NCBI RefSeq assembly: GCF_900095385.1
Contig: NZ_FMID01000025.1
Coordinates: forward strand, 1 to 56,263
Direction: 5' to 3'
Length of the DNA stretch: 56,263 nt
Source: Methanoculleus chikugoensis
Lineage (GTDB): Archaea; Halobacteriota; Methanomicrobia; Methanomicrobiales; Methanoculleaceae
The notes beneath the pieces are model-generated. The model saw only the letters and a list, made by a program, of their open reading frames with translations. It did not search any database and was not told the origin of the DNA. Within the stretch, counting starts at the first letter, position 1. The number at the start of each line of letters is the position of its first letter. This document shows positions 1 through 56,263 of the stretch, one piece after another. Made by a program: the position numbers and the translations under genes.

Positions 1-2430
<2,430 letters not shown>

Positions 2431-2860
2431 AAGACACGCTGTCGAGCGAACCGGGAGCGTGGGGAGGTTATCACCGGCGGCCCGGAGCGGTTTACTCTCT
2501 CGAGCGCTCCCGGTGCCGGCCTTATTGTGGGCTGATCCGGCGACGTTCCGGGTAGAACGCTTGAATGGAATTGGACCCCTATCCGTGAACCGGTTTTAGG
2601 ATACCTCTGCAATTAATCTTTGGCATTTGGTACCTGCAAAGGCACAAGAAGGCCGGACTATACTCCTTTTTGTCTCCAGACGCCCTTCATTCGGTTCGTG
2701 CCTCCATAAACCGCCGGCAGGAACCGTCCGGCCGAGAGCAGGCGCCGTGAGGGCGGTGCGTGAATAACGTTCAATCTAAGTGGGCATTTTTCCCGAAAGT
2801 GGCGTCGAATACGACGATAAATTCGCTATGTTTTTCTACCCGGGTCGCCTTTTTTCCTTC
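2431..2860. other. Intergenic region between divergent genes
   Basis: About 430 bp separate the sensor kinase (minus) from the C69 peptidase (plus). A 61-codon minus-strand reading frame at 2427-2612 overlaps the kinase start and is Arg/Pro/Ser-rich with no recognisable domain, so I do not call it. The stretch near 2780-2860 is AT-richer and probably holds the peptidase promoter (for example GATAAATTC near 2815), but no TATA box is clear enough to assign. Confidence 0.4.
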
Positions 2861-4678
2861 ATGCGAATACGTATCGGTACGACTCATTTTCTTCAAAATT
2901 GCCTCTGTCTCTTCGCCGTGCTTCTTCTGGTATCGAATGCAGCGGCATGCACCGTCTTTGCGATAACCCCCGGCGCATCCGAAGACGGGTCGATGTACGT
3001 CGGGCATACGAACGACGGTGTCGGGAAAGACTGGAGGAACATCGACGACATCAGCATACTCTACGTTCCAGCGGCCGACCATGCTCCCGGAGAGAAGAGG
3101 CCGGTCTTCTTCGATCCCGACAGCGGTTCGGATGCGGCGGGAGGCGCGAGCGCCGGTGATTCGCGCCTGGTTCTCGGGCATATCGACCAGGTGCCGCACA
3201 CCTACGCCTATTACACCGGCTCGTACGGCATGATGAACGAACACCAGCTCCTCTCCGCCGAGTGTACCGACTACGCGAAAGTCGAGTTCGATGCAGCCGA
3301 AGGAAAGCGGATCTTCTACTCCTCGGAGCTCTCGAACGTGGCGCTCGAACGGTGCACGAAAGCGCGTGAGGCGGTCGAGCTGGTCGGCGGCCTGATCGAC
3401 ACCTACGGCTACTATGGAACCGGCGAGACGCTCGTCTTCGCCGACCCACAGGAGGCATGGGTCATCGAGATCTGTTCGAGCCTCGATGAGGCGGACGGCG
3501 GCGGTCTCTGGGTCGCACAGAAGATCCCCGATGGAGAGGTCTTCGTTGCGGCAAACGAGTTCAGGATCCGCGAGGTCGTTCCCGGGAGCCCTGATCAGAT
3601 CTACTCGAAGGATCTCTTCGGGAAACTCGAAAAGGCGGGATTATGGTCGCCTGCGGACGGCCCGATCGACTGGCTCGAGGCCGTCAGCTACGGCGAGTAT
3701 GCACATCCCTATTACTCGCTGATGCGGGTCTGGCGTATCCAGGATCGGCTTGCCCCGTCGCTCAACCTGAGCCCGTACGTCGAGAACTCGTACATGAAGG
3801 CGTACCCGTTCACTATCAAACCCGACGAGAAGGTCAACCTGACCGGAGCGTTCTCGCTCTTCCGGGATCACTACGAGGGAACCGAATTCGACTTATCGAG
3901 CGGTGGGGCCGCAGGGCCGTTCGGAAACCCGTACCGCTATTTGGGGCCTGCCGACGCCCACACCAATTTCCAGAACGGATCGTACATGGAGGTCCGTCCC
4001 GGGGCGAATCCGCGGCCGATCTCGGAGATCTTCTGCAGTTACAGTTACGTCGCTCAGGCACGCTCGTCCCTCCCCGACCCGGTGGGAGGCGTGCTCTGGT
4101 TCGGTCCGGCGGTCGCGTACGAGACGGTCTATGCGCCTATCTACGCGGGCTCGACGAACGTATCCGCCGCGTACGCGGCCGGCGACCGGTCGACATACGA
4201 TAGCAGTACCGCCTACTGGACGTTCGACTTTGTGACGAACTGGGCCATGCTTCGCTACGACGCGATGATCGAAGAGATCACCGAAAAGCAGGGCGAACTC
4301 GAGGCCGGGTCGATAGCGCTCGTGCAGGAGACCGACAGAAAGGCGGCCGACCTCATCTCCGACGGCGACGATGAAGGCGCGGCACATCTCCTCACGGACT
4401 TCACCGTCACCCGGGGCGACGAGATCATCGAGGAGTGGCACGATCTGTCGGGCACGCTGATCGTCACGTACTCGAACGGCCTCATAACCGACCCGGCGAC
4501 GGGGGCGGTCGAGGAGCCCGGGTATCCGGCATGGTGGCTGAACGAGACCGGGTACCAGTACGGGCCGCGGGTCTACGAACTAGATGAACTCCGCGCAACC
4601 GACGGGCTGAACTACACCGAGAGCAGCGTCTGGGTCCCGAAGAGCGCAACGTTTGCGGATATCCGGGAACTCATCTGA
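2861..4678 (+). CDS. Secreted C69 family (U34) dipeptidase, Ntn hydrolase
   Basis: A 605-residue protein. I start it at the ATG at 2861 because this places a clean signal peptide (MRIRIGTTHF, then a Leu/Val-rich core ending SNAAA) directly before Cys30 of ACTVFAIT. In peptidase family C69 this Cys becomes the N-terminal nucleophile after processing. An upstream in-frame start at 2780 would add 27 hydrophilic residues before the signal. The next motif, GHTNDG, and later blocks (DPQEAWVIEI, NEFRI) match the family. It should act outside the membrane on short peptides. The AAAC context could also be read as a lipobox, but a catalytic Cys fits the following TVFA sequence better. It is followed by a T-run and an independent gene. 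Confidence 0.85.
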   Translation: MRIRIGTTHFLQNCLCLFAVLLLVSNAAACTVFAITPGASEDGSMYVGHTNDGVGKDWRNIDDISILYVPAADHAPGEKRPVFFDPDSGSDAAGGASAGDSRLVLGHIDQVPHTYAYYTGSYGMMNEHQLLSAECTDYAKVEFDAAEGKRIFYSSELSNVALERCTKAREAVELVGGLIDTYGYYGTGETLVFADPQEAWVIEICSSLDEADGGGLWVAQKIPDGEVFVAANEFRIREVVPGSPDQIYSKDLFGKLEKAGLWSPADGPIDWLEAVSYGEYAHPYYSLMRVWRIQDRLAPSLNLSPYVENSYMKAYPFTIKPDEKVNLTGAFSLFRDHYEGTEFDLSSGGAAGPFGNPYRYLGPADAHTNFQNGSYMEVRPGANPRPISEIFCSYSYVAQARSSLPDPVGGVLWFGPAVAYETVYAPIYAGSTNVSAAYAAGDRSTYDSSTAYWTFDFVTNWAMLRYDAMIEEITEKQGELEAGSIALVQETDRKAADLISDGDDEGAAHLLTDFTVTRGDEIIEEWHDLSGTLIVTYSNGLITDPATGAVEEPGYPAWWLNETGYQYGPRVYELDELRATDGLNYTESSVWVPKSATFADIRELI

Positions 4679-4682
4679 CCAC

Positions 4683-4689
4683 TTTTTTT
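4683..4689 (+). terminator. T-run after C69 peptidase gene
   Basis: Seven consecutive T residues begin five bases after the TGA of the peptidase. Archaeal RNA polymerase terminates at T-rich tracts without needing a hairpin, and the next promoter lies just downstream. Confidence 0.4.
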
Positions 4690-4707
4690 GCCGATTGGGC
4701 GTCACCG

Positions 4708-4716
4708 TTATATGAC
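4708..4716 (+). promoter_or_regulatory. Putative TATA box for the dienelactone hydrolase gene
   Basis: TTATATGAC lies 50 bp before the preferred ATG at 4759 and 33 bp before an alternative in-frame ATG at 4744. The same TTATATGACGT string occurs upstream of the pyruvyl transferase gene (49458), where the spacing also fits a promoter. Confidence 0.4.
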
Positions 4717-4758
4717 GTGAGCAGGATGGGGGTGCACCCATGGATGGGGGGGACTCCT

Positions 4759-5520
4759 ATGAGAGATGTGATCCTGCTTGCAGCGGTCGTATCCCTGCTC
4801 CTCCTCGTCGGCGGTGTGGGCGCCGCCGACATCGGGACTGCCGGGATGCGGAACGGAACGACGGTGAATATCCTGAGCGGCGGCCAGAGTTATCCGGCTT
4901 ACATCACGACCCCCGAGGACGGCGGGCCGTCCCCGGCCGTGGTGCTGCTCCACTCCTTCAACGGCCTGGAGCCCGGCTATCAGGTCATGGCCGACCGCCT
5001 GGCGACGGAGGGGTTCGTCGTCATCGCCCCCGAGTGGCAGACCTACGCCCAGTCGCCGGAGGACAACGTGACGGAGGCGCTGGTCCGGGATACGGTCGCG
5101 TATCTCGGAACCCGGCCCGAGGTTAACTCAAGCAGCATCGGCCTGACGGGGTTCTGCGCGGGCGGGCGCTACACGATGCTCTTCCTGCCGCAGATAGAGG
5201 AGTTCAGTGCGGGTGTCGCCTGGTACGGCTTCCCCTACTCCGGCGGGCAGGCGAACGGGACCGCCCCGGCGGAGGTCATCGGCAACATCACCGACCCGAT
5301 GCTGATCATCCACGGCACGGCGGATGAGGCAAGCCCGGTGACCGATATCTACCGGTATGCGACCGATCTCGATGCGGCCGGGAAATATTTCGAGCTCAAG
5401 GTCTACCAGGGCGAGCCACACGGGTTCATGATTGGAGAGGACGGGCAGCTGGTGGAGAGTCCTGTCGCAGAGAGTGCGTATGAGGAGATGGCAACTTTTT
5501 TCAACCGGACGCTTGGGTGA
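4759..5520 (+). CDS. Secreted dienelactone hydrolase family alpha/beta hydrolase
   Basis: A 253-residue protein with an N-terminal signal peptide (MRDVILLAAV, then a Leu/Val core ending GVGAAD). The fold shows the DLH order: strand plus HSFNG turn (about 60-70), nucleophile elbow GFCAGG with Cys133, acid Asp189 in HGTADEAS, and His221 in EPHGFM. The Cys-Asp-His triad is typical of dienelactone hydrolases rather than Ser esterases. The substrate cannot be told; a role on extracellular lactones or esters is inference. The start at 4759 puts the signal peptide at residue 1. In-frame starts at 4717 (GTG), 4726 and 4744 would add up to 14 residues, and 4744 would be compatible with a leaderless mRNA from the TATA at 4708. 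Confidence 0.85.
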   Translation: MRDVILLAAVVSLLLLVGGVGAADIGTAGMRNGTTVNILSGGQSYPAYITTPEDGGPSPAVVLLHSFNGLEPGYQVMADRLATEGFVVIAPEWQTYAQSPEDNVTEALVRDTVAYLGTRPEVNSSSIGLTGFCAGGRYTMLFLPQIEEFSAGVAWYGFPYSGGQANGTAPAEVIGNITDPMLIIHGTADEASPVTDIYRYATDLDAAGKYFELKVYQGEPHGFMIGEDGQLVESPVAESAYEEMATFFNRTLG

Positions 5521-5552
5521 GTGCTATCTTATTGAACATTTCTTATTTTTTT

Positions 5553-5980
5553 GGCTCTGTTGAAACCATATTCTGATCTTCACCCTTACCCTGATGAGGG
5601 CGGTGCCGGACTAGTCTCGTCCCTAGGGCGATCTTTCGTCTCTGGGGCATGTCCTCATACAGTGACCGTGGCGGCTATCGCCATTGGGGGTGGGGCTGAC
5701 GGGGAGGGGGAGACCCCCTCCCCTGTCTCCCCTATCTGAGACACCAGTAACCCCCACCCCACCCGGCCTCCGGCCTCCTCCTCCGCACCTTCGGTGCTCA
5801 TGCTCCGGCCCTACAGCCCGTCGCACCCCGCCCCGGGGGCGGGGGCAGTCATGGCGATATGCGATGGACGGAACGCCCGGAGCGCAAACACCGCAGATGT
5901 GCAACCTGGTGAAAAGCCATACCCATGAGTCCCCCTGATTGTGGCCACCTGGAACAAACAGTTGGGGTTTCAACAAAGCC
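5553..5980. mobile_element. Non-autonomous element with 15-bp terminal inverted repeats
   Basis: The left end GGCTCTGTTGAAACC (5553-5567) is matched by the inverted right end GGTTTCAACAAAGCC (5966-5980), 14 of 15 bases. The interior has no credible gene. It is filled with GC-rich self-complementary blocks (for example around 5715-5745 and 5850-5870) and carries the dispersed core repeat found at four other sites in this window, bounded by TATCGCCAT (about 5677) and ATGGCGATAT (about 5853). I see no clear target-site duplication. It looks like a MITE-type derivative of an insertion sequence, or an element that picked up the core repeat; no transposase is present. Confidence 0.65.
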
Positions 5981-6135
5981 CAATTTCAATAGCATTAAAT
6001 CCAAGAGCGACTCCTCTTGCCCATTTAATTTAGGCAATATGTGTTGCGTTTTTGTCGGCTAACGCCCCATATCCGAGCCCGCCTTTCCAGGGCGTTTAGA
6101 ATCCCCTCCTGAAGAGTTAGCCCGTTATTTCCTGA

Positions 6136-6906
6136 CTATGGTGAATACAGTCTGTCGCTCCGGTCGATCTTCTTCACCACCTTCCCCCAGGACTCCGTGA
6201 TGAGGAAACTCTCCTCCATGAAGCCGACCACCTGGATAAACTTCTTCATGGGAAAGGCCATCGTCAGGACGTCCAGCGGGACGCAGGGCCGTGCCGAGGG
6301 GTCGAACATCCCGAGCACCGCTCGCGGGTTCTCGCTCTGCTGTTCGAGCCACGGGAAATAGAAGACCGAGCTGCACCCGGCGCCGAAGGGAGTGATGACG
6401 CCGTTCGGGTCTGACCGGTCGAAGTTTGCAAGCGTGAAGAGGCCAGAGAGCACCTCGGGCCGGGCGAAGAAGACGACGGCGTCCGGGTTGTCCGCGTCCG
6501 TGAGATTGTCCCAGCGCTTGAAGACGATGCTCTTCCCTTTCGTCGGTATTCGGGTGGTCCCCCGGTCGAGTTCGTCGACGATCTCCGGCGTCTGCTTGTA
6601 GCGCTCCCCCTCCATCTCGCCGGGTTTCCCGTAGGAGAGGAAGTAGCGGAAGTCGGGGAACCGTTCGGCGTCGTAGCCGAGGTAGAACCTCCCCCCGCGG
6701 CACCCGATGGCATCTTCGGAGAAGGCGAGGCTTTTGCCGTTTCGCACCTTCGTAAGGTCGCAGACGAAGCACCTCCAGCCCTTCGGGGCGGGGGCCTTCT
6801 CCACACCGTCGGTCGGTCCCCCGACCTCGAAGGCGATCGGGAGGTCCGTTCCCGGGAAGTAGTTCTCGTGGAGTCGCGTGTAGGCGTCGCGCAGTGCTGT
6901 GTCCAT
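6136..6906 (-). CDS. DUF169 domain protein
   Basis: A 256-residue soluble protein starting with ATG at 6904-6906 (MDTALRDAYTRL). It matches the DUF169 (COG2043) pattern common in methanogens. There is an N-terminal helix, a conserved VGGPTDGVEKAP segment, a Cys pair in RCFVCDLT, then GCRGGRFYLGY, the central NGVITPFGAGCSS-FYFPW block and a C-terminal LTMAFPMKKF segment. The biochemical function is unknown; the conserved Cys residues suggest metal or redox chemistry, which is inference. An AT-rich stretch just upstream (AGAATATTAATC on the minus strand, 6931-6942) could be its promoter. It is read in the same direction as the aldo/keto reductase, 49 bp downstream of it. Confidence 0.75.
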   Translation of the reverse strand: MDTALRDAYTRLHENYFPGTDLPIAFEVGGPTDGVEKAPAPKGWRCFVCDLTKVRNGKSLAFSEDAIGCRGGRFYLGYDAERFPDFRYFLSYGKPGEMEGERYKQTPEIVDELDRGTTRIPTKGKSIVFKRWDNLTDADNPDAVVFFARPEVLSGLFTLANFDRSDPNGVITPFGAGCSSVFYFPWLEQQSENPRAVLGMFDPSARPCVPLDVLTMAFPMKKFIQVVGFMEESFLITESWGKVVKKIDRSDRLYSP

Positions 6907-6955
6907 ACGGGCCTGTTTTGGCGCGGTGGGGATTAATATTCTGATCCGTGCCGCT

Positions 6956-8164
6956 TCAGGCTTTCCTCAGCGTGTTCCAGCGCATGAGCCTGAGGGCGTA
7001 TTCCGTCACGCTCCCGATGATCCGGGCGCCGACGGTCTCATACTCCTTTGTAACCTCCGCGAGGTGCTCCGGGATGGGGAGATGCTGCGGGCATACCTTC
7101 ACGCACTTGCCGCAGTTCCTGCATAACGACGCATACGCCGGTTCCGCTCCGTCCATCTTCCCTCCGACCCGGAGGTGGTACATCACCTTCGACTGGAGCG
7201 TCCCCCCGCCGGTGTTGTAGGCCTCGAAGCATCCGGGGATGTTCACGCCCGCCGGACAGGGCATGCAGTACCGGCACCCGGTGCAGCCCACCCTGTTCAG
7301 GCTGCGGTAAGCCTCCGCCGCCCGGCCGACGATCTCGAGTTCCTTCTCGGTGAGAGAGTTCGGGCGAGCTTCTCCGGCGATCCGGATATTCTCCTCGATA
7401 TGCTGCTCGTCGTTCATCCCCGAGAGGACCACCGTGACCTCGGGGTGGTTCCAGACCCACCGGAGCCCCCATTCGGCCGGAGTCCGCTTTGTATCGGCCT
7501 CGTCCCAGACTGCCCGCACCTGCGCCGGCGGGTCTCTCGCAAGGTAGCCGCCCCGGAGCGGCTCCATGATGATGACGCCGAGCCCCTTTGAAGCCGCATA
7601 CATGAGCCCTTCGGTTCCCGCCTGGTTCATCTCGTCCAGGAAATTATACTGGATCTGGCAGAAGTCCCAGCCGTAACCGTCGACGATCTCCTTGAAGGCC
7701 TCGACGCCGCAATGCGATGAGAAGCCCGCGTTCACGATGCGGTCGTCCGCCTTTGCCGCATCGAGAAACCCGGCGACCCCGAGGTCGTTCATCTTCCTCC
7801 AGCCCTCGCCGCTCGTGAGGCTGTGGATCAGGTAGTAGTCGATATGGTCCGTCTTTAAGGTCCTGAGCTGGAGATCGAGCATCCTGTCCATATCCTCGCG
7901 GGACGTAACGAGCATGTGCGGCAGTTTCGTCGCCAGTTTGACCTTTTCCCGGTAGCCGTCGGCAAGCGCGCGGGCGAGCACCTGCTCGCTTCCCGGGTAT
8001 ATCAGCGCGGTGTCGAGGTAGTTCACCCCGTGGTCGACGGCATACCGGATCTGCCGTATCGCCCGCTCTTCATCGATACCCATCCGCTTCGTCGGCAGCC
8101 TCATGCAGCCGAAACCCAGCACCGAGAGTTCGTCGCCGGTCTTCTCCATCTTCCGATATAGCAT
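6956..8164 (-). CDS. Aldo/keto reductase with C-terminal ferredoxin-like 4Fe-4S domain
   Basis: A 402-residue protein beginning MLYRKMEKTGDELSVLGFG. The AKR catalytic tetrad is visible as Asp51, Tyr56 (YLDTALIYPGSE), Lys80 (LATKLPH) and His114 (YYLIHS). After the TIM barrel come a Cys cluster (GCTGCRYCMPCPAGV) and a second one (CRNCGKCVKVCPQHLPIP), so iron-sulfur clusters probably couple to the reductase site. This fused form is widespread in anaerobes; the physiological carbonyl substrate is unknown. The reading frame stays open upstream into the TetR remnant (to 8302 and, without the MITE, to 8625). I place the start at the ATG at 8164 because homologous enzymes begin with this MLYR motif. 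An in-frame fusion start cannot be excluded. Confidence 0.85.
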   Translation of the reverse strand: MLYRKMEKTGDELSVLGFGCMRLPTKRMGIDEERAIRQIRYAVDHGVNYLDTALIYPGSEQVLARALADGYREKVKLATKLPHMLVTSREDMDRMLDLQLRTLKTDHIDYYLIHSLTSGEGWRKMNDLGVAGFLDAAKADDRIVNAGFSSHCGVEAFKEIVDGYGWDFCQIQYNFLDEMNQAGTEGLMYAASKGLGVIIMEPLRGGYLARDPPAQVRAVWDEADTKRTPAEWGLRWVWNHPEVTVVLSGMNDEQHIEENIRIAGEARPNSLTEKELEIVGRAAEAYRSLNRVGCTGCRYCMPCPAGVNIPGCFEAYNTGGGTLQSKVMYHLRVGGKMDGAEPAYASLCRNCGKCVKVCPQHLPIPEHLAEVTKEYETVGARIIGSVTEYALRLMRWNTLRKA

Positions 8165-8625
8165 GGTCAGTACCTCCTCTCTCAAAGAACCGCTATCCGT
8201 CATTCTCTCGTCAACCCTCCTGCCGATCTCCTCCGCCATCCGGTTCTTGATGAGGTCATCCCGAAAAGATCCTGAACGTTCCACACTCCCTGATCGGAAC
8301 ACTCACCTCCGAGGTTTCTCCCCTCTGAACGATATCCCGGGCAAGGGGGGTGAAACGGCTTCCCATCGGGTATCGCCACTCGGTGGAGGGATCGGGAGGG
8401 GGTGTCCCCCTCCCGGCAAAGAGGTTTTAGGACAACTTCGATATCAAAGTAGGCGAAGTTGATGAGTTCCTCTTTCGTCGGGAAGTAGTGAAAGAGCGTC
8501 CCGTTTGAGATGCCGGCCTCGCGCGCGATGAGCGACGTCGGGGTGCCGTGGAATCCCCTCTCCGTGAAGAGCCTGACGGCAGTGGCGACGATGGCGGTCT
8601 TTTTTCTGTCCCTGTCCTCGGTCAT
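8165..8625 (-). pseudogene. TetR-family regulator remnant, split by a MITE and truncated at the AKR start
   Basis: The frame from ATG 8623-8625 gives a full TetR DNA-binding domain: AIVATAVRLFTERGFHG, TSLIAREAGISNGTLFHYF and TKEELINFAYFD. At 8439 it runs into a 188-bp MITE. Beyond the MITE another frame carries the natural continuation IKNRMAEEIGRRVDERM, then SLREEVLTM, which leads straight into the aldo/keto reductase at 8164. Removing the MITE plus one 3-bp duplication (191 bp) joins the two TetR parts in frame. The usual ligand-binding half (about 100 residues) is absent, so there were two lesions: a deletion that joined TetR to the AKR start, and the MITE insertion. As it stands the protein would read into MITE sequence and end at 8200. 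It may once have controlled the adjacent reductase. Confidence 0.8.
8252..8439 (-). mobile_element. MITE copy 1 (188 bp), inserted in the TetR gene
   Basis: On the minus strand the left end is GAAGTTGTCCTAAAA (from 8439). The right end, inverted, is GAGGTCATCCCGAAA (from 8252). The flanking triplet GAT is duplicated (8249-8251 and 8440-8442; ATC on the minus strand). The interior contains an inverted repeat (GGGAGGGGG/CCCCCTCCC) and no gene. It aligns over its whole length with the element at 52870-53058. The 3-bp duplication and TIR suggest mobilisation in trans by a DDE transposase (IS5-type groups make 3-bp duplications); the parent IS is not in this window. Confidence 0.85.
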
Positions 8626-8824
8626 ACGGGCCTCGCGGGTGTGACCGGTCGTTCTGGAGTGACCACTCATTCCAACGATCTTCAGGGCATTATGGCTTTC
8701 TTTTCGTGCGGTTTCATACACGATTCGGACTGCCTCCATGAGCGGAGAGGGTATGAGGGGTATACCGATCTCCCCGGGTACGTGGGCGGCCCTGCAGGAG
8801 AGTTAGCGGTGAAACAAATCGAAA

Positions 8825-8834
8825 TGTATATATT
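8825..8834 (+). promoter_or_regulatory. TATA box of the HTH-GWCP operon
   Basis: TGTATATATT is centred about 27 bp before the ATG at 8857, the spacing expected for a leaderless archaeal transcript. It is the only clear promoter seen before the nine overlapping cistrons that follow. Confidence 0.7.
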
Positions 8835-8854
8835 GTCAACCTCTGAATGTTGAC
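8835..8854. promoter_or_regulatory. Inverted-repeat operator, probably autoregulatory
   Basis: GTCAAC (8835-8840) and GTTGAC (8849-8854) form a perfect 6-bp inverted repeat with an 8-bp spacer. It touches the TATA box on one side and ends two bases before the start codon. A protein bound here would block initiation. The first gene of the operon encodes an HTH protein, which makes it the obvious candidate ligand. Confidence 0.6.
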
Positions 8855-8856
8855 GC

Positions 8857-9303
8857 ATGCCTATCCCCTTAAACGACAGGCAGTTTGCGTTCTGGAACCT
8901 CCGGCGGAGCGGTCTTCCCAACATCCAGATCGCGGACCGCTTCAAGATATCCCGCCAGGCGGTCTCGAAGGCGCTGCTTGCCATGGACCGGAAGGTCGAG
9001 GAGACGCTTCTTTCGATGGCGCAGGCGAACCAGATCGAGATCGAGCGCCTGAACGCGGGAGTTGGCGTTCTCTTCGGGCGTTCCGTCCCCTTCGACGCGG
9101 CGGCCATTGTCTTCGTATCGGCGGACCACGGGGTGCAGGTCTGGTACGAGCACGAGGGCGACTGCGGCGCGTGCCGGCGATACACCCGGTGCATCGAGCT
9201 CCTCTGGGGCTACGCGGACGAACTGGGGATTACGCTTGAAAAGACCGACGATCCGACCCGTCTGGCCGACGAACTCTTTGCGAAACTCCGGGAGATGGTA
9301 TGA
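8857..9303 (+). CDS. Helix-turn-helix DNA-binding regulator
   Basis: A 148-residue protein. Residues 5-45 form a sigma-region-4/Tfx-like HTH: NDRQFAFWNLRRSG, then IQIADRFKISRQAVSKAL. A helical linker follows (EETLLSMAQANQIEIERL). The C-terminal half (about 65-148) has a possible ligand or metal site with closely spaced Cys residues in GDCGACRRYTRC; I do not recognise this domain. It is the first gene of a nine-cistron overlapping unit and its TGA (9301-9303) overlaps the next ATG. The inverted repeat at 8835-8854 suggests it represses its own operon. The Cys motif could sense metal or redox state, which is inference. Confidence 0.75.
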   Translation: MPIPLNDRQFAFWNLRRSGLPNIQIADRFKISRQAVSKALLAMDRKVEETLLSMAQANQIEIERLNAGVGVLFGRSVPFDAAAIVFVSADHGVQVWYEHEGDCGACRRYTRCIELLWGYADELGITLEKTDDPTRLADELFAKLREMV

Positions 9304-10061
9304 TGACTCTCATGGAGACGATACGGGCGTACCTCGGGTGGTGCCCCGCGGAGGGGCAGACACGCCGGCAGATGCAGCTGGGGCCCGAAATGCGCGGGGA
9401 CACTCCACATGACGGCCGACGGCGTATAGGCGGTATAAGTATGAAGTTCGATTCCATCGTCAAAGAAGAATTCTGGCGCTCAACTGCAGTCTTCTGGATC
9501 TTGGTCATCATCACTGCTTTCGTCATTACGGCTGGTTATCTCCCAATACCGGCATTTCTGTTGTTTCCCCTGCCACTGGCGATCACTGCAGTAATCTTCT
9601 GCATCGTGGTGTGGTACAGGCGAAAAGAGCATCTGACCGATCCCAATCCTGTGAGCATCCTCCATCACGCTCTCGGGTTAAGAAACAGAGAGAAGAAAAC
9701 GAAGCGGAGAGGAACTGCCATCGAGAAAATGTTCGATGCCGTCCTTCTCGCTCTAATCTTCTTAATCTACCTCTACGCATCCCTTGCGTACTCTATCAGC
9801 CAGATCTACTGGCTTCCCGTCCTTATCGTCATTGGCCTGTTCCTGACACGCATTGTCTTCACCGACGGTGGTGTTCAACATGTCACCGTTGCGCGATCAG
9901 TTATCTTCTACCTCATAGTAGCCATGATCTTTCTTCTGCGCTACCTAGCATTGGGGTATCCCATTGTCCCCCTCCTCCAGGCATTCGTGCTTATTGGTAT
10001 CGTTTCTTTCCCCATCCTCTACATCTGGGAACGGCGGCGCACACAGGAGGGAACAGATTGA
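9300..10061 (+). CDS. Membrane protein with GWCP N-terminal motif, possible chimera
   Basis: A 253-residue protein if read from the ATGATG at 9300 that overlaps the regulator's stop. Residues 1-16 (MMTLMETIRAYLGWCP) are nearly identical in DNA and protein to the start of the gene at 10189. Residues 17-47 are low-complexity and polar. From Met48 (9441, MKFDSIVKEEFW) the protein becomes a different multi-spanning membrane protein with about six hydrophobic segments (roughly 64-80, 84-105, 147-163, 166-181, 195-215, 217-236), ending YIWERRRTQEG. The DNA after 9441 is less GC-rich than the other array genes. Two readings are possible: one fused gene, or a short GWCP leader plus a separate gene starting at 9441. 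The ending IWERR resembles LWERRH of the next three proteins. Confidence 0.6.
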   Translation: MMTLMETIRAYLGWCPAEGQTRRQMQLGPEMRGDTPHDGRRRIGGISMKFDSIVKEEFWRSTAVFWILVIITAFVITAGYLPIPAFLLFPLPLAITAVIFCIVVWYRRKEHLTDPNPVSILHHALGLRNREKKTKRRGTAIEKMFDAVLLALIFLIYLYASLAYSISQIYWLPVLIVIGLFLTRIVFTDGGVQHVTVARSVIFYLIVAMIFLLRYLALGYPIVPLLQAFVLIGIVSFPILYIWERRRTQEGTD

Positions 10062-10192
10062 TGATAACTCTTGGAGCGATGGAGCAGTTTTGCACACCCG
10101 TCCGGGAGATATTCGGGGCGGAGATCAGCAGCGAACCCACTTTGCGGGAAATGGTAGCGGACAGACAAAGAATTCGGGAGATGATGCTATGA
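10061..10192 (+). CDS. Small 43-residue ORF inside the coupled array
   Basis: The ATG at 10061 shares its A with the TGA of the preceding gene (TGATG). The stop at 10190-10192 overlaps the next ATG (ATGA at 10189-10192). The peptide (MITLGAMEQFCTPVREIFG, then a helical, charged tail ending RIREMML) has no recognised domain. Its tail LREMVADRQRIREMM resembles the end of the regulator at 8857 (AKLREMV), so it may be the remnant of a duplicated regulator-GWCP junction. Its exact fit into the overlap chain supports translation. Function unknown. Confidence 0.5.
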   Translation: MITLGAMEQFCTPVREIFGAEISSEPTLREMVADRQRIREMML

Positions 10193-10791
10193 CTCTCATG
10201 GAGACGATCCGGGCGTACCTCGGATGGTGCCCCATGACGGGGGCGGTGCAGGCGGAACTCGCGGTGCGGTCGGCTGCGGCCGTAGCGGCGGGCGGGCGGG
10301 ACTGCGTCCCCCGGAACGAACCCGGGTGGTGGCGCCGCTATCACAACCAACTCTTCACCATGGCGCTGGCCGCATCGGCGGCGACAGCAGCGGTTTATCT
10401 CCTGATCGGGGATGAGTTGGGGTATCCGGATGTGTGGACGGGCCTTGCCATCGGGGCTGGAGGGGCCCTCGGCTTCCTGCTCGGTCACCGGAAGCAGTAT
10501 GCGCGGGTTGCCGCCGGCGAGTTCATCAGGGCCAACATGAGCCGGCAGCAGCGCGTCATCCGGGACCTGGGCGGGCCGGTGGCCCTCATTCTCTCCGCCG
10601 CCATCATGGTGCTTTTTGTTTGGAACGGCATGTTCGGCCAGATCATCGGGTTCATGCTGGCCGTGAGCCTCATCGGGTGGGCGACGTACGGTATCACGAT
10701 CCTCTGGGAGCGCCGGCACCGGACAACCCTGATCGCGGAGAAGGGGTCGATGTATATCCTGGATACGACAGCGGAGGGTGAAAACGCATGA
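10189..10791 (+). CDS. GWCP-motif membrane protein, subfamily 1 (first copy)
   Basis: A 200-residue protein. Residues 1-15 form the shared amphipathic leader (METIRAY, then LGWCP with Cys14). A variable linker ends in PGWWRRYHNQL (45-55), just before the first of four predicted membrane helices (about 56-73, 82-98, 128-145, 150-171). Between helices 2 and 3 is a conserved basic loop (RKQYARVAAGEF, MSRQQR). The C-terminus is LWERRHRTTLIAEKGSMYI. It closely resembles the next two genes, so these three are recent tandem duplicates. The architecture recalls the uncharacterised DUF1673 family of methanogens; that link is from memory. It is translationally coupled on both sides (ATGA). Function unknown. 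Confidence 0.7.
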   Translation: MTLMETIRAYLGWCPMTGAVQAELAVRSAAAVAAGGRDCVPRNEPGWWRRYHNQLFTMALAASAATAAVYLLIGDELGYPDVWTGLAIGAGGALGFLLGHRKQYARVAAGEFIRANMSRQQRVIRDLGGPVALILSAAIMVLFVWNGMFGQIIGFMLAVSLIGWATYGITILWERRHRTTLIAEKGSMYILDTTAEGENA

Positions 10792-11396
10792 TGCTGAAGG
10801 TCACCGGGGCGATACGGAGGCTTATGGGCTGGTGCCCCATGACGGGGTCGATGCGGCCGGAGCTCACGATGCGACCGGCGACTGCCGCGGTACCGGGCGG
10901 GCGGGACGGCCCCCTCCGGACCCGGCCCGGGTGGTGGCGGCTCCACCACAACCAGCTGCTGGTCGCGGCAATAGCCTTCTCGGCGGCGGCACCGGCGCTC
11001 TTTATCCTGGTCGAGGATGCTCTCGGGCACCTCGCCATGTGGACGGGTCTTGCCGTCGGGGTAGGAGCGCTCCTCGGCTCTCTGCTCAGTTACCGCTCCC
11101 GGTATGCGCGGGTTGCCGCTGGCGAGTTCCGCAGGGACAACATGACCCGAAGACAGCGCATTGTCCAGTACCTGAGGGTGCCGGTGGCCTCCGTTCTCCT
11201 CGCCGCCGGTATGGCGTATTTTGTTCTGGGCGAGATGTTCGACCGGATGCTCGGGGTCGTGCTGGGCATGTGTCTCATCTGCTGGATCTGGTACGGCCTC
11301 ACGATCCTCTGGGAGCGCCGGCACAAGGCGATCATGATCGCGGAGTGGGGGTCGGTGTATACCGTGGATACGGCAACAGAGGGTGAACGCGTATGA
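10788..11396 (+). CDS. GWCP-motif membrane protein, subfamily 1 (second copy)
   Basis: A 202-residue paralogue of its neighbours. The leader is AIRRLMGWCP, the pre-helix motif PGWWRLHHNQL, followed by four membrane helices, the basic loop YARVAAGEFRRDN between helices 2 and 3, and the tail LWERRHKAIMIAEWGSVYT. It starts ATGATG, with the first ATG overlapping the upstream TGA, and its own TGA overlaps the next ATG. Conservation of the leader, the WW/HNQL motif and the WERRH tail, with drift in the linker, suggests the ends contact partners while the linker is under little constraint (inference). Confidence 0.7.
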   Translation: MMLKVTGAIRRLMGWCPMTGSMRPELTMRPATAAVPGGRDGPLRTRPGWWRLHHNQLLVAAIAFSAAAPALFILVEDALGHLAMWTGLAVGVGALLGSLLSYRSRYARVAAGEFRRDNMTRRQRIVQYLRVPVASVLLAAGMAYFVLGEMFDRMLGVVLGMCLICWIWYGLTILWERRHKAIMIAEWGSVYTVDTATEGERV

Positions 11397-12004
11397 TAAT
11401 GAAGTTCTCCGAGACGATACGGAGGCTGATGGGCTGGTGCCCCATGGCAGGATCGGTGCGGATGGATCTCTCAGTGCGGCCGGCGGCGGCCGCGGCAGCG
11501 GGCGGGCGGGACGGGCTCTTTCGGGCCGGGGCCGGGTGGTGGAGGCACTATCATAATCAGCTGCTGGTCATGGCGCTGGCTGTCTCGGCGGTGGCAGCGG
11601 CGTTCTTTACCCTGGTCGAGGACGCTTCCGGGTATCCGGCCGTATGGATGGGTCTTGCCATCGGGGCGGGAGCGGTCATCGGCTTCCTGCTCGGTTGCCG
11701 AAAACAGTATGCGCAGATTGCCGCCGGCGAGTTCCGCAGGGAGAACATGAGCCGGCAATTGCGCATCACAAGGGAACTGAGTGTGCCGGTAGCCTTCATT
11801 CTTCTTCTCGCCCTTATGGCTTATTTACTCCAAGAAGGCTTGTTCGACCAGATCCTCGGGTTCATGCTGGGCTTGAGCCTCGCCTTCTGGGCTCTATATG
11901 GCATCACGGTCCTCTGGGAGCGGCGGCACCAGGCGACCCTGATCGCAGAGAAGGGATCGATGTATGTCGTAGATATGGAGCGCAGCGAGGAGGAAATTGT
12001 ATGA
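11393..12004 (+). CDS. GWCP-motif membrane protein, subfamily 1 (third copy)
   Basis: A 203-residue paralogue: leader ETIRRLMGWCP, motif GWWRHYHNQL, four membrane helices, loop YAQIAAGEFRRENMSRQ, and tail LWERRHQATLIAEKGSMYV ending in acidic residues. It is coupled by ATGA overlaps to both neighbours. The three subfamily-1 proteins could form a hetero-oligomer, since keeping three similar coupled cistrons is otherwise hard to explain; this is inference only. Confidence 0.7.
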   Translation: MIMKFSETIRRLMGWCPMAGSVRMDLSVRPAAAAAAGGRDGLFRAGAGWWRHYHNQLLVMALAVSAVAAAFFTLVEDASGYPAVWMGLAIGAGAVIGFLLGCRKQYAQIAAGEFRRENMSRQLRITRELSVPVAFILLLALMAYLLQEGLFDQILGFMLGLSLAFWALYGITVLWERRHQATLIAEKGSMYVVDMERSEEEIV

Positions 12005-12702
12005 CGCTGAGGCTTTCCGAGACGATCCGGAGGTGGATGGGCTGGTGCCCGAACGCGGACACTAACAGGTTCAGTCGACGCTACGCCACGCTGGACGATG
12101 AGATCGTGACCGGAACGGCGAAAAAAAGCGACCGGGAGGCGGTGGAGGGGGCGCTGGTGGACTATGGCCTTACCGGGAATCCGGCAACGTACCTCATTCT
12201 AATTGTTGCCACCGCCCTTCTCATCGGCTGCTTCTTCGTTACGTCTCCTGCAGGGAACCTGTTTCTGCTGGTTATCATACTGGCTTTCTCCGGTGTGGAG
12301 TTGTACGGGGCCCTGAGAAAGGCCCGTGTCGAGATCTCTTCGGATACGATCACTATCCGGCGGCCACTCTTCCGCCCCATAGTCATCCCGAAGGATGCCG
12401 TCGAGAAGGCGGAGGTGGGAGAGAAAAAACTCCCCGTCCCTTCCTGGCTCCTCGTGGCGGCGCTCGCGGCGATCTTCGTGTCGGCGGCCGGCGGCATATA
12501 CTCTGGATGGGGTGATCCGACCTCCATGCGGTTCATCTTCGGGCTTGCCGCCGCGATCTTCTTTCCGGTGCTCTTCTACCGCACCTACGTGCGGATCCGC
12601 TACCTGCAGGTCCTGGTGATAACGACCACGAAGAAGAGGATTGCTGTGATCTACACGGACGATCCCAAACGGATAGCCCGAGTGCTGGGGGTAGCCAGAT
12701 GA
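12001..12702 (+). CDS. GWCP-motif membrane protein, subfamily 2 (first copy), split PH-like domain
   Basis: A 233-residue protein. It shares the leader (ETIRRWMGWCPN, Cys16) with subfamily 1, but the rest differs. It has a conserved EAVEGALVDYG motif (46-56), two membrane helices (about 62-80 and 86-103), then beta-strand-like sequence VEISSDTITIRR, FRPIVIPKDAVEKAEV (110-139). A second helix pair follows (148-167, 176-194). The tail VLVITTTKKRIAVIYTDDP (204-222) ends in a helix, KRIARVLG. The strands before and after the second hairpin look like two halves of a bacterial PH-type domain. Coupled by ATGA on both sides. Function unknown. Confidence 0.7.
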   Translation: MTLRLSETIRRWMGWCPNADTNRFSRRYATLDDEIVTGTAKKSDREAVEGALVDYGLTGNPATYLILIVATALLIGCFFVTSPAGNLFLLVIILAFSGVELYGALRKARVEISSDTITIRRPLFRPIVIPKDAVEKAEVGEKKLPVPSWLLVAALAAIFVSAAGGIYSGWGDPTSMRFIFGLAAAIFFPVLFYRTYVRIRYLQVLVITTTKKRIAVIYTDDPKRIARVLGVAR

Positions 12703-13388
12703 CGTTCTTCATGGAATATCTCAGGAAGAAGCTCGGTTGGTGCCCGAACGCAGCAGTGACCGGCACCGTCCGGCGGCGGTACGCCGCGCCGGCCGGCGAG
12801 GTCGGTATGGCGAGAGAAGGCAACCGGGATGTGGTGGAGGGTGCACTGGTGGACTACGGCCCGATCGGCACCCCGGGGAGGCTCTTCATTCTGCTTGTTG
12901 CCGGCGCTCTCCTCACTGGATGCCTCGTCGTTCTGGCACCTGCTGTGGGCCTTTTTGTGCTGGTCATCATACTGGCTTACTCCGGTATGGAGATCTATGG
13001 AGTCATGCGAAGAGCCCGTGTTGAGGTCACCCCGGACACGATTACCATCACGCGACTCTTTCGGCCCATCGTCATCCCGAAGGACGCCGTCGTGAAAGTG
13101 GAAGTGAAGGAGAACAAACTCCCCATCCCTTACTGGCTCCTTGTGGGGGCACTGGCGATGATCTTCCTATCGGCGGCCGGCGGTATATACTATGGACTCT
13201 CAAATCCGGCCTCCATGCGGTTTATCTCCGGGCTTGGCGCCGTGATCTTCTTCCCCGTGATCATCTACCGCACCTACGTGCGGACACGTTACCCGCGAGC
13301 CCTGACGATAACGACTCCGAAGAAGATCGCCGCAATCTACACCGATGACCCCGAACGGATTGCCCGAACGCTGGGGGTAGCCGGATGA
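12699..13388 (+). CDS. GWCP-motif membrane protein, subfamily 2 (second copy)
   Basis: A 229-residue paralogue of the preceding gene: leader MEYLRKKLGWCPN, then RRRYAAPAGEV, VVEGALVDYGPIG, a helix pair, VEVTPDTITITRLFRPIVIP with KDAVVKVEVKENKLPIPYW, a second helix pair and the tail TPKKIAAIYTDDPERIARTL. The PH-like strands are the best-conserved part between the two copies. It starts by ATGA overlap with the upstream stop and ends by ATGA overlap with the next gene. Confidence 0.7.
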   Translation: MTFFMEYLRKKLGWCPNAAVTGTVRRRYAAPAGEVGMAREGNRDVVEGALVDYGPIGTPGRLFILLVAGALLTGCLVVLAPAVGLFVLVIILAYSGMEIYGVMRRARVEVTPDTITITRLFRPIVIPKDAVVKVEVKENKLPIPYWLLVGALAMIFLSAAGGIYYGLSNPASMRFISGLGAVIFFPVIIYRTYVRTRYPRALTITTPKKIAAIYTDDPERIARTLGVAG

Positions 13389-14125
13389 CGGTCTTCATGG
13401 AGTATATCCGGAAGAAGCTCGGCTGGTGCCCGAACGCCGGCGCCGTCAGACCTGTCCGCCAGCGATATGCCGAGCCGGCCGGCGAGGTCGGGCTCGGGGC
13501 GGCGGCGGGCGGCAACCATGAGATGGTGGAGGGTGCCCTTGTGGATTACGTCAGTCCCCGCCTCTTACCGCTGATACTGCTTGCCTTCGGTGGGTTCTTC
13601 GGGCTCCTCGTAGTAGGCTTCCTGATCCCCCAGTTGCGTTCCGGGTTCTATATCCTCCTCGCCCTCACCTTCACGACGTATGCCGCAGTGCGCCTCTATC
13701 TCGATACGAAACAGACAGTAGTAGAGTCCTTCGGGGATGCCATCGTCGTCCGGAGACCACCTTCCCGACCGCTCATCTTCGGAAAGGATGTCATCAGGTC
13801 GGTCGAGGTGAAAGAGACAAACCTTCCCATTCCACGCTGGGCGTTCGCGTTGCTCTTTCTTCTCCTGATTGCGGGGATATTCTTCGGCCTCGCAGGGAGG
13901 GGGTTGACGCAGTTTTTAGGTGGCCAGGTCATCGACCCCGATCTCTCGTTTCATCTTCTCTTTTCAGCCGGCTTTGCGGTGTATTTGCTAGCGAAGTTAT
14001 ATCACGCCCTTCTCAGTCTGGGGTATCCCGGTTACCTCAAGGTGAAACTGGAGCCCGCCGGATACCTTCATATCTACACGGACGACCCGGAGAGGGTTGC
14101 GGTGCTGCTCGGTTCCTCTCGATGA
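13385..14125 (+). CDS. GWCP-motif membrane protein, subfamily 2 (third, divergent copy)
   Basis: A 246-residue protein and the last cistron of the overlapping unit. The leader is MEYIRKKLGWCPN, followed by RQRYAEPAGEVG and MVEGALVDYVSPR. The helices diverge from the two upstream copies, but the PH-like strands remain (VVESFGDAIVVRRPPSRPLI, then IRSVEVKETNLPIPRW), as does the tail (GYLHIYTDDPERVAVLLG). The second membrane hairpin is longer, with a polar loop around 175-190. No gene overlaps its stop; the ABC ATPase begins 92 bp later. Confidence 0.7.
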   Translation: MTVFMEYIRKKLGWCPNAGAVRPVRQRYAEPAGEVGLGAAAGGNHEMVEGALVDYVSPRLLPLILLAFGGFFGLLVVGFLIPQLRSGFYILLALTFTTYAAVRLYLDTKQTVVESFGDAIVVRRPPSRPLIFGKDVIRSVEVKETNLPIPRWAFALLFLLLIAGIFFGLAGRGLTQFLGGQVIDPDLSFHLLFSAGFAVYLLAKLYHALLSLGYPGYLKVKLEPAGYLHIYTDDPERVAVLLGSSR

Positions 14126-14217
14126 CGGGGCATACCTTTTGACGGGAACCGTCCAATATACAGAGCGACATCCGATGAAACTCCTGTACCGCATCCCCAC
14201 CCGACGGAGCAACCGGC

Positions 14218-15027
14218 ATGACCGATAACACTCACTCCTCTCCCCCGCCGCTCATCGAGTTCCGAAACGTCAGCGTCGTCCGGGACGGCCACAGACTCCT
14301 CGACCGGGTATCGCTCACGATCCGGGAGGGAGAGCATATCGCCATCCTCGGCCCGAACGGTGCCGGGAAGTCGTCGCTCATCCGGGCGATCACCCGCGAG
14401 TACTACCCCTCCTCGCCGGGCCCGGACGTCACGTTCCGGTTCCGGGGGCGGGAGACCTGGGACGCCTTCGACCTCCGGTCGCATATCGGGCTTGTCTCCG
14501 GCGACCTCCAGCACACCTTCACCCGCGGCATATCGGGCCGCGAGGTCGTGCTCTCGGGGTTCTTCTCAAGCATAGGGCTCTTCCTATCCCATGAGGTTAC
14601 GGACGCGATGGAGCGAAAGGCCGACGAGGTCCTCGAGTTCCTCGAGGTCGCCCACCTCGCCGACCGCCAGATGACCGAGATCTCCTCGGGCGAGGCCCGC
14701 AGGCTCCTGATCGGGCGGGCGCTCGTCCATGACCCCGGCACCCTCGTCCTCGACGAACCCACGAACAGCCTCGACCTCGCCGCGCTCCACACCTTCAGAA
14801 AGACCCTCCGGAAGATTGCACAATCGGGCACCGGCATCATTCTGGTGACCCACAACCTCCACGACATCATCCCCGAGATCTCCCGGGTCGTGCTTATGCG
14901 GGACGGCGCCGTCCGGATGGACGGCCCGAAGGCGGAAATCCTGACCGATGAGGCCGTCGGGGACCTCTTCCGCGTCCCGGTCCGCGTCCGGGAGGAGGAC
15001 GGCTACTACTACGCGACGGGCTATTGA
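14218..15027 (+). CDS. ABC transporter-type ATPase, ModF-like (COG1119)
   Basis: A 269-residue single nucleotide-binding domain. Walker A is GPNGAGKSS (45-53). The signature is ISSGEARRLL, a variant of LSGGQ, followed by Walker B TLVLDEPTNSLDL and the H-loop LVTHNLHDI. The SSGE signature and the segment SHIGLVSGDLQ resemble the ModF/COG1119 group, which often occurs without a cognate permease. No permease is adjacent. It could energise an unlinked transporter or act as a soluble ATPase; substrate unknown. The start at 14218 (MTDNTHSSPPPL) is the first good in-frame ATG. An AT-rich AATATAC at about 14154 may be part of its promoter. Confidence 0.75.
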   Translation: MTDNTHSSPPPLIEFRNVSVVRDGHRLLDRVSLTIREGEHIAILGPNGAGKSSLIRAITREYYPSSPGPDVTFRFRGRETWDAFDLRSHIGLVSGDLQHTFTRGISGREVVLSGFFSSIGLFLSHEVTDAMERKADEVLEFLEVAHLADRQMTEISSGEARRLLIGRALVHDPGTLVLDEPTNSLDLAALHTFRKTLRKIAQSGTGIILVTHNLHDIIPEISRVVLMRDGAVRMDGPKAEILTDEAVGDLFRVPVRVREEDGYYYATGY

Positions 15028-15105
15028 ACGCCTTCAACGCTGCTTTTTCCGATCGACATAACGCTTAAGGCCGGTGACGATCTCTCCCGGCTGCTTGTCC
15101 CTGCG

Positions 15106-15651
15106 ATGGGCCAGCACGATCCGCTCGACGGGTTCGTCACCTACAACGAGTTCCGGGCGGCGGCCGGGGGGACCCATCTCTCGGTCGAGATCGCCGGGAT
15201 CTGCCGTGGCGGCTCCCTTGTCACGGACGATCCGCTCGGTATCGGCGGTCTTCTGTTTGATGCTGAAAGGGTGGCGCAACTCGCGGACAGGGAAGGGTTT
15301 GCATACGAAGATCTGCTGGCGTCAGTCCTCGATGCAGCCCTCTCCGGCCTCGCTGCCTTTGCCCGGGGCGGGATGCTCCATTATCCCGCGGACCACCGCC
15401 TCGCCTTCCGGGAGCTCGGGCTCTCGATCGGGCTTCACGGGGTCGGTATCCTCACGGAACGGCTCCGGGAGAACCCGGCTCTCTTCCGGTGGGCGGACGC
15501 TCTCATGTGGTATGTGCCGCTCGTCGATGAGATCGAGCGCTTCTGGCTGGACTCAAAGAACCGGGAAGCCGGTACCTGGATGCAAAACCGGGAGATCAAC
15601 GTGGTGATGCTCGCGACCAGCCTCGCCCCCGGGGAGTTTCTGGCAGTCTGA
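15106..15651 (+). CDS. Conserved-looking hypothetical protein
   Basis: A 181-residue protein that I do not recognise. The composition is that of a soluble alpha/beta protein with no signal peptide or membrane segment. Notable stretches are HLSVEIAGICRGGSL, YEDLLASVLDAALSGL and the C-terminal helix-rich WADALMWYVPLVDEIERFW. The frame is open without a stop from the TGA of the ABC gene (15025), and the upstream translation (LLFPIDITLKAGDDLSRL) looks protein-like, but I see no ATG, GTG or TTG there. I therefore start at ATG 15106, which may be too short if a rarer codon is used. It is in the same direction as, and 78 bp from, the ABC ATPase. Confidence 0.55.
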   Translation: MGQHDPLDGFVTYNEFRAAAGGTHLSVEIAGICRGGSLVTDDPLGIGGLLFDAERVAQLADREGFAYEDLLASVLDAALSGLAAFARGGMLHYPADHRLAFRELGLSIGLHGVGILTERLRENPALFRWADALMWYVPLVDEIERFWLDSKNREAGTWMQNREINVVMLATSLAPGEFLAV

Positions 15652-15747
15652 GGCCACGGTTCCTGCAACCCTCCTTCCCCGGGACACCGTCACCCATACC
15701 ATTTTAAGGAGAGGCGATAAGGCTGGGTTTAATTGGAGGAAAAAATC

Positions 15748-16167
15748 ATGACATCAAAACTGATTGACTACTTTAACAAACAGCCGAGGATCGGCGTCCT
15801 GAGCACCGCAAACAAAGAGGGGAAGGTCGATGCGGCAATCTTCGGCTCGCCGATGATGACCGACGAGAAGACCGTCGTCATGGGGCTCGGGGAGAACCGC
15901 ACGTTTGAATACCTGCAGGAGAACCCGAACGCCGTCTATACTATCGTGGAGAGCGGCGAGACGATCGTGGACTGGAAGGGGCTCCGGGTCTACCTGAGGA
16001 TGAAAGAGTACGCGACCTCCGGAGAGATGCTGGAGGGCTATAAAAGGCAGATTGCCGAGATCGTGGGCGAGGATGCGGCGGCGATGGTCCACGCCACGGT
16101 GACGTTCGAGGTCACTGAAATCCGCCCCCTCGTCGATATGGGCCAGGGCTGGGAGCAGTCCACCTGA
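15748..16167 (+). CDS. Pyridoxamine 5'-phosphate oxidase-like flavin-binding protein
   Basis: A 139-residue split-barrel protein. The start at ATG 15748 follows a strong Shine-Dalgarno (GGAGG, 15734-15738); an in-frame TTG at 15733 precedes it. The pattern PRIGVLSTANKEGKVDAAIF with GLGENRTFEYLQENPNAVY is typical of small FMN/F420-binding PNPOx-fold proteins that start by limiting access of a flavin to a substrate. In methanogens such proteins often bind FMN or F420, but the cofactor cannot be decided from sequence. It is followed 51 bp later by an SDR oxidoreductase on the same strand. Confidence 0.8.
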   Translation: MTSKLIDYFNKQPRIGVLSTANKEGKVDAAIFGSPMMTDEKTVVMGLGENRTFEYLQENPNAVYTIVESGETIVDWKGLRVYLRMKEYATSGEMLEGYKRQIAEIVGEDAAAMVHATVTFEVTEIRPLVDMGQGWEQST

Positions 16168-16218
16168 GTCCTCTGCCGGGAGGGCTGTGTCTTCCCGCGT
16201 AACCTCAAGGTGATTCTC

Positions 16219-16974
16219 ATGAGACTGAAAGATAAGGTTGCCATCGTCACCGGGGCAAGCTCCGGGATGGGAGCCGCAATCGCCGAACGTTTTGCCAAGG
16301 AAGGCGCCTCCGTCGTCGTGATTGCACGGCGCAAAGAGAGGCTGCAGAGCCTTGTCGACCGGATTGCCGCCGACGGCGGCCGGGCTCTCGCCGTTGCCGG
16401 AGACGTGACCCGTGATGAGGATGTCGAGAACGCGGTGAAGACGGCCGTCCGCGAGTTCGGCAAACTCGACATCGTCGTCAACAACGCGGGGTTGCTGGAC
16501 CGATTCGTTCCGGTTGCCGAGCTCGATAACGACCTCTGGAACGCGGTTCTCGACGTCAACCTGACGGGGCCGATGCGGATGTTCCGGGCCGCTATCCCGG
16601 AGATGGAGAAGACCGGCGGGGGCTCGTTCGTCACCATCGCGTCTGTCGGCGGGCTCCATGGGTGCCGGGCAGGGACCGCATACACGGCGTCGAAACACGG
16701 CGTGATCGGCCTCGCGAAGAGTGTTGCCTACATGTATGCCGCAAAAGGCATCCGGTCGAACGTCATCGCACCGGGCGGCGTCAAGACCGAGATCGGCGCA
16801 GGCCAACCAGCGAATGAGGGAGGTGCGGCCATATGCATGACAGGCATGAACACTAACCCGCGAATGGGTGAGGCCGAGGAGATTGCATCCGTAGCCCTCT
16901 TCCTGGCCTCGGATGAGGCCAGCTTCGTGAACGGTGCGACGGTAGTCGCCGACGCCGGGTGGACCGCTTACTAG
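16219..16974 (+). CDS. Short-chain dehydrogenase/reductase (SDR family)
   Basis: A 251-residue classical SDR. The Rossmann dinucleotide motif is VTGASSGMG (about 11-19), with an ARRKERL segment (Arg residues after beta-2, favouring NADP), NNAG (about 88-91), the active-site Ser in TIASVGG, YTASK as the YxxxK catalytic pair, and the closing motif FVNGATVVADAGW. The start at ATG 16219 is supported by AAGGTGA ten bases upstream; a GTG at 16210 is in frame. Substrate unknown. Confidence 0.85.
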   Translation: MRLKDKVAIVTGASSGMGAAIAERFAKEGASVVVIARRKERLQSLVDRIAADGGRALAVAGDVTRDEDVENAVKTAVREFGKLDIVVNNAGLLDRFVPVAELDNDLWNAVLDVNLTGPMRMFRAAIPEMEKTGGGSFVTIASVGGLHGCRAGTAYTASKHGVIGLAKSVAYMYAAKGIRSNVIAPGGVKTEIGAGQPANEGGAAICMTGMNTNPRMGEAEEIASVALFLASDEASFVNGATVVADAGWTAY

Positions 16975-17022
16975 GCGATCCTTCTGCCGCCCCCTCCCTT
17001 CCCGGGGCGGCCGGCCTCCCGC

Positions 17023-17994
17023 CTACTCCGAGAGGAACGGAAATATCCGCTGCAAATCCCTATCAAGCGGTTTCTTCTTCTGCCAGGTCTCCTCGAGCGG
17101 GGTGTAGGTGAGGTTCCCGCCGACCTCCCCCACCATGCACTCGCTCCGTCCATCCATCAGCGTCTCGACGGCGGAGAAACCGAGGAGGCTCCCGAGCACC
17201 CGGTCGCGCAGCGTCGGCGGCCCGCCCCGCTGGAGGTGCCCGAGGACGACGACCCTTGAATCGAAGTTGAGGCGCTCGCTGACCTCCCGGGCGATCTCAA
17301 ATGAGATGCCGGGTCTCTTCCCCTCCGCCACCACCACGATCGCGCTCTTTTTGCCGATGGTGAACCCTTTTTTGATGCGCTCGCTGATCCGGTCGATCGA
17401 GACCTCTTCTTCCGGGATGACCAGTTCCTCGGCGCCGCCGGCGATCCCGCTCTCGAGAGCCAGGAACCCGGCCGTCCGCCCCATCACCTCGATGAAGAAG
17501 AGGCGCTCGTGGGACCGGGCCGTGTCGCGGATCCGGTCGATCGCCTCGACCGCACAGTTCGCCGCCGTATCGAACCCGATACAGTAGTCGGTCCCGTAAA
17601 CGTCGTTGTCGATGCTCGCCGGCACCCCCACGAGCGCCGCCGTATCCGCGTCGGCGGCAAGCAGGCTTGCCCCGTGAAACGTCCCCTCGCCCCCGATCAG
17701 GACAATCCCGTCAAGTTCCATCCGGTCGACGGCGGCCGCCGCTTTGAGCCGCCCTTCGCGGGTGTAAAAGTCCTTGTTCCGCGAGGTCTCGAGGATGGTG
17801 CCGCCCAGGTGGATGGTGTTACGGATCGCCGAGCGATCAAGCGTCATCGCGTCGCCGGCGATGAGCCCGGTATACCCCCGGCGTATCCCGACGACGGCGA
17901 GGTCGTTTGCGAGCGCGGTCCGCACCGCCGCCCGGATACAGGCGTTCATTCCGGGAGCGTCGCCCCCGCTCGTCAGGATACCGATGCGCTTCAT
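17023..17994 (-). CDS. pfkA: ATP-dependent 6-phosphofructokinase
   Basis: A 323-residue enzyme that phosphorylates fructose 6-phosphate in the upper glycolytic pathway. Motifs: GILTSGGDAPGMNA (5-18), IGGEGT (100-105, the GGDGS position), PASIDND (125-131) with the catalytic Asp129, IEVMGR and HLQRGG. The residue at the position that is Lys in pyrophosphate-dependent enzymes is Ala here (PASIDND) and the GGEG glycine is kept, both pointing to ATP as donor. A bacterial-type PfkA is uncommon in methanogens, which usually use an ADP-dependent sugar kinase. Its ATG overlaps the pgk stop (ATGA, 17991-17994), so it is translationally coupled to phosphoglycerate kinase. Confidence 0.9.
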   Translation of the reverse strand: MKRIGILTSGGDAPGMNACIRAAVRTALANDLAVVGIRRGYTGLIAGDAMTLDRSAIRNTIHLGGTILETSRNKDFYTREGRLKAAAAVDRMELDGIVLIGGEGTFHGASLLAADADTAALVGVPASIDNDVYGTDYCIGFDTAANCAVEAIDRIRDTARSHERLFFIEVMGRTAGFLALESGIAGGAEELVIPEEEVSIDRISERIKKGFTIGKKSAIVVVAEGKRPGISFEIAREVSERLNFDSRVVVLGHLQRGGPPTLRDRVLGSLLGFSAVETLMDGRSECMVGEVGGNLTYTPLEETWQKKKPLDRDLQRIFPFLSE

Positions 17995-19202
17995 GGTCTC
18001 TCTGCATCGTCGAGCGCTTCAACGCCCGGGAGCGGCTTTCCTGCGAGCATGGCGAGAGCGGCCCCGCCGCCCGTCGAGACGTGGGTCATCTCGTCGGCAA
18101 GCCCGAACCGCTGCACCGCATCCGTGGTCGAACCCCCGCCGATGACCGTGGTGCCGCGGAGGTTGGCGAGGGCCGCAGCAACCCGGCGGGTTCCTTCCGC
18201 AAACTCCGGGATCTCGAAGACCCCCATCGGGCCGTTCCAGACGACGGTTCGCACGCTCCCGAGTTCCCGGGAGAACTCGTCGGCTGCCTCCGGCCCGATA
18301 TCGGCGATGATCCGGCCGTCCGGGATCTCCGTCGCGGGCACAACCCGGGTCGGGGTGCCCGCTTCCAGCCTCTCCGCGACGACGACATCGCGGGGAAGGA
18401 TGAGGCGGACGCCGCGTCTTTCTGCATTCTCCCCGACTCTTCTGACGTCGTCCAGACGGTCGATCTCGACGTGCGACGCACCGGTCGGGTAGCCCCGGCT
18501 CGCAAGGAACGTCGCCGCCATGCCTCCCCCGATGAGAAGGAGGTCTACCCGGGAGATGACGTTGTCGAGAACCTCCAGTTTGTCGCTCACCTTGGCGCCG
18601 CCGATCACGGCGGCAAACGGCCTCTCAGGGTTCTCCAGGATGCGTGCAAACGCGTCGACCTCCCTCTCCAGCAGGAGCCCGGCCACCGCCGGCAGGTGCT
18701 GTGGGACCCCCACGACCGATGCGTGGGCCCGGTGCGAGGCACCGAATGCATCGTTGACGTAGATCTCGGCAAGATCGGCGAGCCTCTCTGCAAAGAAGGA
18801 ATCATCCGCCCGCTCCTCCGCGTGGAACCGGAGGTTCTCGAGGAGGACGATATCCCCGTCGCTCATCGCCGCGACCGCGCTCTCCACCTCCGGCCCGATG
18901 CAGTCCCGGAGCGCGGCGACCGGCCGGTCGAGCAGTTCGGAGAGCCGGTTTGCCACGAGGGCGAGGCGTAACCGCTCAACGATCTCACCTTTCGGCCGGT
19001 CAAGGTGGGAGCAGAGGATCACCCGCGCTCCCTGCTCGCAAAGGTAGCGTATCGTCGGCAGGCTGGCCCGAATACGGGTATCGTCGGCGATTGTCCCTTC
19101 CTCATCGAGCGGCACGTTGAAGTCGGCACGGACGAGCATCCTTTTGCCCCGCACGTCGATCTCCCGGACTGTCTTCTTCCGTCTTGGTATCACGTTCTGC
19201 AT
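17991..19202 (-). CDS. pgk: Phosphoglycerate kinase
   Basis: A 403-residue enzyme interconverting 1,3-bisphosphoglycerate and ATP. Motifs: MLVRADFNVPLD near the N-terminus, HLDRPKG, LLENLRFHAEE, NDAFGASHRAHAS, GGAKVSDK (nucleotide site), NGPMGVFE and a C-terminal glycine loop GGGSTTDA, where GGGDSAAA/T is usual. The sequence reads like a bacterial-type PGK with a short N-terminal extension (MQNVIPRRKKTV). The frame stays open far upstream, but that segment is Arg/Pro/Ser-rich noise, so the ATG at 19202 is preferred. The gene is first in a two-gene operon with pfkA. Confidence 0.92.
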   Translation of the reverse strand: MQNVIPRRKKTVREIDVRGKRMLVRADFNVPLDEEGTIADDTRIRASLPTIRYLCEQGARVILCSHLDRPKGEIVERLRLALVANRLSELLDRPVAALRDCIGPEVESAVAAMSDGDIVLLENLRFHAEERADDSFFAERLADLAEIYVNDAFGASHRAHASVVGVPQHLPAVAGLLLEREVDAFARILENPERPFAAVIGGAKVSDKLEVLDNVISRVDLLLIGGGMAATFLASRGYPTGASHVEIDRLDDVRRVGENAERRGVRLILPRDVVVAERLEAGTPTRVVPATEIPDGRIIADIGPEAADEFSRELGSVRTVVWNGPMGVFEIPEFAEGTRRVAAALANLRGTTVIGGGSTTDAVQRFGLADEMTHVSTGGGAALAMLAGKPLPGVEALDDAERP

Positions 19203-19518
19203 ACCGGCATACCCCCGGAGCAGCGGAGAACGGCAGGTTTCCGTGACTGGTGTGCGGGCGGCTGCACCCCCAGATCCGGCTGTCTCCTGCCTTTTAACGT
19301 TCCCCGCCGGATTACGGTCCCGCAGTGCATGCGTGCCCTCGCATATATAGTGTTCGTAGCGCCACCCATGGCGCGGATCCGGGGGTACACTGCCCCGGAG
19401 ATCGCGCGGCAAAGGCGGCGAGGCCGTCGTCCCGGGTTGCAGCCCTCTCAAAATTGTCGCCGGCCCCGGTTCTCTGCAAGGGCCGGCATTGATCGGATTC
19501 CGGTTCTCTCGAGCAAGC
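19203..19518. other. Leader and promoter region of pgk, plus spacer
   Basis: The only clear signal is a TATA box for pgk on the minus strand (CTATATATG, 19342-19350). Transcription would start near 19317 and leave a leader of about 115 nt before the pgk ATG. I see no known riboswitch in that leader. The remaining bases up to the PRC-barrel stop are GC-rich and featureless apart from a short self-complementary stretch (GCCGGCC, 19450-19485). Confidence 0.4.
19342..19350 (-). promoter_or_regulatory. TATA box of the pgk-pfkA operon
   Basis: CTATATATG on the minus strand is flanked by GC-rich DNA and is the strongest TATA match between pgk and the PRC-barrel gene. The distance to the pgk ATG implies a roughly 115-nt untranslated leader. 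Confidence 0.5.
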
Positions 19519-19917
19519 TCACCGCTCCATGCGGCGTTCCCAGTAGGGCGTGTAGCCGTAGTGGCTGTACATCCCGGTGAGCCACCCGCGTTCGGCGCTC
19601 GTCGGCCAGTTGTCCTTGTCGAAGCCCGGCGCGTTCTCCAGCCGCTCTCTGGGCATGTCAAGGACGAAGGTGTCGTCGGTCGCGTTGTACTGCAGGGCCT
19701 CCCAGGGGACGGCGAAGAGTTTGTCGCCGAGCCCCAGGATCCCCCCGAACGAGAGGGCGGCATAGGCGATGCAGCCTTCGCTCGTATCGATCACGACGTC
19801 CTTGATCGTCCCGAGATCCTCACCCTGCGGGTTCCTGACCGAATAATCCGCAATATCCTTTCCCCGTATAATATTCCGTGTCTGCATCTCTGTGGCAGTT
19901 CCTCTCATCTGCATCAC
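19519..19917 (-). CDS. PRC-barrel domain protein
   Basis: A 132-residue protein. After a polar N-terminus comes the PRC-barrel signature: IIRGKDIADYSVRNPQGED, LGTIKDVVIDTSEGCIAYA, then FGGILGLGDKLFAVPWEAL (about 15-88). The C-terminal tail is rich in aromatic and charged residues (FDKDNWP, SHYGYTPYWERR). PRC-barrel proteins in archaea and bacteria serve in RNA processing, photosynthetic complexes or membrane-stress contexts; the specific role here is unknown. Several Met codons lie close together (19917, 19914, 19908), so the start is uncertain by a few residues. Confidence 0.8.
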   Translation of the reverse strand: MMQMRGTATEMQTRNIIRGKDIADYSVRNPQGEDLGTIKDVVIDTSEGCIAYAALSFGGILGLGDKLFAVPWEALQYNATDDTFVLDMPRERLENAPGFDKDNWPTSAERGWLTGMYSHYGYTPYWERRMER

Positions 19918-20388
19918 GTCTCCACGATCGTGGAACGTCCTGTCCCACGGTAAGAGGGTGAATACAGGCCGGGGTTATTTAATCCTTATTGAAATATATT
20001 GGCGATTGGATATGTTGTGCCACAGGAGCGTTCTCCCGGGCGGGCGCCCGGAAGACAGGATTGCCCGGAGCACGATCGAATGTGTCGCTCCTCCTCTCTC
20101 CTCCACGCTCCGCCCGCTCCTTTCTCGTAGACCTGCTTCACCGCCGACCGGGCGATCGCGCGAGTCTTGTGGGTTTCGCCGCTCCGAAAGGTCGGCGTAC
20201 TGCTCCCGGGCGCTGTTGACGCTTCACCGTAGATGTCCCGGCCGTGCCCGGGAAGCGGCTCTCTCACCAGCAGCGGCAGGTCGTCACCTTAATCGCGTGT
20301 CCAGAGAGATTGGTAGGATACATGCCGTGCAGACAGAACCGCCGGGAACCCCGGTGAGCGCAGGCTGCACGGCCGGAACACCGCAGAT
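19918..20388. other. Intergenic region between divergent genes
   Basis: About 470 bp separate the PRC-barrel gene (minus) from the radical SAM gene (plus). An AT-rich patch (TTATTTAATCCTTATTG, AATATATTGG, about 19976-20000) probably contains the PRC-barrel promoter. The rest is GC-rich. Reading frames here are Arg/Ser/Pro-rich shadows, and I find no RNA gene or repeat. Confidence 0.4.
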
Positions 20389-21498
20389 ATGAAGGTCTAC
20401 TGGCGACAGATCCCCCAGGCGAGCAACACCTTCGCCGCGCTTACCGCAGCGTGCGAGGTGCACGGATACGTCCTCGAGGCGGCGGACGGGCCGCGCCCCG
20501 ACGTCACCATCTATAGCCTGAACTCCATCAACGAGCGCCTGTACCGCGACGAGATCGCGGAGGCCGACTGCATAACGATCGTCGGCGGCCCCCACGCCTC
20601 TGCCTGCTACCGCGAGGTGGCGGAGTACGCCGACTACGTCGTCGTCGGGGAGGGAGAGTACACCCTCCCGGCGCTTCTCTCCGCCATTGAGGAAGGAAGA
20701 GATCCTCCTCCCGGGGTCGCCACCGCCGCGGGCTACACGCCCGCCAGCCACACCGTCCTCCTCGACGCTTACCCGCCCTTCTCGCAGATCAAGGGTTTCG
20801 TCGAGATCACCCGGGGGTGCCCGTTCTCCTGCGGCTACTGCCAGACACCGCGCCTCTTCGGGCGGTGCATGCGCCACCGCTCCATCGAAGAGATCGTCCG
20901 TTACGCCTCGCGCTACCGGGATATCCGGTTCGTCACCCCGAACGCGTTCGCCTACGGCTCCGACGGCGTCCACCTCCGTCTCGACAGGGTCGAACGTCTC
21001 CTCCGGAGCCTCGACGGCCGGGTCTACTTCGGCACCTTCCCCGGCGAGGTGCGCCCGGAGTGCATCTCGCGGCAGTCCGTCGAGCTCGTCGTCGACCACT
21101 GCGCCAACACCCGCCTGCACTTCGGGGCGCAGTCCGGGAGCGATGCGGTTCTGCGTCGCCTGCATCGTGGGCATACCGTCGAGGACGTCGTCCGTGCCTT
21201 TGACCTCTGCCGGGAGCACGGTCTCGTCCCGGTCGTCGACTTCATCCTCGGGCTGCCGTTCGAGAGCGACGATGACCAGCGCGCGACCCTCGAACTCGTG
21301 GAGATGGTTGCCCGGGGCGGGAAGGCGCACATCCACTACTTCATGCCGCTTCCTGGGACTCCCCTTCAGTATGCCCGCCCCCGTCCGCTCCTTCCTGAGG
21401 CGGAGAAGGTTCTCGGGAAACTCGCGCTCGACGGCAGAATAACCGGCTCGTGGATGGATCATGAGATAAGGTTTTTTAGACGCACTTCTCATCTATAG
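20389..21498 (+). CDS. B12-binding domain/radical SAM protein (MJ_1487-like)
   Basis: A 369-residue protein. Residues 1-125 form a cobalamin-binding-like domain (TIVGGPHASA, DYVVVGEGEYTLPALL). The radical SAM cluster motif is CPFSCGYC with Cys144, Cys148 and Cys151, followed by TPRLFGRCMRHRS. The barrel continues with VTPNAFAYG, HFGAQSGSD and VVDFILGLPFESD. The architecture matches the archaeal TIGR04013 (MJ_1487) group, whose reaction is not established. The 4Fe-4S cluster would cleave SAM to make a 5'-deoxyadenosyl radical; methyl transfer or sulfur insertion are both possible. The metallophosphoesterase follows three bases after the stop, suggesting a shared transcript. Confidence 0.85.
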   Translation: MKVYWRQIPQASNTFAALTAACEVHGYVLEAADGPRPDVTIYSLNSINERLYRDEIAEADCITIVGGPHASACYREVAEYADYVVVGEGEYTLPALLSAIEEGRDPPPGVATAAGYTPASHTVLLDAYPPFSQIKGFVEITRGCPFSCGYCQTPRLFGRCMRHRSIEEIVRYASRYRDIRFVTPNAFAYGSDGVHLRLDRVERLLRSLDGRVYFGTFPGEVRPECISRQSVELVVDHCANTRLHFGAQSGSDAVLRRLHRGHTVEDVVRAFDLCREHGLVPVVDFILGLPFESDDDQRATLELVEMVARGGKAHIHYFMPLPGTPLQYARPRPLLPEAEKVLGKLALDGRITGSWMDHEIRFFRRTSHL

Positions 21499-21501
21499 AG
21501 C

Positions 21502-22143
21502 ATGACGGATGTGCTACTCCTAGCAGATCTGCACGGTAACTACGGAAAGCTTGACGCTTTTCTCAGCTACGACTACGATGCAGTCATCATTGCAGGCGAT
21601 ATCACCAATTTCGGTCCACTTGAGCCTGTAGATTCGGTACTCTCCAACTTTGAGGTGCCGTGTTTCGCAATCCCCGGCAACTGCGATCCCCGCGAGATCA
21701 TCGATGTGCTCGAACGCTCGGATGCGGTCTGCCTGCACAATTCGTGGATCGCGCTCGGCAAGATCACGCTCGCGGGTCTTGGCGGTTCGAACAAGACCCC
21801 GTTCGACACGCCGTTCGAGCTGACGGAGGAAGAGATCGACAAAGACCTCACCCGGATCACCAATCACATGGATAAAAACATCCACAACGTCTTGCTCTGC
21901 CACGCCCCGCCATACGAGGCGCTGGACACCGTCGAGGATAACCACGTCGGCAGCCAGAGCATCCGCAAGCACATGGCCCGGTTCGATCTGGTCTGCTGTG
22001 CTCACATTCACGAGGCACGGGGCGTCACCGAGGTCGACGGCGTCAAGGTCGTCAACCCCGGCCCCGCTTCAGAAGGCTACGGTGCTATCATCCGTTTCGG
22101 AAAGGAGCCCAAAGATATCCATATCGACCTTATTGCTGTTTAG
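21502..22143 (+). CDS. Calcineurin-like metallophosphoesterase
   Basis: A 213-residue protein with the complete two-metal motif set: DLHGN (9-13), IAGDITNFG (30-38), PGNCD (58-62), CHAPP (about 133-137) and HIHEARG (about 168-174). The small size and YfcE/MJ0936-like order suggest a cytosolic phosphodiesterase or phosphatase. Substrate unknown. The radical SAM gene ends three bases before its ATG. Its 3' end overlaps the opposing cyclase gene by 14 bp. Confidence 0.88.
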   Translation: MTDVLLLADLHGNYGKLDAFLSYDYDAVIIAGDITNFGPLEPVDSVLSNFEVPCFAIPGNCDPREIIDVLERSDAVCLHNSWIALGKITLAGLGGSNKTPFDTPFELTEEEIDKDLTRITNHMDKNIHNVLLCHAPPYEALDTVEDNHVGSQSIRKHMARFDLVCCAHIHEARGVTEVDGVKVVNPGPASEGYGAIIRFGKEPKDIHIDLIAV

Positions 22144-22660
22144 ATAACAGCATCTCCAGATACGAGGTGTAGATCGGTGGACCGTCTACACCCAATTCTT
22201 TTGCAATAGCCCCGATCCGGTCGGCGGCATCCTCTTTGTTCTCGTCTGTCAGGATCTCGATCTCGGCGAACGTCCCGAGCCCCTCGACGTCGTCGAGCGT
22301 GACCGTCACGTCCCCCATCTCGTAGAACTCCCGCACCTTCAAGACCATGGCGGCACGCCGGAACCCGAGACGGGAGAGGATTCCTTCGAGGGTCTCTCCG
22401 TCGGCGACCGCGAGGTTGAACTCCTCGCGGGCCTTTGCGCTCCCGACCCGGATCTTCGGGCCTTTGTAGGTCACGGTGACTCCGGTATCGTCGTACCTGA
22501 CCCGTAACGCCTCGTCGGTCTCCCCGAAATCGCGGTGGGGAGCGTTGTAGTAGACGTCGCGTTCCTGTTGCCTTCTCCCCATCCGCACCCCTTTCCGGTC
22601 GAGCCCGGCCCTGACGCTCTCCAGGTCATTGACCGCAAATTTTGCTTCTACTTCGAGCAT
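22130..22660 (-). CDS. cyaB: Class IV adenylate cyclase (CyaB/CYTH family)
   Basis: A 176-residue CYTH domain protein with the N-terminal ExExK motif (MLEVEAKF), conserved basic residues (RRQQERDVYYN, ALRVRY, TYKGPK), KVREFYEMG, and acidic strands (TLDDVEGLGTFAEIEI). These line the triphosphate tunnel. Archaeal members may be adenylate cyclases or thiamine/inorganic triphosphatases, so the cyclase name is a family label. The ATG at 22660 gives the canonical start; an in-frame GTG lies two codons earlier. The last 14 bp overlap the 3' end of the metallophosphoesterase, tail to tail. Confidence 0.82.
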   Translation of the reverse strand: MLEVEAKFAVNDLESVRAGLDRKGVRMGRRQQERDVYYNAPHRDFGETDEALRVRYDDTGVTVTYKGPKIRVGSAKAREEFNLAVADGETLEGILSRLGFRRAAMVLKVREFYEMGDVTVTLDDVEGLGTFAEIEILTDENKEDAADRIGAIAKELGVDGPPIYTSYLEMLLSKQQ

Positions 22661-22704
22661 GCTCACTCTGCGTCAGATTGTCTCTCGGGAACGACGATAA
22701 ACCC

Positions 22705-24210
22705 TCACCGCCCGGCCGTGAGCGGGCCGGAGGCCCTCTGCCGGATGAGATCCCTCTGCCGCTCTGCGGCGGCGAGGAGCGCATCGTCTTCGAGATGCTC
22801 CGCGGAGACGATCGCCCGCTCCGTGAGCAGCAGGGCGGTATCGTGGTCATCGCGATGATGGAACCGGAGCCCGATCTCCAGGTTCAGGTCGGCGGCTTTC
22901 CCGTACTCGTGCGCGTTAAAGAGGTGACCGGCAAGCGAGAGGAGGACGTACAGCCTGTCGGGGAGGCGATGTATGGAGCGCTCGAAGCAGTCTGCAGCGC
23001 GGGCGTTGAGCACAACCGTCGTTTCATCAGAGAGGCCGTGCCTGCAGTGCTCCTGCAGGATGGGGTGCGCGAAGGCATACTCGCCGTCCGGGAGCCTGCG
23101 GAAGATGCTGCTCTCCAGCAGCCGGTCGGTCGCCGGCGCCACGCCCGCCTCCTGAAGATCGAGCATGCAGGCCATGACCGGCACGGGGAACGGGGGGTTT
23201 AAGACGCAGAGGTCCTCCGTCCATGCCTTCATGGGTTCGGGGAGCGCGGCGAAGACAAGCCCCGCCGGATCGTCTGCCCCGGCGATGACGTCCGCGACGT
23301 TCTCCCGGGACGGTGCGAGCCCCCGGTTGCGCAGGGCGTTGAAGCAGGCCATAAGGCCGAATGGGTCGCCCGCTCTCTCTTCGAGGAGGCCGGCGGCCGC
23401 ATTGTCGATGGAGACGTGGAACCGCCTCTCCGCGAGTTCCCGGATCTCGGGCCGTTGCATCCCGGATAGCTGCACTTCAAAGATACCGAGCTCCCGGATC
23501 TCCTCCTGCATCGTCGCGTACCCGGAACCGGCGCCATCCTCCGTCCGGCAGGTGAAGGCGAGGAGGATGCCGGGCGGAAGGTCGCGCACGACATCCCGGA
23601 GGAGGCGCCGGTCGTGGCTCGAGGCGAGGTGGACGTCGTCGAGGAGAACCGCCGCAACGTGGCCCGTCATGCTCACCTGTCTCCCGAGTTCCTTGAGTAG
23701 TTCCTCGAAGGCCTGGTATACACGGTCGTATCCGACCTCGGGCGACCGGGCGAAGACGCCGATGATCTCCTCGCCGGCCTTCGGGAGCAGGCCGACCGGC
23801 TCCACCGGGGCGGCGTATTTCTCGAAGACGTCGTCGGCATACCGGAGAGCCTCGCTCATGCTCTCGGCATCAAGGAGGCTCCCGAACCTTGCGGATGCCG
23901 AGGATCGCTTAAGATCGTTCAACAACTCCCGGAACGCAGCAAAGATCATCCCCGGGAGGTCGAAGACCTCCGCCCTGAGGATGGGGGACTGCCGCCCGCC
24001 GGGGCGTTCCTGCACCTCGTATGCGAGCCGGTTCAGGAGCGAACTCTTTCCGATGCCCGGCGAGCCGGAGATCATCACCGTCTGCCCGTGCTCTCCCGCT
24101 CGCAAGAGGATGGCCGAGAGTTGCTCAAGTTCCTCCCGTCTGCCGCAGAACTCTTCCGGAGGCGAGGGAGCGTACGAGACCCCGCCGACCTGCTGCTGTA
24201 TCTCGTCCAT
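22705..24210 (-). CDS. AAA/STAND-type ATPase with helical C-terminal region
   Basis: A 501-residue protein. It begins with a short lead (SPPEEFCGRREELEQL, an ORC/STAND-like box), then Walker A GSPGIGKSSLLNRL (about 48-61), a helical insert, and Walker B VAAVLLDDVHLAS followed by an arginine-sensor region (LAFTCRTED). The second half is alpha-helical and ends in TPR-like repeats (LSLAGHLFNAHEYGKAADL, then ALLLTERAIVSAEHLED). This layout resembles AAA_16/MalT-type signal ATPases that lack the DNA-binding part. Partner and role unknown. The start at ATG 24210 lies about 31 bp from a clear TATA box; upstream in-frame Met codons would precede the promoter. Confidence 0.75.
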   Translation of the reverse strand: MDEIQQQVGGVSYAPSPPEEFCGRREELEQLSAILLRAGEHGQTVMISGSPGIGKSSLLNRLAYEVQERPGGRQSPILRAEVFDLPGMIFAAFRELLNDLKRSSASARFGSLLDAESMSEALRYADDVFEKYAAPVEPVGLLPKAGEEIIGVFARSPEVGYDRVYQAFEELLKELGRQVSMTGHVAAVLLDDVHLASSHDRRLLRDVVRDLPPGILLAFTCRTEDGAGSGYATMQEEIRELGIFEVQLSGMQRPEIRELAERRFHVSIDNAAAGLLEERAGDPFGLMACFNALRNRGLAPSRENVADVIAGADDPAGLVFAALPEPMKAWTEDLCVLNPPFPVPVMACMLDLQEAGVAPATDRLLESSIFRRLPDGEYAFAHPILQEHCRHGLSDETTVVLNARAADCFERSIHRLPDRLYVLLSLAGHLFNAHEYGKAADLNLEIGLRFHHRDDHDTALLLTERAIVSAEHLEDDALLAAAERQRDLIRQRASGPLTAGR

Positions 24211-24234
24211 GATCCTGCCGGGTGTTCCGGTAGA

Positions 24235-24247
24235 CAGTATAAATACC
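24235..24247 (-). promoter_or_regulatory. TATA box of the AAA ATPase gene
   Basis: GGTATTTATACTG on the minus strand is centred about 31 bp upstream of the ATG at 24210, predicting a leaderless or nearly leaderless mRNA. This also fixes the start codon. Confidence 0.6.
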
Positions 24248-24349
24248 ATTCCATCCAAATAAAATGGAACAACAAGACGCAGGCATGCGGCGGACCGGTG
24301 CGGAAGGTGTTCCGGGCCCGCAACGCATCCGCTATCCAAGGTGAATGGA

Positions 24350-25090
24350 ATGGCACTTCAGGAAGGAGATTTTATCAGGCTCAGGTACACCGGCCGCGTC
24401 GGTGAGAATATTTTCGATACCACGGATGAGGAGAATGCAAAGGAAGAAGGGATCTACAACCCGCAGGCGGAGTACGGTCCTGTCACCGTCCGCCTGGGGA
24501 GCCACCACATCATCATCGGCCTTGAGGACGAGCTGACGGGGAAAGAGGTCGGCGCCGAGGGCGAGGTCGACGTCCCGCCCGAGAAGGGGTTCGGGGCGCA
24601 CGAGGATGAAGCCGTGAAGTCGGTCCCGGTCACGCAGTTCCGCGAGAAGCCGCAAAGGGGGATGCGGATCGAGGTCGAGGGCCGCGAGGGCGTCGTCGTC
24701 GACGTCATCGGAAGGCGTGCGGTCGTCGACTTCAACCACCCGCTTGCCGGCAAGACCCTGAACTACTCCTACGCGATCCTCGAGAAAGTCGAGGAGCCGG
24801 TGGAGCAGATCAAGGGTCTCATCAAGCTCTTCTCGGGCAGAACCGACATCGGGATCAGCATCGCCGACGGCACGGTCGAACTGGAACTCCCCCCCGCGAT
24901 CACCTACGACCGGCGCTGGATGGTCTGGCGCGGCACCCTCGTCCGCGAGATCTTCGAGAACTACTCCGATATCAACGACGTCGTCATGAAGGAGACGATC
25001 TCCCGCCCGAAGAAGCCGGAGGCGGCACCTGAGATCGTTGAGGCGGAAGAGCCCGCCGAGACTGAAGAGACGAAAGAGGCAGAGGAGTAA
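24350..25090 (+). CDS. FKBP-type peptidyl-prolyl cis-trans isomerase, SlyD-like with C-terminal extension
   Basis: A 246-residue protein. The N-terminal FKBP domain is interrupted by an IF (insert-in-flap) chaperone domain, as in archaeal long FKBPs: GDFIRLRYTGRVGENIFDTT (FKBP start), GLEDELTGKEVGAEGEV and PEKGFGAHED, then the IF domain, and FNHPLAGKTLNYSYAI (FKBP end). Residues about 147-215 form an additional domain seen in the long archaeal type. The tail is acidic and Glu-rich. It should speed proline isomerisation and act as a chaperone in the cytosol. The start at ATG 24350 (MALQEGDF) fits the domain boundary; a GTG at 24341 is in frame. Confidence 0.88.
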   Translation: MALQEGDFIRLRYTGRVGENIFDTTDEENAKEEGIYNPQAEYGPVTVRLGSHHIIIGLEDELTGKEVGAEGEVDVPPEKGFGAHEDEAVKSVPVTQFREKPQRGMRIEVEGREGVVVDVIGRRAVVDFNHPLAGKTLNYSYAILEKVEEPVEQIKGLIKLFSGRTDIGISIADGTVELELPPAITYDRRWMVWRGTLVREIFENYSDINDVVMKETISRPKKPEAAPEIVEAEEPAETEETKEAEE

Positions 25091-25120
25091 TTCTCCTCTG
25101 TTTTTACGATTTTTTTCTTT
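25080..25120 (+). terminator. Hairpin plus T-tracts overlapping the FKBP stop codon
   Basis: CAGAGGAG (25080-25087) and CTCCTCTG (25093-25100) form a perfect 8-bp stem with a TAATT loop that includes the stop codon TAA. T-rich tracts follow at 25101-25105 and 25110-25120. The layout is that of an intrinsic terminator. Confidence 0.6.
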
Positions 25121-25265
25121 GACTTTGTTGAATCCCTCCATTAAAGGTCGAATCGCCTCCAGAGTTATCCGTACATCATCGACTCAAAGGAGTGCGGCGG
25201 TTCGTGAGTGCGATTGCCGTCCCGGCAGGAGTTTGAGCACCTGGAAGCGAGGGCAAAACCCCGTG

Positions 25266-25430
25266 CAGTGGACCTTGGGGGTATCGCGTCTGGAGGAGTG
25301 CGACTGGCCGAAGGGCAAGAGCACGAGATGAACGAAGTTCTTTGAGAGGGCAGGGGAGGGGGATGCTCCCCCCTCCCCGCCGGCCCCACCCCCGCGTGGC
25401 GATATCCACCTGAAATCCGAAGACGGTGAT
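25266..25430 (+). repeat. Dispersed GC-rich core repeat, copy C1
   Basis: It begins CAGTGGACCTTGGGGGTATC, contains GGGGAGGGGGATGCTCC with its complement CCCCTCCCC forming a hairpin, and ends TGGCGATATCC followed by GAAATCCGAAGACGG. The start and end modules match copies D and E. Confidence 0.6.
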
Positions 25431-25730
25431 ATATGACCGAAGAGAGCAGCGTAATTCAATTAAGATTCTCAAAAAACTTCGAGAAACAATCTCCTCAACG
25501 CTCACCTCCTTTAGATTCCCATCCCCCGGCTCCTGCTCCCCGCCCCATCTGTCGCACCTCCGGGCCATCGCATCCTATAAACAGTCGTTTCTGACAAACC
25601 GCCGCTTCCTAGAGGATTGTCACCCTCCGATGCTTTGGTTTGTGCCCTCCTGTCAGTCCCAACTCATACACGGCTTTTCATGGGGTATCGCACCTTCGGT
25701 GCTCGAGCTCCGTTCCTGCCGGAACGTCGC

Positions 25731-25900
25731 TTATCGCCACGCACTGCCCCCGCCCCGAGGTGTGGGGTGCGACGGGCCGTAGAGCCGGAGCATGAGCACC
25801 GTCAGGTGCGAATGAGGAGCGCGAAGTGCGGGAGGGGGGGGTTACAGGTGTCCGTGTGTAAGGTAGAGACAAGGGAGGGGGGCTGCTCCCCTTCGAAGAA
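25731..25900 (-). repeat. Dispersed GC-rich core repeat, copy C2 (inverted)
   Basis: This copy is in the opposite orientation. The reverse complement of 25766-25801 matches 5792-5827 in the element at 5553 with only two to three differences over 36 bases (shared CGGTGCTCATGCTCCGG). The same module order follows in reverse, down to the GGGAGGGGGGCTGCTCCCC hairpin. Confidence 0.6.
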
Positions 25901-26089
25901 CTTTGTTCTTCTCGTGCTTCGTTCCTGCGGAATGTCGCACCTTGCACCTTGCGGTGTACAAGCTCCGGTTCTACGAACCGTTGCACTCCCTGCTATCCTC
26001 GCTCCCCCGCCCGTTCCCCACCACTTCAAGAACCTGTGCCGCCCGCCCGTACCCTTCTTTAGGTACCGGGCCGAATGTATTCTGAATCA

Positions 26090-27988
26090 ATGGCGACACT
26101 ACAGGGAATGAGCGGGGTCGATCTTCGGGCGCTGGTAGCGGAGGCCGCCGATCGCCTCCCGCTCTGGGTCGGCAAGATCTACCAGTTCGACGCGAAGACC
26201 CTCGGCATCAGGCTGAACGGTGAAGACCGGGCGAAATACCTGTTCCTCGTCGAGACGGGACGGCGCGCCCACTTCACCGCGGAGTTTCCTGTGCCTCCAA
26301 AGAACCCGCCGAGTTTTGCGATGCTGCTCCGGAAGCACCTCGAGGGCGGGAAGGTGCTCGGTATCCGCCAGCTCGGGCTCGAGCGCACGGTAAGCCTCGA
26401 TATCGGGAAGCGGGATACGACCTATCACCTCATCTTCGAACTCTTCGACGAGGGGAACGCCGTCCTCTGCGATGAAGCGTATACGATCGTGAAGCCCCTC
26501 TGGCACCACCGGTTCAAGACCCGGGAGGTGGTCCCGGGTGCGGTCTACGCTTTCGAGGGATCCGACTGCATGTCGCAATCGCCGGAGGCGTTCCGGGCGA
26601 TGCTTGCAGAGTCCGACCGCGACATCGTCCGGACGCTCGCCGTCGGGTGCATGCTCGGCGGCGCGTATGCCGAAGAGGTCTGCCGGATGGCGGGCGTCGA
26701 GAAGAGCGCCGCCGCCGCGGAAGTGGACGCGGAAGCCGTCCGGGAAGCGTTCGAACGGCTTATGGCCGATGTAGGGGGACGCCGTGAGCCGGTGATAACG
26801 GCGTCCGGGTGCTGGCCGGTGGTGCTTGCCGGGGAGGAGGTTCGCGAGCGGTTCTCGACCTTTAGCGAGGCGCTGGATGCCTTCTACCCGAAGACGGCGG
26901 GCGGGAAGCAGGAGACCGCGGCCGAGAAGCCCCGCCTCTCCCAGGCAGAGGTGATCCGCCGCCGGCAGGCTGAGGCGATCAAGGGCTTCGAGAAGAAGAT
27001 CGAGCGCTATGGGCGGATCGTGGAAGTGATCTACGAGAACTACACGGCCGTTACCGGGATCATAGCGACGCTCGATGAGGCGAGCAAAAACCGGTCGTGG
27101 CAGGAGATCGAGCAGATCCTGAAAGCGAACGGCGATAACCCTGCGGTAAAGATGGTCAGGGGCGTCCATCCCGCCGATGCAGCGGTGGACCTCGATCTCT
27201 CGGGAGAGCGGGTGAAGATCCACGTCCACGAGACGATCGAGCAGAACCTCGGCCGTTACTACGACCAGATCAAGAAGTTCAAGAAGAAGAAGGCGGGCGC
27301 GCTCGTGGCGATGGAGCGGACTGTTCCCGAGAAGCCCCGGACGAAACGGAACCTTGCCCTCCAGAAAAAGCGGTGGTATCACCGCTTCCGCTGGTTCACC
27401 ACCAGCGACGGCACTCTCGTCATCGGCGGCCGGGACGCCTCCCAGAACGAAGAACTCGTCAAGAAGTACATGGAAGGCGGGGACCTCTTCGTCCACGCCG
27501 ACGTCCACGGCGGGAGCGTCGTCATCGTGAAGGGTGCGACCGAGCACCTCGACGAGGCCGTGCGGTTCGCCGCATCCTACTCCAACGCCTGGAAGGCGGG
27601 GCACTTCACGGCGGACGTCTATGCCGCCCGGCCCGACCAGGTGAGCAAGACGGCCGAGTCCGGCGAGTACGTGGCCCGGGGAGCCTTCATCGTCCGCGGT
27701 GAGCGGCAGTACTTCAGAAACATGCCGCTCGGGGTGGCGATCGGCCTTCAGATGGCGCCTGAGGTCGCCGTCATCGGCGGCCCGCCGGGTGCCGTCACCG
27801 GGCGTACGAAAGTGTGGGTGGAACTCCGCCCCGGACAGTTCGAACCGAACGACACCGCAAAGAAGGTAGTCCGGGCACTCAGGGAGAAACTCTCGGAAGA
27901 CGAGTGGAAAGGGCTCAAGAACGCCCTGAACACCGAAGCGGTCGCCGCGTTCGTCCCGCCGGGAGGCTCCGATATCGTGGAACCATGA
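26090..27988 (+). CDS. rqcH: RqcH/NEMF family ribosome quality control factor (NFACT protein)
   Basis: A 632-residue archaeal Rqc2/NEMF homologue. It binds 60S/50S subunits blocked by peptidyl-tRNA and, in characterised homologues, adds C-terminal tails to the stalled chain. The NFACT-N domain starts MSGVDLRALVAEAADRL. A HhH-like middle and a long coiled coil follow (about 280-430, with AEAIKGFEKKIERYGRIVE and QIKKFKKKKAGAL). The NFACT-R domain is FTTSDGTLVIGGRDASQNE to FVHADVHGGSVVIVKG. A C-terminal domain carries VRGERQYFRNMPLGVAIG. I prefer the ATG at 26090 (MATLQG); an in-frame ATG lies at 26075. Its stop overlaps the pelA start (ATGA, 27985-27988), so the two rescue factors are co-translated. 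Confidence 0.9.
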   Translation: MATLQGMSGVDLRALVAEAADRLPLWVGKIYQFDAKTLGIRLNGEDRAKYLFLVETGRRAHFTAEFPVPPKNPPSFAMLLRKHLEGGKVLGIRQLGLERTVSLDIGKRDTTYHLIFELFDEGNAVLCDEAYTIVKPLWHHRFKTREVVPGAVYAFEGSDCMSQSPEAFRAMLAESDRDIVRTLAVGCMLGGAYAEEVCRMAGVEKSAAAAEVDAEAVREAFERLMADVGGRREPVITASGCWPVVLAGEEVRERFSTFSEALDAFYPKTAGGKQETAAEKPRLSQAEVIRRRQAEAIKGFEKKIERYGRIVEVIYENYTAVTGIIATLDEASKNRSWQEIEQILKANGDNPAVKMVRGVHPADAAVDLDLSGERVKIHVHETIEQNLGRYYDQIKKFKKKKAGALVAMERTVPEKPRTKRNLALQKKRWYHRFRWFTTSDGTLVIGGRDASQNEELVKKYMEGGDLFVHADVHGGSVVIVKGATEHLDEAVRFAASYSNAWKAGHFTADVYAARPDQVSKTAESGEYVARGAFIVRGERQYFRNMPLGVAIGLQMAPEVAVIGGPPGAVTGRTKVWVELRPGQFEPNDTAKKVVRALREKLSEDEWKGLKNALNTEAVAAFVPPGGSDIVEP

Positions 27989-29010
27989 AGGCCGAAGTCC
28001 GGGAGATAAAGAAGCAGTTCGGCGAGATACGCCTCTTTCCGGAGACACTCGACGACCTCTGGCACCTCTCCCACCTGGTCGGGCCGGGGGATCTCGTCTT
28101 TGCGACGACCTTCCGGAGCGTGGAGGCTGCGACCGACAAACTCCGGCCGGAGAAGGTCGAGAAACGGCCGGTGCGGCTCGGAATCCGGGTCGAGAAGGTG
28201 GAGTTCCACCAGCACACGAACCGACTCCGGATCGCCGGCGTCATCGAGAGCGGGGTGGACGTCTCCGCGCACCACACCCTGAACGTCGAGGCCGGGTTCG
28301 AGATCTCGGTCGTCAAACGCTGGCGGTCTGTGGACTGCGAGCGGATCCGGCGTGCCGTCGATGCCTCCGCATACGGCGTGGTTCACGTAGTGAGCGTCGA
28401 GGAAGGGGAGGCGCAGGTCTACCGGCTGCGCCAGTTCGGCCCGGAGTGGGTGACGACCGTCACGATCGGGAGCAGCAAGGGTGCCGAGACCGGCACCCGG
28501 TCGGTACTCTTCGAGAAGACGCTTGAGACGGTCGCCGCGGTCACCGGTCCTCTCGTCGTCGCGGGCCCGGGGTTCGTGAAGGACGAGTTCGCGGAGTACG
28601 TGAAGGCCCGCGCTCCCGACCTCGCCGGGCGGATGGTCGCCGTCGAGACCCGGCGCATCGGGCGGGGCGCCGTGCAGGAGGTGATCGGGCAGGGGATCCT
28701 TGACCGGCTGCTCGGCGACCTCCACCTTGCCCGGGAGGTCGGGCTGATGGACGAGGTCCTGCTCCGGATCGCGACCGAGGGCGCCGTCGCCTACGGCCTC
28801 GACGAAGTCCGGAAAGCGGTCGCCTACGGTGCGGCGGAGACGGTGCTGGTCGCCGACACCCTGCTCCGCGACGATGAGGCTACGGGCGTCATCGAGCAGG
28901 CCGAGCGCGTCAACGCCGCGGTCGTGGTGCTGAGCACCGAGTTCGAGCCCGGGGAGCGCCTTGATGCCATCGGCGGTGCCGCGGCGATCCTGCGGTATAA
29001 GATCGAGTGA
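27985..29010 (+). CDS. pelA: aPelota, mRNA surveillance and ribosome rescue factor
   Basis: A 341-residue eRF1-like protein. The N-terminal Sm-like domain (1-130) holds the decoding loop (LVGPGDLVFATTFRS). The central domain (about 135-260) lacks the GGQ peptide-release motif of eRF1, as expected for Pelota. The C-terminal domain (RRIGRGAVQEVIGQGIL to FEPGERLDAIGGAAAILRY) is the part that contacts ABCE1. Together with aEF1A and ABCE1 it dissociates ribosomes stalled at mRNA ends. It is coupled by ATGA to rqcH, and the ABCE1 gene lies about 1 kb further on, so most of a ribosome-rescue pathway is clustered. Confidence 0.93.
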   Translation: MKAEVREIKKQFGEIRLFPETLDDLWHLSHLVGPGDLVFATTFRSVEAATDKLRPEKVEKRPVRLGIRVEKVEFHQHTNRLRIAGVIESGVDVSAHHTLNVEAGFEISVVKRWRSVDCERIRRAVDASAYGVVHVVSVEEGEAQVYRLRQFGPEWVTTVTIGSSKGAETGTRSVLFEKTLETVAAVTGPLVVAGPGFVKDEFAEYVKARAPDLAGRMVAVETRRIGRGAVQEVIGQGILDRLLGDLHLAREVGLMDEVLLRIATEGAVAYGLDEVRKAVAYGAAETVLVADTLLRDDEATGVIEQAERVNAAVVVLSTEFEPGERLDAIGGAAAILRYKIE

Positions 29011-29633
29011 TACCTGAAGGATTTTCATTCCGGGAATTTGAGCACATTTAGTGCGATTTACGTGGCAGAACGATCTCAATCAAGGACAAAGCCCTGTGCA
29101 CTGGACCGTGGGGACATCGCCATTGGGGGGGAGGCGGCTCGCGGGGAGGGGGGATGCTCCCCCTTCCCCTGTTTCTACCGCATAATGGGTGCCTGTAACC
29201 CCCACCCCACCCGGCCTTCGGCCTCCTCCCCCGCCCAAGGGCGGGGGCAGTCATGGCGATATTCCCTCGAAATCCGTATCCGGGGATGCGCAACAGCAGG
29301 GGCATAGAAGCTCTTCGATCTTCGAAAAAATAGCGGATAAAGCGCGATATTTGAGCGTAACCGACTCCGAGCCTCCAACCGCCAGAGCGTCCCTTCTGCA
29401 CGCCCCTGCCCTTCCTGATGCGTGCCCCACGTGAAGAACAATCACAAACCACTCCGCTCCGCTGCTCCTCCTGCCCCGACGGGTAGGAGGTACCTATCAT
29501 TTATAACCGGAGAACGCCCTATAATGTAGTAATTCCGTCAATCCCGGGAAGTGGCCAGAAGTCGGTTTGCTCCCGTCGGGCCGCCGCCCCGAAGGGACTT
29601 CCCTTTCAGGAATGGCGCAACACTGGTGTCACG
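29011..29633. other. Gene-free region carrying a core repeat
   Basis: About 620 bp between pelA and the EMC6-like gene. Its main content is the core repeat copy at 29099-29293. The flanks are AT-richer, and a promoter for the following genes may lie near 29495-29525 (ATTTATAAC, TATAATGTAG). No reading frame here looks like a gene. Confidence 0.45.
29099..29293 (+). repeat. Dispersed GC-rich core repeat, copy D
   Basis: It begins CACTGGACCGTGGGGACATC, then the GGGGAGGGGGGATGCTCCCC hairpin. The module TAACCCCCACCCCACCCGGC (29196 on) is nearly identical to 5748 on. It ends GCAGTCATGGCGATATTCC and GAAATCCGTATCCGGGGATG. Relative to the copy at 5553-5980 it lacks the CGGTGCTCATGCTCCGG segment, showing that modules are gained or lost. 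Confidence 0.6.
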
Positions 29634-29996
29634 ATGAGTGAGAATGCGGTAGCAGCAGAGTCTGAAAAGACACGGCCACGGACACGCGCCGAGAAACAGG
29701 CTGAGCACAGAAATCGGATAACACGGACGCTTGTAGCCTGCTTCATGGGTATCCTGGCCGGGGGACTCTCGTTCTACCTCTCCGGCACGCCCGACCCGGC
29801 GAGCGGCCTTCAGGAAAACGCCATCATCGGCATCCTTCTTCTCATGGCGGGCGTCGTCTTCCAGAAACACATCTTCATGCTCATCCGGATCGACCACATG
29901 GCACTGACCGGAAAGGACTGGTTCTACCAGAGTTTCATGACGTTCGCGCTCTGGTTCATGACCTGGACGATCCTCCTGACTACCACCGTCCTGTGA
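29634..29996 (+). CDS. Small membrane protein, EMC6-like
   Basis: A 120-residue protein with a basic N-terminus (KTRPRTRAEKQAEHRNRITR) and three predicted membrane helices (about 32-50, 62-77, 97-118). The pattern of a basic leader followed by TLVACFMGILAGGLSFYL resembles archaeal homologues of EMC6, a subunit of the ER membrane protein insertase. That assignment is from memory of the family and is weak at this length. It sits six bases before the ABCE1 gene and is probably co-transcribed with it, which would link membrane-protein insertion and ribosome recycling. Confidence 0.6.
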   Translation: MSENAVAAESEKTRPRTRAEKQAEHRNRITRTLVACFMGILAGGLSFYLSGTPDPASGLQENAIIGILLLMAGVVFQKHIFMLIRIDHMALTGKDWFYQSFMTFALWFMTWTILLTTTVL

Positions 29997-30002
29997 TCAC
30001 CC

Positions 30003-31772
30003 ATGCGTATTGCTATTGTACACCGTGATCGGTGTCACCCCGTCAAGTGCGGCACCGAGTGCATCCTCTACTGCCCCCGTGTCCGAACCGGCGACGAGAC
30101 CGTCGTCATCGGCGAAGACCAGAAGGCCGTCATATCCGAAGAACTCTGTGTCGGGTGCGGTATCTGCGTCAAGAAGTGCCCCTTTCAGGCGCTCGACATC
30201 GTCAACCTCCCCGAACAGCTCGACCAGCCGACCCACCGCTACGGCCAGAACGGCTTCGTCCTCTACGGCCTCCCGATCCCCGTCGAGGGGAAGGTCACGG
30301 GCATCCTCGGCCCGAACGGCATCGGGAAGAGCACGTCGGTGAAGATCCTCTCCGGCACGCTCGTCCCGAACCTGGGGAGGACCGCTGCCGGGATCTCCTG
30401 GAACGAGGTCCTCGACCTCTACCAGGGAACCGAGCTCTTCGACTACCTCCAGCTGCTCTCGCAGAAGAATGTGAAGGTCGCGGTAAAACCGCAGTATATC
30501 GACCAGATCCCGAAGGTCTTCTCCGGTTCGGTACGCGACCTTCTTGGGACGACGGACGAGCGCGGCAAACTCGACTACTACATCGACCGGCTGACGCTTA
30601 CGGCGGTCATCGACCGGCCGATCACGACCCTCTCCGGCGGCGAACTCCAGCGGGTGGCGCTCGCCGCATGCCTTGCGCGTGACGCCGACTTCTACTTCTT
30701 CGACGAGATCACGCCCTATCTCGACGTCTACCAGCGGATGGCCGCCGCGAACCTGATCCGGGAACTCGCCCAGGAGCGGCCGGTCGTGATCGTCGAGCAC
30801 GACCTTGCCATCCTCGACATGCTTGCCGATACCGTGCATATCGCCTACGGAGAACCGGCGGTCTTCGGCGTCATCACCTACCCCAAAGGCGTCCGGGTGG
30901 GGATCAACCAGTACCTGGAGGGATTCCTCCCGGAGGAGAACGTCAGGTTCAGGACGTATGCGGTGACGTTCGATACCCGGGCGCATGCTTCCGATGTGAA
31001 CCGGGAGGTGCTGCTCGAGTTCCCGGCGATGACGAAAGCGTTCGAGCAGTTCTCCCTCACTGTCGACGGCGGGGAGATCCGGAGCGGCGAGGTGCTCGGT
31101 GTCCTCGGTGCGAACGGTATCGGGAAGAGTACGTTCGCCCAGCTCCTTGCCGGGGTGCTCGAACCCGATACCGGGGCGATGGATACCCGGGTGCGGATCT
31201 CCTACAAGCCCCAGTATCTCAAAGGCGATACGGAAGCGACCGTCGAGGAGGTCCTCCGGCAGACGACGACGAAGTTCGACACGTCGTACTACCAGCACGA
31301 GATCCTGGAGCCGCTCTCCCTTGCGCAGCTCCTCCAGGCGCCCATAAACACGCTCTCGGGCGGCGAACTCCAGCGCGTGGCGATAGCGATCTGCCTCTCG
31401 CGCGACGCCGACCTCTACATCCTGGACGAACCGAGCGCCCACCTCGACGTGGAGCAGCGGGTGAAGATCTCGAGGATGATCAGGAAGCATGCCGAGGGGC
31501 GGAACGCGAGCACGCTCGTGATTGACCACGATATCTACGTCATCGACATGATCAGCGACCGTATCCTGGTCTTCGAGGGCAAGCCGGGCATCAACGGCAA
31601 AGCCGCCGGGCCGTTCGATATGGCGCCGGGCATGAACCGGTTCCTCGAGGCGCTCGGGATCACCTTCCGGCGGGACAAGAGCGGGAGGCCGCGGATCAAC
31701 AAACCGGGATCGTTCCTGGACCGGGAGCAGATCGCCGCCGGGGAGTATTATTATACTGAGATCTCGAAGTAG
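30003..31772 (+). CDS. abce1: ABCE1/RLI, ribosome recycling ATPase
   Basis: A 589-residue protein. The N-terminal iron-sulfur domain has two Cys clusters, CHPVKCGTECILYCP and CVGCGICVKKCP. It is followed by two nucleotide-binding domains, with Walker A GPNGIGKST (NBD1) and GANGIGKST (NBD2) and signature LSGGELQRVA twice. Walker B is FYFFDEITPYLD and LYILDEPSAHLD. Together with Pelota or aRF1 it splits the ribosome into subunits after termination or rescue. All cluster ligands and both ATP sites are intact. It probably shares a transcript with the small membrane protein six bases upstream. Confidence 0.96.
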   Translation: MRIAIVHRDRCHPVKCGTECILYCPRVRTGDETVVIGEDQKAVISEELCVGCGICVKKCPFQALDIVNLPEQLDQPTHRYGQNGFVLYGLPIPVEGKVTGILGPNGIGKSTSVKILSGTLVPNLGRTAAGISWNEVLDLYQGTELFDYLQLLSQKNVKVAVKPQYIDQIPKVFSGSVRDLLGTTDERGKLDYYIDRLTLTAVIDRPITTLSGGELQRVALAACLARDADFYFFDEITPYLDVYQRMAAANLIRELAQERPVVIVEHDLAILDMLADTVHIAYGEPAVFGVITYPKGVRVGINQYLEGFLPEENVRFRTYAVTFDTRAHASDVNREVLLEFPAMTKAFEQFSLTVDGGEIRSGEVLGVLGANGIGKSTFAQLLAGVLEPDTGAMDTRVRISYKPQYLKGDTEATVEEVLRQTTTKFDTSYYQHEILEPLSLAQLLQAPINTLSGGELQRVAIAICLSRDADLYILDEPSAHLDVEQRVKISRMIRKHAEGRNASTLVIDHDIYVIDMISDRILVFEGKPGINGKAAGPFDMAPGMNRFLEALGITFRRDKSGRPRINKPGSFLDREQIAAGEYYYTEISK

Positions 31773-32209
31773 AGAAAGGACGGCCGGTTAATTTCTTTGG
31801 TTTCAGAGACTTTGAGGCTGATTTGATACTCCGGCGGTCGCTGCATGCTTTTTTTTGACGAGATTGATGGAACGTAAAGACGCGGGAAATCTCAATACAG
31901 TGGACCGTGGGAGTATCGCCACGGGGGGAACGACTGCCGGAACGAGGAGTTCGAGAAACCCGAAGGGTTTCGCTGTGGGGACAGGGGAGGGGGGCAAGCC
32001 CCCCTCCCCGTCAGCCCCTCCCCTCAATGGCGATAGCAGGTGGGAATCCGTGTCTGAGGATGTGCAGCTGGCTAAAAAATGGAGCAATGAGAGACCAGAG
32101 GTCTCAAAATTGTGATCGACGGAGCCTGAGCACCGCAGAGGTGTGAATTGTACCCGGTGGCATCAACAAGCGGCTCTCCTTCGCTCAGCTCAAACCCTGT
32201 GATCCCTGG
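31773..32209. other. Gene-free convergent gap with a core repeat
   Basis: Convergent intergenic region of about 440 bp between ABCE1 and the propeller gene. A T-run at 31849-31856 could end the ABCE1 transcript. The core repeat copy occupies 31898-32069. Otherwise nothing is recognisable. Confidence 0.45.
31898..32069 (+). repeat. Dispersed GC-rich core repeat, copy E
   Basis: It begins CAGTGGACCGTGGGAGTATC and contains the hairpin AAACCCGAAGGGTTT and a GGGGAGGGGGGCAAGCCCCC stem. It ends CAATGGCGATAGCAGGTG, GAATCCG and GAGGATGTGCAG. The end modules match copies C1 and D. Confidence 0.6.
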
Positions 32210-33373
32210 TCACCCACGGCTCACCGCGCCGAACAACCCCTCAAAGAAAGCCCGGACCCCATCAAACAGCCCGGCACTCTCTTCAGGCGTCGCCGCCGGT
32301 GCCGTGGTCTGAGGCAGGGGCGTCTCGGTCGCCACTGGCGTCGGCACCGGGACTGCGGAGAGATCGAGGGTGGCGTGGCCCGCCGTCGGCGGGATGTAGC
32401 CCACGTTTCCGGGAACGACGAACCAGCACCGGCCGTAGGCGTCGACGAAGAGTTGCTTGACGCCGTTTGCACGGATACCGTCTTTGGATGTGATATGCAG
32501 GGCGACGCCCGACGAGTTCCACCCGTATATCCCGCTATCGGATGCGATGTAGAGCATTCCTTCAGCCGTCGTTGCAACGTCGTTGATGACGATTGGGAAC
32601 GCGCTCAGGTCCCCGGCGTTGAGGACCGGTGTAACCCCCGTATCTTGGGCGTAATGGAGAACCGTCGTGCGGTTGAAGAGGTACACCCCCCCGAACGGAT
32701 CGACCCGCACCTCGGAGACCCGGCGAAGTGTGTCGCTACCGTAGTTGACCTGCTCGAAGCGGGCGTCTCCCGTCCGATCCCTGAGCACCCGGATGCCGTC
32801 GCCCTCCGACCCGATGACGAGTGCATCGCTCGCGGCATCGACCGCCATGCTCACGATCGTATAGCATCCCAGATTCTCCGGCCCGGCAGGCTTGTACCAT
32901 GTCCACTCGCCATCCTGGTAGCGGTGGAGGCCCGCCCGCCCGGTGGCGACCCACATCTCGTCCCCCCACCGTGCGATGCAGTTGACATTGAGGTTCTTGA
33001 GGAGATCCAGGTCCTGGACGGCGTGGTATCCCGTTCCGTCGCCGATCTGCAGCCCGTTTGAATACCCTATCCAGAGGTGGCCTTCCGCATCGAGCGCGAC
33101 CGCAGTGGCCATAGTCTCGAGCGGCGCGAGCGAGCCGTAAGGCGTCTCCCCGGGGTTCCTTGCATTGACCGAATACCAGGTGCCGTTCTCCGTGTACACG
33201 GAGATGCCGCCGTCGGTCGCAAAGATGACGTCCCCGTACCGGCCGTTGATCGCGTCCTTTACCCCGGCGGACGCGATACCCGAATGATAGTCGGGCACCT
33301 CGACGTACAGGGCTGATGCAAAAGGGATGAAGAGGGATGCCGCGACTAAAATGAGTATCAGAGCGCGATACAT
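32210..33373 (-). CDS. Secreted beta-propeller protein, coupled to cheD
   Basis: A 387-residue protein with a signal peptide (MYRALILILVAASLFIPFAS). Repeated propeller-type blades follow (VIFATDGGISVYTENGTWY, LWIGYSNGLQIGDG, MWVATGRAGLHRYQDGEW, LVIGSEGDGIRVL, LYIASDSGIYGWNSSG, CWFVVPGNVGYI), like the regulator propellers of sensor kinases. The tail is Pro/Thr-rich (PVPTPVATETPLPQ) and ends in a short hydrophobic helix, possibly a weak membrane anchor. The last bases of cheD overlap its start (33358-33373), so it is probably expressed with the taxis genes. It has no kinase domain. Function unknown. Confidence 0.7.
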   Translation of the reverse strand: MYRALILILVAASLFIPFASALYVEVPDYHSGIASAGVKDAINGRYGDVIFATDGGISVYTENGTWYSVNARNPGETPYGSLAPLETMATAVALDAEGHLWIGYSNGLQIGDGTGYHAVQDLDLLKNLNVNCIARWGDEMWVATGRAGLHRYQDGEWTWYKPAGPENLGCYTIVSMAVDAASDALVIGSEGDGIRVLRDRTGDARFEQVNYGSDTLRRVSEVRVDPFGGVYLFNRTTVLHYAQDTGVTPVLNAGDLSAFPIVINDVATTAEGMLYIASDSGIYGWNSSGVALHITSKDGIRANGVKQLFVDAYGRCWFVVPGNVGYIPPTAGHATLDLSAVPVPTPVATETPLPQTTAPAATPEESAGLFDGVRAFFEGLFGAVSRG

Positions 33374-33849
33374 GTCCCGTCCGCCCTCTTGATGATGAGA
33401 CGGCCCTCTCCTTCCGGCCAGTAATATACGGACCGCCCGACCTTTCCGCCGATCTCCTCGTGCTCGATCCGGATGCCCTGCTCCTGGAGCAGTTCCTTTA
33501 CTGCGGCGGCATTCCGCTCGCCGATATTCAGGGAATTGGCCGAGAACTCAAACATACTTGCACCGCCGACCACGATTGCGGTGAGCGAGGACTTTGTGCT
33601 CCCGGCTTTCCCCATCTCTTCAAGGAGAGCACACATGGCAGTATCTGCGAACTTCCCGGGACGATCGGTATCCCCCCGGCTCTCGGGGAGCATGATATGG
33701 GCGAGCCCCGCAAGGGACCTCCGCTGGTCGTGCAGGATGAGCGCGATGCAGGAACCGAGCCCAATCGTCCCCATCGGGCACTTCCCGACTCGGAGCTCGC
33801 CCAGGCCCAGGATTACTGCCGTCTCCTCACCGAAAAAGTTGTTCTCCAT
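33358..33849 (-). CDS. cheD: Chemoreceptor glutamine deamidase CheD
   Basis: A 163-residue protein. The catalytic Cys lies in TIGLGSCIAL, the His in GLAHIMLPES, and the third residue of the papain-like site in the STKSSLTA region. CheD deamidates Gln residues on methyl-accepting receptors and is bound by CheC, whose gene lies 17 bp upstream. The pairing is the usual one in archaea and Bacillus. Confidence 0.9.
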   Translation of the reverse strand: MENNFFGEETAVILGLGELRVGKCPMGTIGLGSCIALILHDQRRSLAGLAHIMLPESRGDTDRPGKFADTAMCALLEEMGKAGSTKSSLTAIVVGGASMFEFSANSLNIGERNAAAVKELLQEQGIRIEHEEIGGKVGRSVYYWPEGEGRLIIKRADGTCIAL

Positions 33850-33866
33850 GGTATCCCGGAGACTGG

Positions 33867-34481
33867 TTATGAGAGCGGTTCCATCATCCGTTCCAGCATC
33901 AGGAACAGCTGCTGCGTAAGTTCGGCGTTCGGAAGCATGTAGATGCTTCCGTAGACGGGCGGCGCCTCGCTCGTGAGCTCGGTGTTGAAGATCAGGACGT
34001 CGTTCACGTCGCCTGCCACCTGTGCGACGATGGACTCGAAGGCGGCATGTGCCATATCGATGGCCAGCGCCGGGGGAGACGGCAGCATGACGATGCCCAG
34101 CAGTTCGGCCGTCGCATCGAGAAACGCCGATATCATGATGTTCCCGATCTCGATCGCGGCGCTCTGGTCCATCTCGTTGATATCGCGATCGGCATCGGTG
34201 GTTCCGAGCATCTGGTTGGTCAGCTGGATGACGGTCTCCCGGGGCATGCTGACGACGACGTATCCACCGTCCGCGACCTCCCCCTGAATCTGGAAGACGA
34301 CCATGGCGGTTATCTCGTTGTTGATATAATTATGCAGATTGGCGATATCGACGGCCTGCACCTCCGGCACCGTCATCTCGATCGGGCTCATCAGCATCTG
34401 CGATAGCGACGTTGCCGCGTGTGCGGCACCGATATTCCCAAACTCTGCCAGCGCGTCCTTCTGAAACGGATCCAGTTCCAT
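33867..34481 (-). CDS. cheC: CheY-P phosphatase CheC
   Basis: A 204-residue protein with two CheC active-site helices: ALAEFGNIGAAHAATSLSQM near residue 10 and AIEIGNIMISAFLDA near residue 110. Two sites, each with E and N, are characteristic of CheC rather than CheX (one site). It hydrolyses CheY-P and binds CheD. It lies directly between cheA and cheD. Confidence 0.9.
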   Translation of the reverse strand: MELDPFQKDALAEFGNIGAAHAATSLSQMLMSPIEMTVPEVQAVDIANLHNYINNEITAMVVFQIQGEVADGGYVVVSMPRETVIQLTNQMLGTTDADRDINEMDQSAAIEIGNIMISAFLDATAELLGIVMLPSPPALAIDMAHAAFESIVAQVAGDVNDVLIFNTELTSEAPPVYGSIYMLPNAELTQQLFLMLERMMEPLS

Positions 34482-34493
34482 GAACTATCTCTC

Positions 34494-36458
34494 CTAAATC
34501 ATTGTATTTACATCGAGTACCGGCACGACATCCCCGTCTCCGGGGATGGTGATCCCGCTGATCCCGCGGCAGTTGCCTGCAATGTTGGAGAGCGGTTTTA
34601 CCACTACCTCCTGCTGGCCGTCGACGGTGTCGACGACGATGCAGCATCTCCTGCCGTCGTTCTGCAGCACGACCAGCGTGTTGCTCTTCTCTGCCCGGCC
34701 GAACATATCCTCCAGGCGATGCATGGGAAGGGTCTGGTCCCGGAGCAGGATCGCCTCGGTGTTGCCGATCCGGTGAATCGCCTCCGGTCTCGTCTGCGCC
34801 ACCTCGACGACGTTGCTGATCGGGATGGCGCACCGCATCCCGTTGATGTGCACCATCATGACGTCGATGATCGCCATCGTCGGGGGCAGCACCAGTTCGA
34901 ACATCGTCCCTCTGCCGACCTCGGTCTCGACCTTGATCGTTCCTTTGAGCGATTCGATCGTCTTCTTGACCACATCGAGTCCGACGCCCCTGCCGCTGAT
35001 GTCGGTGATCGTCTCGGCCGTGCTGAACCCGGGCTCGAAGAGCAGGCCGACAAGTTCGTCTTTCGTTGCATTCGCCGCCGCTTCGGGCGTCATGAGGCCT
35101 CTCTCGACCCCTTTCTTCCGGAGTTTCTCGTGATCGATGCCGGCACCGTCGTCCTCGATCTCGATGACAACGTTGTCTTTGTCCCGCCGCGCCGACAGCC
35201 GCAGCAATCCTTTCGGGTGTTTGCCGCTGGCTTTTCGGATCTCCGGCGTCTCGATGCCGTGGTTCACGCCGTTCCTGATGAGGTGCAGGAGCGGGTCGGA
35301 GAGCCCGTCCATCATGCTCCGATCGAGTTCGGTCTCGCCGCCCTCGATGGTGAACTCGACCTCTTTCCCGTCGTGATTTGCAACGTCCCGCACGACGCGG
35401 GGAAGGCGGTTGAAGATACGTTCGAGCGGCATCATCCGGATCCCCATCATCAGGTTCTGGAGGTCGGAGACCGAACGGCCGACCATGGAGAGCGCCTCGT
35501 CGAACTCCTTGATGCCGTGCTTCTTCGCGATCTGCTCGAGCCGTCCGCGATTGATGACCAGGTCCTCCACCAGGTTCATCATCTGGTCGAGCCGCTGGAT
35601 GTCGACGCGGATGTTCTTGATCTCCCGGCTCTTCTCGGCCTTCGCCGGCCGCGGGGCCTGCGGTTCCGGAGCCGGTTCGGGTTTTTGGGTCTCCTCGCAC
35701 GCCGCCGGGGGGATCACGGGAGGAGCATCCAGCAGCGATTGCGGTGTGGAGAGGGCAAGGAGCGAGAGTTCCGTGCCGGAAGCGATCGTCCTGAGTGCAT
35801 CTTCCCCTGCCTCGCTCTCGATAAGAATCTCGAACGGCCCGTCGAACTTCCCGTCCTCGAGGAGTTCCCGTGCGGGGGTCGTCGAGTGGATCGTCCCGAG
35901 CTCTTCCAAATTCTGCAGGAGCAGCATCGCCCGGACGTCTTTCATGGTGCTGGACGGGTCGATGGCAACCGTTAACGTATACAGCGGGCGACCATCGGCG
36001 TCTTCTGCCGGTTCAGCCGGAATTTCGGCCGGGGGCGCCGCACCGGGAGATGGTTCATGCTCGCCCCCCTCCTCTTCTTCGGCAAACGCCTGGAGTTCCA
36101 GAACCAGACTTGCGGACTGCTCGTCGGACGGCGCTCCTCCTGCCTCGATAGCGTCCAGCATCTCCTCAATCGCGTCGGTGCAGTTGAGCAGGAGATCGGT
36201 GAGCGACACGGTCGCCTCGCGCCGGCCGCTCCTGATGAGAGAGAATACGTCCTCCATCGAGTGGCAGAGATGCTCCATCGCATCAAAGCCCATCGATGCA
36301 GACATGCCCTTGAGTGTATGTGCGGACCGGAAGATCTCGTCGATGGCGGCCTGCTGGTCATCCCCGGTCTCGAGAGCAAGAAGATTGTTCACGATGTTCT
36401 CGTGGTTCTCTCGCGATTCCTCAACAAACAGCTTCCGATATCCCTCTTCATCAAACAT
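34494..36458 (-). CDS. cheA: Chemotaxis histidine kinase CheA
   Basis: A 654-residue kinase. P1 carries the phospho-His47 (RSAHTLKGMSASMGF). A Glu/Pro-rich linker leads to P2 (about 145-235, YTLTVAIDPSSTMKDV). P3 is the dimerisation helix (RVDIQRLDQMMNLVEDLVI). The P4 ATPase has the N-box LIRNGVNHGIE, the G-box EDDGAGID and GRGVGLDVV. P5 is the CheW-like domain (GTMFELVLPPTMAIIDVMM to the C-terminus). It phosphorylates CheY and CheB. The last eight bases of cheB overlap its start. Confidence 0.95.
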   Translation of the reverse strand: MFDEEGYRKLFVEESRENHENIVNNLLALETGDDQQAAIDEIFRSAHTLKGMSASMGFDAMEHLCHSMEDVFSLIRSGRREATVSLTDLLLNCTDAIEEMLDAIEAGGAPSDEQSASLVLELQAFAEEEEGGEHEPSPGAAPPAEIPAEPAEDADGRPLYTLTVAIDPSSTMKDVRAMLLLQNLEELGTIHSTTPARELLEDGKFDGPFEILIESEAGEDALRTIASGTELSLLALSTPQSLLDAPPVIPPAACEETQKPEPAPEPQAPRPAKAEKSREIKNIRVDIQRLDQMMNLVEDLVINRGRLEQIAKKHGIKEFDEALSMVGRSVSDLQNLMMGIRMMPLERIFNRLPRVVRDVANHDGKEVEFTIEGGETELDRSMMDGLSDPLLHLIRNGVNHGIETPEIRKASGKHPKGLLRLSARRDKDNVVIEIEDDGAGIDHEKLRKKGVERGLMTPEAAANATKDELVGLLFEPGFSTAETITDISGRGVGLDVVKKTIESLKGTIKVETEVGRGTMFELVLPPTMAIIDVMMVHINGMRCAIPISNVVEVAQTRPEAIHRIGNTEAILLRDQTLPMHRLEDMFGRAEKSNTLVVLQNDGRRCCIVVDTVDGQQEVVVKPLSNIAGNCRGISGITIPGDGDVVPVLDVNTMI

Positions 36459-37485
36459 GATTCACCTCGAGTTGTTTGACTGCTCTCGTGATCTCGCGCG
36501 CGAGACCCTTGAGCGGGACCACCTTATCGACACAGTTCCTGGAGAGGGCGGAGCGCGCCATTCCGTATACAAGGCAGTCCTCTTCGGCGCATACCATCGT
36601 CCTGCCGCCTGCAGTCTTCACCGCGAGCATTCCCTCGCCGCCGTCGTTCCCCATCCCCGAGAGGATCACGGCGACGGTGCGCGGACCGAATACGTGTGCT
36701 GCAGAGGCAAAGGTCTTGTCGACGGCAGGCCGGACCGCGTGCAGGCGGGGAGCGGTCGAGTGGATGATTCGCCCGTGGTTTTTTCCGTTGCCCGCTGCGA
36801 CTCCCGAGATGATGGTGTGGAACCCGGCCTTTGCGATCAGGATTGTTCCGGTCTGCAGGCTGTCTCCGTTCTCGGTCTCTTTCACGGGGAGAGCAGAGAC
36901 TCTGTTCAGGCGCTCGGCGAGCGATGCGGTGAACCCCTCGGGCATGTGCTGGGTGACGACGACCGCGGCAGGCAGGTCCGGCGGAAGCGCGGAGAGGAGC
37001 GTGTCGAGCATCGGCGGACCCCCGGCGGAAGAGCCTATCAAAACGACTGCATCAGCCTCATTCCGGCTGATTGCAGCAGATTTTACGATCGTCGGGAGCG
37101 CGACAAGGTTCCTGATCTTCTGGATGAGTTCGTTCTCGATGCCCCTGACGTTCGGGACATCCCTCGGTTTGAGCATGAAGTCGTCCGCCCCGAGCCGCAA
37201 CGCCCGGTGAGTCATATCGGCCTGGCGGGACGTCAGGGTGCTCAGGACGATCACTTTCGGTTTCGCGGGAACCCCGGAAAGCGCCTCAAGTGTCTCAAGG
37301 CCGTTCATCCGGGGCATCTCGATGTCGAGCGTGACGACGTCGGGTTTCAGACTGGATATCTTTTCGAGGGCATCGATGCCGTTGACCGCCGTTCCGACCA
37401 CTTCGATATCAGGGGCGCCTTTGAGCAGATCCCGGAGTATCGTGCGGATGAAGAGCGAGTCGTCGACGATCAGAACCCGTATCAT
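36451..37485 (-). CDS. cheB: Chemotaxis response regulator methylesterase CheB
   Basis: A 344-residue protein. The receiver domain (1-120) has the acidic pair VDDS (8-9), phospho-acceptor Asp54 (TLDIEMP) and switch Lys in LKPRD. The methylesterase domain has Ser in IGSSAGG, His in VVTQHMPEGF and Asp in SGMGNDGGEG. The ATG at 37485 (MIRVLIVDDS) is correct, since upstream in-frame sequence lies in cheY and is not receiver-like. It removes methyl groups from receptors when phosphorylated by CheA. The receptor methyltransferase CheR is not in the window. Confidence 0.94.
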   Translation of the reverse strand: MIRVLIVDDSLFIRTILRDLLKGAPDIEVVGTAVNGIDALEKISSLKPDVVTLDIEMPRMNGLETLEALSGVPAKPKVIVLSTLTSRQADMTHRALRLGADDFMLKPRDVPNVRGIENELIQKIRNLVALPTIVKSAAISRNEADAVVLIGSSAGGPPMLDTLLSALPPDLPAAVVVTQHMPEGFTASLAERLNRVSALPVKETENGDSLQTGTILIAKAGFHTIISGVAAGNGKNHGRIIHSTAPRLHAVRPAVDKTFASAAHVFGPRTVAVILSGMGNDGGEGMLAVKTAGGRTMVCAEEDCLVYGMARSALSRNCVDKVVPLKGLAREITRAVKQLEVNHV

Positions 37486-37487
37486 GG

Positions 37488-37850
37488 TTACGCACTGAGG
37501 ACGTTCTTGACTTCTTCGAGGACTTTCGGAGCCTGGAACGGTTTGACGATGTAGCCTCTCGCCCCGCTCTTGACGGCGAGTTTGACCATCTGCTCCTGGC
37601 CGACCGCCGTGCACATGATGACTTTTGCTGCCGGGTCGGCCGCTTTGATGGCCTTGAGCGCCTCGATCCCGTTCATCTTCGGCATGACCACGTCCATCGT
37701 GACGAGGTCCGGCTTGAGTTCCTGATACCTGGCGAGGGCCTCCGCCCCGTCCGCTGCCTCACCGACGATGTCGTGCCCGCCGGAGAAGAGGATGTTCTTC
37801 AGCAGCGTTCTCATGAACATTGTGTCATCGACGATTAAGATTCTCCCCAT
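37488..37850 (-). CDS. cheY: Chemotaxis response regulator CheY
   Basis: A 120-residue single receiver domain: acidic pair VDDT (8-9), phospho-Asp53 (VTMDVVMPKMNG), Thr in IMCTAVGQ and Lys in IVKPF. In archaea CheY-P reaches the archaellum motor through CheF, whose gene is immediately upstream. It is first in a coupled cheY-B-A-C-D unit. The TATA box at 37884-37893 lies in the gap to cheF. Confidence 0.94.
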   Translation of the reverse strand: MGRILIVDDTMFMRTLLKNILFSGGHDIVGEAADGAEALARYQELKPDLVTMDVVMPKMNGIEALKAIKAADPAAKVIMCTAVGQEQMVKLAVKSGARGYIVKPFQAPKVLEEVKNVLSA

Positions 37851-37883
37851 CGAACACCACTCATTGAATATTTGATAAAAAAG

Positions 37884-37893
37884 TTATATATAT
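37884..37893 (-). promoter_or_regulatory. TATA box of the cheYBACD operon
   Basis: On the minus strand, ATATATATAA lies about 35-40 bp upstream of the cheY ATG in AT-rich DNA between cheF and cheY. It suggests the che genes can be transcribed separately from the arl-cheF genes. Confidence 0.55.
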
Positions 37894-37919
37894 CTTCGTA
37901 TTTTGAAGAAATAAGGTTT

Positions 37920-38726
37920 TTAATCTATTGGAGATTTTACAGACTCTGAGATGTATCTTACGCCTTTCGGGGTAAGTTGTACCTCCTTCCTGACGTAGAG
38001 CACTTCAGCGAGGCCCGAGCCGAGAAGTTTCTCGTAGACGGCTTCGAGTTCTTTGTGCGAGAGTTTCAGCATGTTCTCGATGGCGCTCGAGTCCATCCCG
38101 CTGTAGACCAGCATGGCCACCTGCCCGGTCAGGGGATCGATCTCCTCGCGGATCTCGGTGTCGTGTGTCGCCTCTTTGAGGAAGTTGTAGAGGACCTGGA
38201 GTGTCGTCAGCGGGCAGAGAACGAAACTCGTCACGAGCTCGTTCTCGATGAGGTGGTCGATCTTCACGACGTCGAGATTCTTCTCCTGGATCTCCCGGGA
38301 CGTAAGTTCGATGCCGGTCACTTCGTCGAGGGGGATGCAGACCTGCTTCTCCTGGCTGACGAACCAGATGCCGGTCTTCATGACGGCGATCGCGCCTTTC
38401 TCCCACTGGGCGTTCTGGACGAGCACCCCCCCGCGGATTGCGGGCGACATGAAGAAGGCGTTCAGCCGGTAGGCGCTGGCCTGGGTGATGATGAACTTCT
38501 TTAAGACCGCGAGAACCTTCTCGACCGAGGCGATGCGGTAGACGGTCTCTCCGTCCGCCCCGGCGGTGATGATAACCTGGTTCTTCTTCTCCTCGAGGTC
38601 GACCACGGATTTGTAGGGAACCTCCTGCTTAAGAGGAAGATCGATGCGGAAACGATCCTCGGCGATACCCATCGTCGTCGGAACCCATCTGCCTTCGTGC
38701 TCGACCTTTACCGGAACCGATTTCAT
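37920..38726 (-). CDS. cheF: Archaeal taxis adaptor CheF
   Basis: A 268-residue protein of the archaea-specific CheF (DUF439) family, which connects CheY-P to the archaellum motor. Features: an N-terminal beta-rich half (MKSVPVKVEHEGRWVPTTMG, PYKSVVDLEEKKNQVIITAG, RGGVLVQNAQWEKGAIAVMK). The C-terminal half is winged-helix-like (SSAIENMLKLSHKELEAVYE, VLYVRKEVQLTPKGVRYI). It sits between the acidic membrane protein and cheY, as usual for fla/che loci. Confidence 0.85.
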   Translation of the reverse strand: MKSVPVKVEHEGRWVPTTMGIAEDRFRIDLPLKQEVPYKSVVDLEEKKNQVIITAGADGETVYRIASVEKVLAVLKKFIITQASAYRLNAFFMSPAIRGGVLVQNAQWEKGAIAVMKTGIWFVSQEKQVCIPLDEVTGIELTSREIQEKNLDVVKIDHLIENELVTSFVLCPLTTLQVLYNFLKEATHDTEIREEIDPLTGQVAMLVYSGMDSSAIENMLKLSHKELEAVYEKLLGSGLAEVLYVRKEVQLTPKGVRYISESVKSPID

Positions 38727-38775
38727 CTCTTCCTCCCCTACCTCCTCTGTATTACTACCCTGCGCGATACCATCA

Positions 38776-39924
38776 TCATTGTGATCTCATTGCCGTGAGG
38801 ATATCCTCGAGTTCCCCCGCAAGTTCTTCTGCATGGAACTTCTCCCCTTTCAATTCGCGGACCAGGCTGATATCCTCCACATACTCTTTCTTCTTGGCGT
38901 CGGCTTTGAGTGCGGTGATCAGGTCGTCCTCGACCGCGCCGCCGGACGCAAAGGAAACCATGTCGAAGTCTTCTTTCGGCTCCTCCGCTATCTCTTCGAT
39001 GACCTCTTCTTCCGGGATAGGTTCTTCGGCGTCGATCTCCTCATCTTCTTCCTCGCCCTCGATCTCGCCAAGATCCAGCTCGTCGAGATCCAGCGCGTCG
39101 AGCGCGGAGAGTTCTTCGCTCAGCGCGCTCATGTCCGGCATACCGTCGTCTCCGGGCAGTTCCGGGACGTCCATTGCTACCGGCGGGAGGGCGCCGGCGG
39201 GCTCATCGGCACCCCCGGCAAGATCGATGCCGGTCGTGAGGTCGAACTCATCGAGTTCGTCCTGGTGCGACTTGAGGATATCCGATATGGCTTCCGCATC
39301 TTCCGCCGAGAGGAGAGAGATCTGGTCGGCGTCAAAGGCCGTTCCCGGATCGGACGCTTCATCGTCGAGATCGAGCCCCTCCAGCGAGTCGATGTCGAGG
39401 TCTGCAAGCGAAGCAAGGGGATCGGCAGAATTTCCGCCGGCCTTCGGGGGTGCCGGGGTTATGGGCTGATCGGGAATCGCACCCTCGACCGCCTGGTCGA
39501 GCATGGCGTCGATCTTCTGGATGTTGCTCTTCTTCTCATCCTCAGGGGAGCGGGCATGCGCGATCGCTTCCATGACCGATGCCTTGAAGGTCCCGAGCAT
39601 ACCGGGGATGTTGGAGAGGGCGATCCCGGAGAACGGGCGGCTCGAGGTGGAGGATGGGCTTTCTGCCGGTGCATCCGGTTTTGCCGTCTCCGGGACGTCG
39701 GATTGCTCCTTCTTCTTTCCGCGCTCCCGGAGCGCGGCGCGCAACCTCGACGGTTTCAGTTCGGCAAGGTCGAGCGCCCCGGTGACGACGAGCGCGAGAA
39801 ACCCTGCGAGCACGGTGCCTGCGATGATGATCTCGGTAGCGGCGTCGAAGACGATGATCACGGATCCTATACCGACGGTGATCAGGAACAGAAGCGGACG
39901 ACGTAAGTTATCTCTCAAGATCAC
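38776..39924 (-). CDS. Acidic membrane-anchored protein of the arl-che locus, function unknown
   Basis: A 382-residue protein. Two N-terminal membrane helices (about 10-25 and 32-50: LLFLITVGIGSVIIVF, IIIAGTVLAGFLALVV) are followed by a basic patch (RLRAALRERGKKKE). The rest (about 75-382) is Asp/Glu-rich, probably disordered or helical, and faces the cytoplasm. It contains repeated DLD/DELD runs (DIDSLEGLDLDDEASD, ALDLDELDLGEIEGEEEDEE) and ends in a more ordered charged helix (EDISLVRELKGEKFHAEELA). The GTG start overlaps the arlJ stop (GTGA, 39921-39924). It lies exactly between the motor genes and cheF. I recognise no domain. A role as a membrane tether between motor and taxis adaptor is a guess. 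Confidence 0.7.
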   Translation of the reverse strand: MILRDNLRRPLLFLITVGIGSVIIVFDAATEIIIAGTVLAGFLALVVTGALDLAELKPSRLRAALRERGKKKEQSDVPETAKPDAPAESPSSTSSRPFSGIALSNIPGMLGTFKASVMEAIAHARSPEDEKKSNIQKIDAMLDQAVEGAIPDQPITPAPPKAGGNSADPLASLADLDIDSLEGLDLDDEASDPGTAFDADQISLLSAEDAEAISDILKSHQDELDEFDLTTGIDLAGGADEPAGALPPVAMDVPELPGDDGMPDMSALSEELSALDALDLDELDLGEIEGEEEDEEIDAEEPIPEEEVIEEIAEEPKEDFDMVSFASGGAVEDDLITALKADAKKKEYVEDISLVRELKGEKFHAEELAGELEDILTAMRSQ

Positions 39925-41519
39925 ACCCCCGTGAATGTCGGAATGATAAAGAGTGCGCCCACGACGATCGGTGCAATGATGTAGACGACACCGGTTACCA
40001 CACAGAGCAGGCTTGTGAAGAAGTAGTACAGATATCGGTCGCCGCCCATGACAATCTTTCCTGCCAGTACATTTGCAACGGTCAGCATTAAGAGGATCGT
40101 TACCACGTAGGTTCGCATCGTGTCTTCGGGAAAGTTGGCGAAGATGTTTAGCGATGCTCCCATGCTGCTGCCGATAGAGGCCGACCCTCCCGAGAGCGCG
40201 GCCGAGGTCTCTGTGAAGCGGGTCATCACCTCCGTCACGGCACGGGACATCGCGAGGAGGATCTCGAAGAGGAAGACGAAGATGCTGATCATCGCTCCGT
40301 GCATCGGCACGAGGAGGACGACGAACCCCTTCACCATCATGTCGCGCTTTCTCCGGAGCAGCACCTGTTCGAGCATCGAGGAACTGACGATCTTTCCGAT
40401 CGCGTCGGGCGACCCGCCGAGAGCCACCGCGTCGCGGAAGATGTTCATGTACTTGTAGATCAGGTAACTGCCGGTCTCCCCGATGAACTTCTTCCAGCTC
40501 CCGGCTTCGTCGAGCCCGAGGTTCAACTTCGACGAGACCGAGTTGATGAACGGTTCCAGGTGGAAGAGCGACTTCCGGTCGACCTCCTGGAGCGCGTCGC
40601 CGGTGGTGATGCCTTTGCCGCCCATGATCGACCCGAGACCCCGGATGAACGTGGCGAAATCGTTGTCCCGGTTGACGACGTTCGCGTCGTCGATGTAGCC
40701 GATGACCCCGAGCGGCATCAGGAGCAGGCCGACGAGCAGGAAGATGATGCCCGCGTTGGCGCCGACGAGGATGAGCATCAGCCCGATTGCGGCGGTTATC
40801 GGCAGGATAAGGCGTTCCAGCCGCCGGATGAGGCCCTGCTCTCGTGAGCAGATCTCGGAAAGACCGTGCGTACGGGGGTCGTCGGGGACGGCCCGGTACA
40901 TGATCGTGAGGCCGAAGATCGATATTGCGAGGATGATGAAGTAGGATGTGTTCAGCGTCGCTTCAATCCCGTCGGGTGCGTAGATGGCGACCGAGATCAT
41001 CATGATGATCGCGACGAGCGCTCCGGAGAGGAGCATCGCGATGTAGGCGTCGCCCCATTTCTTCAGGAGTTCGATCCCCTGCTCGAACGAGTTCCGGTAG
41101 ATGCTCCGGATGCTTGAGAGTTCCGTGTTGATGAAGTCGTCATCCGGAACACCGGAGTCGATGGAGTTGGCGTAGCGGTTGAGCATGCTCTGGAGGGTTG
41201 CGTTCCGGCAACGCTCGGCGATCGCCCGGAGGGCGCTGGAGTAATTCTGGCCCCACTTGGCGACCAGACGCTGCACCTTTGCTATGTAGCGCGACGGGAT
41301 GTACTCGAACCGCTCGGCGGTGTACTGGAAGATCTCGGGCCTGGTCACGGTCGATGTGGTGATCGCGGCCATGTAGGTGTACATGAGGAGCAGGTCCTGC
41401 TCCATCTTCTTGTTCTCGAGGATGGTGGAGCGGAGATCGGCGAGAGCTGCAGCCTGCTCCTCGAACGGGATCTTTCCCTGGTTTGCCGCCCGCAGCCGTT
41501 CGGTCACATCCTCGAACAA
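39921..41519 (-). CDS. arlJ: Archaellum membrane platform protein ArlJ (FlaJ)
   Basis: A 532-residue polytopic membrane protein of the type II/IV secretion-platform (T2SSF) family. Soluble helical domains alternate with membrane helix groups (about 165-215, 245-280, 405-440 and the C-terminal 475-530). Conserved cytoplasmic stretches include LVAKWGQNYSSALRAIAERC and NRDNDFATFIRGLGSIMGGK. It anchors the ArlI/ArlH motor. The start codon is TTG (41517-41519, rare but used in archaea), preceded by GAGGTG. It follows arlI with a 3-bp gap. Confidence 0.92.
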   Translation of the reverse strand: MFEDVTERLRAANQGKIPFEEQAAALADLRSTILENKKMEQDLLLMYTYMAAITTSTVTRPEIFQYTAERFEYIPSRYIAKVQRLVAKWGQNYSSALRAIAERCRNATLQSMLNRYANSIDSGVPDDDFINTELSSIRSIYRNSFEQGIELLKKWGDAYIAMLLSGALVAIIMMISVAIYAPDGIEATLNTSYFIILAISIFGLTIMYRAVPDDPRTHGLSEICSREQGLIRRLERLILPITAAIGLMLILVGANAGIIFLLVGLLLMPLGVIGYIDDANVVNRDNDFATFIRGLGSIMGGKGITTGDALQEVDRKSLFHLEPFINSVSSKLNLGLDEAGSWKKFIGETGSYLIYKYMNIFRDAVALGGSPDAIGKIVSSSMLEQVLLRRKRDMMVKGFVVLLVPMHGAMISIFVFLFEILLAMSRAVTEVMTRFTETSAALSGGSASIGSSMGASLNIFANFPEDTMRTYVVTILLMLTVANVLAGKIVMGGDRYLYYFFTSLLCVVTGVVYIIAPIVVGALFIIPTFTGV

Positions 41520-41522
41520 CGC

Positions 41523-43376
41523 CTACACCTCGATATTAAGCAGCCCCTGTTTCTTGATCTTCGTGGTCATGTGGAAGAGATCCCAGAACTGGGTGTACCC
41601 TGCCTTGTGGAGCCGCTCAAGAATTTTGGCGCGTTTATCGACCTCGTCGTAGATCTCGGCCCGCCGATTTTCGGGGATGCCGAGCATCGTTGCGATCTTA
41701 TTCTCAAGCAGGTAACTGCTTCCTTTACCGGTGAAGGTGAAGGTGTCGGTGGCGGGATCCCAGACGAACGCCGCCATGAAGGAGAACCCCTGCGTCTCGG
41801 GGTCGTAGCCCACGAGTTCGTTGACGCTGAGCATCCGGCGCACGGTTCCGCCCTGGGGGAGTTTCACCGCGCTCTGGATGATGACCAGATTGAGGTTGTC
41901 GACGTAGGTCTTCGGGATGTTGATCGGGTCGCCGCAGAGACGCTGGATCAGTTTCTCGACCGACGCTGCGTGGAAGGTGCTCATCACCGGGTGACCGGTC
42001 TGCATCGCGGAGAACGCGACGGACCCTTCCACACCACGGATCTCACCGACCAGGATCTGGTTCGGACGCTGACGCAGTGCAGCTTTGAGGAGATCGAACA
42101 TCGTGACCTCCGAGCCTTCTCCTTCGCCCTTTCCTTTGGCCTTCGCGACCTCGCGTGTCCAGTTCCTGTGAGGGACAGTCAGTTCCGGGGTATCCTCGAT
42201 GGTGACGATCTTGTTCTCGGGCGGGAGGAAGGTCGTCAGGGCGTTCAAGGTCGTCGTCTTGCCGCTTGCGGTCTCGCCGGAGACGAACATCGACATCCCG
42301 TACTCGAGGCAGATCCAGAGGTAGGCGGCCATCATGTAGTTGCACGCCCCGCTCTCGATCACCTGCAGGATGCTCAGGGGAACCTCGTTCACCTTACGAA
42401 TGGTGAAGTTGCTCCCGTGTTTGCTGATCTCCGTTCCGTAGACGATGTTGATACGCGAGCCGTCGGGGAGGGTCGAGTCCACGATGGGGTTCCGATACGT
42501 CAGCGGCCGTTTGATCCGCTCGGCGAGTTTGATGACGAAGTTGTCGAGTTCCTGCGAGTCCCGGAACCCAATGACCGACTTTAGGCCTTTGAAGATCTTG
42601 TGCTCGATGAAGATCGGCCCGACGCCGTCGCAGGTGATATCTTCGATATACTGGTCGGAGAGGAACGGTTTGAGCGTCCCCATCTCGATCTTGTCGCGGA
42701 CGATCATGTACTCGAGCGCCCTGTACTCCTGTTGCGTGAGGACGATCCGCCCGTCGGCAAGTTCCTGATGCCCCTCCGTCCGGGGTTGCTTCGGCGCTCC
42801 GATCTCCGAGGTGAGGAAGGTTTTTATCCGGGTCGCGAGATCCTTTGCCGTCCCGCCGGCAAGCAGCGACTCGTCGATCTCCTCGCCCGGCCGCTTGATG
42901 TAGACGAGTTGCTGGATGAAGCCCTTCAGCACCCCGATCCGTGCCTGCTCGGTCACCGGTTCCTCGTCGAGGGCGTCGATCATATCGATCAGTCTCTCCT
43001 CGATCACCGGGAGGATCTCTTTGACGGAGTGGAGAAACGAAGGCTCGATCGGGATGTACCAGTTCCGGACGTCGTTCGGGTCGGGGAAGATGTGGATGAA
43101 CGTCGTCTCGTTCACCGGGTAGATGATGTTCGGGTTCTCCATCGATTTCAGGTCCTTCTTCAACTCCGAGAGGAAGAGCGGGATGCCGACGGTGTTGACC
43201 GGCAGGATGTGGAGGTACTCGAGGAGGTGAGGGCTTGCCTTGACGTAGTCGCGTGCGTTTGCCGGGAGCATCCTGTAGAGCGCGCAGGACTCGACGTTGT
43301 TGTAGCAGTCGTTCCCCTCGTCGATGAACTCCGGCTCGAAGGGGAGGGTCACCGTTGCTTCCAGCGCCGACGCCAT
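41523..43376 (-). CDS. arlI: Archaellum motor ATPase ArlI (FlaI)
   Basis: A 617-residue secretion-type ATPase driving both assembly and rotation. Motifs: Walker A SGETASGKTTTLNAL, the Asp box region EDTPELTVPH, Walker B NQILVGEIRG and the His box TGHPVMSTFHAA. The N-terminal domain (about 1-230) is longer than in type IV pilus ATPases, as typical of ArlI. The gene lies between arlH and arlJ in the order conserved across archaea. Confidence 0.95.
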   Translation of the reverse strand: MASALEATVTLPFEPEFIDEGNDCYNNVESCALYRMLPANARDYVKASPHLLEYLHILPVNTVGIPLFLSELKKDLKSMENPNIIYPVNETTFIHIFPDPNDVRNWYIPIEPSFLHSVKEILPVIEERLIDMIDALDEEPVTEQARIGVLKGFIQQLVYIKRPGEEIDESLLAGGTAKDLATRIKTFLTSEIGAPKQPRTEGHQELADGRIVLTQQEYRALEYMIVRDKIEMGTLKPFLSDQYIEDITCDGVGPIFIEHKIFKGLKSVIGFRDSQELDNFVIKLAERIKRPLTYRNPIVDSTLPDGSRINIVYGTEISKHGSNFTIRKVNEVPLSILQVIESGACNYMMAAYLWICLEYGMSMFVSGETASGKTTTLNALTTFLPPENKIVTIEDTPELTVPHRNWTREVAKAKGKGEGEGSEVTMFDLLKAALRQRPNQILVGEIRGVEGSVAFSAMQTGHPVMSTFHAASVEKLIQRLCGDPINIPKTYVDNLNLVIIQSAVKLPQGGTVRRMLSVNELVGYDPETQGFSFMAAFVWDPATDTFTFTGKGSSYLLENKIATMLGIPENRRAEIYDEVDKRAKILERLHKAGYTQFWDLFHMTTKIKKQGLLNIEV

Positions 43377-43379
43377 TCT

Positions 43380-44120
43380 CTACACCTTCGCGACCGAGAC
43401 AGGGATGATCTTGATGCCGTACCCGGGGTGAACCTCGAAACTGATGATATTGCCCGTGGTCTTTCGTGCGCCGCGAACCTTGACGACCTCGAGCATCATG
43501 ACGTATTTGCCCCCGACGAGCGCCTTCTTCATGAAGAGGTGAGCGTCGCAGATCGAGCGGATCCGGACGAGCGAGTCCTCCACGAAGGCGTAGGTGTGGG
43601 GGGTTACGAGGATGGTCTTGCCGTGGTCGACGAGGTTCTTGCAGTTCGTGAAGAACGTGAGGACGGTGTCCTGCTTGGCGTACTCGGTGAAGAGGGTGAG
43701 CGAGTCGATGACGATCACCTGCGCCTTGCTCTGCTCCATGTAGGCGATCATCCGTTCGAGCGTCCCCTGCATCTTCTCCTTCGTCCACTCGAACCCGACG
43801 ACGTGCATGGGGAAGACCCGGAGGTAGCCCCAGGCGAAGTAGTCGGATATGTCGAGGCTCATCGACTCCATCTGGGTGATGAAACTCTTGCTCGTGTTCT
43901 CGGTCGAGAAGAGGTCGACGTTGAACCCCTGTTTCAAGGCGCCCCAGACGATCTGCTGGGTGAGCACGCTCTTTCCGGTGTCGTTCTCTCCCTCGATGAG
44001 GGTGAGGGATTGGAGCGGGAGGCCGTCGGCGATTTTCTTGTCGAGTTCGGTGTTTCCGGTCGAGAGGATCGTCTTGTCGGGTGTGTCGAGGATACTGCTG
44101 TTTGCGTCGCTCAGTGCCAT
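43380..44120 (-). CDS. arlH: Archaellum motor regulator ArlH (FlaH)
   Basis: A 246-residue RecA-like (KaiC-type) protein. Walker A is GENDTGKSVLTQQ and Walker B QVIVIDSLTLF. It binds ATP and docks on ArlI. I prefer ATG 44120 (MALSDANSS) because GGTGA lies at the proper distance upstream; a GTG at 44129 (MNNMALS) is in frame. Confidence 0.93.
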   Translation of the reverse strand: MALSDANSSILDTPDKTILSTGNTELDKKIADGLPLQSLTLIEGENDTGKSVLTQQIVWGALKQGFNVDLFSTENTSKSFITQMESMSLDISDYFAWGYLRVFPMHVVGFEWTKEKMQGTLERMIAYMEQSKAQVIVIDSLTLFTEYAKQDTVLTFFTNCKNLVDHGKTILVTPHTYAFVEDSLVRIRSICDAHLFMKKALVGGKYVMMLEVVKVRGARKTTGNIISFEVHPGYGIKIIPVSVAKV

Positions 44121-44129
44121 GTTATTCAC

Positions 44130-44609
44130 CTATGGTTGGGTTGGTATGTACGCTGAACTGGAGACCCCGTTCGGGGTGACGACCTGAACCCACGCGGGGT
44201 TGATCTCCTCGCCGTACGCGACGGAGATGGTGAGCGTCTCGCCGGGGTCGAGTTCGCCGGGGTGGACGGTGTCCGGGGTTATGTTTCCCCTCTCCCAGCG
44301 GTTCGTGCCGGCCCCGTAGGGGATGTAGACCGGTTCGCCCCCGCTCAGGAGGTAGACGTCGATCGACGGGATCTCGACGACTGGTTCGCTCCCGGTGTTC
44401 TTCACCTCGACGTCGAGGGTCGTGCCGTCGAGGGTCGTGTTCTGGATCGCGATCGCCGTCCGCATCCGGACCTCCTGGTTGGCGGCGAGGTTGCTCTGCG
44501 CTTCGACCATCACCTCCGTGGTGGCGAGGGTGCCGCCGATCAGGACGTAGGCGGTGACGACCAGGAGGAGGATGCCGACTCCGGATGCGACGAGAGGTCC
44601 CGCACTCAT
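44130..44609 (-). CDS. arlG: Archaellum stator protein ArlG (FlaG)
   Basis: A 159-residue protein with one N-terminal membrane helix (GPLVASGVGILLLVVTAYVL) and an extracytoplasmic immunoglobulin-like beta domain (MRTAIAIQNTTLDGTTLDVE, LDPGETLTISVAYGEE). ArlG and ArlF form the filament-like stator that contacts the S-layer. An in-frame TTG at 44615 overlaps the arlF stop; the ATG at 44609 gives the usual length. Confidence 0.88.
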   Translation of the reverse strand: MSAGPLVASGVGILLLVVTAYVLIGGTLATTEVMVEAQSNLAANQEVRMRTAIAIQNTTLDGTTLDVEVKNTGSEPVVEIPSIDVYLLSGGEPVYIPYGAGTNRWERGNITPDTVHPGELDPGETLTISVAYGEEINPAWVQVVTPNGVSSSAYIPTQP

Positions 44610-44611
44610 GG

Positions 44612-45103
44612 TCAATCACTCGCGGTGAAGGTGGTCGACCGGGTGAGCCCCGAGGGGAGGACGAACTGGAAGTAGACGATCTCCCCCTTACTGGGAATCT
44701 TTTGGGGCATCGCCTCGATATAGAGCGTCTCGCCGGGGTCCCAGTAGTTGTTGGTGTCTTCGAGGATCTCGTACTTCCAGGTTCCTCCCTCATCAAGCGT
44801 CGCCGCTCGTGTCAGCCGTATGAAGTTTCCCTGGCTCCCGAGGAAGACGTCGGCTCTCTGTACGCTGGCTTCGGCGATCCTGCCGGTGCCGACGTTCTTC
44901 AGCCAGATCTTTGCGGTGTCCCCACCGGCATACGTCGTGACGATCTTCACGTCGGTGCTCAACCGTTCGTCCACGCTGTGGGAGGACGACGAGATCGTGC
45001 TTGACAGGGTGTAGATGACGGGAAATACTGCGTTAATGAGAACGCCGGCCGATATAATGGCGGCGATCAGGAACATCGCTGTGGTGAAGGTTTCGCTCGA
45101 CAT
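44612..45103 (-). CDS. arlF: Archaellum stator protein ArlF (FlaF)
   Basis: A 163-residue protein with an N-terminal membrane helix (TAMFLIAAIISAGVLINAVF) and an extracytoplasmic beta domain (TAKIWLKNVGTGRI, DPGETLYIEAMPQKIP). ArlF binds S-layer protein in characterised archaea and anchors the motor. It precedes arlG by two bases. The similar beta domains of ArlF and ArlG in tandem are typical of the locus. Confidence 0.88.
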   Translation of the reverse strand: MSSETFTTAMFLIAAIISAGVLINAVFPVIYTLSSTISSSSHSVDERLSTDVKIVTTYAGGDTAKIWLKNVGTGRIAEASVQRADVFLGSQGNFIRLTRAATLDEGGTWKYEILEDTNNYWDPGETLYIEAMPQKIPSKGEIVYFQFVLPSGLTRSTTFTASD

Positions 45104-45123
45104 CCATCATATCCTGTCCGGTA

Positions 45124-45918
45124 TTATATCCTGTCCAGCAACTCAATCCAGGTGTCGCCGGCGTTCCGCCCTTTTGAAGACGCCTTCTCAGCGTCGGGCG
45201 CTTCCGCATCCCGGCGGGAGAGCATCAGCACCTCGATCATGTCGCGGTCGAGCGTCGCGTCGTCGGGGTCGAGGATGCGGTTTAAGACGTAGAGTTCGGA
45301 GACGAACTCATTCGGGCCGATCTCCCTGACCTCCGCCCGGGTCTCGGGGGCCATCCGCATGATCTCTCCTATCTGGTCGGAGACATCTTCGGAGATGTAG
45401 TCCATCGATCGGTAGGCGTCGATCATGATCGTCATGTGCTCGTGCCCGTACTTCCTGCACCCCTGGTGCACCCACTCAAAGAGCCGGTGGACTTTCTGGA
45501 GTTTGAGTTTTCCCGCGGGCTTCGCCCGTGGGAGAGCAGCCATGCTGGTTTCCGGGAAGCCGGCTGCCCCGAGTTCGGTCGGGAAGAGTTCGCCGCCGTC
45601 AAGCCCCTCTATTGCGGTGGTCGCCGGATCGCCGAGACCGGCGGGCATCGCGTCGAGTTTGGACATCTCGTCGTCCGTCTCCTCGTCGACCGAGGCGGTA
45701 TCCTGCGGCCTGAACCCGGCTCCTGAGTAGGCCAGAGTGCCGCTGGTGAACGGGTTGTCCAGTTCGTTCATCCGCTCCCGGAGGTCGATGAGCAGCCGTT
45801 TGATCGACGTCTTGACGAAGTCCAGTTCCTTCTCGAGCGTGTCGAGACGGGCCTCCGGGTCTTCCGAGGACGCACCGGAGAGTATTTTATCGATTTGAGC
45901 CTGGTCTACCCCCACCAT
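45124..45918 (-). CDS. Archaellum cytoplasmic ring protein, ArlD/E type
   Basis: A 264-residue protein. A helical N-terminus (LDTLEKELDFVKTSIKRLLI) is followed by a low-complexity linker (about 60-140) and the conserved ArlD/E domain (LQKVHRLFEWVHQGCRKYG, IDAYRSMDYISED, ELYVLNRILDPDD). ArlC/D/E form the cytoplasmic ring that connects the motor to CheF. Only one such gene is present here. It is the first gene of the arl transcript and its promoter lies at 45941-45954. No archaellin gene (arlB) is adjacent; it must lie elsewhere. Confidence 0.82.
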   Translation of the reverse strand: MVGVDQAQIDKILSGASSEDPEARLDTLEKELDFVKTSIKRLLIDLRERMNELDNPFTSGTLAYSGAGFRPQDTASVDEETDDEMSKLDAMPAGLGDPATTAIEGLDGGELFPTELGAAGFPETSMAALPRAKPAGKLKLQKVHRLFEWVHQGCRKYGHEHMTIMIDAYRSMDYISEDVSDQIGEIMRMAPETRAEVREIGPNEFVSELYVLNRILDPDDATLDRDMIEVLMLSRRDAEAPDAEKASSKGRNAGDTWIELLDRI

Positions 45919-45940
45919 AATATTGAATTATATCATTGTC

Positions 45941-45954
45941 ATAGTTAATAAAAG
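45941..45954 (-). promoter_or_regulatory. Putative TATA box of the arl operon
   Basis: CTTTTATTAACTAT on the minus strand is centred about 29 bp upstream of the ATG at 45918 in AT-rich DNA. A second AT-rich match (GATATAATTC, about 45926-45935) is too close to the start to serve as a TATA box. Confidence 0.45.
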
Positions 45955-46525
45955 TTGCTCATGTTGATATCCGATTTTCGGTCGCCTTAACGTCTTCTGG
46001 ACGTTGTCAAGGGCCTGTTCGGGGTATATGTCTTCGATATTGCCGGGGACTGCCGAACGGTATGGTTCCTGAGGGGCGGGGTGAGGTGAGATGCGGGATC
46101 AGGATCGTGCAGTCGGGTGTTGGCCGCCTGTACGAGTGCTTCTTTTGGAGATGGCGCCCCTGCGTTTCAGGGCATTCAGGGCCGCGCCGGGAGCGCGCAA
46201 ACGGGGCGGTCAGCCAGTCCGGGAGGTGGGAGAGATTCTCACCTTCTCTTCTGCGGAGCGATGGGTTCATACCGGTGCACATCATGATCTGGATGTCGAT
46301 TCGAGTGCGAACCGGGACATCGCTCGGATGGTTTCCTGGCTCCCCTGGTCGCCCCTCACTAATGGCTCCAGCGATGCGCCCCGGTTGTCGCGAGATTTTG
46401 AGGCGATGTACTCCGGAATATTTCTGTGGAATCTGTATGGTGAAAAAAGGTACGCATTAAAAGAATGACATCGTATTTTTCACAAGGCAGGCAGATTCGT
46501 AATTGCCTATTCGTGGGGGCCGACC
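45955..46525. other. Divergent intergenic region, arl operon to glycan genes
   Basis: About 570 bp. Overlapping frames at 46062-46460 and 46091-46468 are Arg/Trp/Pro-rich with no domain, so I treat the region as non-coding. A GC-rich self-complementary patch lies around 46170-46200. The AT-rich run at 46440-46475 may hold the flippase promoter. Confidence 0.4.
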
Positions 46526-48070
46526 GTGCAGATTAAAACTGGAATAAATCAACGTTTTGCCGCTCAGTTGCCTCGTAACCTCGCGGCAAATATCGCCTAT
46601 TTCCTGGTGAATGTTGTTATCGGTGTGCTCCTGGTACCCTACTTCATCAACACCCTCGGGGTCGCAGCTTACGGGATCATCCCTCTCGCGACCTCGATCA
46701 CGGGATATGTGGCGATCGTCGTCCAGTCGCTCAACACTTCGGTCTCCCGGTTCCTCACTGTCGACCTCCAGCGGGAGGATTATGTAGCAGCAAACAGGAC
46801 CTTCAACACCGCGCTCTTTGGGCTTACTGCGGTCATCCTCCTGATGGTCCCGGTCGTCCTCGCGGTCGCTTACTTCGCTCCATCGATTTTCAACGTCCCG
46901 GCCGGACAGGAGGCCGGTGTAGTCCTCCTCTTCCTCGGGGTCTCCGCTGCCTTCCTGATCCGGGCCTGGAGCGGGAACTTCACGGTCCAGCTCTTTGCCT
47001 ACAACCGTCTCGACTTGCAGAACTTCGTCAATATAACAAATGTGGTAGTCCAGGCCGGGATGATCGTCCTCCTCTTCGCTCTCTTCGGCCCCGATCTCGC
47101 CCTCGTCGGCGGCGCGTACCTGGCCGGGGCGGTGGTGGCTTCCGTGGTTTCGATCGCCCTCGCCCGGGGGGTCTGTCCCCATCTTCGGGTCTCGATCCAC
47201 GCCTTTGACCGCAGGAGAGTGAAGGACCTCTGCGGGATGGGGTGGTGGGTGGTCATCAACCAGATCGGCTCCCTCCTCTTTCTCCAGATCGATCTCATCA
47301 TCGTGAACCTCCTCTTCGGGTCGACGTCCGCCGGGGAGTACGCGATCGCTCTCCAGTGGGTGGTGCTTCTGCGGGCGGTCGCCGGAGTGCTCTCCGGCGT
47401 CCTGACGCCGACGATCCTCTCCTGTTATGCCCGGGAACAGACCGGAACCCTGATCCGGGTCACGAAGAGCGCCGTCAAACTGATGGGGCTTGCCATGGCC
47501 CTACCGATTGGCGTCGTCTGCGGGCTTGCCCCGCAGCTCCTCACGGTCTGGGTGGGGGAGCAATTTACCTCCCTTGCCCCGCTGATGGTCCTCCTGACGG
47601 TGCACCTCGCGGTCAACCTCGCGGTGCTGCCCCTCTTCCCGATCAACGTCGCCTATAATCGGGTGCGGGTGCCCGGGCTGGTGACCTTCTTTATGGGGAT
47701 CGGGAATTTCGGCCTTGCGATTGCCCTCCCGCTGCTGACAGGGTGGGGCTATTACGGCGTCGCGGCCGCGGGGGCGATTGTCCTCACGTTGAAGAACGCT
47801 TTCTTCACCCCCTGGTATGCGACGAGGGTGCTTGGGGTTGGGGTCCACACCTTCACGCGGTCGATGCTCCCGGGGATCGTTGCGACGGTTATCGTCGGGG
47901 CCGCGGCGGCAACCCTGGGTGCCGTCGTCCAGCTTCCCGCTCTGATTACGCTCGCCGTTGTCGGTGCGGCTATCGCCCTCGTCTACCTTTGGATGGTCTG
48001 GGCGTTCGGCCTCAGTGGGTATGAACGGAGGCTCTTTGAATCCTACCTTCCTCAGCACTCAGGAGAATGA
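46526..48070 (+). CDS. Polysaccharide/lipid-linked oligosaccharide flippase (MATE/MOP superfamily)
   Basis: A 514-residue polytopic protein with about 14 membrane helices. The N-terminus (LPRNLAANIAYFLVNVVIGV), SLNTSVSRFLTVDLQRED and the central block (GMGWWVVINQIGSLLFLQID) match Wzx/RfbX-type polysaccharide transporters. It should move lipid-linked glycans across the membrane for surface glycoproteins such as archaellins or S-layer. The start is GTG at 46526 (MQIKTGINQRF) without an obvious Shine-Dalgarno. The downstream gene starts five bases after its stop. Confidence 0.85.
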   Translation: MQIKTGINQRFAAQLPRNLAANIAYFLVNVVIGVLLVPYFINTLGVAAYGIIPLATSITGYVAIVVQSLNTSVSRFLTVDLQREDYVAANRTFNTALFGLTAVILLMVPVVLAVAYFAPSIFNVPAGQEAGVVLLFLGVSAAFLIRAWSGNFTVQLFAYNRLDLQNFVNITNVVVQAGMIVLLFALFGPDLALVGGAYLAGAVVASVVSIALARGVCPHLRVSIHAFDRRRVKDLCGMGWWVVINQIGSLLFLQIDLIIVNLLFGSTSAGEYAIALQWVVLLRAVAGVLSGVLTPTILSCYAREQTGTLIRVTKSAVKLMGLAMALPIGVVCGLAPQLLTVWVGEQFTSLAPLMVLLTVHLAVNLAVLPLFPINVAYNRVRVPGLVTFFMGIGNFGLAIALPLLTGWGYYGVAAAGAIVLTLKNAFFTPWYATRVLGVGVHTFTRSMLPGIVATVIVGAAAATLGAVVQLPALITLAVVGAAIALVYLWMVWAFGLSGYERRLFESYLPQHSGE

Positions 48071-48074
48071 TTGC

Positions 48075-49457
48075 GTGAAATCGCCTGTCATTACAAGCGT
48101 TGTTGAACACGATCTCTGCATCGGCTGCGGCCTCTGCGCCGCCCTCTGCCCGCAGGGTATCCTTGCGATGCAATGGAATTGCTACGGGGAGTATAACCCG
48201 GTGGAAACATCGCCTTGCACCACAGAGTGTGGCCTCTGCCTGAAGGCCTGCCCTTTTGCAGACTCCGGGGAGAACGAAGACACCATCGCGAAGCGGCTCT
48301 ACGGTGCTGTCCCGGGCATCCGGCACCGCTCCGAGACCGGTTACTACCTCGCCTCGTACGTCGGCTACTCCGAAAGACACCGGGCGACCAGCGCCTCGGG
48401 CGGGGTGGCGACCTGGCTCCTGGAGGCGCTGCTTCGCGAGGGCATCGTCGACCACGTCATCTGCGTCACCCCTACCGGCGACCCGGAGCGGCTCTTTGCT
48501 TTCCAGGTCTTCGATACCCCGGAGGAGGTCCGCACCGGGGCCGGGTCGGCCTACTATCCGGTGGAGATGTCAGGGGTCATCAGGCAGGTTCTCGAGGTGC
48601 CGGGACGCTACGCCGTCATCGGCCTGCCCTGTTTTATCAAGGCGATCCGGATTGCCCAACTGAGAAATAAAAAACTCCGGGAGCGGATCGTCTTCACCGT
48701 CGGCCTCGTCTGCGGGCAGTTGAAGAGTAAGTATTATACAGCATATCTTGTATTGCTCTCCGGCATGGACAGCAAACCAAGCAGAGTGAAATACCGTTCT
48801 AAAAGACCTGGTGTGCCTGCAGCAGATTACCATTTTGTATGTGAAGGTGTAAACGGGAAAAGGAGCAAGGAAGTATTCTTTAGTAAAGGCATGGGTGAAG
48901 CATGGTTAAACCGCTGGTTTACTATTAACGCCTGTAATTTTTGTGACGATATCTTCGCAGAATGTGCAGATGTCGTATGTATGGATGCCTGGCTGCCCGA
49001 ATATTGGACTGATCCAAATGGACACAACCTAGTAATCATTCGATCCCCACAAATCTTTCAAACGATCATAGGTGGAATACAAAGAGAACAGTTAAAACTA
49101 AAAGATATCTCTATAGATGACGTGATAAGAAGTCAAAATGAAGTAATCTACGGTAAGAGGGTTTTATTATCTTATCGATTAAATTTGGCTCGAAAACAAG
49201 GCAAAAAAAGGCCGCAAAATAAAAGGATAGATGCAGGTGGATCCTACAATTTACTCTTAAGTAAACTCACCCAAAATCTATTGGAAATGCAAAAAGAAAG
49301 CAGAAAATTGTCACAGGCCATTCTTTTTGATAGAGAAGAAGATATTCTTCTGCTCAGAAACAAAATGAGCCCGTATCTCCTTAAAGTATCAAGGGTGAAT
49401 AGAATCTTTCGCATCTGGTCGCTCCCAAGAAGACTTCTGAAACGCATTTCAAAATAG
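48075..49457 (+). CDS. F420 hydrogenase/dehydrogenase beta-subunit-like iron-sulfur protein of a glycan cluster
   Basis: A 460-residue protein starting at GTG 48075 (translated MKSPVITSVVEHD). The N-terminal ferredoxin domain has clusters CIGCGLCAALCP and CTTECGLCLKACP. The FrhB/FdhB-like region follows (SASGGVATWLLEALL, VIGLPCFIKAIR, VGLVCGQLKS), with further Cys in INACNFCDDIFAECADVVC. Proteins of this type are common in exopolysaccharide loci beside pyruvyl transferases and may reduce sugar intermediates; the substrate is not known. Base composition falls abruptly from GC-rich to AT-rich near 48725, inside the gene, so the 5' third and 3' two thirds appear to have different origins. Confidence 0.8.
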   Translation: MKSPVITSVVEHDLCIGCGLCAALCPQGILAMQWNCYGEYNPVETSPCTTECGLCLKACPFADSGENEDTIAKRLYGAVPGIRHRSETGYYLASYVGYSERHRATSASGGVATWLLEALLREGIVDHVICVTPTGDPERLFAFQVFDTPEEVRTGAGSAYYPVEMSGVIRQVLEVPGRYAVIGLPCFIKAIRIAQLRNKKLRERIVFTVGLVCGQLKSKYYTAYLVLLSGMDSKPSRVKYRSKRPGVPAADYHFVCEGVNGKRSKEVFFSKGMGEAWLNRWFTINACNFCDDIFAECADVVCMDAWLPEYWTDPNGHNLVIIRSPQIFQTIIGGIQREQLKLKDISIDDVIRSQNEVIYGKRVLLSYRLNLARKQGKKRPQNKRIDAGGSYNLLLSKLTQNLLEMQKESRKLSQAILFDREEDILLLRNKMSPYLLKVSRVNRIFRIWSLPRRLLKRISK

Positions 49458-49465
49458 TTATATGA
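49456..49465 (+). promoter_or_regulatory. TATA box of the pyruvyl transferase gene
   Basis: AGTTATATGA is centred about 32 bp upstream of the ATG at 49493, right after the preceding stop codon. It would give a nearly leaderless mRNA for the pyruvyl transferase and its coupled glycosyltransferase. Confidence 0.5.
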
Positions 49466-49475
49466 CGTAAAATCC

Positions 49476-49488
49476 ACACAAGATGTGT
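49476..49488. promoter_or_regulatory. Small inverted repeat near the transcription start
   Basis: ACACA-AGA-TGTGT forms a 5-bp perfect inverted repeat between the TATA box and the ATG at 49493. It could be an operator, but it is short and seen once. Confidence 0.25.
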
Positions 49489-49492
49489 AAAT

Positions 49493-50713
49493 ATGAGTAA
49501 TACATTTATTCTCGCGGGAAATGGATCTTACGGCAATAAAGGATGTGAAGCGATAGTTCGTGGGACTACAAAGGTCATCCGGAATTTTTTCAAAAACCCC
49601 TCTTTTCAATGTTATAGTACCTTTGAAAATGATGAAGTTTTTAAGAGACAATCCTCCCACGAAAGTGACAGATCCGTAGTTCACAAAAGCATCTATAGAC
49701 CAAAAGGTGCTGTGCCCCTAGTATTTCGAGCACTAGGTCCTCTTGGCACAAGGATCCGGCAAAAATGTGAGTACAAAAATATGATCTCCGCCCTAGATGA
49801 AGCGTCTGCGGTGCTATCAGTTGGTGGTGATACATATGCTTTCGATTGGGGAATCCCAAGGCTTTACACAGATTTAGACGACGTAGTTATACGAAACAAC
49901 AAACCATTGATTATCTGGTGCGCTTCGATAGGTCCGTTCAATCAAAATCCGAAATATGAGGATTACATCCTCAACCACCTCAAGGACGTGGATGGTCTCT
50001 TCATTCGGGAACCAAAAACAATAGGATATCTTAAAAAAAATGGGATTCAAGATAACGTCTACCATGTAGGGGATCCGGCATTTGTCATGGATCCATCAAA
50101 ACCTAACGCAGATCAGACACCAGTGATAGAAAAGGATGCAATCGGAGTGAACTTAAGTACGTTGATGGCTGGATATGTCACCAATGGAGATAGGGAACAG
50201 TGGGGAAATATCGCTGCGAAACTGATCGAGCAGCTGCATCGTAGTTTTGAGAGACCGATTTACCTGATACCCCACGTAACTCGCCCGGTGCCCAGCGATA
50301 ATGACTATATCTTTTTAAAAAACACCTTAAAGAAGAGTGATATTAACAGTGACGAAATACACCTAATCCCGCCAAACCTTAGTGCTTCAGAATCAAAGTG
50401 GGTCATTGGGAACATGTGCCTCTTTTTGGGATCGAGAATGCATGCAAATATTGCAGCCCTATCATCATGCGTTCCCACTCTATCTCTTGCCTACAGCATA
50501 AAGGCAAAAGGTATTAATATTGACATTTTCGGGTCAGATGATTATTGCTTACAACCGGGAGAAATATCAATTGAGAGGATAATCAACTCCCTTTCCCACC
50601 TCACTGAGGATGAGATGAATGTTAGACAAAAACTGCACGAAGAAATTCCAAAAGTCCAAGAACGGGCATATAACGCAGGGAAGTATCTAAAAGAGATTCT
50701 TGAAGAGCCATGA
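49493..50713 (+). CDS. Polysaccharide pyruvyl transferase family protein (WcaK-like)
   Basis: A 406-residue protein. The N-terminal GNGSYGNKGCEAIVRG, central SVGGDTYAFDW and WCASIGPF, and C-terminal LFLGSRMHANIAALSSCVPT (family SRMHxxI/AL motif) are diagnostic of the PS_pyruv_trans family, which transfers pyruvate from phosphoenolpyruvate to sugar residues. The next gene overlaps by ATGA (50710-50713). The DNA is AT-richer than the rest of the window. Confidence 0.88.
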   Translation: MSNTFILAGNGSYGNKGCEAIVRGTTKVIRNFFKNPSFQCYSTFENDEVFKRQSSHESDRSVVHKSIYRPKGAVPLVFRALGPLGTRIRQKCEYKNMISALDEASAVLSVGGDTYAFDWGIPRLYTDLDDVVIRNNKPLIIWCASIGPFNQNPKYEDYILNHLKDVDGLFIREPKTIGYLKKNGIQDNVYHVGDPAFVMDPSKPNADQTPVIEKDAIGVNLSTLMAGYVTNGDREQWGNIAAKLIEQLHRSFERPIYLIPHVTRPVPSDNDYIFLKNTLKKSDINSDEIHLIPPNLSASESKWVIGNMCLFLGSRMHANIAALSSCVPTLSLAYSIKAKGINIDIFGSDDYCLQPGEISIERIINSLSHLTEDEMNVRQKLHEEIPKVQERAYNAGKYLKEILEEP

Positions 50714-51681
50714 AGCCGGATATCTCCATAATCATACCTTTATTGAACAAAGGACCCCATATACAACGGGCATTGCAATCTGTAATGGATCAGACCATTC
50801 AGAATTTTGAGATCATCGTAGTTGATGGGGGATCAACAGACTATGGCCCAGATGTGGTGGAGATGTTTGATGACTCCCGGATACGGTTTGTTCAACAAGA
50901 AGGAACCGGGGTTTCGGCTGCCAGGAATCAGGGGGTGAGCATAAGCCAGAGTGACTTCATCGCATTTCTGGATGCCGATGATGAGTGGATGCCCCGCCAT
51001 CTCGAAACAATTCAAAGATTAAGAAATATGTTTCCGCAAGCAGGGGCCTATACGACGGCATACAAGATTCAGGAGGTCAGTGGTAAGTTTCGAGGGGCAA
51101 AATATAGGGCGATTCCACCCGCACCCTGGGAGGGGTTGATCCCGAACTATTTTAAGTCCGGCACACTTGGCGAGTATCCCGTGTGGACGTCCGCGGTATG
51201 TATGCCAAAGAAGATCTTCCTTGAAGTGGGCGGGTTCCCAGAGAATTCGTGGTATGGAGAGGATGCTGACCTATTCGGTAAGATTGCGTTAAAATATCCT
51301 ATTGCTTTCAGTTGGTACATAGGCGCAATCTATCATTTGGAGGCCACTAATAGAGCCTGTGAGCGACAACTTCCTCTTGATCCTGAGCCGTTTGTGAAAA
51401 CTGCGCTACAATTAGTAGAAATCGATGCAATCCCCAAAGATTTGCTGAATGATGTAAAAGAGTATGTAGCTAAAAAGGAAATCAGCAGAGCTTCAAGAAA
51501 TCTTGATGCGGGTCAAATAGAAAAAGCAATTCAAATATTGAAGGTACATAAATCTAGTTGCTGTCGATGCAAACGGTTGCTCTTACTTGCGATAGGTATC
51601 ATGCCTTATCCAGCATTTCAAATGGCTCTCAAATTAAAGAAAATGTTTAATCGCTGCATTAGAATCGCGATAAGCCAATAA
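50710..51681 (+). CDS. Family 2 glycosyltransferase
   Basis: A 323-residue GT-A enzyme: N-terminal ISIIIPLLNKGPHIQRALQS, nucleotide-sugar site IIVVDGGSTDYGPDV, DxD region AFLDADDEWMP, and acceptor-site GGFPENSWYGEDADLFG. No membrane segments apart from a mildly hydrophobic C-terminus. It shares most of its length with the gene at 51852 and must be a tandem duplicate. Translationally coupled to the pyruvyl transferase. Confidence 0.88.
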   Translation: MKPDISIIIPLLNKGPHIQRALQSVMDQTIQNFEIIVVDGGSTDYGPDVVEMFDDSRIRFVQQEGTGVSAARNQGVSISQSDFIAFLDADDEWMPRHLETIQRLRNMFPQAGAYTTAYKIQEVSGKFRGAKYRAIPPAPWEGLIPNYFKSGTLGEYPVWTSAVCMPKKIFLEVGGFPENSWYGEDADLFGKIALKYPIAFSWYIGAIYHLEATNRACERQLPLDPEPFVKTALQLVEIDAIPKDLLNDVKEYVAKKEISRASRNLDAGQIEKAIQILKVHKSSCCRCKRLLLLAIGIMPYPAFQMALKLKKMFNRCIRIAISQ

Positions 51682-51691
51682 TGGGAGATGA

Positions 51692-51850
51692 ATGTTCAAA
51701 CGGAACTACTCTACCAATATAGAAGAGGCGGGCACACGGACAAGCGCTGTGCTCTCTTCAGACATCATGGATATTGCACGGAACCCACGATTACGGTGGG
51801 CAGCGCTGGGTGTCGAGGTAGAACCTAAAGGCCTTCTTGGAGATAATTGA
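51692..51850 (+). CDS. Small 52-residue ORF between paired glycosyltransferases
   Basis: The frame starts at ATG 51692, preceded by GGGAGATG, and ends at TGA 51848-51850, one base before the next ATG. The peptide (MFKRNYSTNIEEAGTRTSAV, then DIARNPRLRWAALGVEVEP) is protein-like in composition. I recognise no family. It may be a true small gene or the 3' remnant of a gene lost when the glycosyltransferases duplicated. Confidence 0.4.
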   Translation: MFKRNYSTNIEEAGTRTSAVLSSDIMDIARNPRLRWAALGVEVEPKGLLGDN

Positions 51851-51851
51851 T

Positions 51852-52790
51852 ATGTCCGATGTGGTAGCAGTTTCGGTTGTTATTCCTCTCTATAACAAAG
51901 GCCCTCATGTCGCTTGTGCTATCCAATCTGTCTTAAGTCAGACCGAGCAATGCTTTGAAATTATCATCGTAGATGGGCAGTCTACAGATGAAGGACCAGA
52001 AATTGTCAAGTCCTTTAAAAATCAACGTATATTCTTCTATGAGCAGGTGGGTTCGGGTGTTTCCTCTGCTCGGAATGAAGGTGTCTGCCACTCGAAATCG
52101 GATTTCATCGCATTCCTCGATGCCGATGATGAGTGGATGCCTGATCACCTCGAAACATTGTTACGGTTATGCAGAAAGTACCCTGAGGCTGGTGTATACA
52201 CAACCGCGTATCTTGTAAGATATCCCAATTCCCGGATGGTATTAGCGAATATCCATGCGGTTCCGGAGAGGCCTTGGGAGGGATTGCTCCCGAGTTATTT
52301 CAAGTCTGCTGCCTTTGGAGATCCACCGGTATGGACATCTGTGGTGGGCATACCTAAACGGATTTTGGAAGAGATGGGCGGTTTTAACACTGATGCATGG
52401 TGGGGAGAAGATACCGATTTATGGGGGCGGATTGCTTTGAAGTATCCCGTTGCATTCTCATGGAATATCGGCGCAATATACCATACAGAAGCGGTGAACA
52501 GGATCCCACATCGTGTCATGGCTGTTGAGGAAAACCCGTTTATTACCACAGTCAAAGAATATCTTGCAATGCAAGAAGTATCTCCCGAACTTTTGAGAGA
52601 TCTTTATACATATGTTGATAAAAAAAGAGTTGAGACTGCTATAATTAATGTTAGATCTGGTTGCCAGAGTCTGGCACGTCAACAGTTATTAAGTTGCAAA
52701 CCTCGCTCTATCACGGGTAAGTGGCTCAAAGTATTTATATTGACGCTATTGCCCCAATCAATAGTAACCTGGCTCCTAACTGCCAGATAA
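51852..52790 (+). CDS. Family 2 glycosyltransferase, paralogue of the gene at 50710
   Basis: A 312-residue GT-A enzyme. It repeats almost every motif of the upstream copy: VSVVIPLYNKGPHVACAIQS, EIIIVDGQSTDEGPEIVKSF, GSGVSSARNEG, AFLDADDEWMPDHLETL and GGFNTDAWWGEDTDLWG. The start at ATG 51852 follows GGAGATAATTG; a TTG at 51837 is in frame. The C-terminal 80 residues have drifted most, which fits altered acceptor specificity (inference). Confidence 0.88.
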   Translation: MSDVVAVSVVIPLYNKGPHVACAIQSVLSQTEQCFEIIIVDGQSTDEGPEIVKSFKNQRIFFYEQVGSGVSSARNEGVCHSKSDFIAFLDADDEWMPDHLETLLRLCRKYPEAGVYTTAYLVRYPNSRMVLANIHAVPERPWEGLLPSYFKSAAFGDPPVWTSVVGIPKRILEEMGGFNTDAWWGEDTDLWGRIALKYPVAFSWNIGAIYHTEAVNRIPHRVMAVEENPFITTVKEYLAMQEVSPELLRDLYTYVDKKRVETAIINVRSGCQSLARQQLLSCKPRSITGKWLKVFILTLLPQSIVTWLLTAR

Positions 52791-52869
52791 AGAATGACCT
52801 TTTGGTGATATTTTGAGATCCAGCTGTTATATAGTCATTCTAGGGCTGATGTCAGGATAAATTATGATG

Positions 52870-53058
52870 GAAGTTATCCCAAAACGCTGTTACCGGGAGG
52901 GGGTGTCCCCCTCCCGGACCCTCCCCCGCGTGTCGATATCCAGTGGAAAGCCGTTTCATCCCCCTGGCTCAGGATGTGGCTCAGATGGCGGATACCTGAG
53001 AATTAAGGGCTCCGATCAGGGTATGCCGGGGGTTCGGAGATCTTTTTGGGATGACCTC
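52870..53058 (+). mobile_element. MITE copy 2 (189 bp), intergenic
   Basis: The left end is GAAGTTATCCCAAAA (52870 on) and the right end, inverted, GAGGTCATCCCAAAA (ending 53058). The triplet ATG is duplicated on both sides (52867-52869 and 53059-53061). It matches copy 1 (8252-8439, opposite strand) along its length, including CCGGGAGGGGGTGTCCCCCT and AAGCCGTTTCA. It fills most of the 316-bp gap between two convergent glycosyltransferase genes. Confidence 0.85.
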
Positions 53059-53106
53059 ATGGTAACGGGTTTGAGGTAGTTTGTTGTACGCTTAAGGTAA
53101 ATTCCG

Positions 53107-54123
53107 CTACAGGTACTTAGAATACTCATCAATGTATTGTTTAGCCATATTCTGCAAGTTATAGGTCCTCTGAATTTCCTTCCGGTTTCGGGCACCTATG
53201 GCGGCTTGCAGATTCTTATCTTGCGCCAGATAGTGTACTTTTTCGGCGTAATCGTCAACGTTGTTCATTTCGCACAAGAATCCGTTGTGGCCATCCCGAA
53301 TTACTTCAGGCATGGAGGCACAGTCTGTGGTAATTATAGACTTTCCACAGGCCATTGCTTCTAATACGGTCAACGCGAGCCCTTCTGATCTTGTCGGGAA
53401 TAGAAACATGTCACAGAAGTTGTATAGATTAACCAGTTGGTCTGGATCGACCTTTCCCGCGTACCGGATGTTTTTCCCATACCTTTTAACGTCTCCTCTC
53501 AAACCGGAGGTCATAACCAGAGTGTAGTCATCGCCGAGTTTTTTCATAATATTTGGTAAGAGGTCTGCACCTTTTCTAAGTGTTGGATTTCCTACAAAGA
53601 GAAGGATGGTCTTATCTTCCTCAATATCGAGTTTTGTCAAATACTCTTCCCGATTAATGTACCGTGGCCGAAAAAAATCATGATCGACGCCATTGTGTAT
53701 TACTTGTGCATCCGAGTAACCGAAAATCTGTTCGAGCATAGTCTTGGTATGATTGCTTACGCATACTACACGATCCGCAACTGTTAAAGTTCGATTTTCA
53801 TAGCGATGAATGAGCTTGTGATACGCTTTCTGCGCAGGTGATTTATACGGCTTCAAGATCTGATCATGGATTACCAGGTGCTCTGTGACTACCATTGGAC
53901 GAGAATCCTTGAATGCAAACCCATTCCACGTATTGCAATGGAGTACATCAAACACCGGAGTTGTAGCCCGTTTTAATCGGGCCAGTTGAGGAAAAAGCCC
54001 ATAGTACGTTGGATAGTATTTCGTTGTGCATTCAACACCCTTTTTCCGAAGCGCTGCGGCCAGCGAGTCCGTCCAGACGTCCGTGCCGGAGTTGCCTTTA
54101 ACCAGTTTAAACGCGATCTTCAC
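53107..54123 (-). CDS. Family 4 glycosyltransferase
   Basis: A 338-residue GT-B enzyme. The N-terminal half has KGNSGTDVWTDSLAAALRKK and VLHCNTWNG. The C-terminal half has the GT4 pattern VIHNGVDHDFF, LLFVGNPTLRKGADLLPNIM and SEGLALTVLEAMACGKSII. The start is GTG at 54121-54123, overlapping the TGA of the upstream gene. The longer in-frame stretch above it belongs to that gene. AT-rich like the neighbouring glycan genes. Confidence 0.87.
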   Translation of the reverse strand: MKIAFKLVKGNSGTDVWTDSLAAALRKKGVECTTKYYPTYYGLFPQLARLKRATTPVFDVLHCNTWNGFAFKDSRPMVVTEHLVIHDQILKPYKSPAQKAYHKLIHRYENRTLTVADRVVCVSNHTKTMLEQIFGYSDAQVIHNGVDHDFFRPRYINREEYLTKLDIEEDKTILLFVGNPTLRKGADLLPNIMKKLGDDYTLVMTSGLRGDVKRYGKNIRYAGKVDPDQLVNLYNFCDMFLFPTRSEGLALTVLEAMACGKSIITTDCASMPEVIRDGHNGFLCEMNNVDDYAEKVHYLAQDKNLQAAIGARNRKEIQRTYNLQNMAKQYIDEYSKYL

Positions 54124-55373
54124 AGGTTCACCAGCTGTACATAGGTCTGAGTAAACTTTGTGGAAATCTGGCGCCATGAAAAATGTTCGTATATCGTCTG
54201 CAGACCATTCTCTTTAAACTGTTCACGAACAGTCTGGTTTTCCAATAGAGCAATAATCCGTTCCGCAAGTTCAGACGGTGACCGCTCCTGGACCAGATAT
54301 CCGTTCCACTCGTCCTGAATGATGTCCGGAATCCCTCCGACATTACTCCCGACCACCGGCGTTCCGCAGGCCATCGCTTCGAGGAGGACGACGCCAAGAC
54401 CTTCTGTCTGCCCTTCTGCCTGAATGGACGGCAGCACGAAGACTGCCGCTTCGTGATAGTACCTGGAGAGGTCTGAACTTTTGATTAGCCCGACAAATCG
54501 CACGGAATCGTTTAACCCCAGGTCCTTTACCTGCTGCTTCAGCTGCTCTTCCTCGGGCCCTTCTCCGCCGATGATGAGTTTTGCTCCCGGTATCCTGCGC
54601 GAAACGATAGCAAACGCATCGATCAGATATTCCAGTCCTTTCCAGTCGATCAACCTGCCTATGTAGAGGATATACGGGTCGCCGGATTTTTCTTTGGGGT
54701 TACCGTTCAACGGGTTTTGGAAGAGTTCAACGTCGACGCCCATCGGAATCACCTCAATTTTACTTTCGGCAGAGGGGTCGATGGATACGAATAGTTCCCG
54801 CGTGTACGTGCTGTTCGTCAAAATTTTGCCACTGTTCCGGGTGACGATCCTTGTCACCCATCCGAGAACCCGGTTCTTTGCCGCAATATTGACGTCAGTA
54901 CCATGTACGGACAGGATGTGCGGGCGGTGAAGGAGGCGACCAGATAGTGCCCCGATCAGTCCCTGAGGCACTATCCAATGAGTATGAATAAGATCTATCT
55001 TCTCTCTCCGGACAACCCGGATGGTGTATACCAGTTCCATCGCAAGGAATAGCGGCAATTGAAGTTTTGCGAGCAATGACTTCCTGATATTTTGGAACAT
55101 ACCGCCTTCGACGGCTATCCTTTGGAGAGAGTATGGATAGAAGTAGGGGAACCGGTACACCTTTACCCCGCTCATAACCTCCTTCCTCGCTGCTCCTGGA
55201 AAATGCGGGCACAGGACGACGGGCTCTATGCCGTTCGGCTTCAGCGATTTTGCCAGTTCGAGGATGAATTGTCCGAAGTAATCCCCTTCATGCCGGGGGA
55301 ACGAGCTCGTAACCATGAGCACCTTTAAGGGCGGCTTTCCATCAAAATTCCGGGTTTTTTCGGTCAGTACCAT
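54120..55373 (-). CDS. Family 4 glycosyltransferase
   Basis: A 417-residue GT-B enzyme: VLMVTSSFPRHEGDYFGQF near the N-terminus, HTHWIVPQGLIGA and SVHGTDVN in the acceptor domain. The donor domain shows VIPMGVDVELF, ILYIGRLIDWKGLEYLIDAF and EGLGVVLLEAMACGTPVVGS. The ATG at 55373 is supported by overlap with the end of the upstream gene (stop at 55364). It is coupled to both neighbours. Base composition is intermediate between the GC-rich upstream gene and the AT-rich downstream one. Confidence 0.88.
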   Translation of the reverse strand: MVLTEKTRNFDGKPPLKVLMVTSSFPRHEGDYFGQFILELAKSLKPNGIEPVVLCPHFPGAARKEVMSGVKVYRFPYFYPYSLQRIAVEGGMFQNIRKSLLAKLQLPLFLAMELVYTIRVVRREKIDLIHTHWIVPQGLIGALSGRLLHRPHILSVHGTDVNIAAKNRVLGWVTRIVTRNSGKILTNSTYTRELFVSIDPSAESKIEVIPMGVDVELFQNPLNGNPKEKSGDPYILYIGRLIDWKGLEYLIDAFAIVSRRIPGAKLIIGGEGPEEEQLKQQVKDLGLNDSVRFVGLIKSSDLSRYYHEAAVFVLPSIQAEGQTEGLGVVLLEAMACGTPVVGSNVGGIPDIIQDEWNGYLVQERSPSELAERIIALLENQTVREQFKENGLQTIYEHFSWRQISTKFTQTYVQLVNL

Positions 55374-56263
55374 CCGCCGTTCCTCTCCGCCTGCATATCG
55401 AACAGCATCGCAAAGAGCAAGAACTGCGCTCCCAGACCGAAGACGAGGATCGAGATGACCGCCGGGACGAAGATGGGATAGCTCTGGACAAACTTGAAGT
55501 GCAGCGCGTAGACGCCGACCAGCAACCCGAGCACCGTAAAGATCGTACCGAAGAGGTAGTAGAACACCAGCGGGTGGAATCCCATGATGACGTACTTCGT
55601 CTTCATTCTCCAGAGGAAGTCTTTCAGGAGGAGCCCGGAGAGCTTCACGATGTAACGGCCGTACCGGATCCCGGATTGCTCGAGCCCGTAGCGTGCAGGG
55701 TGCGGGACGTTCTTCACCCGGAACCCGTAGACGTTGAGCCGCACGAGGATGTCGTTGCAGTAGCCGTACTGCGGGTAGACGGCGTCGAGGGGTATCGTCT
55801 CGAGCGCCCGCCGTGAGATTGCCGTGTAGCCGTTCTGCGGGTCCATCAGCTGCCAGTAGCCCGAAGCGATCTTCGTGAGCAGGGTCAGTGCTGCGTTCCC
55901 GATAAACCGCCATCGGCTCATATCCTTACGGAACTCGGGGTTGATCAGCCGGTTCCCAACAGCGTAGTCGGCTTTTCCATCGACGACCGGATCCAGCAAC
56001 TTCGGGAGGAACGCCGGGTCCATCTGGTTGTCGCCGGCCATGACGGCGACGATGTCCATCCCGTCCGCAAGCGCCGCCGTATAGCCGGTGACGATCGCCG
56101 CCCCGACACCGGAGTTCGCCTCGTGCCGGAGGGAGACAATCCGCGGGTCACGTGCCGAACGCTCCCTGATCTCCGTGGATGTCCTGTCCGTGGAGCAGTC
56201 GTCCACGACGTAGACCCGGTCCACGCACTCCGGCATGGTATCGAGCGTCGGCCCGATCAGGAG
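55364..56263 (-). CDS. Family 2 glycosyltransferase, dolichol-phosphate sugar synthase-like (5' end beyond window)
   Basis: The visible 299 codons lack the start; the frame is open at the right edge (LLIGPTLDTMPECVDRV). It shows VYVVDDCSTDRTSTEI, GVGAAIVTGYTAALADG, the DxD-like VAVMAGDNQMDP, and GYTAISRRALETIPL, matching DPM-type GT2 enzymes that load sugars on polyprenyl phosphate. Two C-terminal membrane helices (VFYYLFGTIFTVLGLLVGVY and FVPAVISILVFGLGAQFLLF) anchor it. GC-rich, like the bulk of the chromosome. Confidence 0.87.
   Translation of the reverse strand, partial: LLIGPTLDTMPECVDRVYVVDDCSTDRTSTEIRERSARDPRIVSLRHEANSGVGAAIVTGYTAALADGMDIVAVMAGDNQMDPAFLPKLLDPVVDGKADYAVGNRLINPEFRKDMSRWRFIGNAALTLLTKIASGYWQLMDPQNGYTAISRRALETIPLDAVYPQYGYCNDILVRLNVYGFRVKNVPHPARYGLEQSGIRYGRYIVKLSGLLLKDFLWRMKTKYVIMGFHPLVFYYLFGTIFTVLGLLVGVYALHFKFVQSYPIFVPAVISILVFGLGAQFLLFAMLFDMQAERNGGWY

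Follow-up and report, generated by a model that had tools for sequence, protein, structure and literature searches.

Several described repeat systems resemble the GC-rich, non-coding intergenic repeat analyzed here, named F1. The Correia elements of Neisseria are MITEs for which inversion has been reported (PMC10969869), and they share with F1 a short intergenic MITE form, inverted ends, some 100 or more copies, restriction to a genus, and inversion. However, Correia elements lie mostly just upstream of genes and carry promoters, whereas F1 lies mostly downstream, and the likeness is one of form and behavior; F1 also differs in its IS5-type carrier transposase and archaeal host. ERIC, an intergenic imperfect palindrome of about 130 bp, is comparable in its species-variable copy number and internal insertions, but it is bacterial; F1 is set apart by a core of several hairpins, by tandem arrays and changes of orientation, and by a carrier identified as IS5-type. 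REP/BIME, which are GTAG/CGTC-tagged palindromes (PMC3733652), form like F1 a dispersed intergenic palindromic mosaic with units both ways round, whereas F1 has a larger core, no recognised tagged REP unit, and IS5-type ends with target duplications; the survey of these tagged palindromes does not mention a methanogen (PMC3733652). Archaeal MITEs, such as SM1-SM4 of Sulfolobus and those of Haloquadratum walsbyi (PMC10969869), are also non-autonomous IS derivatives, but F1 keeps a conserved folded core across several flank classes, with inversion and nested palindromes remodelling the element. F1 would add to the few described archaeal MITEs a methanogen example linked to a named transposase type. 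In the small inversions at plastid hairpins, a segment flips recurrently between inverted repeats of 11-24 bp (PMC12928735), as F1 does between repeats of 8-11 bp, although the segment flipped in F1 is about 150-190 bp long and belongs to a dispersed archaeal repeat family. In the open-access papers searched for repeats or MITEs of Methanoculleus, no description of the F1 family was found. The family is best read as an archaeal Correia/ERIC-like MITE mosaic.

The window (the whole stretch of DNA analyzed, 56,263 nt) is contig C68 of a 2.65-Mb Methanoculleus genome assembled in 70 contigs, and its NFACT protein shares 92-96% identity with the counterparts in Methanoculleus sediminis, Methanoculleus sp. 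FWC-SCC3, Afa-1, and others. Sequence extracted for the analysis covered about 0.43 Mb in targeted stretches. The original prediction, made from the window alone, had grouped five of its gaps into one modular family with a set module order and had suggested a covariance model from all genomic copies; F1 is present in all five gaps. The model of the core, built on 17 copies and applied with a cut-off of E <= 0.001, gave 92 matches in the 2.65-Mb genome (best E 1.2e-33), bearing out both a dispersed family and a conserved order beyond base composition. This copy number is a lower bound, because F1 repeats break short-read assemblies and several contigs of the same genome terminate within copies (the ends of C11, C21, C30, C36, C53, C58, and C63 fall inside or beside them). 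Covariance-model search of 120 sampled genomes of the order Methanomicrobiales found matches in 44, including 33 of the 35 Methanoculleus genomes (32 of 34 when the source genome is set aside), mostly in many copies. Outside the genus, many matches were carried by G039, from a different genus of the same family, and the remaining ten positive genomes had one to five weak matches each. Searches of phage and plasmid records for F1, and of IMG/VR for its exact arm pattern, returned nothing. F1 is a real, genus-specific mosaic repeat.

Table 1. Positions of F1 copies and related elements in the window.
Feature	Position	Strand	Description
Larger MITE-like element enclosing copy 1	5553..5980	+	Left end GGCTCTGTTGAAACC at 5553-5567, right end GGTTTCAACAAAGCC at 5966-5980
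F1 core, copy 1	5676..5859	+	TATCGCCA...TGGCGATA; nested two-hairpin F2 insert in third-hairpin region; 109.9 bits, E 1.4e-21
Related partial element, ~193 bp	8250..8442	+	B-type arm, TATCGCCA, GGGAGGGGG hairpin; different outer ends ATGAGGTCATCCC...
F1 copy 2 with arms	25266..25430	-	Short-form core at 25282-25404 containing F2-type insert; arms A-type TGGACCTTGGGG and B-type GAAATCCG
F2 palindromic insert	25697..25731	-	Between B-type arm ACGGCTTTTCATGGGG and TATCGCCA of copy 3; not in L064, L093
F1 copy 3, truncated	25732..25900	-	Begins at TATCGCCA, opposite end missing; F2 unit nested at ~25767-25811; L064/L093 alignment
F1 core, copy 4, complete	29115..29261	+	Outer stem, G-run hairpin, linker, C-rich strand, GGCC hairpin, CCCCCGCCC hairpin; 131 bits
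F1 core, copy 5	31914..32035	-	Short form with F2-type insert; covariance-model match
Related partial element, second copy	52867..53060	-	Inverted relative to 8250-8442

All five copies listed originally stand, and the list had overlooked two related partial copies and the larger element around copy 1 (Table 1), whose target duplication is no longer visible. Copy 3 gave no model match, but it aligns by BLAST to window positions 5754-5844 and to contig C18. The pelota-EMC6 spacer that holds copy 4 likewise carries F1 in L064, L065, and L069, and the copy 5 spacer downstream of ABCE1 does so, in either orientation, in L063, L069, L070, L087, and L093. Comparison of filled and empty sites at the NFACT, pelota, and ABCE1 spacers gave no clean empty site, the spacers being too diverged or occupied. 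The two partial elements (~194 bp) contain a B-type arm and the first hairpin of F1 but differ from it in their outer ends, ATGAGGTCATCCC...TTTTGGGATAACTTC, which may be imperfect inverted repeats. Separately, positions 10196-13491 contain tandemly duplicated stretches with periods of 605 and about 690 bp, 70-84% alike, which are probably duplicated genes.

The core of F1 is about 147 bp long and is bounded by TATCGCCA and TGGCGATA, inverted repeats of 8-11 bp. Between them lie, in order, a G-rich strand that carries a GGGGAGGGGGG hairpin, some 20 nt of variable linker, the C-rich strand TAACCCCCACCCC, which pairs back onto the first G-run, and two further hairpins, GGCC/GCGC and CCCCCGCCCC; outside the core are arms of an A type (CAGTGGACCGTGGGG) and an inverted B type (GAAATCCGTG). 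The predicted ability of the inverted-repeat ends to form a long stem was supported in the complete copy 4, where the TATCGCCA/TGGCGATA pair closes the predicted stem and the RNA fold has a z-score of -3.05, with none of 200 shuffles equally stable (z -1.65 with DNA folding parameters). In the alignment, which had been fitted to the model, two-sided compensation was observed in 20 of 45 pairs, a level reached by none of 500 shuffles; two-sided cells numbered 104, compared with 31 for shuffles and 13-22 for slid partners. These compensatory changes support pairing in F1, and a DNA palindrome would give the same pattern; the wobble count, 127 G-U against 76 A-C mismatches, shows no clear preference for a one-strand RNA. 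The suggestion of a structured RNA is thus supported as regards pairing, and an RNA hairpin and a DNA hairpin alike fit the data. No Rfam 15 family matched the window at its gathering score, and copy 4 had only chance-level matches.

Some F1 copies, including that at 5553-5980, are enclosed in an element of about 330-430 bp with 15-bp inverted ends GGCTCTGTTGAAACC, seen in L277, L304, L312, L314, L327, and the window (5553/5966). Flank homology among these copies extends about 120 nt to the left and 76 nt to the right of the core and ends at GGCTCTGTTGAAACC. The element of L277/L303 (contig C50 of the same genome, 341 bp) has the 8-bp duplication CGAGGTCC exact at both sides, and that of L312 (another species, 329 bp) has TAAAAAAG; these are the only two F1 elements with an exact duplication, and TAAAAAAG is low in complexity, while L327, L314, and L304 have 8-bp duplications with one or two mismatches. 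Identical ends and exact 8-bp duplications were also found in MITEs without F1 (L302, L311, and L321). A full IS of 1010 bp in genome G029 (L301:506-1515) has the same ends as the F1 MITEs and the 8-bp duplication CAAGCATC, and its transposase is an IS5-family DDE enzyme (PF01609, E 9e-22; NCBIfam IS5, E 1.9e-68). Intact copies of this type were found only in G029 and G021 (a second copy, 88%), and the source genome today has no close copy of the transposase, just a 29% relative. The 341-bp element of L277 encodes no transposase, only overlapping low-complexity ORFs of 56-85 aa that lie mostly inside it. The GGCTCTGTTGAAACC-ended subset thus combines inverted ends, a fixed 8-bp duplication, an autonomous relative, and the lack of a transposase of its own, as in an IS5-derived MITE. 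Since ends and duplication size are shared with a full IS5-family IS, the carrier can be assigned to the MITEs of an IS5-type transposon, and an IS5-type transposase probably moved the F1-bearing elements in trans. The IS6 family, considered as the source of the ends because of its 8-bp duplication and similar terminal sequence, was ruled out, the transposase being of the IS5 family. A further dispersed repeat of CTCACGCGAAGCCGCGAAG type was observed in spacers of several species (L302, L342, L344, and L347); the L302 copy sits within an IS5-type MITE whose 8-bp duplication is exact.

The majority of F1 copies in the source genome have no IS5-type ends. In another flank class, homology ends about 45-50 nt from the core, some copies lie in direct tandem arrays whose period is near 225 bp, and partial F1 also occurs in the third kind of element, with other ends, at 8250-8442 and 52867-53060. 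The copies without IS5-type ends showed no excess of target duplications (271 shared 6-mers against 243 in re-paired controls), and a lone 10-bp duplication at C30:18052 is within chance. Across the whole family, therefore, inverted ends and a duplication do not accompany every copy, and the several flank classes, together with the third kind of element, indicate that F1 is a module common to several outer contexts. The view that the repeats are unlike a simple IS accordingly suits most copies and fails for the subset with terminal inverted repeats and 8-bp duplications.

Comparisons at orthologous sites showed the core in both orientations. At site 1, the flanks of L333 and L335/L336 align in the same sense (88.5% over 148 columns on the left and 82.7% over 75 columns on the right), whereas the cores are 90.4% identical over 188 columns when inverted and 71% over 115 in the same sense. 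The inverted match takes in the otherwise variable linker, and its breakpoints are at TATCGCCACG/CGTGGCGATA. Automatic comparison added further inverted core pairs at site 1 (L332 against L338, L339, and L349) and site 3 (L408 against L418). No clear core-only flip was found among the full-length cores at site 2, where whole elements are inverted (L364/L377 against L362/L365). Within the source genome, both arm-core combinations occur, A-core-B 22 times and B-core-A 12 times. A single assembly error is unlikely because the compared sequences come from separate assemblies, and the core has inverted repeatedly inside fixed arms between species. In the proposed mechanism, the core would fold into a hairpin or a cruciform and be flipped when strands exchange, or the template switches, at the base of the stem; we infer this from the stem and from the precedents of plastid hairpin inversions and Correia inversion. 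Such sites provide many natural replicates of inversion between short inverted repeats at orthologous positions, so that both flip rate and mechanism become measurable.

A second family, F2, comprises units of about 45 nt in which GGAGC(N)YGAG links two hairpins whose sequence varies. Orthologous spacers show its clean gain or loss, for example at 25697-25731 relative to L064 and L093, or in the pelota spacer of L064 and L065 relative to L069. Nested F2 insertion accounts for much of the presence and absence of F1 modules, and short-form cores without the right half (copies 2 and 5) make up much of the remaining variation. The original idea of a recombination target gains support in that F1 has repeatedly inverted locally, been duplicated in tandem, and received nested insertions. 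At the end of contig C48 (L041/L218) and in contig C34 (L216/L282) of the same genome, a TnpB C-terminus has a right-end hairpin, GGAAACCCCGCCCTTCAGGGCGGGG, that abuts an F2 unit inside an F1 copy, the two places being 97% identical over 319 nt. Assignment of F2 to an IS200/IS605-type MITE, based just on this TnpB adjacency at two near-identical places, was not established.

These results are probably explained by an IS5-type transposase that would move an F1-bearing MITE subset in trans. F1 copies persist at equivalent spacers across many species while being remodelled, through flipping of the core (~150-190 bp) bounded by the 8-11 bp repeats TATCGCCA/TGGCGATA, direct tandem duplication, and nested insertion of F2 palindromes; no host function would be required. 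Chance likeness among GC-rich intergenic DNA, which the G and C runs and low complexity could favor, is practically negligible given model E-values down to 1e-33, motifs conserved also outside those runs, restriction to the genus, and the slid-structure controls on pairing. For F1, a REP/BIME identity with mobilisation by a RAYT-type (Y1/IS200) transposase is very improbable. The REP/BIME-like reading originally offered does describe a dispersed, intergenic, palindromic mosaic with a second hairpin family nested in it; however, no GTAG-/GGAG- or CGTC-type tag was recognised by eye in the core alignment, and the carrier ends and 8-bp duplications match a DDE IS5 element. F2 is a more plausible candidate for this reading than F1. 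Scarcely more probable is a core that serves as a dedicated cassette for site-specific inversion by a recombinase: the recurrent flips with breakpoints at TATCGCCA(CG) and the two arm-core combinations in one genome would suit it, but the copies are dispersed, the inverted repeats are unequal in length, incidental inspection noticed no linked recombinase gene, and the whole-element inversions that include flanks are not expected from a fixed-site enzyme.

The genomic placement of F1 raises the alternative that it is a selected structured gene-end element, acting as a bidirectional terminator, mRNA 3' stabiliser, or insulator and kept in convergent spacers. Among 65 clusters placed with a simple codon-usage gene caller, 35 were convergent, 23 co-directional, and 7 divergent, and none lay inside genes; this distribution, the occupation of equivalent spacers across many species, and the covariation of the stems all favor such an element. 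However, selection against promoter insertion also predicts the convergent excess, copies between co-directional genes divide about 14:9 in orientation relative to those genes, the core orientation flips, and the wobble count does not single out RNA. In addition, some relatives (at site 1, for example, L337, L343, L353, and L354) have the same gene end without F1, so a necessary local function is unlikely. A selected gene-end element is therefore unlikely overall, and rather less likely still is a domesticated transposon module that has become an orientation-independent gene-end element genus-wide, selected at convergent spacers, its core flipping as a by-product of the hairpin. T/A runs are frequent among the insertion targets of the MITE class, and such targets fit archaeal gene ends. 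Under the preferred IS5-type explanation, the convergent excess would reflect tolerated sites downstream of genes, and a secondary role of F1 as a gene-end hairpin is possible. The location at gene ends also eases testing of an archaeal terminator or insulator role.

Two further observations concern F2. A satellite survey named tandem families of M. marisnigri with the numbers 45 and 51 (PMC6749651), which may be F2 arrays. At the site 1 gene end, a conserved protein gene carries F2 palindromes in its 3' part in some species (L339, L345, and L350); they apparently extend or interrupt the gene, recalling the Rickettsia palindromic elements.
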